From: a virus
Direction: 5' to 3' (one strand)
IMG/VR virus record: IMGVR_UViG_3300030104_003383
Coordinates: 1-31,277 of that record
DNA length: 31,277 nt
Shown here piece by piece: positions 1 to 31,277 of this stretch (the first letter of the stretch is position 1; the number at the start of each line of letters is the position of its first letter). A program made the translations under genes and the position numbers. The notes beneath the pieces were generated by a model that saw only the letters and a program-made list of their open reading frames with translations, was not told the origin of the DNA and ran no database searches.

Positions 1-662
1 TTTTGATATAATGCTTTTTTAGCTTCTTTTTGATTGTTGTATGTACTTGAATCAGTATTATTTAACAATTGAACAGGGACGTTGTAAATATTACAAAGGT
101 CTTTTATACTTGCGTTATATTGTTCTATTAAAGATAAATCACTGGCATTTAATCCGAAATTAATCCATGATAATTTTTTCGGCGTAATAACAACATCACC
201 CGCATTTTTAGAGCCTTGGTATTGTTGTTTAAATTTATCTTTTAATTGTCTTGCTTGTACTTCGTTTAAATCACCCTCGTCTGACATTAACACGCCCCTT
301 GCGGTTTGATTTTGTAAATATTTAAGACCAGTTGTTAATGCCTCGTTATTTGCGTCCATTGTTCTAAGTCCCGCTTTAAGTGGAGACATTCCATATAAAT
401 GAGAACCCGTTCCATCGTAATAAGGATTAAAGTCTTTTATGTGAAGTATTTGTTCAGCTGGTATTTTAAAATTCCCGTTGTATTCAAGTGAATATTCCCG
501 AACTGGGTCCATTATACCGTCCGACTCTATTTGCATAACTTGAGACGGTAAAACGTAAAGTTCTTTATATTTATTTTGATTAACGCCAGTGTCAGGCCCA
601 AGTCCATAAATATAACGATTACCAGTTAAAAGCCCAAATGCAAGTATTTCACTTATAAAAGT
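1..662. repeat. Left terminal overlap, allele A
   Basis: This segment aligns without any gap to 30616-31277 at a constant offset of 30,615, with about 55 mismatches by hand count (roughly 92% identity). Bases 1-77 and 586-662 are identical; all differences lie between 78 and 585. Most are silent: I count about 8 amino-acid changes in 220 codons. This is an allelic overlap of a circular assembly rather than a biological terminal repeat. Confidence 0.9.
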
Positions 663-1058
663 ATTAAATGATTGAGCGGGGTTTGGTCTATCTAATAACT
701 GGTGTAATTCTGTATTTTCTAATTCAATTAAAGATTTCTTTTGTAATATTTTAGCGTTGTGTAAAGACGTAGTATTAAAGTCGCCATTAGTTAAAGACTT
801 ATATCTTTTTAAATCATTTGCGTTTTGTATCTCATAAACCTGAAAAGGAATTGTTGTTGCTGATTTTGTTATTAAATTAACAATTGAATAAATGGTTGAA
901 TTATATCTATACCCTTTATTAATATAACTGTCGTCATTCTCTGAGGAATTAACAACTGAATTACCTAAGTAGTTATATATTGCTTTGTTAAAATCAATAT
1001 TTGTTTTTTGATTGTTTTTAAAAACTAATTTTCTGAATCGGTCTAAAAGTGATGCCAT
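1..1058 (-). CDS. Portal protein, N-terminal part (cut by window edge)
   Basis: This is the first 352 codons of an HK97-family portal, the dodecameric ring at the capsid vertex through which DNA is packaged and to which the tail attaches. The protein begins MASLLDRFRKL and carries typical portal stretches such as YNSTIYSIVNLI, LLDRPNP, LLTGNRYIYG, YGMSPL and LNNTDSSTYNNQKEA. The start at 1058 lies 35 nt after the terL stop. The gene runs off the left edge, and bases 1-662 reappear with about 55 differences at 30616-31277. Joining base 1 to base 30615 keeps the frame and gives a 742-residue protein. I therefore read this as the 5' part of the gene whose 3' part is at the right end, not as a truncated duplicate. 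Confidence 0.93.
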   Translation of the reverse strand, partial: MASLLDRFRKLVFKNNQKTNIDFNKAIYNYLGNSVVNSSENDDSYINKGYRYNSTIYSIVNLITKSATTIPFQVYEIQNANDLKRYKSLTNGDFNTTSLHNAKILQKKSLIELENTELHQLLDRPNPAQSFNTFISEILAFGLLTGNRYIYGLGPDTGVNQNKYKELYVLPSQVMQIESDGIMDPVREYSLEYNGNFKIPAEQILHIKDFNPYYDGTGSHLYGMSPLKAGLRTMDANNEALTTGLKYLQNQTARGVLMSDEGDLNEVQARQLKDKFKQQYQGSKNAGDVVITPKKLSWINFGLNASDLSLIEQYNASIKDLCNIYNVPVQLLNNTDSSTYNNQKEAKKALYQ

Positions 1059-1081
1059 TTACTTATAAGAATTTTATTATA

Positions 1082-1089
1082 CAAAAGTA
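1082..1089 (-). promoter_or_regulatory. Candidate -7 box before portal gene
   Basis: The minus strand reads TACTTTTG, a perfect match to the Bacteroidota TAnnTTTG element, in the 35-nt gap between terL and portal. It is 23 nt from the portal ATG. I see no convincing -33 TTG at the usual distance. Sequence match only. Confidence 0.4.
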
Positions 1090-1093
1090 AGAA

Positions 1094-2293
1094 TTAAATT
1101 ACAAAGAAATCATTTCGTTTAGAATAGACACTATAAACGATATATCTTAATGCGTCTTGTAAGTGATTCATGCGATCCATAGGCTTATTTATAATAGTCC
1201 CATCCTTTAATTCATGCCAATAATAAGAATGATATTCGTCAATAAAATTTTTTGATTCATTAGATAAATAAACGTCAAATTCTTTTATTAAACTTATTCC
1301 AGCATTGATTGACCCTTGTCCTTTAATAGCACCTTTTGCATATATATTTAATCGTTTTAATTCTTCAATACTTTTTGGCTCAGCTGAATCGCAGTAAACT
1401 AAAGTGTCTTGATAACCTTTATTAATTAAAAAATTTGCTGTATCTTGATTAGTCATTCCCTTTTTATAACATATTTCATGAACGTATAATTTATCGCCTA
1501 CCTTTCGAACTTCACAAATTGCTAAGGGGTCGTTTGAAAATCCAAAGTCAAGTCCCAAATAAACATAATCAGCGTCAGGAAAATCTTTATAATTAATAAA
1601 CTTCCAATTATTATATATTTGCCGTCTTGACAAAACAGCCCTTTGACCCTGACCATACACACGCCAATAATCAACGTCCCTCTCTCTCATGCGTTCAATT
1701 TCTTTTACTAACTCAGGGCTTAAATGTTTATTATCTTTATAAGTTGTAATAAACAAATCACAGTCATTGCGTGGAATAACTTCGTCATATATCCAATGAA
1801 CGGGGTCACTTGGATTAAATGTCATAATTATAAAATCCGTTGTTCTCATATTTATTTGACGAAAATCCTCAAGTAATAATTCGTTTGTTTCCTCAAGTAA
1901 AGCAATATTTCTTTTACGTCCTCTTATTTTTTGTGGCTCATCAACTGACAGCATCTCAACTAAATGTTCAACCTCATTTTCCCCGTCATAATATTTAAAT
2001 GTATTTTCAGCTTTGTTATGAACTCCGTTCCAATAAATGCCTGTCTCTTGTAGTATATGAATAAAGTCTCTTTGAACTGACCCTTTTAGTGCTGGAAGTG
2101 TTTTTCTTATTATTGATATGACTAAGGGCTTTGTTGAATCAGTAAGTAAAAAAGCTATATATTGACAACACGCCCAAGTTTTTCCTGAGCGAGTCCCGCC
2201 TTGCATCAGTATGAATCGAGCCTTTGACTCATGTATTTGGTAAAACTGTTTATTTAAATATTGCGTTACTTCTTGTCTTCCGCTGGTTTCCAT
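1094..2293 (-). CDS. terL: Terminase large subunit
   Basis: This is the ATP-driven DNA packaging motor with a C-terminal headful/cos nuclease, 399 residues. The Walker A motif GGTRSGKT is at residues 32-39. A Walker B-like segment ending in LLEETNE is near residue 135, followed by a coupling-type segment (IIMTFNPSDP). The RNase H-like nuclease has its first acidic residue in YLGLDFGFSNDP, a second in CDSAEPKSIEEL, and a last one in MNHLQDALRY. It belongs to the Terminase_3/Terminase_6 type of pac and cos siphophages. The start overlaps the end of terS by 28 nt, as is common for this pair, and the portal gene follows. Confidence 0.95.
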   Translation of the reverse strand: METSGRQEVTQYLNKQFYQIHESKARFILMQGGTRSGKTWACCQYIAFLLTDSTKPLVISIIRKTLPALKGSVQRDFIHILQETGIYWNGVHNKAENTFKYYDGENEVEHLVEMLSVDEPQKIRGRKRNIALLEETNELLLEDFRQINMRTTDFIIMTFNPSDPVHWIYDEVIPRNDCDLFITTYKDNKHLSPELVKEIERMRERDVDYWRVYGQGQRAVLSRRQIYNNWKFINYKDFPDADYVYLGLDFGFSNDPLAICEVRKVGDKLYVHEICYKKGMTNQDTANFLINKGYQDTLVYCDSAEPKSIEELKRLNIYAKGAIKGQGSINAGISLIKEFDVYLSNESKNFIDEYHSYYWHELKDGTIINKPMDRMNHLQDALRYIVYSVYSKRNDFFVI

Positions 2294-2637
2294 TTGATTA
2301 GAGTTGATTTAATACCCCCTTGATGTTGTATTTCTTGTCTTTCAACATAACCTCGTGGCTTTGCCTTTGTTTTTAATGCAAATATAATTGACGTAGTATC
2401 GCCATTATTTATTTTTTCAACTAATTTACTCTCCAAAAAATCCATAAACCTCTCCTGAGGTTCCAGTGATTCAATATGTTTTTTAAATTCTTTATCTTTT
2501 TTTAACCAGTCATAATAAGTTGACCTATCAATCCCTATCGCATTGCAAGTTTGAGATACGTTTCCAAATGTTTTAATGTAAGCATCTGAAAAAGCCTTTT
2601 TTCGAAATTTTATGTTGGATTTTGTTGATTTTTCCAT
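2266..2637 (-). CDS. terS: Terminase small subunit
   Basis: This 123-residue protein would recognise the packaging site on phage DNA and hand it to TerL. It has a helix-turn-helix (QTCNAIGIDRSTYYDWLKKD, about residues 29-48) and a basic N-terminus. The central helical part and the C-terminal tail after SIIFALKTKAKPRGYVERQE are typical of phage small terminases. It is the first gene after the terminator at 2651-2682 and would be the first gene of the packaging/head unit. Its ATG lies only 4 nt after a TAnnTTTG box. The call rests on HTH, size and position directly before terL. Confidence 0.88.
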   Translation of the reverse strand: MEKSTKSNIKFRKKAFSDAYIKTFGNVSQTCNAIGIDRSTYYDWLKKDKEFKKHIESLEPQERFMDFLESKLVEKINNGDTTSIIFALKTKAKPRGYVERQEIQHQGGIKSTLIKWKPAEDKK

Positions 2638-2641
2638 AATA

Positions 2642-2649
2642 CAAAATTA
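2642..2649 (-). promoter_or_regulatory. Candidate -7 box abutting terS start
   Basis: The minus strand reads TAATTTTG, then TATT, then the terS ATG. A TTG lies 21 nt upstream of the box, near the expected -33 spacing, inside the loop of the preceding terminator. If the Bacteroidota convention holds, transcription would begin at or within a base or two of the start codon. Confidence 0.5.
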
Positions 2650-2650
2650 A

Positions 2651-2682
2651 TAAAAAAACATAGAGCCAATCAACTATGTTTT
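2651..2682 (-). terminator. Intrinsic terminator after early operon
   Basis: A 9-bp perfect stem (2655-2663 with 2674-2682) with a 10-nt loop is followed on the minus strand by a run of T. It lies 12 nt after the methyltransferase stop and just before terS, so it separates early from packaging transcription. The stem also reads on the plus strand but without a good T run. Confidence 0.75.
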
Positions 2683-2693
2683 ATACGAGGTTT

Positions 2694-3869
2694 TTAAAGA
2701 ACGTTTTGGCTTTTATATATTTTACCGTTGATTTTTATTTTTAAAGTATTATCTAATTTATACATTCTATCGATTATTACTTGACAGTATTTAGGGTCAA
2801 GTTCCATTCCATAACATTTTCTTTTTAGTTGGTGTGCTGCCACCATTGTTGAACCGCTACCAAGAAATCCATCAAAACACATTTTAAACTTAAAATCATT
2901 AAAAATCTCTCCAAATAACCCAACGGGTTTTTGAGTAGGATGCATCCTTGTTTTTCCTTCAAGGTTTTTATCTCCTTGTCTTATCATTCCATTCCATTGC
3001 CATTTATAAAGTTTTGCTGCTTTATCAAATGAAGTCCACGCCATTTCAACATCGGCAAAATTACCCGTATTTTGTTTATCCCATATAATCCAACACATTG
3101 AAGCGTTTAAAAAATCAGTAAAATAATTACCACCCCAAATAATAAAATTTTCCATCCCGAATGATACACAAGTATTATAAAAATCTCTTGCTGTATCAGT
3201 TGTATCATCTCCAATTATTTCTGAATATGTTTTTGATTTTACTATTTTTCCTCCTCCAATAGTTCCAAATGATTTATCCCCGCCAACTTTTTTGCCTTGA
3301 ACCACACTAATACCATAAGGAGGGTCTGTAAAAACAATATCTGCCTTTTCTCCATTCATTAGCTTTGCCAATTGTTCACTGTCTGTACTATCTCCACATA
3401 ATAAACGATGTTCACCTATTTCAATTAAATCGCCAAGCACAACGTCAACCTTTAAATTGTCTGGTTCTGTATATTCATCTTCTTCGGCTTCGGGTTCTAA
3501 CTGTGGAAAATCAGGCAAATCCAAACCCCAATCATTAAGTTTTTTTATATCCCAATCATTCGCCACAATGTCCCAATCCCATTCGCCATATCCGATATTA
3601 TCTTTTATTATAAACTCTTTTTTTTGTTCTTCTGACCAGTCAATTATCTGATTTACAGGCACTTCGAAAACTCCAGCTGCTTGTAATGCTTTAAGTCTCA
3701 TATTACCGCCCAAAACCATAAAATTTTCATCAATAACAAGTGGTCTTGTTTCTAACATTTTAGGAAAATCTTTAATTGATTTAACTAATTTTTTAAATTT
3801 TTTGTCAGAAATAAATCGGGGATTGTCTTTGTTTGGTTTAATTAATTTAATATTAATTTTTTTTACCAT
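2694..3869 (-). CDS. ParB-like domain fused to DNA methyltransferase
   Basis: This 391-residue protein has a ParB/Srx-like N-terminal domain (residues 1-110, GGNMR box at 54-58) joined by an acidic linker (125-138) to an S-adenosylmethionine-dependent DNA methylase. The catalytic DPPY is at 182-185 and precedes the FLGSGS SAM-binding motif (335-340). This is the beta order of N6-adenine/N4-cytosine enzymes, the family annotated as DNA modification methylase. It probably protects phage DNA from host restriction; the target base cannot be read here. An upstream ATG at 3914 would add 15 residues (MAFQLFGIK...) but overlaps the gene at 3880-4044. The start at 3869, after an A-rich leader, is preferred. 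Last gene of the early operon. Confidence 0.88.
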   Translation of the reverse strand: MVKKINIKLIKPNKDNPRFISDKKFKKLVKSIKDFPKMLETRPLVIDENFMVLGGNMRLKALQAAGVFEVPVNQIIDWSEEQKKEFIIKDNIGYGEWDWDIVANDWDIKKLNDWGLDLPDFPQLEPEAEEDEYTEPDNLKVDVVLGDLIEIGEHRLLCGDSTDSEQLAKLMNGEKADIVFTDPPYGISVVQGKKVGGDKSFGTIGGGKIVKSKTYSEIIGDDTTDTARDFYNTCVSFGMENFIIWGGNYFTDFLNASMCWIIWDKQNTGNFADVEMAWTSFDKAAKLYKWQWNGMIRQGDKNLEGKTRMHPTQKPVGLFGEIFNDFKFKMCFDGFLGSGSTMVAAHQLKRKCYGMELDPKYCQVIIDRMYKLDNTLKIKINGKIYKSQNVL

Positions 3870-3879
3870 GCTTTTTGTT

Positions 3880-4044
3880 TTAAATATCTTTATACCAAAT
3901 AATTGAAACGCCAAACAGTGTCAAAAATATTTGTATCATGTGAGTTGTTTCAATACTATTATCATAATTGTCGTCCATTGCAGAGTCCCAGTAGTTTACT
4001 CCTAAAGCAAAACCATAAACAGGAAAAAAACGAATTTCAAACAT
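3880..4044 (-). CDS. Small hypothetical protein, possible membrane segment
   Basis: This 54-residue ORF begins MFEIRFFPVYGFALGVNYWD and ends with a hydrophobic stretch (MIQIFLTLFGVSIIWY) followed by KDI. It overlaps the stop of the gene before it by 8 nt and stops 10 nt before the methyltransferase start, so it fills the gap exactly, as expected in a tightly packed operon. The C-terminal half could be a single transmembrane helix. No function is assigned. Confidence 0.65.
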   Translation of the reverse strand: MFEIRFFPVYGFALGVNYWDSAMDDNYDNSIETTHMIQIFLTLFGVSIIWYKDI

Positions 4045-4255
4045 TTGAAAATTTATTGTAAAGGTATAAAATAAAATTGTCTAAACGATTGTCAATTTCA
4101 TTTCGATTATATTCTTTGCCATTGGTATAACATATATTTTTTATTTCATAGAATATTATATATATATTTTCTTGAATTAATTTACTATAAACTTTTATAT
4201 GATTTTTGGATAGCCATGATTCAGCTATATACTGCTCTTTTGTTTTTAATGTCAT
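4037..4255 (-). CDS. Hypothetical protein
   Basis: This is a 72-residue, lysine- and tyrosine-rich, probably all-helical protein (MTLKTKEQYIAESWLSKNH...). It sits between the primase-helicase and the small gene at 3880-4044 in the early operon, all on one strand and closely spaced. I do not recognise the family. Early-operon position suggests a DNA-metabolism accessory or host-directed role, but nothing in the sequence shows which. Confidence 0.6.
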   Translation of the reverse strand: MTLKTKEQYIAESWLSKNHIKVYSKLIQENIYIIFYEIKNICYTNGKEYNRNEIDNRLDNFILYLYNKFSNV

Positions 4256-4300
4256 ACATAACCAGAGATTGTTTAGTTGTGTGAATTTAGTAATTATTTT

Positions 4301-5998
4301 TTAAAATGGAATTTGGTCTTTTATTACTTCAAATCTTTGTTTTTCTTTGTTAAGCCATTTATAACAACCACCATTTTTAAAATCTGGAGCGATCATAAAA
4401 TCGCCTTGTTTACCATTTTCTTTACGTTTAACTTTTTGAACATATACTGAAACAGTATCCGAACCAAACTCACAAGGCTGACCAATATTTCTATAAACAG
4501 TTAAACAATTATACGCCTTATTAAAAAAGTCGCTTGACCCTGAAATATCATAAGGAGTTGGAATCCTATATTTTCCATTATCAATATCCATTTTGCGAGG
4601 GTGTGCAACTAAAAACAAATGAGTATTAGTTTGCTGACAAAATTGCGTAATTTCAGACAAGATTTTCCCGACATAAGAATGGTCTCTTTGTGCTGAATGA
4701 TCCAACATATTATAAGGATCAATCACAACAATATTAATCCCTTTTTGAAATACTAAGTCTTTAAATTGTTGTAATATATTTTTTAATGTTAAATTTTTTA
4801 AGTCTATTTTAACAAAATAAAAATGATCCTCAATAAATGCCTTTGAATTATTTAATATTTCAGTATTACAATTTTTTTCATTTAATTTATTTGCAATTCT
4901 TTTTATATGTCCCTCATATGGAAATGACTCAGGGGCAAACATTCCAATTCTAAAGTCATGCTTTAAGGCTAAATTGCAACATATTTGATCAACAACGTCT
5001 GATTTTCCTGAATTTGGTATTCCTGTAATTACAGACCATTCTCCCAAACAAACATTAAAAAACTCATTTGAGTCGCCAAGTGATATATTATAATTTTTAA
5101 TTCCATGTTCATTATAATTTAAAACGTTTTGCCAAATGTCATGAATATTTAAAATTCCTTCAAGTGGAAAGTCTTTAGCTTTTTTTAAAATGTTTCTAAG
5201 GGTTTCACTACCTTTTTTAATTAAAACCTCGTTAGCGTCTTTATATTCGCCAAATTCTACATATTTACATTTATAATGTCCAAACCGTCTTGCGAGTTCA
5301 TTTCTTAATAATAAACCCGCCTCATCGTTATCAGTACAAAGAATAATTTTTGTTTTATTTTCAAAGTAAGTAAAACAGTTATCTAAATAGTCAAGTCTTT
5401 GATTTCCTTTAGATGCACCATTTGGAACAGAACAAACAGAATATATTCCTGACTCATGTAAACTTAAAGCATCCATTTCACCTTCAACAATATAAATTTC
5501 ATCCATTTCTTTAATGTTATCTAAGCCGTAAAATATTAATTCAGCATTAGAAACCATTTTAAAATTCTTTTCACCGTCTCGATATTTTATATTAATTAAT
5601 TTATTTTCTTTAAAATATTTAAAATTAATTGCCTTTCGTTTTTTATCTACTTGAGGAAAATATTCGACAGATTCTCCAATTTTCCAATTGTTAAGAGTTG
5701 CCTCTGTAATACCTCTTTTATTAAACCATGATATAGTTCTATCCGATAACTCTGACTTTTGTTCAACTGGTAAATAATAAGTTTTTTTTTGTTTTAATTT
5801 AACATTGCCCGACCAACCGCAATTATGACAATTATATAAACCTTTGTCAATATTTACACTAAGGGGGTTGTCATGTTTATTTTTTCTTTGATCCTTACAT
5901 TTTGGACATTTTGTTTTTTCGTTTCCTGATTTTCTCTTAAGTTCAATACCAATGGCAAAAAAGTCATTAATATTTATAGTCTCTAATTGTTTAAGCAT
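4301..5998 (-). CDS. Primase-helicase (T7 gp4 type)
   Basis: This 565-residue protein combines primer synthesis and fork unwinding. A CHC-type zinc ribbon has Cys31, Cys34, Cys57 and Cys60 (CHNCGW). A TOPRIM fold follows, with VEGEMDA at 171-177 and the acidic DND at 223-225. The C-terminal part is a DnaB-like RecA fold with Walker A GIPNSGKS (325-332), Walker B in INIVVIDPYN (near 425) and an FLVAHPRK segment. Length and order match phage-type bifunctional primase-helicases. The frame is open upstream to an ATG at 6061, but that would overlap the previous gene. The ATG at 5998 (MLKQLETININDFF) follows an A-rich leader 11 nt after that gene and gives a normal N-terminus. Confidence 0.93.
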   Translation of the reverse strand: MLKQLETININDFFAIGIELKRKSGNEKTKCPKCKDQRKNKHDNPLSVNIDKGLYNCHNCGWSGNVKLKQKKTYYLPVEQKSELSDRTISWFNKRGITEATLNNWKIGESVEYFPQVDKKRKAINFKYFKENKLINIKYRDGEKNFKMVSNAELIFYGLDNIKEMDEIYIVEGEMDALSLHESGIYSVCSVPNGASKGNQRLDYLDNCFTYFENKTKIILCTDNDEAGLLLRNELARRFGHYKCKYVEFGEYKDANEVLIKKGSETLRNILKKAKDFPLEGILNIHDIWQNVLNYNEHGIKNYNISLGDSNEFFNVCLGEWSVITGIPNSGKSDVVDQICCNLALKHDFRIGMFAPESFPYEGHIKRIANKLNEKNCNTEILNNSKAFIEDHFYFVKIDLKNLTLKNILQQFKDLVFQKGINIVVIDPYNMLDHSAQRDHSYVGKILSEITQFCQQTNTHLFLVAHPRKMDIDNGKYRIPTPYDISGSSDFFNKAYNCLTVYRNIGQPCEFGSDTVSVYVQKVKRKENGKQGDFMIAPDFKNGGCYKWLNKEKQRFEVIKDQIPF

Positions 5999-6008
5999 TT
6001 TTGTTTTT

Positions 6009-6329
6009 TTAAAAATTATGTTTGTAATTAAACCTTTCGGTTTGTAATTTATAGTATTCAAAAGCCCTCATTCCTGTAATATGCGAATCGGTTGGGACAA
6101 AATACTTCCACCCTTTTGATATTCCTAAATTTATATAATAAAAGAAAAAACAAGCTAATTTATTTGAATCTTTTTCAAAAATTACAGTTGCGGTATGGTC
6201 AGAAGTTGGAATGACTTCTTTTATTTTAAATGTTTCATTTTGATAATTACCTTCCCTATCAGTTTTTGAATATCTATTTTTAACAGTATTAACAAATTCT
6301 TTTAATTCTTTTGCAACTTGTTTGTTCAT
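6009..6329 (-). CDS. Hypothetical protein
   Basis: This is a 106-residue soluble protein with a basic N-terminal helix (MNKQVAKELKEFVNTVKNRY), then an alternating beta-type segment (TATVIFEKDSNKLACFFFYYIN) and a C-terminal helix rich in Tyr and Phe. It overlaps the previous gene by 4 nt (ATGA), which suggests coupled translation, and lies between the winged-helix protein and the primase-helicase. I do not recognise the family. A role in replication is inferred only from position. Confidence 0.65.
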   Translation of the reverse strand: MNKQVAKELKEFVNTVKNRYSKTDREGNYQNETFKIKEVIPTSDHTATVIFEKDSNKLACFFFYYINLGISKGWKYFVPTDSHITGMRAFEYYKLQTERFNYKHNF

Positions 6330-7027
6330 AATTTTAATTGTTTTAAATCTTTAGCGAATCTATACTCAAATGACTGTATATATTTTACACCGTCTTTGTT
6401 TTTTTGTCTAAGTTTTGTGATTGATAAAAAGTTTTGTGACCAAAAATTATCGTTTCTAACTTTTGAACATATAAGATATATTTGTCTTGGATTGTAACCG
6501 TCTAATCTTTGTAATTTATCTAACTCAGATAACCATTTTAATTTTTCAGTTTTTGTTTTTGGCTGTGTTTGTTTTGGAAATAATTTAACAATATGATTAT
6601 ATGAATCTAAAATTAAAGGCGGAAAATCTTTCTCAGATTTTACGTTTTTCGATGTTAGACTATTATTATTTGTATTATTATTTATAGTACTATATATATT
6701 ATCCTCGACAATTTTGTCATGGGGTGGTGATAATTTATTCAGTGCCGTAGGGACAATTTTAATCATTCGTTTTTCAACTTCCTTACTATCTTTTTTATAA
6801 ATTAATTTGCAATTTATATGTTTGTTATTTTCTAACTGTGAAATCCAACGAGTAATTGTTCTTTTATCTACTTTATAAAGCTGTGAAAAATAAGCATTGG
6901 AAGCCCAACAAAAACCTTTTTCATTACATAAGGCGGTAATTTCGCCATATAATAATTTGGCATTTGGGGTCAGATTATCATTATACCTGACATTTGCTGG
7001 TATTATAGCATAATAGCTTTTATTCAT
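6326..7027 (-). CDS. Winged-helix replication protein (O/DnaD-like)
   Basis: This 233-residue protein starts MNKSYYAIIPANVRYNDNLT. Its N-terminal domain (residues 1-110) is a winged helix of the HTH_36/replication-initiator type: TPNAKLLYGEITALCNEKGFC, then the recognition-helix part VDKRTITRWISQLENN. A low-complexity Asn/Thr linker (about 110-130) leads to a C-terminal helical domain. The C-terminal stretch NFWSQNFLSITKLRQKNKDGVKYI is typical of phage replication organisers that load the helicase. It lies directly upstream of the primase-helicase pair. DNA-binding is well supported; the origin-binding role is inferred from context. Confidence 0.75.
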   Translation of the reverse strand: MNKSYYAIIPANVRYNDNLTPNAKLLYGEITALCNEKGFCWASNAYFSQLYKVDKRTITRWISQLENNKHINCKLIYKKDSKEVEKRMIKIVPTALNKLSPPHDKIVEDNIYSTINNNTNNNSLTSKNVKSEKDFPPLILDSYNHIVKLFPKQTQPKTKTEKLKWLSELDKLQRLDGYNPRQIYLICSKVRNDNFWSQNFLSITKLRQKNKDGVKYIQSFEYRFAKDLKQLKL

Positions 7028-7044
7028 TGTTTACTTATATTCTT

Positions 7045-7293
7045 TTATTGCTCTTCTAAAAGTCCTTTTATTTTATCACAAAAATGTCTTAAATCGTTAA
7101 AAACTCTAATAAATTGATCCATTGTAATTTCATCATCTCCAAAATATTCAACTAATACCTCAAGCAATAAATCAAATTCAGCCCTTGTCATTGCTCCAAT
7201 ATATTGGTAATTATGGTGATTCTCAAAAGTCGTGTTTGTCGTCCATCTTATTCGCTGACGACCGTCATTCCAATAAACATTTCTATAATTCAT
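7045..7293 (-). CDS. Hypothetical protein
   Basis: This is an 82-residue protein (MNYRNVYWNDGRQRIRWTTN...) with an aromatic, basic N-terminus and an acidic helical C-terminal half (LVEYFGDDEITMDQFIRVF). It overlaps the VRR-NUC gene by 11 nt. The family is not recognised. It sits among replication and recombination genes. Confidence 0.6.
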   Translation of the reverse strand: MNYRNVYWNDGRQRIRWTTNTTFENHHNYQYIGAMTRAEFDLLLEVLVEYFGDDEITMDQFIRVFNDLRHFCDKIKGLLEEQ

Positions 7294-7666
7294 TTTCTAT
7301 ATTATTAAAATAATTATTTATAATTTTTATTGTTTTCTCAAGATCATTTGACCATAAAGCGTCCCAGTTTGCCTTTTTAAGACTCTCTAAGCAACTTTGT
7401 TGACTTTCTGTGGGTTTGTTATACCCGACCTTTAATTCGATCGCTAAACCGCAGTATTTTTTATTTTGTGCAAATATTAATAAATCGGGAACTCCTGAAA
7501 TACCACCTAAATATTTAAATTTATAACGTTCAAATGGCGATCTTTTACCTTCATTTGGGACATGAATTGCAAAAACGTTAGGATAATTTAATTTTAAATA
7601 ATTCATTACACTACTTTGCAAAATATCTTCTTTGCCTAAATATTTTTGATAAGGATTTTTTTTCAT
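7283..7666 (-). CDS. VRR-NUC nuclease
   Basis: This 127-residue protein has the VRR-NUC fold of the PD-(D/E)XK superfamily: an N-terminal helix with Glu (GKEDILQSSVMNYL), then IHVPNEGKR, then GISGVPDLLIF supplying the Asp and IELKVG supplying the E-x-K pair, then the conserved PTESQQ helix. Phage VRR-NUC proteins act as structure-specific nucleases, for example on branched intermediates during replication and packaging. The ATG at 7666 (MKKNPYQ) is preferred to one six codons upstream, but either way the start lies inside the end of the DnaA-like gene. Confidence 0.82.
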   Translation of the reverse strand: MKKNPYQKYLGKEDILQSSVMNYLKLNYPNVFAIHVPNEGKRSPFERYKFKYLGGISGVPDLLIFAQNKKYCGLAIELKVGYNKPTESQQSCLESLKKANWDALWSNDLEKTIKIINNYFNNIENEL

Positions 7667-8003
7667 TAGAACTTTTATTGTCAATAGCTATGTTGTAAAA
7701 TTCAGCTGGTTGACTGTTTTGTTCTATAAAATTATTATAAATTATTTGAATTGACTGTAATTTGTCAATATTAAATTTTGGAAAACTGATCCAAGAGTCA
7801 TAAATTTTTTCATTATAATGACATATTGAACTGTGATCTCTATTAATTAAATTTCCAATTTCGCTTAATGTATAATTAGAATTTTGCCTAACTATAATTG
7901 AATATACAACTCTCGCCTCAACAAATTTTGGCCTCCTGTTTTTAACAGAAATATCTTGAATATTATAATAATTTTCAACTAATTTTTTTATTTGTTTTAG
8001 CAT
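7611..8003 (-). CDS. DnaA domain IV-like DNA-binding protein
   Basis: This 130-residue protein matches the C-terminal DNA-binding domain of the bacterial initiator DnaA: a helical segment (RRPKFVEARVVYSIIVRQ), then the HTH ending in INRDHSSICHY, which parallels the DnaA signature RDHSTVxHA. The AAA+ ATPase domain is absent, so it may bind DnaA-box-like DNA without remodelling it. The frame is open to an ATG at 8141, but that part overlaps the exonuclease gene. The ATG at 8003 (MLKQIKKLVENYYN) begins 8 nt after the exonuclease stop. It probably serves as origin-binding protein or as a competitor of host DnaA. Confidence 0.78.
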   Translation of the reverse strand: MLKQIKKLVENYYNIQDISVKNRRPKFVEARVVYSIIVRQNSNYTLSEIGNLINRDHSSICHYNEKIYDSWISFPKFNIDKLQSIQIIYNNFIEQNSQPAEFYNIAIDNKSSNEKKSLSKIFRQRRYFAK

Positions 8004-8013
8004 CGTTAATATT

Positions 8014-8802
8014 TTAAAATCTTTTACATTTTGATAATTGGTCATAATTCCATGACTTTGGAAATTCTTTTGTTTGTTGATATAATTTCCATTGTTGCAA
8101 TGCTGCATTATATTTATTGCGTCCCCTTTCAATTGTCTCATCTGTTAGTCCTACAATTTCAATAAAATAAGGAGCTGACTTTTGCATAAAAATAAATCTA
8201 AAATTCTCAGGAGGAAAATTTAAAACATCACAATAAAATGCAGCTTGTAAATCATAATGTCTCCATTTAATTTCTTTTTGTATATCTGTGTCAGTTGCCG
8301 ATTTTGATGTTTTTATATCTGAAATAAATTGTTGTTCTATATTTTTACAATCAGGCCGAACTTTAACAATTATATTATCATGTTCAACATAATGCGAAAG
8401 CTCAACCTCTCCAGTGCAATAATTAACTGCTAATTTATTTGATCTATAATTTGTATAAATATTTTCAATTAATCTGTGTTCTGCATATGTGAATATGTGT
8501 CTTTCGCCACCCATTTTTTTATAGTTTTCCATTGCTTGTTTGCCTTCTTTAGTTCGTCCATCAACTTTTTGCGTAATTGATAAATATTGTTTGTCAAATT
8601 CGGAACGACCCTCAAGACACAAACAATGCACAGCACTGCCAATAATAAAATTTGTATTTTGTTCATATGGTATTTTTTTAATTTCTAAATATTGTTTTAT
8701 ATCACCTTTTAATTCGTAGATTTTTTTTAATCCACTCGCCGAAATTATATCATTTTTATGATATGCTTCATTAGTCTCAACCTTTGTAGTTACTAATTTC
8801 AT
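8014..8802 (-). CDS. RecE-like 5'-3' exonuclease
   Basis: This 262-residue protein belongs to the PD-(D/E)XK exonucleases of the RecE/exodeoxyribonuclease VIII group. Visible motifs are ISASGLK near the N-terminus, GSAVH at 55-59, Glu134 in GEVE, Asp151 in VRPDC, and Asp162 and Lys164 in SDIKTS, followed by the YDLQAAFYCD helix. It would degrade the 5' strand at double-strand ends to leave 3' tails for the annealing protein at 9412-9894. Exonuclease plus annealing protein plus SSB forms a phage homologous recombination module. The start overlaps the preceding gene by 4 nt. Confidence 0.87.
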   Translation of the reverse strand: MKLVTTKVETNEAYHKNDIISASGLKKIYELKGDIKQYLEIKKIPYEQNTNFIIGSAVHCLCLEGRSEFDKQYLSITQKVDGRTKEGKQAMENYKKMGGERHIFTYAEHRLIENIYTNYRSNKLAVNYCTGEVELSHYVEHDNIIVKVRPDCKNIEQQFISDIKTSKSATDTDIQKEIKWRHYDLQAAFYCDVLNFPPENFRFIFMQKSAPYFIEIVGLTDETIERGRNKYNAALQQWKLYQQTKEFPKSWNYDQLSKCKRF

Positions 8803-9008
8803 GCCTCATGATGTTTGTGCCAACCTAAAAAACTTTTCATTTTATATATTTCGTCTTGTTGGTTTTCAATTTGGCCTTTTAACAAAACAATAGTATTATA
8901 CTGTTTTGCAACGGTTTCCTTTAAAACTTCTATATGAGTATAAAGCCAATTTAACTCATCTTGAGTTAATTTATCAATTGTTTTTTTTATTGTTTTTTTG
9001 TTTGCCAT
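8799..9008 (-). CDS. Small coiled-coil protein
   Basis: This 69-residue protein has a lysine/threonine-rich start (MANKKTIKKTIDKLTQ) and one long predicted helix with coiled-coil spacing (residues about 20-60), ending GWHKHHEA with a His cluster. It is coupled by a 4-nt overlap to the exonuclease gene. It could be an adaptor of the recombination module; that is inference from position. Confidence 0.6.
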   Translation of the reverse strand: MANKKTIKKTIDKLTQDELNWLYTHIEVLKETVAKQYNTIVLLKGQIENQQDEIYKMKSFLGWHKHHEA

Positions 9009-9022
9009 AATTGTAAAATTTA

Positions 9023-9098
9023 AAAAGGGAATAATCTATTCAGGTGAGTGCTTATGAAAAAATTAAAATGAAAAATAATAAATAAATTACTCCCTTTT
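9023..9098. repeat. Inverted repeat flanking the gap after the SSB-like gene
   Basis: The 13-nt arms at 9023-9035 and 9086-9098 are complementary apart from one G-T pair, with a 50-nt AT-rich loop. The 98-nt gap holding them is the longest within the early operon, and no gene is seen in it. The arms could fold in the early mRNA as a processing or protective structure, or mark a DNA site. Confidence 0.5.
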
Positions 9099-9106
9099 AT
9101 TAGTTG

Positions 9107-9409
9107 TTAAAACGGTAAATCATCGTCATTATCAGAATTTGTTGATGATCCTGTGTTTTGACTTTGATTTTGATTTTGATTTTGATTTGGTTTGAATGTA
9201 TTTAACGCAGCATAAATGCCGTTATTACCGTCTAATAAATCAAACTTTAATTGTTTGTCACCGTTATATTCGCTAAAATGTTCAGACATTGTTTTTGCCC
9301 ATTCTACAAATTGTTTCGGTGTTACAATCATTGTTCCTTTTACAAAATCGGGCGCACCCTCTCTCGCTTTAAAAAACATGATTCCTTTTGGATAAATTTT
9401 TTCTGCCAT
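9107..9409 (-). CDS. Single-stranded DNA-binding-like protein
   Basis: This 100-residue protein has a compact N-terminal domain (about 1-75; IYPKGIMFFKAREGAPDFVKG, KQLKFDLLDGNNGIYAAL), a flexible Asn-Gln repeat linker (77-88), and the acidic tip DNDDDLPF, the hallmark C-terminus by which bacterial SSBs recruit partners. It lies between the annealing protein and the exonuclease, as expected for a replication/recombination SSB. The N-terminal domain is not a canonical SSB sequence, so the call rests on tail, size and neighbourhood. Confidence 0.7.
   Translation of the reverse strand: MAEKIYPKGIMFFKAREGAPDFVKGTMIVTPKQFVEWAKTMSEHFSEYNGDKQLKFDLLDGNNGIYAALNTFKPNQNQNQNQSQNTGSSTNSDNDDDLPF
9163..9186. 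repeat. Four tandem TTTGAT hexamers in SSB linker
   Basis: There are four perfect copies of the 6-mer TTTGAT on the plus strand, coding for alternating Asn and Gln in the flexible linker of the SSB-like protein. Copy-number change would keep the reading frame and only alter linker length. Confidence 0.85.
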
Positions 9410-9411
9410 AA

Positions 9412-9894
9412 TTATATATTAAATTTATTTTGAATTTTAGTTTTGTATTCTTTTTTCATTTTATAAGTGGCGAATACTTTGACCGCTTGTTCTTTTGTTC
9501 CGCTGAGGGTTGCATTAAGTTGCTCCTCAGACAACCATTTTTTATTGTCATCTTGGTTGTTTATTGCAGTTTTAACCTCATCAGCTGAGGCAATTGCTGT
9601 GTCAATTCCAATTCCTAAATAACCAAGCGCTCGACCTAAAGCCGAAGTAAAACCATTTTCTAAAAACGAAGTTTTATTGATATATGAATTGTCTCTATAT
9701 TCTTGTGCATGAGCCGAAACCACTGGTTCGCCTTGCTCATTAAATATTGTAACTTTAAAAACACCCTCATTTTCATTTAATTCAATAAGTTCCTCATTAA
9801 TACGAAAGTTATTATATTTAGAATTGTTACAAAAATATTTTAGTCTTTCATTCACAGTAATATACTGCGAACCTTTTATGTTTACTGATTTCAT
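9412..9894 (-). CDS. ERF-like single-strand annealing protein
   Basis: This 160-residue protein resembles phage ERF/annealing proteins in its middle part: HAQEYRDNSYINKTSFLENG, then TSALGRALGYLGIGIDTAIA, then SADEVKTAI, close to the usual S-A-x-GRAL-x-x-LGIG...IASADEV pattern of that group. The C-terminal part is variable and basic. With the RecE-like exonuclease and the SSB-like protein it would form a complete annealing-type recombination system. The start at 9894 follows an A-rich leader containing AACAATTAAAA. Family call from pattern only. Confidence 0.68.
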   Translation of the reverse strand: MKSVNIKGSQYITVNERLKYFCNNSKYNNFRINEELIELNENEGVFKVTIFNEQGEPVVSAHAQEYRDNSYINKTSFLENGFTSALGRALGYLGIGIDTAIASADEVKTAINNQDDNKKWLSEEQLNATLSGTKEQAVKVFATYKMKKEYKTKIQNKFNI

Positions 9895-9912
9895 TTTTTT
9901 AATTGTTTTAGT

Positions 9913-10182
9913 TTATTGTTGTTCAGGACCATAAAGTCTTTTTACGTTTAAATATATTGTATTTGGTTCACCGACGTGTTTATCCCAAATATAATTTCTT
10001 GATTGTACTTTAAAATAATATTCATCATTTGTAATATCTCTATCACTAATCATAATATCACCTTTTTGTGGAATTATTTTATGATTTTCATAATTAAAAT
10101 TTATAATTTTTTGTTGGTGGTCAAATAGGTCTTTAAAATATTCTTGGTCATCGTTTCCAATTGGTATTATTATTATTTTCAT
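9913..10182 (-). CDS. Hypothetical protein
   Basis: This 89-residue protein begins MKIIIIPIGNDDQEYF and continues with beta-rich stretches (GDIMISDRDITNDEYYFKVQ, IYLNVKRLYGPEQQ). It may be a small all-beta domain. It is the third gene of the early operon, 10 nt after the HTH gene, with an A-rich leader. The family is not recognised. Confidence 0.6.
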   Translation of the reverse strand: MKIIIIPIGNDDQEYFKDLFDHQQKIINFNYENHKIIPQKGDIMISDRDITNDEYYFKVQSRNYIWDKHVGEPNTIYLNVKRLYGPEQQ

Positions 10183-10192
10183 TGTTTTAGTT

Positions 10193-10372
10193 TTAATAGT
10201 TTAAATTTATTTTTAATTGATTAAGTTTTTTTATTTCCCCAACTGAAAAAGTATTTGGATTTTTTATTCGTGAATCAAACGTTGGGCGTGTCATTTCTAA
10301 ATGTTCGAAAACTTCTCGTTTTGTTAAATTAAGTCTCCTTAATTCAGACTCTAATCGTAATTTAAAATTCAT
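10193..10372 (-). CDS. Cro-size helix-turn-helix protein
   Basis: This 59-residue protein consists almost only of a helix-turn-helix of the Cro/C1 type: ELRRLNLTKREVFEHLEMTR provides the first helices and the turn, followed by the recognition helix PTFDSRIKNP and a closing helix (SVGEIKKLNQLKI). It overlaps the preceding gene by 11 nt and is second in the early operon, 21 codons from its promoter-proximal end. Position and size fit an autoregulator acting on the paired repeats at 10602-10633; that link is inference. A general small DNA-binding role is the alternative. Confidence 0.72.
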   Translation of the reverse strand: MNFKLRLESELRRLNLTKREVFEHLEMTRPTFDSRIKNPNTFSVGEIKKLNQLKINLNY

Positions 10373-10562
10373 GTATGTTATTTATTAATTTATCATATAC
10401 TGGTTTTTTAAATCTGTCAATGATTTCCAGTTCTTTTTTGTATGCAATAGCTTGTCCAACAGAAATTTGTGAAAGTCTTTCAATATTACATTCTTTTTTT
10501 ATTTTTTCAACAAGTGTCCAATAAATAATATTTTGTTCCTCGTGATTAATATATATAGTCAT
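10362..10562 (-). CDS. First gene of early operon, hypothetical
   Basis: This 66-residue helical protein (MTIYINHEEQNIIYWTLVEK...) is the first gene after the early promoter region. Its leader contains AACAATTAAAAA just before the ATG. The family is not recognised. First-position small early genes in phages often act on host processes, but nothing here proves it. Confidence 0.62.
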   Translation of the reverse strand: MTIYINHEEQNIIYWTLVEKIKKECNIERLSQISVGQAIAYKKELEIIDRFKKPVYDKLINNIHEF

Positions 10563-10583
10563 ATAATTGTTTTTAATTGTTTA

Positions 10584-10633
10584 CAAAGCTAATATATAAA
10601 GAATATTTTATATAACCAAAAAAATATTTTATA
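10584..10633 (-). promoter_or_regulatory. Early promoter with paired direct repeats
   Basis: On the minus strand two identical 11-mers TATAAAATATT (10633-10623 and 10612-10602) lie 21 bp apart, about two helical turns. They are followed by a TATATTAGC-like stretch and a perfect TAnnTTTG box (TAGCTTTG, 10591-10584), 21 nt before the first early gene. The same arrangement, with 20-bp spacing, is found at 26541-26586. The repeats look like operator or activator sites; the box is the likely -7 element. Confidence 0.6.
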
Positions 10634-10644
10634 TTATTTATAAA

Positions 10645-10674
10645 CCCCCTACGCCATAAATGGTTAGTAGAGGG
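10645..10674 (-). terminator. Hairpin after tail operon
   Basis: An 8-bp stem with one G-T pair (10645-10652 with 10667-10674) and an inner CCA/TGG pairing lies between the stop of the last tail gene at 10713 and the early promoter. The minus strand after it is TTTATAAAT, a weak T tract, so termination efficiency is uncertain. Confidence 0.45.
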
Positions 10675-10712
10675 CAGCAAACAAAAAGCTATCGTTAAAA
10701 TTTAAAAAATTG

Positions 10713-11972
10713 TTAGTCAAATATGTTTACAAAAGTTGTATCAACGTCATTATCTTGGTTTGGCATATGTAAACGCATATCATAATAAGCAGCTTTTACA
10801 TCATAAGTCATACCGTCAATATAACATGAAACGGGGTCTTGATAAGTTTCACCGCCAAAATCAATATGTACTTTATTATGTAATCCAATATGTTTTGTAG
10901 ATTTATTGCAAAATGTACCAGTATAACGAGTTAAAAAATTTCTATAATCATTCATTTGTTCAATTGTAACAATTTGCTCCATACTCTTTGCGGTGCTATC
11001 TCTTAGCCTTTTAAAAGTTCCGTCATACTTTCCAATAAAATAATCCGTTGTTTTTGCAGCGTTTGAAATAGTATTATCCTCATTTAAATACTCGCCTGAA
11101 AAATTTCCGTTTGCGGGAACTTGTTTTCGTCTTGAAATTAGCAAATCACTATCAATATCGTTAGTCTCTGCAATGTAAAAATTGTCAATGTAAATAGCTT
11201 GAAAATTACCGGTTCCACCCCCTGACAAAAAAGGTCTGTTAATAGTTATATTAACAAATACATCAGTTGATACGCTTGCCGAATCATATGGCTCTATCTC
11301 AAATTGTACTTTTCCCCAATTGTTAACTGTTTCAGTGTTAACAGTTCTGTATCTATTTAATCCAGTAACTGACCCAGCATCTTTCCATTGTTTATCTTGA
11401 AAAGCATACCTTTTTAAATCTGTTCCCGAACTGTAAGACTCATCCAAACCTGCCTCAACTTTAAAAATATATTTTTCAGTATCATCAGTAGTTTTAATAT
11501 GATAATTAAAACCAACTTTTAATTTTTTTCCTTGTGAAATAGTATTATGTTGTTTATCAATTGAAATTAAAGGATCGACAAAACCTGACACACTTGTTGC
11601 ATCATCTTGAGAAAAAAAGTATTTACCACCCGTTAAAGCGTCAACAGTTTCACTTGCGTCACTTCTAACGTCACTCGTTTTTCCCGCTTGTGGTGTTGCT
11701 ATAATAAATTTTGAATCTCCATTAATAAAATTAGCATTTTCATTTTTAAAATTTAAAGGTTCTAACTCAGTTTGAAATTCAACTTTTTTTAGTGGGCGTT
11801 CCCTTTCAATAATTAAATCAGAATTAACGCCTTGTAATTCTAAAGGTGTGTTAATTAAAATGTTTTCATCTTCGGTTCTTAAATATGTTCCTTCAGAGTC
11901 AAAAACTTTATAAGTGATTTGTTCTTTGTTATTTGCGAGTAAGTTAGATTGTTGCGTTTGTATTGATGCCAT
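10713..11972 (-). CDS. Tail-tip or receptor-binding protein
   Basis: This 419-residue protein is the last gene of the tail operon. Residues about 1-60 are polar. A central region (about 105-275, YFFSQDDATSVSGFVDPLIS ... IYIDNFYIAETND) reads like a beta-sandwich of carbohydrate-binding type. The C-terminal part (GLHNKVHIDFGGETYQDPVS ... MRLHMPN) resembles the end of baseplate-associated tail proteins of Bacteroidota phages. It follows the large tail protein by 11 nt and probably works with it at the tail tip, perhaps in host binding. No enzymatic motif is seen. Confidence 0.6.
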   Translation of the reverse strand: MASIQTQQSNLLANNKEQITYKVFDSEGTYLRTEDENILINTPLELQGVNSDLIIERERPLKKVEFQTELEPLNFKNENANFINGDSKFIIATPQAGKTSDVRSDASETVDALTGGKYFFSQDDATSVSGFVDPLISIDKQHNTISQGKKLKVGFNYHIKTTDDTEKYIFKVEAGLDESYSSGTDLKRYAFQDKQWKDAGSVTGLNRYRTVNTETVNNWGKVQFEIEPYDSASVSTDVFVNITINRPFLSGGGTGNFQAIYIDNFYIAETNDIDSDLLISRRKQVPANGNFSGEYLNEDNTISNAAKTTDYFIGKYDGTFKRLRDSTAKSMEQIVTIEQMNDYRNFLTRYTGTFCNKSTKHIGLHNKVHIDFGGETYQDPVSCYIDGMTYDVKAAYYDMRLHMPNQDNDVDTTFVNIFD

Positions 11973-11983
11973 AATTTAATGTT

Positions 11984-14389
11984 TTAAGGTGCTGAAGTTG
12001 TTGTTCCTATAAATTGTTGAAAGGGAATTTTTGCTAATAATGTTCCACTTACTCCTGACCTAATTACAATGTCAGCTGTGAAACGTCCTCTAACAGTAAA
12101 TTCCTCTATCTTATTATATTTAATATGTATATTTCTACTATCTCCCGAACCGTCTAAAATAAAAGCACAAGATTTTCCACCACTACCAGAAACACTTTGA
12201 ATTGAACAATCTTTTGAAACAATTGTGTTTTGATTTACAACTTCAATAAAAGGGTATAAAACATTTCCGAAAGGTGTGTCGCTAATATTATTATGATGTC
12301 GTTTAGCGTTTTCAATAGAAATTGCAATTAAACCGTTTGCAAAAGCATTATTAATTCCCGTTCCCACGCCTAAAATATCAATAAGTCGTAAATATCCCGT
12401 TGTGTTCGGTACGGTAATCGTGCCAATATTAGTCGGGTCTGTTTCGGTAATATCTAAACTTGTAGCAAAAACGTTATTTATTGGCCCTCCCGTTATTGTT
12501 AAAATATCCTCAATTGTTGACCCGCCTTGTAATAAATCATTAAACGATATAGGTTCAGCAATAACAATTATTTCGTCTCGTCCACTAATAGAATTTTCCG
12601 CTTTAACTAAACTTGTTACCCGCTTTACTTTTGAACCAGTTGTCAAAGTTGCGTCAATTTTATCTATACTTGGAAAAACAAAATTAGCATCTGCAACAAC
12701 TCTAATTTTTGTATCAAAAACAGTCCCAATGACTAATTGTTTTTCAAATGTTAAACTTGTAGCGACAGAAGGCGAATTTTCAGCAAAGATTTGCGTATTT
12801 GTTGAATTATTTACAACGTTTAATTTAAAAATATAAAATAAAGTATTATCAACTCCACCAATTATTGTCATAGTTTCAATAAAACCTTGACTCGGCAAAG
12901 TGCCTGTTATATTTATGTTAATATTAGAACCCGAAAGAGTTTTTGTAACCGTTCCGCTAAGACCTGAAACCGTTATGTCATTTATAGAGCCTAATGAATA
13001 AGCTGCGTTTGGCGTTACTAAAAAATCCATTGAATAAGAATTTCCTACTTCACCCGCTAAAAAATTTTGCAATTGAAATTGTGGACTAACTGTAGAATTA
13101 GTTAAATTATCTGTATTGGCTATAATTTGAATATGTCCACCAACATCTCCGCCAGTTGGTGTTGACGGTGAAGTTACACCCAGCGTCAAAGGAGAATTTG
13201 TCACAGTTCCTGTTCCTGCTGAATTTAAAACACTTAAAGCAATTGTTTGACCATTCATTGAAAGAGTTGCTAAAAATTGTATTTGTGGAAGTGGCCCTGT
13301 TCCGCTTTGTGTTGACCCATCAGGCAAAGTCCAAGTAAAAGACGTAGGGGCTGACCCACTATTGTTAGTAATTTGACCAAAAAATGAAAACATTGTCCCC
13401 TCCTCAACACTTGCCTTGCCTTGTATTGTCATAACTGGTGTTGAAATTACTTCAGTTGGGTCGACAGGTGTTGCAGGTTCGATAGCAGTATCGTCTCCTG
13501 ATGGAGCAATTGTTAACTGGTTTACTCTATTGTCTATTAAAGAAGAGTTATTTACAATATACCAGCGCCCGTATGAATGGAATATTCTTGAATTTGTTGC
13601 CTTTAATATAGAAACTAAAGTTTCCTTAGCGTTTTTAAATATCAAATTTTGATTCATAAAAGCGTACTTACTAACTGAAATATCATGAAAAATAGTGTCG
13701 TTAGTTGCTCCGCCTACTTTACGTGTGTCATTTGCAATATAAATTTGATGTTCATGCCCCGTTAATTTTAATATTTCTTTTATAGAGAAAAATAAACTCT
13801 GAGTTGCGTTTGTGTCCGAAGCATCAAAAGGAGTTTCAAAACCTTCTAAAGTACCCAACCCGTCAATAGCTTCTAAAGTTATTGGATAGGGCTTAGAAAG
13901 AACTTGTTCCTGAAAACGGTCAACAACTAAAAACCCAACCCACATTGGTTGATAAAAAATATCCTCACCAAAACCAGCCTCATATACTTGGTCAAACTGC
14001 TCCCACTGTGGTTCGGTGTTTTCCCAATTTGAACCGCTGGGCGTATAATATAAAACTTTTACAATATATTCTCTCTCATCAGCTGTATAAAATTCGTCAT
14101 AACTTGTGGTGTCGGTAACGTATAAATTTAAAATACAACGAGAACCAATGATTGGCGAATATATGTCATCGTCACCGTCCCACTCTATTTTGACAGGTTC
14201 CTCGGTTCCTATTAACCCCGTTATTGACTCCGTTTGGTCATTCCATAAATTCTCAGTTGCTTCAAAATTTGTTGATATATCTTCCCATTTAAGACCTGTT
14301 CCTGTAAAGTCTTTTTGTAAAATTTCAACTTTAAGTCGTCTGTTGTTTTTGTCAGAAAAAAACAATTCAAATTTAATACCATATGCCAT
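11984..14389 (-). CDS. Large tail-tip/baseplate protein with Ig-like domains
   Basis: This 801-residue protein is downstream of the tape measure gene, where siphophages keep distal tail and Tal-like genes. The N-terminal third (IKFELFFSDKNNRRLKVEIL, PVKIEWDGDDDIYSPIIGSR, GFLVVDRFQ, LEAIDGLGTLEGFETPF) matches the pattern of the hub-type tail protein of Bacteroidota phages. From about residue 315 a PKD/Ig-like domain follows (FTWTLPDGSTQSGTGP), then further Thr/Ser-rich beta repeats to the end. It starts one base into the tape measure stop. The Ig-like part probably faces the cell surface; a structural, possibly receptor-binding role is inferred. Confidence 0.68.
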   Translation of the reverse strand: MAYGIKFELFFSDKNNRRLKVEILQKDFTGTGLKWEDISTNFEATENLWNDQTESITGLIGTEEPVKIEWDGDDDIYSPIIGSRCILNLYVTDTTSYDEFYTADEREYIVKVLYYTPSGSNWENTEPQWEQFDQVYEAGFGEDIFYQPMWVGFLVVDRFQEQVLSKPYPITLEAIDGLGTLEGFETPFDASDTNATQSLFFSIKEILKLTGHEHQIYIANDTRKVGGATNDTIFHDISVSKYAFMNQNLIFKNAKETLVSILKATNSRIFHSYGRWYIVNNSSLIDNRVNQLTIAPSGDDTAIEPATPVDPTEVISTPVMTIQGKASVEEGTMFSFFGQITNNSGSAPTSFTWTLPDGSTQSGTGPLPQIQFLATLSMNGQTIALSVLNSAGTGTVTNSPLTLGVTSPSTPTGGDVGGHIQIIANTDNLTNSTVSPQFQLQNFLAGEVGNSYSMDFLVTPNAAYSLGSINDITVSGLSGTVTKTLSGSNININITGTLPSQGFIETMTIIGGVDNTLFYIFKLNVVNNSTNTQIFAENSPSVATSLTFEKQLVIGTVFDTKIRVVADANFVFPSIDKIDATLTTGSKVKRVTSLVKAENSISGRDEIIVIAEPISFNDLLQGGSTIEDILTITGGPINNVFATSLDITETDPTNIGTITVPNTTGYLRLIDILGVGTGINNAFANGLIAISIENAKRHHNNISDTPFGNVLYPFIEVVNQNTIVSKDCSIQSVSGSGGKSCAFILDGSGDSRNIHIKYNKIEEFTVRGRFTADIVIRSGVSGTLLAKIPFQQFIGTTTSAP

Positions 14390-16323
14390 TATATAATTCT
14401 ATTTCGTTGCTTATCTGCTTTTTGTAAGGCTAAAACTAAGTCCTGACCTTGTATTCTAAAATTCCCGCCAACATTTACATTTGTTTGTTTTTGACCGATC
14501 ATTCCTTGTAATTTATTTAGCGGGGCAATTACCTCAGGATTAGATTTCGCGCCCGAATATTCGCCCATGAGTCCAAGCGTTGGCCCTGAAACAATTCCAC
14601 CATTTGCAAAGGCTGGAACACCTCCGCCACCGCCTCCGCTAAATGAACCTGCAATTCCTTTCATAATACTCCCTATTGCAACTAAAGCTGCTCCAGCTGC
14701 TAACGCTGCCAAAGGATTTGTAAAAGCCATTTTTACAGCTAACATTCCAACACCAATTTTTATCGCAGCTTTTCCTAATTGTATCGCAATATCAGCAATC
14801 ATTCCAATTAATCCACCAGCTACATCACCAAGCGACATTGAACCAGATGCTATACCCATAACAATGTTTGAAAATCCATTGACAACTGTGTCGCTTATAT
14901 CTAACATAATAGGGTCAATTTGTTCTTTTGCCATCATTAAACTATTTGTTAAATTAGATATACCCGTTGTATCTCCTGTTAATTCACCTGTTCCAACATC
15001 ATTTTTTGAAAATATAGATTTTATTTTTGACATACCCGTTTCAATAGCAGTTAAATCAGTTAAATCTTTAGGTAATATACTAACCGTTTCAACTTTTGCT
15101 AATTGACTGACTTTATTATTTGCATTTTTTGCACTTTGTGCAATACCTAACATTGTTTTTTGGAAATCTTTATTTGCTTGTATTGATTTTTCAGCCGCTT
15201 TAGTTTCTAAAGCAATATTTTCAGCCATTGATTCAATTTGTAATTGATTGAATCTTATAGGATTTCCACCTGATTTAATAATATTAATAAATGTTTGGAA
15301 TCTACCAACAGCGGGTTGCATTTTGTGAATCAATTCAATAAAGCCAATTGCTAAAGCTGATAAAGCTGTTGCCATTAATCCAACAGGAGTTGCAGTCATT
15401 GCAATTGCTAAAGTTTTAAAACCTGCAATAACTGACCCTAATCCAATTGAAATTTGACCAAAAGCAAAAATTAACGGGGGTAATATAGCAGCAAAGGCAG
15501 CAATCTGAACAATTAATGTTTTTGTGTCGTTGTCTAAATTTTTAAAAGACTTTAAAATATCGTTTGCTTTTTTAACAATTTTTGTAAATGTTGGCAAAAT
15601 AACTTGACCAAAAGTTGCCCCAAGCTCTTTCATTGTTTCTTGAAATATACGCATTTGATTTGCAGCACCTCCCGAAGTTCTTGAAAAATCACCCTGAGCG
15701 TTAGCGGTGTTTTTTAAAACAAACTGAAATCGTAGATTTACTTTTTCAGCTTGTGTCATTGCTTTGATATTCTTTTTTATACCCTGCTCTTGTGCAAATT
15801 GTTTTAAGTTAATTTCAGTCATTACAATTCCAAGTCTTTTTAAAGACTCAGTTTCACCAGTAAACACGCCATTTAATGCAGTTGTTACCTCTTCTATATT
15901 CATGTTCTTAAAAGAGGCTAAGTCACCCGCTAAACCTACTAAAGCCGTTGACATATCAGCAGCTTTATCAACTGACAAACCCATCGAAGTCGCCATATCT
16001 CCAAATAATGCCGCCATATCTAAAGCAGTTCCCTCAGCAATTCCAAAAGTTTCTAAGGTTGTTTCTGCAAATTGTTTTACAATGTGTGACGATGTTTTAA
16101 AAGCTACGTCAACCTTATTCATTGACTCTTCAAAATCTGATGCCATTTTTATAGCCGCACCCCCTGCAAGTGCTAAAGGCAAAGATAAGCGAGTTGAAAG
16201 GGTTGAGCCTACTGATTTTAATTTTGAGCCAAAGGCTTTAAGTTTGCCTTGTGCTTTTCCGAGATTGGCGTTAAACTTACTTGAATCAACGCCTAATATT
16301 ACATTTAATTTTTGATCTGCCAT
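14389..16323 (-). CDS. Tail tape measure protein
   Basis: This 644-residue protein sets tail length and is carried in the tail lumen. The N-terminal region has the TP901-type pattern (VDSSKFNANLGKAQGKLKAF, then MASDFEESMNKVDVAFKTSS, FGDMATSMGLSVDKAADMST, LNGVFTGETESLKRLGIVMT). Hydrophobic helices follow near residues 270-335 and a second set near 510-560. The C-terminus has a poly-Gly run and FANGGIVSGPTLGLMGEYSG typical of the family. At about 1.5 angstrom per residue the tail would be near 100 nm, fitting a siphovirus. The gene follows the frameshifted chaperone pair, and its ATG lies 4 nt after a TAnnTTTG box. Confidence 0.93.
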   Translation of the reverse strand: MADQKLNVILGVDSSKFNANLGKAQGKLKAFGSKLKSVGSTLSTRLSLPLALAGGAAIKMASDFEESMNKVDVAFKTSSHIVKQFAETTLETFGIAEGTALDMAALFGDMATSMGLSVDKAADMSTALVGLAGDLASFKNMNIEEVTTALNGVFTGETESLKRLGIVMTEINLKQFAQEQGIKKNIKAMTQAEKVNLRFQFVLKNTANAQGDFSRTSGGAANQMRIFQETMKELGATFGQVILPTFTKIVKKANDILKSFKNLDNDTKTLIVQIAAFAAILPPLIFAFGQISIGLGSVIAGFKTLAIAMTATPVGLMATALSALAIGFIELIHKMQPAVGRFQTFINIIKSGGNPIRFNQLQIESMAENIALETKAAEKSIQANKDFQKTMLGIAQSAKNANNKVSQLAKVETVSILPKDLTDLTAIETGMSKIKSIFSKNDVGTGELTGDTTGISNLTNSLMMAKEQIDPIMLDISDTVVNGFSNIVMGIASGSMSLGDVAGGLIGMIADIAIQLGKAAIKIGVGMLAVKMAFTNPLAALAAGAALVAIGSIMKGIAGSFSGGGGGGVPAFANGGIVSGPTLGLMGEYSGAKSNPEVIAPLNKLQGMIGQKQTNVNVGGNFRIQGQDLVLALQKADKQRNRII

Positions 16324-16327
16324 AGTA

Positions 16328-16335
16328 CAAAAATA
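16328..16335 (-). promoter_or_regulatory. Candidate -7 box abutting tape measure start
   Basis: The minus strand reads TATTTTTG, then TACT, then the tape measure ATG. A TTG lies 23 nt upstream of the box. Same layout as before terS and the prohead protease. Confidence 0.45.
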
Positions 16336-16350
16336 CTAAAAAAAAAAGCG

Positions 16351-17063
16351 TTAAATTTCAACGCCTGATTCAATTGCTAATTTTTTAAATTTTTCGTATT
16401 GCTCTCGAGTAGATTTTGGCAACCCTGTTTTTATTAACTTATCTTGAGGCAAAGGAAAAAGAGACATTGGTTTTAACATTTGACTTTTTTTTGTGCAATT
16501 TACATTATAAATCATTGCCGATAAATATCTTGTTTGCTCCCATTGTAAATTTATTTTAATAGTATGAGACTCTCCAAGCAATTGATTCTCTTTAAAAGTA
16601 TTTTTCCAAAATTCGTTGGGGCTTATACCGACTTGTCCAATATAATAATCTAAAATATCGTCCCAACTTACTGAGTCGGTGATTGCTTTCCCTCAGGGTT
16701 CGCAACTTTTTTTGGATTTCGTTCAATACCCATATTTAAGTCGTTTCCTAAAATACGACTTTCCATCATTGAATTAATCATTTTTTCCAAATCTGTTTGC
16801 GTAACATCTTCAAGCCATGATCCAACTTTAAATTCGTTATAATCAACCTCATTGTTTTCTTCTTGGTCATATGCCAATAAACCTGAATAAACCAATGCAC
16901 GAATTGCAGATATAGAAATGCCACCCTCAAAAATTTCTCCAATTTTGTCAAGTGGCACATTTAATAAGTCGGTAAAGTTCGCCCAAAAATTCATAGAAAA
17001 ATGTAATGTACGATTTTTACCACCGAGCTTTAGGGTATAATACCCTCGTTTTTTGTTTGCCAT
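16351..17063 (-). CDS. Tail assembly chaperone GT, made by -1 frameshift
   Basis: Ribosomes that slip back one base at GGGAAAG (16686-16692) bypass the stop at 16668 and read on to 16351, giving about 237 residues. The first 126 are shared with the short chaperone; the remaining 111 begin AITDSVSWDDILDYYIGQVG, a pattern typical of the T part (W-D-D-I-L ... G ... S-P-N-E-F-W). The downstream frame has no ATG near its beginning and stays open up to a TGA directly before the slip site, which argues that it is made only by frameshifting. G and GT hold the tape measure protein during tail assembly in lambda-like phages. Confidence 0.82.
16668..17063 (-). CDS. Tail assembly chaperone G
   Basis: This 131-residue protein lies between the major tail protein and the tape measure gene, the usual place of the chaperone. 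It is largely helical (LHFSMNFWANFTDLL, ISISAIRALVYSGLLAYDQE, TDLEKMINSMMES) with a basic, Pro-rich C-terminus in which the slip site occurs just before the stop. It should coat the tape measure protein before tube polymerisation and be absent from the mature virion. Confidence 0.82.
   Translation of the reverse strand: MANKKRGYYTLKLGGKNRTLHFSMNFWANFTDLLNVPLDKIGEIFEGGISISAIRALVYSGLLAYDQEENNEVDYNEFKVGSWLEDVTQTDLEKMINSMMESRILGNDLNMGIERNPKKVANPEGKQSPTQ
16686..16692 (-). promoter_or_regulatory. Slippery heptamer for -1 frameshift
   Basis: The minus strand reads G GGA AAG in the chaperone G frame, five codons before its last sense codon. It fits X XXY YYZ and is the heptamer used by the lambda G-T pair. 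The -1 frame after it is open for 111 codons. Confidence 0.85.
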
Positions 17064-17085
17064 TATTTTAAAATTTATCTAACTA

Positions 17086-17493
17086 TTAGTTAGTTGATTT
17101 TACGATTGAACCTGTTAATGTTATTGAACCGCTGTAAGTAACAGGTGATTCCATTTCAGCACTCATTTCAACACTACTTAGAAAGCCCTCAGCTGTATAA
17201 ACAGCGTCACCAGATGCAATAGTTCCAAAAACACAAGTTATTTGAGTTCTTGCAAGTACAAAGTCAGCCATTTCAATGGCATTGCTTGAGTCGTCATATT
17301 TAACAAGTCCATCAAAAGAAATTTCCCCGCTTATAACTCCCGCAATAACTTCCTGAAATCCTGACGAATCTTTTGAAGTTGCCTCAGGCAAATCGTTTGA
17401 TAATGATAATGAACATGAAGTTGTGTGACCAAGTGCGTTGCCTTCAACTTTTAAGATTAAGTTAGTTCCATTGAATACGCCAGTTGTAGCCAT
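17086..17493 (-). CDS. Major tail (tube) protein
   Basis: This 135-residue protein has the pattern of TP901-1-type major tail proteins: GTNLILKVEGNALGHTTSCS at the start, TSKDSSGFQEVIAGVISGEI in the middle, and a C-terminal beta-rich half ending SGSITLTGSIVKS. It polymerises into the tail tube around the tape measure protein. It precedes the chaperone gene by 22 nt, as in other siphophages, and has a TAnnTTTG box in its 57-nt upstream gap, fitting a strongly expressed structural gene. Confidence 0.87.
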   Translation of the reverse strand: MATTGVFNGTNLILKVEGNALGHTTSCSLSLSNDLPEATSKDSSGFQEVIAGVISGEISFDGLVKYDDSSNAIEMADFVLARTQITCVFGTIASGDAVYTAEGFLSSVEMSAEMESPVTYSGSITLTGSIVKSTN

Positions 17494-17531
17494 ATTTTAT
17501 TTTTTTAGATTATTAATTATTAAATATTATA

Positions 17532-17539
17532 CAAATATA
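17532..17539 (-). promoter_or_regulatory. Candidate -7 box before major tail protein
   Basis: The minus strand reads TATATTTG, followed by TATAATA, 38 nt before the major tail protein ATG. It would give a leader of about 35 nt. No clear -33 element is seen. Confidence 0.4.
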
Positions 17540-17550
17540 CAAATTAAAAT

Positions 17551-17919
17551 TTATTGTTTTGTTTTAATATTACCGTTTAAAATAGGAGGTAAAACACTTG
17601 GAGTTGTTAAAGTGTTTCCTGTTGTGCCTGTTTTTGGTTGTGTTATATTGTTAAAATTTACAGTTTTAAGCCTATTATAATTTTTAAAATTCCAACCGCT
17701 ATAAAAAGGCTGATTATAATAAAAATTAAAATGGTTGGTTCTACCATATCTATATAAATAATTTTCAAAAGAAATTAATTTTTTATGTTCTATTAATCTA
17801 ATATAATGAACAAGCTCAGCATTTGTCATTGGTTTATTATATGTAACCATTTTTAAATTACTGCATCCAGCTAAAACACGAAATAAAGAAAAAAAAATAA
17901 TTATTAAATAAATACGCAT
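17551..17919 (-). CDS. Putative outer-membrane lipoprotein
   Basis: This 122-residue protein has a lipoprotein signal: a short basic start, hydrophobic LIIIFFSLF, and the lipobox VLAGC with the modified Cys at 19. The mature part is basic and aromatic (LYRYGRTNHFNFYYNQPFYS) and ends in a Thr/Pro-rich tail (TQPKTGTTGNTLTTPSVLPP). Proline-rich phage lipoproteins next to a membrane-anchored coiled-coil protein suggest an outer-membrane spanin; a superinfection-exclusion lipoprotein is the alternative. The gene follows the coiled-coil membrane gene by 12 nt and precedes the major tail promoter. Confidence 0.68.
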   Translation of the reverse strand: MRIYLIIIFFSLFRVLAGCSNLKMVTYNKPMTNAELVHYIRLIEHKKLISFENYLYRYGRTNHFNFYYNQPFYSGWNFKNYNRLKTVNFNNITQPKTGTTGNTLTTPSVLPPILNGNIKTKQ

Positions 17920-17931
17920 TTTGTTTTATTG

Positions 17932-18324
17932 TCAACCATTACAATCATCTTTTTCGCAATCATTTGATTTTAATGAAAAAATGGTATCAAAAGCAGTTGC
18001 ACCCGCCAAACTTAATTTATCAATAATATTTTCTTGTAAAGTAATTATTTGATTTTCGTAAGCATCTTTTTGCTTAACAAGCTCGTCAACTTTCATTTTC
18101 AAACTTTCGTTTTTTTGTTGTAAACTTGCAACCTCGTCTGGATTACGTCCAATAATTGCATAAATAACAACCGACAAAGACCCAACAATCATACCTATAA
18201 TACTAACAAATATATCTTTATTAGCATTTGGAATTTGATAATTTGCTAAATAAAGTAATAAAAATATTACCATTGCAAAAATCATTGCAGCACCTGCATA
18301 ATGTAAAATTTCTTTTTTGTTCAT
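17932..18324 (-). CDS. Membrane protein with coiled coil
   Basis: This 130-residue protein has two transmembrane helices (about 8-27 and 39-60: IFAMVIFLLLYLANY, FVSIIGMIVGSLSVVIYAII), then a coiled coil (about 67-105, VASLQQKNESLKMKVDELVK) and a Cys-containing acidic end (NDCEKDDCNG). It could be an inner-membrane lysis component such as an i-spanin variant, though spanins usually have one membrane helix. It overlaps the preceding small membrane gene by 4 nt. Confidence 0.62.
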   Translation of the reverse strand: MNKKEILHYAGAAMIFAMVIFLLLYLANYQIPNANKDIFVSIIGMIVGSLSVVIYAIIGRNPDEVASLQQKNESLKMKVDELVKQKDAYENQIITLQENIIDKLSLAGATAFDTIFSLKSNDCEKDDCNG

Positions 18325-18461
18325 AATTTTTGTTTTATTTGTATTATTCCATATATAATTGAAATGATTAACGCCCCTGCTTGTAATATTGGTATTATAT
18401 CCAATACGCTTATTATTAAACCAGTTCCCATAATGCTAAATGTTTTTATATCTTCCATCAT
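18321..18461 (-). CDS. Small membrane protein
   Basis: This 46-residue ORF (MMEDIKTFSIMGTGLIISVL...) is mostly hydrophobic, with two possible short transmembrane helices (about 8-24 and 27-42) and a Lys-rich end (IKQKL). It starts in the overlap TAATG with the previous stop and ends in an ATGA overlap with the next gene, so it fills the gap precisely. It could be a holin-like or antiholin-like peptide; not proven. Confidence 0.6.
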   Translation of the reverse strand: MMEDIKTFSIMGTGLIISVLDIIPILQAGALIISIIYGIIQIKQKL

Positions 18462-19549
18462 TAATTAATTTTGATAGCCCAGTATAAAAATGTATCACCT
18501 TGTTTATTTGTTCCTGTTCCTGAGCCTGTGCTTGTTCTAAATTCATTTGTATTAATTTGAATCCAATTTCCGCCTGTTGTAGATTCATCTTCAGCTAAAT
18601 CAAAAGCAATTATCTTATCTCTATTGTTTGATGTGCTTCTTACTGTATCATAAATTGCCCAGTTACTTCCTGCGCTTGTAGTGTTTTTTATCATAACAAA
18701 ATCAGGCGTAAAATCTAACGAAACCACCGCAGCACCTGAATCACTATTCCCTGTATAAGAGCCGATTTTAGAAAATCCTGCTATTGATCTAAAACAATAA
18801 GCAATAAAATCATCACCACTTTTATTATTGTTATTTTGAGTAGAAGAACCACCTACAACTGTGAGCAAACTACTTGAAACAGTAAACGCACCTCCATTAG
18901 TTCCTGACGATCCATCAAAAGCCACTCCAGTAGTATTTAATTTCATCATATAATTTGTTGATAAAACTGAACTAAACACATTCCAGTCTACAACACTATC
19001 TCTGCTTTTACAAAGAACTAATTCAGGAGATGCCCCAAGATTATGAGCAATTGTAGCCCCTGCCGAACCATTACCAGTATATGAAACTATTGAAAACCCT
19101 GCTACCTGATTTGATTTTCCACTACTTGCTATTTGACTTCCGCTTGCTGAATGACTAAAAGCATCAGATGCTTTCCAAGCATAAAGAATATAGTCTGCTG
19201 GGTTTCCTGCATATAAACCACCTGACGCACCATTTATGTTAAATCCTCCATTAGTATCATCTTTTACAGTTATACTTGTTGAGCTTGTAGTAAAAGAAGT
19301 TACACCATACTCTGTGCTTGTAGCGTCTGCAGCTTGTGAATCGGTTCTTAAATATGTTAATCCCCCTCTAACATCATCATAAACAGCCCAAGGCCCATCA
19401 TTGTTTAAAGCCCTAAATATTGTTAAAACAGGATTAAAACCTGTTGTAATATTTTGAGTGCCTCCATTACCAGTATATTTTTTCACAGTAAAATCATTCC
19501 CTAAAGTTGCTGGAGCGCCTCCTGTAAATAATTTTTTATTAATACCCAT
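18461..19549 (-). CDS. Virion/tail fibre protein with three related repeats
   Basis: This 362-residue protein is made of three related units of about 110-120 residues, each beginning with a Y-T-G-N element (VKKYTGNGG, VSYTGNGSAG, GSYTGNSDSG), followed by a P-x-x-V/L-x-x-x-K/R strand (FNPVLTIFRAL, ASPELVLCKS, FTPDFVMIKN), a D-x-V-R-like turn (YDDVRG, YDTVRS) and a closing aromatic strand (YILYAWKA, FIAYCFRS, FLYWAIKI). This repeat is common in marine phage fibre or virion decoration proteins (annotated as DUF7483-like). It is probably part of the receptor-binding apparatus. Its start overlaps the stop of the preceding gene by one base. Confidence 0.75.
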   Translation of the reverse strand: MGINKKLFTGGAPATLGNDFTVKKYTGNGGTQNITTGFNPVLTIFRALNNDGPWAVYDDVRGGLTYLRTDSQAADATSTEYGVTSFTTSSTSITVKDDTNGGFNINGASGGLYAGNPADYILYAWKASDAFSHSASGSQIASSGKSNQVAGFSIVSYTGNGSAGATIAHNLGASPELVLCKSRDSVVDWNVFSSVLSTNYMMKLNTTGVAFDGSSGTNGGAFTVSSSLLTVVGGSSTQNNNNKSGDDFIAYCFRSIAGFSKIGSYTGNSDSGAAVVSLDFTPDFVMIKNTTSAGSNWAIYDTVRSTSNNRDKIIAFDLAEDESTTGGNWIQINTNEFRTSTGSGTGTNKQGDTFLYWAIKIN

Positions 19550-20037
19550 TATCTTAAGCTTGGTAAATCATAAGTAACTACTGCATTTTTAGTTGTTTTA
19601 GAATTTATAGAACTTTCGTGGTTGTTACATTCTGTTCTTAACGCTGCTCTTGCATCCAATGTGTCTTGTGGTACACTTTGTCCAAGTTCCAAATGTTTAG
19701 TTACTATCCAATCAGTTTTTGATAATTCGCTATGATAAATATGATTTAAATTATTTATCTTTTGAGTTTTTAATTCTGCAATTGTTTGACTAAATTCTTT
19801 GTCTTCTTTTGCATATTTATAAACGTTATTATCTGAATCAAAACTTAAAGCACCAATATTATGTATTCTGTCATCAAAATCTGAATGAGTAGTTTTAATA
19901 TCTTCAATATTATAAAAACCGTAGCTTTCAAGTTGACTATCGGTAAGTAAATCAAAACCACCGATTACATTCCCCCAACTTTTTGGAGTTAAATTATACG
20001 TTTTTATTGTTCCGTCATTTTGTGTTAGTGCTTTCAT
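19549..20037 (-). CDS. Tail fibre-associated protein (DUF4376-like)
   Basis: This 162-residue protein has an N-terminal beta-rich segment (MKALTQNDGTIKTYNLTPKS) and a C-terminal helical part with the pattern LSKTDWIVTKHLELGQSVPQ followed by RAALRTECNNHE. The T-D-W ... R/K ... E ... P ... R-x-x-L-R order is typical of small fibre-associated or fibre-assembly proteins near phage tail fibre genes. It sits between two fibre-type genes. It may be an assembly chaperone or a minor fibre subunit. Confidence 0.65.
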   Translation of the reverse strand: MKALTQNDGTIKTYNLTPKSWGNVIGGFDLLTDSQLESYGFYNIEDIKTTHSDFDDRIHNIGALSFDSDNNVYKYAKEDKEFSQTIAELKTQKINNLNHIYHSELSKTDWIVTKHLELGQSVPQDTLDARAALRTECNNHESSINSKTTKNAVVTYDLPSLR

Positions 20038-20054
20038 ATATTAATTTTTATTTA

Positions 20055-21173
20055 TTAACTTGGTGTTGTATCACTTGCATAGGTTGCAACTTGGTAGTTA
20101 AATATTGCATTTGCCGAGTCGTCAATACATTCAACTTGTATCATATTGGTTGTACTTCCGTCATAATCAACACCTCCTACTTTATTAAAAGTTTCACTTG
20201 TCCCAGCGTCAGAATCAAAAGTTATTGTATGACTTCCCGTTAAATTATAAAATGTAACAACTTGACCTTGTTTAAAATTAGTAAAATCAAACTCAATATT
20301 CCCCGTCAAAGAACTACCCATTTTAAAAGTTGTGCCAGTTGCCCAATCTATTGAAACCGCCCCCGTATATGTTGTGATATCAACTTTTGCGGTATATCTA
20401 TTTTCTAACATGGCAAATGTGACACTATCAGCGTCACCCGTACCAACTAAATTTCCTGAGTTTGTTGGTAATACTAAAACCGCACTACTGGCCGAGGCAT
20501 GGGGTGCAGCTTTTAGGGTTTGGAAATGGGCGTTTGAGCTTTCGCAATACATTCTTATTTCGGCAACACTTCCTGTCCCCGTTCTCATTTGTATTGACCC
20601 GTCATTTACAGTAACACCACCACTCGAACCATTTCCGCCAATTGTTATTGCACCGCCTGAAAAATTAGTTTTTGCATTTGTAACCCCTGAGTCTTTAATT
20701 CTTAAAGCGTCAGAGTTTATTTCAATTGTTGAATCGTCAACGCCAACCGCAAGGGTTACGTCTCCACTTGAACCACCCCCAGTTAATCCATCACCCGCGG
20801 TCACTGCGGTTATATCGCCACCACCTCCAGCAGTTTGACCCAAATCGACAAAAGCATTTGTTGACCCTGCAACGTAACCCTCAATTTGATTTGTTGTTGT
20901 GTTATATCTTATTTGACCCGCTGTCCCTGTAACCCTTTGAGCTGTCGTTCCATTTGGTAATCTAATTGCATCAGTTTTTGAGGAAACATCTAACGAGACA
21001 ACAGCTGCCGCCCCTATTCCAACAACTCCATCTGTATCAACAAAAACGCCTAAGTCGTTTCCATTTCCATCGCTTAACTGTTTTCCCGTTGCACTTGCTT
21101 CAGCGTTATCGGTTAATTTTACTAAACTTTTATAAGTATCTTTTACTTTTGTTCCTGTTAATGTTGTCCCCAT
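20055..21173 (-). CDS. Tail fibre protein
   Basis: This 372-residue protein has the fibre pattern AIRLPNGTTAQRVTGTAGQI, then RYNTTTNQIEGYVAGS (about 70-105), found in many phage fibres, then glycine/aspartate-rich repeats (GGGDITAVTAGDGLTGGGSS, GAITIGGNGSSGGVTVNDGS) and a C-terminal beta domain (VDITTYTGAVSIDWATGT ... HTITFDSD). The composition is that of a trimeric beta-helical fibre. It has its own TAnnTTTG box 20 nt before the ATG and is followed by the fibre-associated gene at 19549-20037. Confidence 0.78.
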   Translation of the reverse strand: MGTTLTGTKVKDTYKSLVKLTDNAEASATGKQLSDGNGNDLGVFVDTDGVVGIGAAAVVSLDVSSKTDAIRLPNGTTAQRVTGTAGQIRYNTTTNQIEGYVAGSTNAFVDLGQTAGGGGDITAVTAGDGLTGGGSSGDVTLAVGVDDSTIEINSDALRIKDSGVTNAKTNFSGGAITIGGNGSSGGVTVNDGSIQMRTGTGSVAEIRMYCESSNAHFQTLKAAPHASASSAVLVLPTNSGNLVGTGDADSVTFAMLENRYTAKVDITTYTGAVSIDWATGTTFKMGSSLTGNIEFDFTNFKQGQVVTFYNLTGSHTITFDSDAGTSETFNKVGGVDYDGSTTNMIQVECIDDSANAIFNYQVATYASDTTPS

Positions 21174-21193
21174 TTACTTTGATTTTATATGTA

Positions 21194-21201
21194 CAAATTT
21201 A
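21194..21201 (-). promoter_or_regulatory. Candidate -7 box before tail fibre gene
   Basis: The minus strand reads TAAATTTG, a perfect TAnnTTTG, 20 nt before the fibre ATG and within the 44-nt gap after the small gene at 21218. No clear -33 element. Confidence 0.4.
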
Positions 21202-21217
21202 CTAATTTTTTTTTGGA

Positions 21218-21340
21218 CTAAATATCGTCCCAGTTGGCATTTAGTGAATTAAAATTTTTATTTAATGCCGCCCATTTATCTTGAATCGCCAACCATATCA
21301 TATTTGCTGACTTTGCCAATGTTTGCCCCAGTCCTAACAT
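21218..21340 (-). CDS. Small hypothetical protein
   Basis: This 40-residue ORF (MLGLGQTLAKSANMIWLAIQ, then a Trp-containing end NANWDDI) begins in a TAATG overlap with the preceding gene. It is amphipathic rather than membrane-spanning. Precise fit in the gap and coupled start support it; function unknown. Confidence 0.5.
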   Translation of the reverse strand: MLGLGQTLAKSANMIWLAIQDKWAALNKNFNSLNANWDDI

Positions 21341-21612
21341 TATTCAATATAACCAATGATTGAACCTGAATTTACTGTTATAGCTGAAAAAGTGCCATAT
21401 ATAATTTGACCAACAACAAGCTCTAAATTTGTAATTGTTGTATCGCCCCCAGTTGTCCCGTTAGTGCATGAAATATTGCAATCGTCAATCACTTGAATTG
21501 CGTTAAATTTTTCACCAACAACCGAAGTATTTCCGTTTGTTATAATTCGCAATCCAAATTCACCAAAAGCCGCCTTTTGATAATTTCCTGAATAAAATAA
21601 ATCGTTTGACAT
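21340..21612 (-). CDS. Small virion-type protein
   Basis: This 90-residue protein is beta-rich with no membrane helix (NAIQVIDDCNISCTNGTTGG, TTITNLELVVGQIIYGTFSA), ending in VNSGSIIGYIE. Composition and place between the lysis genes and the fibres suggest a small decoration or spike-associated protein. The family is not securely recognised. The leader is A-rich (AATTAAAAAAAATATAA). Confidence 0.58.
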   Translation of the reverse strand: MSNDLFYSGNYQKAAFGEFGLRIITNGNTSVVGEKFNAIQVIDDCNISCTNGTTGGDTTITNLELVVGQIIYGTFSAITVNSGSIIGYIE

Positions 21613-21630
21613 TTATATTTTTTTTAATTA

Positions 21631-21762
21631 TTACCTTTTTTTACCTTGACCAACCGATTTTTTTTTCCAACCTGTCTGTCCCCTACTTGCATTTTTTGAA
21701 TGAACTCCCTTTCGTTTGGTTCTTTTTTTCTCTACAAAGATATTTATAATTTTTTTAGCCAT
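21631..21762 (-). CDS. Very basic 43-residue protein
   Basis: The small protein MAKKIINIFVEKKRTKRKGV..., ending KKKSVGQGKKR, has over one third Lys and Arg. It contains K-R-K-G-V-H-S-K, a pattern I associate with small basic proteins of flavobacterial phages. It starts 6 nt after the preceding stop. Possible roles are nucleic acid binding or a virion-internal basic peptide; neither is shown. Confidence 0.6.
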   Translation of the reverse strand: MAKKIINIFVEKKRTKRKGVHSKNASRGQTGWKKKSVGQGKKR

Positions 21763-21768
21763 TTTTTA

Positions 21769-22128
21769 TTATGGAAGTAATTTAGATATTACGCTTTTAA
21801 CTTGTTCTTTTGTAATATTTAAACGAAATGACAAGTCCGCAGTCCATTGATATTTTTGTTTACCGTCAACTATTAAAATAATTACTGGCACAGCTTTTAT
21901 GCTTTCTTTAATTTTAGGCGTTTGGCTTTCTAACAATGCAAACTCTTTTTTAATTTTTATATTATTATGAAAGGTTGGCAAATGATCTAAATTAATGTCA
22001 TTTTTTCTATTCCATTGAGCATTAATCTGTAATAATTTTACATTTGATTGTATTGTATCAAATGAACTAAAAAATCCAGTTATTAAAACAGTAATTATAA
22101 TTAAAAAAAAACTTTTTACTTTAGTCAT
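21769..22128 (-). CDS. Membrane-anchored thioredoxin-like protein without CXXC
   Basis: This 119-residue protein has an N-terminal hydrophobic anchor or signal (residues 3-22, VKSFFLIIITVLITGFFSSF). A domain follows whose strands and turn resemble a thioredoxin fold: LLQINAQWNRKNDI in the place of the active-site strand, and VPVIILIVDGKQKYQWTADL with the valine-proline resembling the cis-Pro strand. There is no Cys at all in the catalytic position, so a redox role is unlikely. It overlaps the preceding gene by 8 nt at the end of the lysis block and may act in the periplasm as a binding or folding factor. Fold call from pattern only. Confidence 0.55.
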   Translation of the reverse strand: MTKVKSFFLIIITVLITGFFSSFDTIQSNVKLLQINAQWNRKNDINLDHLPTFHNNIKIKKEFALLESQTPKIKESIKAVPVIILIVDGKQKYQWTADLSFRLNITKEQVKSVISKLLP

Positions 22129-22405
22129 CTTTTGTTTTTATTTTATATAAACGTTCCTCTATTTTGTCAAGTTTATCGCCGTTAGAATTTACTTTGTCCT
22201 CAGTATTTAAAATTGAATTTCTAATCATTTCGTCTTTCATATCATACTCCATTCGTGAAATTTCAGGTTCGGGCAAAAGTTTTGCCTCTTCAATTTCTGA
22301 TTGAATCGAATAATAAAAAGCTATTAATGTTGATAATGCTACTCCTATGGCTATTAATGTTTTTATACTTATTTGAAATTTTGTTTCTTCGTTTAATTCT
22401 TCCAT
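22121..22405 (-). CDS. Single-TM coiled-coil protein (i-spanin-like)
   Basis: This 94-residue protein has one transmembrane helix (about 14-33, TLIAIGVALSTLIAFYYSIQ) followed by an acidic helical region with coiled-coil spacing (EEAKLLPEPEISRMEYDM ... SNGDKLDKIEERLYKI). It sits 8 nt after the holin gene. Topology, size and place fit an inner-membrane spanin or a class II holin helper. No homology is claimed. Confidence 0.62.
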   Translation of the reverse strand: MEELNEETKFQISIKTLIAIGVALSTLIAFYYSIQSEIEEAKLLPEPEISRMEYDMKDEMIRNSILNTEDKVNSNGDKLDKIEERLYKIKTKDD

Positions 22406-22413
22406 AATATTTT

Positions 22414-22800
22414 TTATTTTACCTTGTCTTTTACTTTTTCAAATGTTCTTAGTCCTCCAAGTCCTAACATTCCAAGCAACACAGTCATTAAATGTTCCAT
22501 TTGTAAAGCTGGAGGTACTTCGGCAGTATCAACCGCCCAAATTAATAAATCTCTAATTACAAAATTATAAGCTAAAGCAACACCACAAACCCAACCAATA
22601 AAAGGTCTCCAACCTGCAACAAAAACATTTCTATGTTGAGCCTCAACCTCATTAATCTTTGTTTGTAATTCTATTATTTGAGTAGGGTCTAACTCTTTGC
22701 CTTTTATAGCCTCTCTTATTTGCCAAGCTAAATTTCCAGCACCAGATTTTTGGCCATCACCGCCACCTCCTTTTAATAAACCTAAAAGAACTTTAAACAT
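22414..22800 (-). CDS. Holin, 3-TM family
   Basis: This 128-residue protein shows the pattern of the phage holin family with three transmembrane segments also found in gene transfer agents: an N-terminal Gly-rich part, AQHRNVFVAGWRPFIGWVCG, a first membrane helix (GVALAYNFVIRDLLIWAV), then MTVLLGMLGLGGLRTFEKVK at the end. It would form the inner-membrane lesion that releases the endolysin or triggers lysis. It overlaps the endolysin gene by 8 nt, giving the order endolysin then holin. Confidence 0.82.
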   Translation of the reverse strand: MFKVLLGLLKGGGGDGQKSGAGNLAWQIREAIKGKELDPTQIIELQTKINEVEAQHRNVFVAGWRPFIGWVCGVALAYNFVIRDLLIWAVDTAEVPPALQMEHLMTVLLGMLGLGGLRTFEKVKDKVK

Positions 22801-23254
22801 AATATTCGTACGTTGTTTTTTTACCTTTTTTAACTGCTCTTAAAATACGATTTCTATTATTAACATTGTCAACATAACTTACATGAATCCAATCAGGATT
22901 TTCGTTGTCGCCATGTTCCCAAATTAATTGATCGAAATTTAAATTTTCTTTTATATATTCAAACAATTCGCCATTTGTTTTTTCACCCATTGCATCAATG
23001 TCAAGTGCTTGACCTTTAGTGTGTTGGCTGGTTGGTTTTGATTTTATTTTTATACAAAGTTCGGGCGATCTAAAAAAACTGTTAATTCTTATAGGTTCAT
23101 TTGCCCAAGTCCTTAAAGGCTCAAAAATGTTTTTAGCAATAGATTTCATGTTTACTATTTGCGATTGATTTGGTATATTTTCAATCTCATGTTTTTTAGC
23201 TGTATTTGATCTTATTGCTTCAGTCCAAGATATATGTTCACTTATATATGCCAT
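22793..23254 (-). CDS. Endolysin, M15-type zinc peptidase
   Basis: This 153-residue protein belongs to the M15A peptidases. The zinc site is seen in SQHTKGQALDID (His78, Asp85) and DWIHVSYV (His124); the RINSFFRSPELC segment (about 56-67) is the usual preceding strand. It would cut peptide cross-links in peptidoglycan. There is no signal peptide, so access depends on the neighbouring holin. It is a single-domain enzyme of normal size for the family, located between the tail terminator gene and the holin. Confidence 0.9.
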   Translation of the reverse strand: MAYISEHISWTEAIRSNTAKKHEIENIPNQSQIVNMKSIAKNIFEPLRTWANEPIRINSFFRSPELCIKIKSKPTSQHTKGQALDIDAMGEKTNGELFEYIKENLNFDQLIWEHGDNENPDWIHVSYVDNVNNRNRILRAVKKGKKTTYEYYV

Positions 23255-23258
23255 AATT

Positions 23259-23696
23259 TTATGTTTTTTGTACTCGATTAGATATTTGAATTACCGCCCT
23301 AAAATATGTTTTATCTTCTGCGTCCTCTTCAATATAGTTAATTCCTTCATTTGTGCAAGTATAAACATTGAAACCGTCTGACGATAAATCATAATAACCA
23401 GCCGAACGGGTTCTCACTAAATTTAAAACAGAACTAACAATTTGATTTGACTGTAATTCACCCCCGTCATCTGCGTCAAAACTTGTAACAACTTCAATTC
23501 CTGTAACGCAATCCATTGTAAATGAAGTTTGATTTTGGTCAACCTCATCATTAGAAATTGAATATACTTTTATAAAGGGTTCGGTTGCATTTGATGGCAC
23601 TCTATTATAAATTGGCACTGTTCCACCCCCAGCGGTAATTTGACCCGTTAAGCGTGTTATAATTGCTTTTCGTATAAATTGTAATGCCTCAATCAT
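23259..23696 (-). CDS. Tail terminator/completion protein (DUF3168-like)
   Basis: This 145-residue protein starts with a helix (MIEALQFIRKAIITRLTGQI), then VPIYNRVPSNATEPFIKVYS, the typical motif of small tail completion proteins, and ends with paired strands (YFRAVIQISNRVQKT). It would cap the tail tube and join it to the head connector. It overlaps the HK97 gp10-like gene by 4 nt. Order connector, stopper, gp10-like, terminator matches HK97-type phages. Confidence 0.78.
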   Translation of the reverse strand: MIEALQFIRKAIITRLTGQITAGGGTVPIYNRVPSNATEPFIKVYSISNDEVDQNQTSFTMDCVTGIEVVTSFDADDGGELQSNQIVSSVLNLVRTRSAGYYDLSSDGFNVYTCTNEGINYIEEDAEDKTYFRAVIQISNRVQKT

Positions 23697-24040
23697 TTTA
23701 ATGCTTTTTTAATTCTATTTTCTATATTAATAATTAATAATTTAACAACTCGTCTAATTGAAGTATAAAAATACCCTTGTGGTTTTTGAAATCTTGTTCC
23801 AAATTCAACAAAACCAGAATAAGGTGCTTTTGAATCAATAGAAACAGTTTTTTTTGAAAGCATTTGACTTGAAATATTTTTTCTTAGATTACCCGTATCA
23901 ATTGGAGCAATTTTTTTCATACTTCTTACAGCAATCATTCCCGCTTTATTTAATTCTTGAGGCACACCGCTTTTATCAATAACCTTTAATTGGTTTAATT
24001 TACGAGTTAATTGATTTAATTGTCTTTTATCAAATTCCAT
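23693..24040 (-). CDS. HK97 gp10-like tail completion protein
   Basis: This 115-residue protein has the family signature MKKIAPIDTGNLRKNISSQ followed by YSGFVEFGTRFQKPQGYFYT, the A-P-V/I-D-T-G-x-L-R ... Y-x-x-x-V-E-F-G-T pattern of the HK97 gp10-like family. It takes part in head-tail joining. It overlaps the adaptor gene upstream by one base. Confidence 0.88.
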   Translation of the reverse strand: MEFDKRQLNQLTRKLNQLKVIDKSGVPQELNKAGMIAVRSMKKIAPIDTGNLRKNISSQMLSKKTVSIDSKAPYSGFVEFGTRFQKPQGYFYTSIRRVVKLLIINIENRIKKALK

Positions 24041-24366
24041 TATTTAATCTTTGTTGCTATAATTTTAGTAAAATACTTTTGAACAGGATCAACAATTGAA
24101 TTAATTCGATAGGTTCCCGCTTCACTTTCTAATTTTAAAAGATCAGTGTCTTGAATTGTGTCAGCCGTTTTTTTACGAATGATTAACTCAATTTCGTCAT
24201 AACGACTACGCTTACCATTTTCAGTTTTAAAATCACCTTTAGCATCTTTTTTATGCGCCCAAATAGTGGACGCAGTTGCTTGAGTTGATGTAAACCCTCC
24301 ATAAGTGTCAGCCGTTTTTGTCAAACGTTTTACTAAAACCCTTGTATCTAATTTTCCAATGTTCAT
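24040..24366 (-). CDS. Head-tail joining protein (stopper type)
   Basis: This 108-residue protein shows the SPP1 gp16/head-tail joining pattern: MNIGKLDTRVLVKRLTKT, YGGFTSTQATASTIWAHKKD, and a C-terminal strand pair (TYRINSIVDPVQKYFTKIIA). It would close the connector below the adaptor. It is coupled to the adaptor gene by a 4-nt overlap. Confidence 0.85.
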   Translation of the reverse strand: MNIGKLDTRVLVKRLTKTADTYGGFTSTQATASTIWAHKKDAKGDFKTENGKRSRYDEIELIIRKKTADTIQDTDLLKLESEAGTYRINSIVDPVQKYFTKIIATKIK

Positions 24367-24872
24367 ATAAATAACGCCTTATAAGATGACAATAATTCTT
24401 TTGACGAAGTTGGTATTTTTTGAATTGTTTTACCTTCAATAAAATCAACCCTGTTTTCATATAAAGTAGTAACAAACTGCAATAAAGCCTCTTTAATAGC
24501 ACTATCAGAAAGGCCCGTTGTAATATAAACCATTTCCATATCTTTTGCAGGCAACTCATCCAATTCAATAACCGACTTGTCTAAGCCATACACTGTGTGT
24601 GCTGCCGTTGTACTTTCAACAGTTATTGATGATATTGTAGTTACTGGCGCAAAAGGAACCTCAAATCTGTCGTCAACATAACTTCTGTAAAAAGTTCTAT
24701 TTTTCGCAACAATATCTCTTGAGATATAGTTCTCTAAAACAATTCTTGCCTGAGTTATCATTTGACCAATTAAAGTATCGTCCGCAGTCGTGTCAATTCT
24801 TGCATAAGATTTAACGTCAGCAGTTGAAATAATTTCGGATCCTGTCGTACTATTAATTTTTATTTGATACAT
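24363..24872 (-). CDS. Head-tail connector (adaptor, gp6-like)
   Basis: This 169-residue protein begins with a short beta stretch, then ADVKSYARIDTTADDTLIGQ, a characteristic opening of the HK97 gp6-like connectors, followed by helices (MITQARIVLENYISRDI) and a C-terminal helix (IKEALLQFVTTLYENR). It docks on the portal ring. Its start overlaps the preceding gene by one base. Confidence 0.87.
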   Translation of the reverse strand: MYQIKINSTTGSEIISTADVKSYARIDTTADDTLIGQMITQARIVLENYISRDIVAKNRTFYRSYVDDRFEVPFAPVTTISSITVESTTAAHTVYGLDKSVIELDELPAKDMEMVYITTGLSDSAIKEALLQFVTTLYENRVDFIEGKTIQKIPTSSKELLSSYKALFI

Positions 24873-25057
24873 TATTTAGTTTTTTTCTTTGGCGTTTTCA
24901 GTTCCTTAGTTTCTTTTTTTATTTTTTGTTCTTTTTGAATTTTGCCAATTCCTTTGTCAATTAAATCTTGACCATTTAAATCGTCAATGTCTATAATATC
25001 TCCTTTTCTTTTTATTCCAGTCGATAATAAAATGTCACTTAGTATAATAATTTTCAT
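24872..25057 (-). CDS. Small head-tail region protein
   Basis: This 61-residue protein (MKIIILSDILLSTGIKRKGD, then LIDKGIGKIQ and a Lys-rich tail) resembles the short proteins often encoded between the major capsid and connector genes of siphophages. It is the first gene after the terminator at 25082-25117 and has its own TAnnTTTG box. Function unknown; the basic tail may be disordered. Confidence 0.65.
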   Translation of the reverse strand: MKIIILSDILLSTGIKRKGDIIDIDDLNGQDLIDKGIGKIQKEQKIKKETKELKTPKKKTK

Positions 25058-25074
25058 GATGTATATATTTTAAA

Positions 25075-25082
25075 CAAAGATA
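25075..25082 (-). promoter_or_regulatory. Candidate -7 box for connector/tail operon
   Basis: The minus strand reads TATCTTTG directly after the T run of the terminator, 17 nt before the ATG at 25057. It would restart late transcription downstream of the accessory cassette. Confidence 0.5.
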
Positions 25083-25117
25083 AAAAAAAAGTGCCACTAA
25101 GAGAGATGACACTTTTT
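25082..25117 (-). terminator. Intrinsic terminator after nuclease gene
   Basis: An 11-bp stem with one G-T pair (25086-25096 with 25107-25117) and a 10-nt loop is followed on the minus strand by further T residues. It lies 31 nt after the nuclease stop and ends the accessory cassette. Confidence 0.8.
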
Positions 25118-25148
25118 AAACAATTAAAAGAATAAAAAATTAGTTAAC

Positions 25149-25520
25149 CTAATTAAATGCAAAGTTATCAAAATAAATTGAACTTTTTCCCGTTGTTGAT
25201 AATCTTATTGACTGCATATTACCACTATTAGGAAAATTAAAAAATCCACCAAAATATTCTGAGTAAACACAAAACCAATCTATTTTATCAATTGTATATT
25301 TATTATCTAAATTTCTTAAAGGTAATTGAACCGATTTTCTATTTTTTAAAGGAGTTTTTTGAGTTGATTTTATTTGAATTTTTTTAAGGCTTCCATTTAC
25401 GTCGATTATACAATCATAAACGCTTGAATCTAATATTGGCATTGATACAATAAACCCTCTTTTAGTACATTCAGACGCAAATAAATATTCCGCAAAACAT
25501 CCTAAATGATTAGAGTCCAT
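25149..25520 (-). CDS. PD-(D/E)XK nuclease in accessory cassette
   Basis: This 123-residue protein has the compact nuclease core of the PD-(D/E)XK type: Glu11 in GCFAEYLFASEC, Asp36 in SVYDCIID, and Gln49-Ile-Lys51 in KKIQIKST. The pattern G-x-x-A-E-Y ... Y-D ... I-Q-x-K-S-T is that of the group holding intron homing-type and restriction-like enzymes (PDDEXK_5). The C-terminal half (IDWFCVYSEYFGGFFNFP) fits the family. It may be a free-standing homing endonuclease or an enzyme against competing DNA. It is bracketed by terminators at 25532-25565 and 25082-25117, so it may be a separate unit with a near-consensus TATCTTTA box 7 nt before its ATG. Confidence 0.75.
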   Translation of the reverse strand: MDSNHLGCFAEYLFASECTKRGFIVSMPILDSSVYDCIIDVNGSLKKIQIKSTQKTPLKNRKSVQLPLRNLDNKYTIDKIDWFCVYSEYFGGFFNFPNSGNMQSIRLSTTGKSSIYFDNFAFN

Positions 25521-25531
25521 TTAGTAAAGAT

Positions 25532-25565
25532 AAAAAAAACCGCCCTAATGATATTTTAAGACGGT
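25532..25565 (-). terminator. Intrinsic terminator after tiny-gene operon
   Basis: A 10-bp stem with two G-T pairs (25539-25548 with 25556-25565) and a 7-nt loop is followed by eight T on the minus strand. It lies between the Zn-finger gene stop (25585) and the nuclease start (25520). Confidence 0.8.
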
Positions 25566-25584
25566 CTAATCAAATGAAAATTCT

Positions 25585-25749
25585 TTATGATAAATATGAC
25601 TCATGACAAAAATCGTCACAAAATTCACCTTGCGAAACTTCACCGCAAGTCATACAATTATGTAATTGAATATTTAAAACAGGATATTCTTTGTCATCAT
25701 AATCGGGAGGCGTTAATTCCCTGTCTGGTATTCTAAAATAATTATTCAT
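25585..25749 (-). CDS. Small zinc-ribbon-like protein
   Basis: This 54-residue protein (MNNYFRIPDRELTPPDYDDK...) carries two Cys pairs: Cys32-x2-Cys35 (CMTC) and Cys44-x3-Cys48-His (CDDFCH), spacing that suits a zinc knuckle. The rest is acidic. It begins 8 nt inside the previous gene and is followed by a terminator, so it is the last of the coupled tiny genes. A protein-binding or nucleic-acid-binding adaptor is plausible; nothing more can be shown. Confidence 0.65.
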   Translation of the reverse strand: MNNYFRIPDRELTPPDYDDKEYPVLNIQLHNCMTCGEVSQGEFCDDFCHESYLS

Positions 25750-25840
25750 TTATTTCAATGTTATCCTCGTTATGATCGTAAACAACTGCGCTGGTTATTG
25801 TTCTATTAATTTTATTTATGTCAATCTTGTCGTCAATCAT
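25742..25840 (-). CDS. 32-residue acidic peptide ORF
   Basis: The short acidic ORF MIDDKIDINKINRTITSAVV... overlaps the genes on both sides by 8 nt. Its only support is the chained overlap within a run of coupled genes. Unknown function; may be a translational link rather than an active protein. Confidence 0.42.
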   Translation of the reverse strand: MIDDKIDINKINRTITSAVVYDHNEDNIEINE

Positions 25841-25991
25841 TTGGCGTGTATTTGAAAATAATTGCAGAAAATAATATCATAATTATGGCGTCAATATTTG
25901 CATCATATTTAACGACCATACGAAACGCCCAAAATAAAGGTGCTATTATTAAAAAAACCCTTACAATATATTTTATATCTCTATCGTCCAT
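25833..25991 (-). CDS. Small two-helix membrane protein
   Basis: This 52-residue protein from the ATG at 25991 (MDDRDIKYIVRVFLIIAPLF...) has two transmembrane segments (about 10-25 and 33-48, ending in FKYTPND). A longer form from 26063 adds a hydrophobic leader but would overlap the previous gene by 83 nt; with the shorter start the overlap is 11 nt, like the other genes here. A small inner-membrane protein expressed early would suit an exclusion or host-inhibition role; inference only. Confidence 0.55.
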   Translation of the reverse strand: MDDRDIKYIVRVFLIIAPLFWAFRMVVKYDANIDAIIMILFSAIIFKYTPND

Positions 25992-26178
25992 TTCTAAAAT
26001 TTTCAATATTAATTGGATGAATAAAAGATAAATCAAACCAAACAAAAACAATCCAAGTTGCAAATAATATTAAATCAAATAAAATTGCTAATGCTATTAT
26101 AATTAAAATTGTTTTTAGTTTATATTTTCTTTTTATTGTATAAACAACATCGTTAAACGATCTAATTAATGACATCAT
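25981..26178 (-). CDS. Small membrane protein
   Basis: This 65-residue protein has a basic N-terminus (MMSLIRSFNDVVYTIKRKYK) and a long hydrophobic region (about 22-48, TILIIIALAILFDLILFATW...) that can make one or two membrane helices. It overlaps its upstream neighbour by 4 nt and its downstream neighbour by 11 nt. Not recognised as a known family. Confidence 0.55.
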   Translation of the reverse strand: MMSLIRSFNDVVYTIKRKYKLKTILIIIALAILFDLILFATWIVFVWFDLSFIHPINIENFRNGR

Positions 26179-26372
26179 AATTCAGATAATTTTTTTAATT
26201 TTCTCCAAACCTTGAGTTCATTTATATTATATAAAATAGCTAAAACAGTTTGTTCATATGTGCTATTATATAAAGAATTATGTCTTTTTTTAAATGATTG
26301 ATTTACTTTTACCTCTAAATGTAGAATATTAGAATAAATTTTATTTTTAGCTTTTTGTTTTATATTTATCAT
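26175..26372 (-). CDS. Small basic hypothetical protein
   Basis: This 65-residue, strongly basic, helical protein (MINIKQKAKNKIYSNILHLE, then KVNQSFKKRHNSLYNS) ends KVWRKLKKLSEL. It starts in an ATGA overlap with the first gene of the cassette. It may bind nucleic acid or membrane; unknown. Confidence 0.55.
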   Translation of the reverse strand: MINIKQKAKNKIYSNILHLEVKVNQSFKKRHNSLYNSTYEQTVLAILYNINELKVWRKLKKLSEL

Positions 26373-26521
26373 TGAGTCATTAATATTATTTCAACGGGGT
26401 TTTTTGTACCGTATTTTTTTTCAATTCTGTCTAAAAATTCAAGGTCTCTAATTGTTTCAATATTGTTTTTAACTGCTCTTAATGCAATTCTTATCATTTC
26501 AATTTCTAATGGTTTATACAT
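26369..26521 (-). CDS. First gene of accessory cassette, hypothetical
   Basis: This 50-residue helical protein (MYKPLEIEMIRIALRAVKNN...) ends VEIILMTQ. It is the first gene after the second copy of the early-type promoter region. Its leader carries AACAATTAAAAAAATAATT before the ATG, nearly the same as that of the first early gene at 10562, although the proteins themselves show no obvious similarity. Function unknown. Confidence 0.55.
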   Translation of the reverse strand: MYKPLEIEMIRIALRAVKNNIETIRDLEFLDRIEKKYGTKNPVEIILMTQ

Positions 26522-26540
26522 AATTATTTTTTTAATTGTT

Positions 26541-26586
26541 TATGCTAATATAAGAAATATTTTATATATAGCAAAAATATTTTATA
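26541..26586 (-). promoter_or_regulatory. Second copy of early promoter/operator region
   Basis: On the minus strand two TATAAAATATT copies (26586-26576 and 26566-26556) lie 20 bp apart, then TTATATTAGC and ATAAACAATTAAAAA before the ATG at 26521. It matches the region upstream of the early operon at 10584-10633, except that the TTTG of the -7 box is missing (TAGCATAA instead of TAGCTTTG). Hence a related control region, perhaps of different strength. Confidence 0.6.
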
Positions 26587-26614
26587 CTTTATTTTAAAAA
26601 AAACTTTAAGGCAT

Positions 26615-26639
26615 AAAAAAAGGGGGTATAAAACCCCCT
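26615..26639 (-). terminator. Strong terminator after major capsid gene
   Basis: A 7-bp GC-rich stem (26621-26627 with 26633-26639) with a 5-nt loop is followed by six more T on the minus strand, 25 nt after the capsid stop. It isolates capsid transcription from the cassette promoter region at 26541-26586. Confidence 0.85.
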
Positions 26640-26663
26640 CTTTTACTATAAACGCTAACTTTC

Positions 26664-27869
26664 TTATAAAGCAGCGATAACAGTTGAGAATGTACCTCTA
26701 CATAACGCATTTGGTAAATACGTTGCAAATGCAACTCTTTCCTGTACTCTAACAGTGATAAAGTTCTTTTGAACATTATCTGAATCTTGCTCAAAGAACT
26801 CAACTCCTGCGTTCTCACGAACCCATAATTGAGCAGCTTGTGCAAAGTCTCCAAGAATAAATTCACCCTCTGCCATGTTTGTATTCGTAACAATTGGAAT
26901 ACCTGCAAAACTTGGGGCAAGTCCCTGATAAACTTGGTCTTTAATATATCTTGAATCACCGTCTTTTGTAGATAACAATTTATTGAAATCTGTCGGGTGC
27001 ATTAATATATTAGTCGCTTTGTAGTTAGCTTTTTCCACTTGGTTTTTTGCCGTAATTAAAACATCAAAATTTTGTGGATTTGTAATAACTCCCGCAGCAT
27101 AACCAGAAGCAGCATTTGACCAAATTGTCGCTGTGTTTCTAAGCCCATGTAAATTTGGAGCAACTCCATTTCCGCCAAGAACTTGGTCATCTTCAACAGC
27201 CATTAACTTGCTTGGTATTCTTGCAGAAATGTAAGAAGTTAATTGCTCAGTATCTTCCATCATTTGACGAGAGATTCTTAAATATGTTCCAAGTAATTCA
27301 ACGTTTGCAGTTGATGCAGTTAGATTAAAATCTGACTGTCCTAAAGCAGCACCCTCAGCAGTAGCCGCAGCTCCTTGAGTGTATGCTGATTCAGTTACAT
27401 AACGTACAACATCTGAATTTGTAGTTCCAACAGGCACCATATCACGAACGTGAACAGGTGATGCTGGGTCAAATTTTATTCCAGGAACACGACTTGCAGC
27501 AATTACCTCGCCAGTAAAGTCAGCACCAGTAGTCATATCAGCTTTGATTTCAAATGAGGCTGCTCTTGAGTTACCTTTTTTAAGGTTTTCAATTGCACCG
27601 CCCTCGATTGCATCTTTTAAAGCTGTCTTTAAATTCATTGGTTTCGCATTTGACGCTGATTTTTTAGCGTTCATTTCAATTGCGTCCATTCTCTTGTTAG
27701 CCTCTTCATTTTTAGCTAAATATTCATTAGTTAAGTTTGAAATTTCGCTTTTCAACGACTCTTCAATCTCTCCTTTAGCGTTATCCTGTGAGGATTTAAA
27801 CGCTTTCTCGATTTTACTATCAACTATGTTACCAATTTGGTCAAGTTGATTTTTGATATTTTCGTCCAT
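26664..27869 (-). CDS. Major capsid protein (HK97 fold)
   Basis: This 401-residue protein has an N-terminal coiled-coil delta domain (about 1-75, rich in Lys/Glu, acting as scaffold and normally removed by the protease), then the HK97 body: TTGADFTGEVIAASRVPGIK, VRDMVPVGTTNSDVVRYVTE, LLGTYLRISRQMMEDTEQLT, and ILMHPTDFNKLL (P-domain region), and SFAGIPIVTNTNMAEGEFIL near the end. The gene order protease then capsid is normal. It is followed by a strong terminator, fitting a highly expressed end of a transcript. Confidence 0.95.
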   Translation of the reverse strand: MDENIKNQLDQIGNIVDSKIEKAFKSSQDNAKGEIEESLKSEISNLTNEYLAKNEEANKRMDAIEMNAKKSASNAKPMNLKTALKDAIEGGAIENLKKGNSRAASFEIKADMTTGADFTGEVIAASRVPGIKFDPASPVHVRDMVPVGTTNSDVVRYVTESAYTQGAAATAEGAALGQSDFNLTASTANVELLGTYLRISRQMMEDTEQLTSYISARIPSKLMAVEDDQVLGGNGVAPNLHGLRNTATIWSNAASGYAAGVITNPQNFDVLITAKNQVEKANYKATNILMHPTDFNKLLSTKDGDSRYIKDQVYQGLAPSFAGIPIVTNTNMAEGEFILGDFAQAAQLWVRENAGVEFFEQDSDNVQKNFITVRVQERVAFATYLPNALCRGTFSTVIAAL

Positions 27870-27873
27870 AATT

Positions 27874-28566
27874 TTATTTTTTTAGAACATTAAACAAATA
27901 ATTAAATATTTCACTTTCGTCGTTTTTTACTTGCATCGGCTCTGTGACTTCAATATCAGTCGGCAAAGTGATTGTATCATTAAAAATTGATTTAAGTTTA
28001 AGTATCTCAGCCTCTAAGGCAAAACCTAAGTCGTCCGAGATATTTCCTTTACGAATTAATTTAGCGATTTTATCATAACGCTTTAAAACTTTGTCTTTGT
28101 CAATGTTTCCTTTAACATCTAAAATCATTGCTTGGTCATTTGCTGCCAAAGTAACCGCAGAGATTTCAAAGAGTTTTACTTCGTTAATATGTCTATTGTC
28201 GCCAATTATTTCTTTTGTGATTGGTAAAATACCAACACTATTTTCTGTAATTACACCCGCTTTCATAAGTTCAATAACGTCAATCCCTAATTGAGTTTTA
28301 GGAATTGATGCTTCAAATATTAAACCTTTTTCATCTTCATAAAGATCAACCATTTTTCCAAGTGGCTTATCCATGTCGTGCTGATATAAATATTTTACAC
28401 GCTTACCATTTTCTTTTATAGTTTTAGTATATGCGCCTTTATTTATTACGTCTCCATCGGAATCAATATTCCCAAAGACTGAACCGTATCCTTTAACCAT
28501 TCCGCTTTTTTCGTCTGCGTCAATTAGTTCTCCAATTGGAGAGGATTTATATATAATTTTATTCAT
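27874..28566 (-). CDS. Prohead protease (S78)
   Basis: This 230-residue serine protease of the HK97 prohead type has catalytic His63 in YLYQHDMDKPLG and Ser110 in ENSVG, preceded by the opening GMVKGYGSVFGNIDSDGDVI (residues 22-41). A conserved LFEISAVTLAANDQAMI segment closes the domain; the C-terminal 70 residues are helical and probably removed by self-cleavage. It matures the capsid encoded next. The ATG at 28566 is 4 nt downstream of a TAnnTTTG box. Confidence 0.93.
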   Translation of the reverse strand: MNKIIYKSSPIGELIDADEKSGMVKGYGSVFGNIDSDGDVINKGAYTKTIKENGKRVKYLYQHDMDKPLGKMVDLYEDEKGLIFEASIPKTQLGIDVIELMKAGVITENSVGILPITKEIIGDNRHINEVKLFEISAVTLAANDQAMILDVKGNIDKDKVLKRYDKIAKLIRKGNISDDLGFALEAEILKLKSIFNDTITLPTDIEVTEPMQVKNDESEIFNYLFNVLKK

Positions 28567-28570
28567 AATA

Positions 28571-28578
28571 CAAAGATA
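28571..28578 (-). promoter_or_regulatory. Candidate -7 box abutting protease start
   Basis: The minus strand reads TATCTTTG, then TATT, then the protease ATG; a TTG lies 23 nt upstream. Same layout as at terS and the tape measure gene. Confidence 0.48.
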
Positions 28579-28587
28579 TTAAATTTA

Positions 28588-29445
28588 TTAATTATCGTTT
28601 TCAACTAACTCATTTGCTATTATTGCCCCTGTAACTAAAGGCATTGAATAACTATCATTAACCGTTGGAACCTCTTTTGGAAACGGTGCTGTCGTACATC
28701 TACAATTGACAACATTTTTAGCACTACCAGCGGGGTCACCCGGATGATTTAACATTTCACCGCCAACATTAAATTTTTTATTAAAATCAACTATTTGACC
28801 ATGAGCAGCAGCATGAGCCGAGCGCGTTCTCTCATCTAAAGCTGAAATCCATTCTTTTTGCATTTGTTCTTTTCCAAATATATCAGTTGCTGATTGTAAA
28901 GTTGCAAAATTAGCGGCGTTTGTGGCCTCGGTTCTTATTATTCGTTGAGCTTGAAATTTAGATATTTGTTTAAATCTATTTCTTAAAATTCTTTGCCCTT
29001 CACGTTCATTTAAAGACATAAACTCAGGGTCTGACATAAACTTTTTTAAAGTTGTTGTTAATGTTTTTTTAGCAGTCCCTTGCACTAAAGTAATTCTTTC
29101 ACCTGCAATTTTTGTTCCTAATGTCGCAAATTGTTGTTCCCAAATATCATTGTAATCATTTGGGTTTATATTTTTAGTAATAAATTTTTCAAAGTTTTTA
29201 GCGTACCAATTCGCAAATCTAAGACCTATATTAATATAAGTAGTAATATAAATATTTGTTAAAGAGTCTAAAGAAAATAAATTATCAAATCCAGTTGTTT
29301 TGTTTTGACTTAAAAATAAATCAATTCCTTTTTGATATTCTTTTAAATAATAATTAAATGTATTATTAACCTCTTTACGTTCTCCTCTTTTAAGTTGTTT
29401 AGAAAACTCATTTATCCAATTATCTTTGATCTTTTTTAAATCCAT
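28588..29445 (-). CDS. Mu F-like minor head protein
   Basis: This 285-residue protein carries the Phage Mu F/SPP1 gp7 signature in its C-terminal half: RIIRTEATNAANFATLQSAT, then KEWISALDERTRSAHAAAHG, then NVVNCRCTTAPFP. The N-terminal half is helical. It is a minor capsid protein bound near the portal and often injected or needed for DNA ejection. It starts in a TAATG overlap with the portal stop. Confidence 0.88.
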   Translation of the reverse strand: MDLKKIKDNWINEFSKQLKRGERKEVNNTFNYYLKEYQKGIDLFLSQNKTTGFDNLFSLDSLTNIYITTYINIGLRFANWYAKNFEKFITKNINPNDYNDIWEQQFATLGTKIAGERITLVQGTAKKTLTTTLKKFMSDPEFMSLNEREGQRILRNRFKQISKFQAQRIIRTEATNAANFATLQSATDIFGKEQMQKEWISALDERTRSAHAAAHGQIVDFNKKFNVGGEMLNHPGDPAGSAKNVVNCRCTTAPFPKEVPTVNDSYSMPLVTGAIIANELVENDN

Positions 29446-31277
29446 TATTCATTTTCAGAGATTTTTTTTGCCCATTTAAACATTGCAGCACCACCCCAAA
29501 GATTATATGCGACATATCCTCTGTCTTTATAAGGTTCGCCCCTAAATTCTTCTTCAATAATTGCATTGTCTTTGTGCCTCGATAAAAAACTATAAGTTCG
29601 TTTTACTGTATCTAAACTTAAAGGCTCTCTTTTTGACAGTTGATTTGCTCTCTCCAAACCGACTTTAGTTCCACCCCTTACAACATCACGCCCGTATTTG
29701 TCAATAAAATCTAACATTCTTTTTGCGTTGTTTGTGGCACCTTGCGGATAATCGGAATAGCTTTCCTGTTTTTCTGATTTTTTACTTGAAAGCGGATGAC
29801 CTTTTGGAAATAAATCTGTATCATGTTTTCCGCTTCTAAATTTGCCCTTACCTAAAGCATATAAAAAAGAATTAACTCTTGCATACGCCCATTGGTCTTC
29901 TGAATTAACAGAAGGTCTTACACTTTGAGGGTTGTTTCTATACGCACCAATACCTCTATTAAAAACCGTTTGTAATGTTCTGTAATTAGTTCTTTTTGTT
30001 GGATCGTCCCCATATTTTTCGTTATGATCCTCCACTTTATTTTTTAATCCTTGTTCAACCGCACTATTTGGCTTTACAGGTTTATCAATATAATTATCTT
30101 TTTCTTTGTCGGGGTCATAAGCGTAAACATCTCGACCCGTTGCAGAAATATAATCGTCGTGAGTTTTACATGGCATATAAATTTTATTTCCATTCTCATC
30201 GTGTGAATGAGTTCCAACGCAACCGATTTCTTTTGCTCTGTCAGCTGCCTCTTCTTGTGTTGTATATACGTCCCGTCTTAGTTTACTTTTTGATAGTAAA
30301 TTATTAACGTCAATGTTTAATTGCTCAACGGGTTGTTCTGGAATGTCATTAAGTCCAATAGGCAACAAATTAGCAGGCACATAATAATCGTCTAATTGAT
30401 TATTATCAGCATCAACACCATAAGACATTGCTGCTCTTTTTTCGTTTGGTGTTAACCACCACGCCTGAGACATTTGTCCAACAACCTTGTCCATCTCTTC
30501 TTGTAATTCAGGCACAACAGTAAAATCAAAATCAATATATAAGTTATTACCATATTGAGGCACTAACCAACGATTTAATTCCTCTCTTATTTTTACCATT
30601 TGAGGAATAACAGCGTTTTGATATAATGCTTTTTTAGCTTCTTTTTGATTGTTGTATGTACTTGAATCAGTATTATTTAACAATTGAACAGGAACGTTGT
30701 AAATATTACAAAGGTCTTTTATTGTTGCGTTATATTGATCGATTAATGATAAATCACTGGCGTTTAAACCAAAATTAATCCATGATAATTTTTTTGGTGT
30801 AATAACAACATCACCCGCATTTTTAGACCCCTGATATTGTTGTTTAAATTTATCTTTTAATTGTCTGGCTTGTACTTCGTTTAAATCACCCTCGTCTGAC
30901 ATCAACACACCCCTTGCGGTTTGATTTTGTAAATATTTAAGTCCAGTTGTTAAAGCCTCATTATTAGAATCCATTGTTCTTAGTCCTGCTTTAAGTGGCG
31001 ACATACCATATAAATGTGAACCCGTTCCGTCATAATAAGGGTTAAAATCTTTTATATGCAGTATTTGTTCAGCTGGTATTTTATAAGTGCCATTATATTC
31101 AAGCGAATATTCTTTAACAGGATCCATGATGCCTCCTGATTCTATTTGCATAACTTGAGAAGGTAAAACGTAAAGTTCTTTATATTTATTTTGATTTGCA
31201 CCAGTGTCAGGCCCAAGTCCATAAATATAACGATTACCAGTTAAAAGCCCAAATGCAAGTATTTCACTTATAAAAGT
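29445..31277 (-). CDS. Portal protein, C-terminal part with long extension
   Basis: This frame is open from the right edge of the window to the stop (610 codons). The first Met inside it, at 31151, is internal: translation upstream of it (TFISEILAFGLLTGNRYIYG) matches the copy at the left end. The portal core (MSPLKAGLRTMD, SWINFGLNASDLSLI, VPVQLLNNTDSSTYN, WWLTPNEKRAAM) ends near residue 467 of the joined protein. A 275-residue extension follows: a Cys/His segment (IGCVGTHSHDENGNKIYMPC), a domain with RTLQTVFNRGIGAY and QWAYARVNSFLYAL (DUF5824-like pattern of phage proteins), and a C-terminal domain with GTKVGLERANQLSKREPLS and YSFLSRHK. Portals usually end after the core, so this is a multi-domain fusion. 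Confidence 0.92.
   Translation of the reverse strand, partial: TFISEILAFGLLTGNRYIYGLGPDTGANQNKYKELYVLPSQVMQIESGGIMDPVKEYSLEYNGTYKIPAEQILHIKDFNPYYDGTGSHLYGMSPLKAGLRTMDSNNEALTTGLKYLQNQTARGVLMSDEGDLNEVQARQLKDKFKQQYQGSKNAGDVVITPKKLSWINFGLNASDLSLIDQYNATIKDLCNIYNVPVQLLNNTDSSTYNNQKEAKKALYQNAVIPQMVKIREELNRWLVPQYGNNLYIDFDFTVVPELQEEMDKVVGQMSQAWWLTPNEKRAAMSYGVDADNNQLDDYYVPANLLPIGLNDIPEQPVEQLNIDVNNLLSKSKLRRDVYTTQEEAADRAKEIGCVGTHSHDENGNKIYMPCKTHDDYISATGRDVYAYDPDKEKDNYIDKPVKPNSAVEQGLKNKVEDHNEKYGDDPTKRTNYRTLQTVFNRGIGAYRNNPQSVRPSVNSEDQWAYARVNSFLYALGKGKFRSGKHDTDLFPKGHPLSSKKSEKQESYSDYPQGATNNAKRMLDFIDKYGRDVVRGGTKVGLERANQLSKREPLSLDTVKRTYSFLSRHKDNAIIEEEFRGEPYKDRGYVAYNLWGGAAMFKWAKKISENE
30616..31277. repeat. Right terminal overlap, allele B
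   Basis: This is the second version of the sequence at 1-662. The outer 77 bases on both sides are identical to the left copy and all differences lie inside. Joining 30615 to 1 closes the circle and restores the full portal frame. Confidence 0.9.

Follow-up and report, generated by a model that had tools for sequence, protein, structure and literature searches.

A predicted host-type promoter class precedes both the early operon and a variable accessory cassette in a probable Bacteroidota phage

The window, that is, the whole stretch of phage DNA analysed here (W, 31,277 bases), carries a cassette of small genes on its minus strand between the terminator of the major capsid protein (MCP) gene and g61 and the connector genes. 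A second site of interest lies ahead of the 10.6-kb operon, whose label as early rests on its replication genes and HTH gene. Both sites were compared with related contigs (G001-G016) and related MCP loci (L numbers); a search of IMG/VR with the MCP protein yielded 80 related loci, and a search for early-region relatives with the tail and HTH proteins yielded one contig only. The features at the MCP site and then at the early site are as follows.

26621-26639, minus strand: intrinsic terminator of the MCP gene (palindromic stem), directly upstream of the cassette promoter
26576-26586, minus strand: first 11-mer TATAAAATATT, UP-like A-tract of the cassette promoter (AAAA nearly invariant in 20 aligned promoters)
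26572-26575, minus strand: -33 box TTTG of the cassette promoter, read from the sequence and kept at the MCP site of relatives
26556-26566, minus strand: second 11-mer, spacer A-tract of the cassette promoter, within the N19 spacer 26553-26571
26545-26552, minus strand: -7 box TATATTAG of the cassette promoter; predicted transcription start about 5 nt downstream
26522-26540, minus strand: predicted A-rich leader of the cassette mRNA, read from the sequence; similarity to sister phages is lost 2-5 nt from the predicted start
26369-26521, minus strand: c10, 50-aa ORF, promoter-proximal cassette gene (ORF list, family clustering)
26175-26372, minus strand: c7, 65-aa ORF (ORF list, family clustering)
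25981-26178, minus strand: c8, 65-aa hydrophobic ORF (ORF list, family clustering)
25833-25991, minus strand: c0, 52-aa hydrophobic ORF with its ATG at 25991, of the core cassette genes the one shared most widely (41 members)
25585-25749, minus strand: c9, 54-aa Cys-rich ORF (ORF list, family clustering)
25537-25567, minus strand: terminator before the PD-(D/E)XK gene, with an equivalent in 60 of 62 loci
25149-25520, minus strand: PD-(D/E)XK endonuclease (PF11645, E 4.8e-12), conserved distal cassette gene
25086-25117, minus strand: terminator closing the cassette, with an equivalent in 59 of 61 loci
25075-25082, minus strand: -7 box TATCTTTG before the next late gene (25057), from the late-signal scan
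10645-10674, minus strand: hairpin that follows the tail gene 10713-11972 and immediately precedes the early promoter, conserved in G013, with a weak T run
10623-10633, minus strand: first 11-mer, UP-like A-tract of the early promoter (exact-match search)
10617-10620, minus strand: -33 box TTTG of the early promoter, read from the sequence
10602-10612, minus strand: second 11-mer, spacer A-tract of the early promoter (spacer N20)
10589-10596, minus strand: -7 box TATATTAG of the early promoter, with the overlapping alternative TAGCTTTG at 10584-10591
10362-10562, minus strand: first early gene, 66 aa (ORF list)
10193-10372, minus strand: HTH-like protein, 59 aa, a possible early-promoter regulator (weak phage-repressor match, phrog_4583, E 0.0019)

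A TTG-started 76-aa ORF (25833-26063) is better read as the 52-aa c0 protein from the ATG at 25991, and an Rfam search of the window gave no match. The contig ends (1-1058 and 29445-31277) hold overlapping, non-identical portal sequence (MQIESDGI versus MQIESGGI), which looks more like population variants joined in assembly than like a clean terminal repeat.

The first-pass annotation had described one layout upstream of both the early operon and the cassette, and this was borne out. An exact search of the window found four copies of the 11-mer TATAAAATATT, all of them on the minus strand and arranged as two pairs, one at the early site (10623-10633 and 10602-10612, 21 bp apart) and one at the MCP site (26576-26586 and 26556-26566, 20 bp apart); 300 dinucleotide-preserving shuffles of the window produced no such pair against the two observed, and a looser pair, AAAATATT, arose on average 0.02 times per shuffle, again against two observed. 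Local alignment of the two regions of ~90 bp scored 80, compared with 45 for the next-best place in the window, and the TATATTAGC stretch and the AAACAATTAAAAA leader were found at both sites. The motif search in related phages that had been proposed alongside this description recovered eight AAAATATT pairs in 13 related contigs, seven of them at early or accessory-gene promoters. Across all of IMG/VR the paired 11-mer was found in 27 stretches, mostly in unrelated AT-rich contexts and once as the early promoter of a sister phage, and with 27 stretches in the whole database we rejected the interpretation that it is a widespread random motif.

The primary sigma consensus of Bacteroidota comprises TTTG at -33 and TAnnTTTG at -7 (PMC7366714; PMC9723704). 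In both window regions an A-tract near -43 precedes TTTG at -33, a further A-tract follows in the spacer at a distance of 20-21 bp from the first, and TATATTAG stands as the -7 box; we infer from this layout that they are Bacteroidota-type (sigma-A) host promoters of one strong-looking class, with promoter activity predicted at each. TATATTAG follows TTTG by 19 nt at the cassette (TTTG-N19, TTTG at 26572-26575) and by 20 nt at the early site (TTTG-N20, TTTG at 10617-10620), as expected of the -33 element of a Bacteroidota sigma-A promoter, and relatives are alike in this respect. The box differs from TAnnTTTG at one of six conserved bases; the -7 form of the class is TATATTWR, followed by an A-rich leader of ~20 nt, and at the MCP site of relatives the box is mostly TATATTTG. 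The earlier observation that the second copy lacks the TTTG of the -7 box was thus largely a register error, the conserved -7 box being TATATTAG, present at both sites. TAGCTTTG (10584-10591), the box chosen previously, lies 25 nt from TTTG, and the sister phage has TAGCATTA there; we rejected it as the -7 box, and its overlapping use as such at the early site of the window is possible.

These elements are conserved well beyond the window. A -33/-7 scan of the 420 bases behind the MCP gene, which was permissive in that the best match was taken regardless of quality, found a recognisable promoter behind the MCP terminator in about three quarters of the 80 relatives, a figure that is an estimate because the scan picked clearly wrong places in some loci (for example L033, L074 and L090). 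Twenty promoters, 19 of the MCP site and one early, were hand-picked from the scan output and aligned; they come from related sequences, so that the counts are not independent. The A-tracts, the -33 box and the -7 box are conserved among them, and AAAA shows little or no variation at positions -43 to -40 and -23 to -20. Since both A-tracts are conserved in this alignment, the paired 11-mer is the local form of the A-tracts of a widely kept promoter. The spacing of two helical turns, previously read as the sign of a protein bound to one face of the DNA, is accounted for by the promoter architecture, because the UP-like tract and the spacer tract flank the -33 box. L034-L042 carry another subtype at the MCP site, TTTG-N20-TTACTTTG. 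In G002 and G003 the MCP-site promoter is conserved while four-fold codon positions of the MCP gene are only 54-56% identical.

Behind this promoter, the cassette has firm borders and variable contents. A terminator lies within 130 nt of the MCP stop in all 80 loci examined, and the PD-(D/E)XK gene is present in 62 of 81 MCP loci, many of the remainder being too short to judge. The first ORF behind the promoter falls into 36 families in 39 distinct arrangements (28 seen once), compared with nine families for the last ORF; c10, for instance, stands behind two other ORFs in L030 and L031 and behind one in L033, and is absent from L032. Two loci, L090 and L091, have no promoter, cassette or nuclease and run MCP-terminator-g61-connector, an empty site that fits gain or loss of the cassette alike, and since the promoter is gone together with the cassette, it is part of the inserted unit. 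The encoded proteins are small and mostly without assignment, with few Pfam matches among 75 representatives. An anti-defence role was considered for them and set aside, as the same 75 representatives gave only single weak PADLOC matches (best E 0.0013). Movement of cassette genes between sites was likewise rejected, as no families were common to the sites except a DUF3310 gene. It occurs in the cassettes of L100 and L105, and a related gene lies in the G016 early region, a single case that fits early cassette timing.

To compare sites across genomes, a matrix was trained on 12 MCP-site promoters from outside the genus of the window (rows hand-picked from the scan output), and both strands of the window were scanned with it. 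The early promoter ranked first (28.8) and the cassette promoter second (25.2), followed by a match inside a gene (16.5). High matches in related contigs were mostly at early or accessory sites, namely at the MCP site, between the methyltransferase or primase gene and that for terminase, and at an antisense gene of the tail region. In the second of these places, the class precedes accessory genes in G005 (15052), G008 (2542), G010 (22292) and G012 (4138); at the MCP site of G008 (29304/29319) and G012 (30314/30329), two opposed promoters of the class form a divergent pair. Late genes have a different signal: TAnnTTTG ends exactly 4 nt before the ATG at 27 of 527 ORF starts, compared with 0.1% of control ATGs, and the genes so marked include terS, the tape measure and the protease (2642-2649, 16328-16335 and 28571-28578, with equivalents in G001-G016). 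As the -7 box spans -12 to -5 in published coordinates (PMC9723704), a 4-nt gap would place the start of late mRNAs at the A of the ATG, and late structural mRNAs are predicted to be leaderless. In F. psychrophilum, leaderless transcripts make up 5.5% of mapped mRNAs. The A-tract or the -33 box taken singly proved too weak to separate the classes, A-tracts being found in both in this AT-rich DNA.

Because the matrix links the two sites and late genes use another signal, we assign the cassette promoter to the early class, an assignment that supports the presence of an early-class promoter amid late genes. The earlier prediction that the cassette is co-regulated with early genes is upheld as far as promoter class goes (matrix ranking, distinct late signal), and its early timing would follow from that class. 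The cassette has its own predicted promoter (26545-26586) and terminators (25537-25567 and 25086-25117), and relatives have or lack it at the same place (absent in L090 and L091); to judge by these features, it is a moron-like, terminator-bounded unit under a putative early-class host promoter, from which early expression is predicted.

An alternative interpretation is that the likeness of the two regions reflects convergence of strong AT-rich host promoters, and that the cassette promoter is constitutive or a late booster for connector and tail genes. The promoter elements do fit the known host consensus, a promoter behind the MCP terminator could resupply genes downstream, and the A-rich leaders would be expected anyway, as Flavobacteria lack Shine-Dalgarno signals and such leaders are expected there. 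We nevertheless consider this unlikely because the cassette is cut off from the connector genes by two terminators, the late gene that follows is preceded by a TATCTTTG box of its own, the matrix sets the class apart from late promoters and the promoter is absent where the cassette is absent (L090/L091).

The paired 11-mers might instead be operators of a phage regulator, most likely the HTH protein of the early operon, that represses or activates both units jointly. That operon does encode a small HTH-like protein (the phrog_4583 match listed above), homologues of it stand at the start of the early operon in most related contigs, and the spacer is conserved far beyond what a plain promoter would lead one to expect, W and G013 being identical over 45 bp. 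However, the repeats are direct rather than inverted and sit exactly at the UP and spacer positions relative to the -33 and -7 boxes, and the same tracts recur in distant phages whose promoter sequence otherwise differs; we judge joint control by such a regulator improbable, and binding of the HTH protein at the 11-mers, which the promoter reading does not require, is unsupported though conceivable.

The identities between sites bear on a further claim of the first-pass annotation, that the control region itself has been copied. The early promoter is 100% identical between W and G013 over 45 bp and the MCP-site promoter 90-93% identical between W and G001, G002 and G003, compared with 87% between the early and MCP-site promoters within the window. 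Orthologues are closer than the two window copies, which argues that the two sites diverged before these phages did; on these figures, and with a promoter there in about three quarters of the relatives, the MCP-downstream promoter is old and not a recent copy. Recent duplication is ruled out on the same grounds, and an ancient duplication is what is left of the original claim. The 87% identity itself, the leader motif common to both sites and the cross-site likeness of control regions in G008 and G012 (tail site versus MCP site, 75% over 114 bp in one search and 66-71% over stretches of ~150-220 bp in others) would suit transfer of the control region from the early operon into the head region, recently or anciently and possibly with accessory genes, but given that orthologous sites are more alike than copies within a genome and that distant relatives also carry the promoter at the MCP site, we hold any such copying to be quite improbable. 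A non-transcriptional role for the repeats, as replication-origin iterons or otherwise, can be dismissed almost entirely: their direct orientation and spacing of about two helical turns in AT-rich DNA, and the SPP1 origin inside its late-region moron segment (PMC6316719), lend the idea some appeal, but there are only two copies per site, in a position fixed relative to the -33 and -7 boxes, and conservation stops at the predicted transcription start.

Returning to the promoter reading, the same junction marks where related genomes part. In the sister phages G008 and G012 (~92% identical), which retain three promoters of the class, the gene immediately behind each is a different one, and permissive BLAST places the edges of homology 23-41 nt past the predicted transcription start in all three cases. 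The edges lie 2-5 nt from the predicted start between W and G001, G002 and G003 at the MCP site, three comparisons that share one promoter and are not independent, and 10 nt from it between W and G013 at the early site. Random positions are equally close with a frequency of 0.002 to 0.066 per comparison; the phage pairs are related, which makes their counts non-independent, break positions depend on alignment settings, and the promoter list was taken from earlier matches. As the promoter stays while the adjoining gene is repeatedly swapped, it seems to serve as a fixed landing point at which new genes arrive. These break points indicate that gene exchange repeatedly has its upstream border at the terminator-promoter junction, with recombination the presumed mechanism, and genes entering at the landing point are probably expressed early. 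At 2266-3914 the window carries a methyltransferase gene and a terS that differs from the one in its sister contigs G001, G002 and G013, an apparent exchange of terS and the gene next to it.

We therefore favour, as the probable reading, a model in which one host-type promoter class starts both the early operon and the terminator-bounded cassette, and in which the junction is a gene-exchange border. The strong-looking promoter would start transcription of the early operon and of the MCP-downstream cassette, and, with a host-type promoter before it, the cassette should be read by host RNA polymerase from the start of infection. Neighbouring late genes would rely on the lone TAnnTTTG exactly 4 nt before their ATG, and genes would be gained or swapped between related phages behind the terminator-promoter junction as a fixed upstream border. 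A more specific version is that the arrangement is dedicated to gene capture, with the early-class promoter fixed at three to four sites (early operon, MCP site, methyltransferase-terminase interval and tail region), new genes behind it expressed early, the PD-(D/E)XK protein at the far end of the MCP-site cassette promoting exchange, and late genes leaderless; we put this forward tentatively, as a possibility with the balance against it.

The promoter type, together with primase and MCP matches that include phages of Flavobacterium, Tenacibaculum and Cellulophaga, points to Bacteroidota, likely Flavobacteriia, as the probable host phylum of this marine phage. A prophage search was uninformative as to host, the single genome match being a phage contig in a Woesearchaeota MAG. 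That contig, L139 (57% MCP identity), is binned in a MAG of a Woesearchaeota archaeon (PBPJ01000031.1), probably through a binning error. For uncultured marine phages of probable Flavobacteriia, the two signatures, one early or accessory and one late structural, would amount to a readable promoter code that permits timing to be predicted from sequence. The cassette would also provide a defined slot from which to collect small accessory proteins across ~80 related loci, plausibly early host-takeover or counter-defence genes.

Several known systems resemble parts of this arrangement. Like acr-aca operons (PMC9410906), the cassette would place small accessory proteins under a strong host-like promoter at the start of infection. 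It differs in having neither an Aca-type HTH gene nor an inverted repeat: profile matches of the cassette proteins in the window included no HTH, and the promoter repeats are direct, with no inverted-repeat operator. The late-region moron of SPP1 (PMC6316719) is likewise a segment bracketed by transcription signals that interrupts conserved virion assembly genes; the SPP1 segment differs in including oriR, and the likeness is one of layout. In T4-like phages, novel ORFs carry early promoters with an A-rich tract at -40 to -44 that has been likened to an UP element (Nolan et al. 2006, PMC1524935), and late promoters precede only conserved late genes (PMC1524935). The likeness is that an early-class promoter with an A-rich tract stands before novel ORFs; here, in contrast, a small phage has that promoter amid its structural genes, and its late genes are marked by a predicted leaderless signal rather than a T4-type late promoter.

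The closest comparison is with the promoter early stem-loops (PeSLs) of T4-type phages (Arbiol et al. 2010; Comeau et al. 2014), as summarized in PMC4503421 and PMC3950731: a host-like early promoter beside a stem-loop, where close relatives shuffle genes. Here too a promoter, of predicted early class, accompanies a hairpin, which precedes the first 11-mer by ~35 bp at the MCP site and by ~11 bp at the early site, and exchange borders fall at the element, at its upstream border only, 2-41 nt from the predicted start. Measured against that summary, the elements differ in that copies are few per genome (two in the window, about four in G008 and G012), that the stem-loop lies upstream of the promoter as part of the terminator of the preceding gene, and that a Bacteroidota promoter is combined with a slot that is conserved towards its distal end. 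We do not class the promoter-cassette unit as a PeSL, since it lacks the high density of copies typical of those elements. The arrangement would nonetheless extend the T4-type idea of promoter cassettes that guide gene shuffling to small phages of another phylum.
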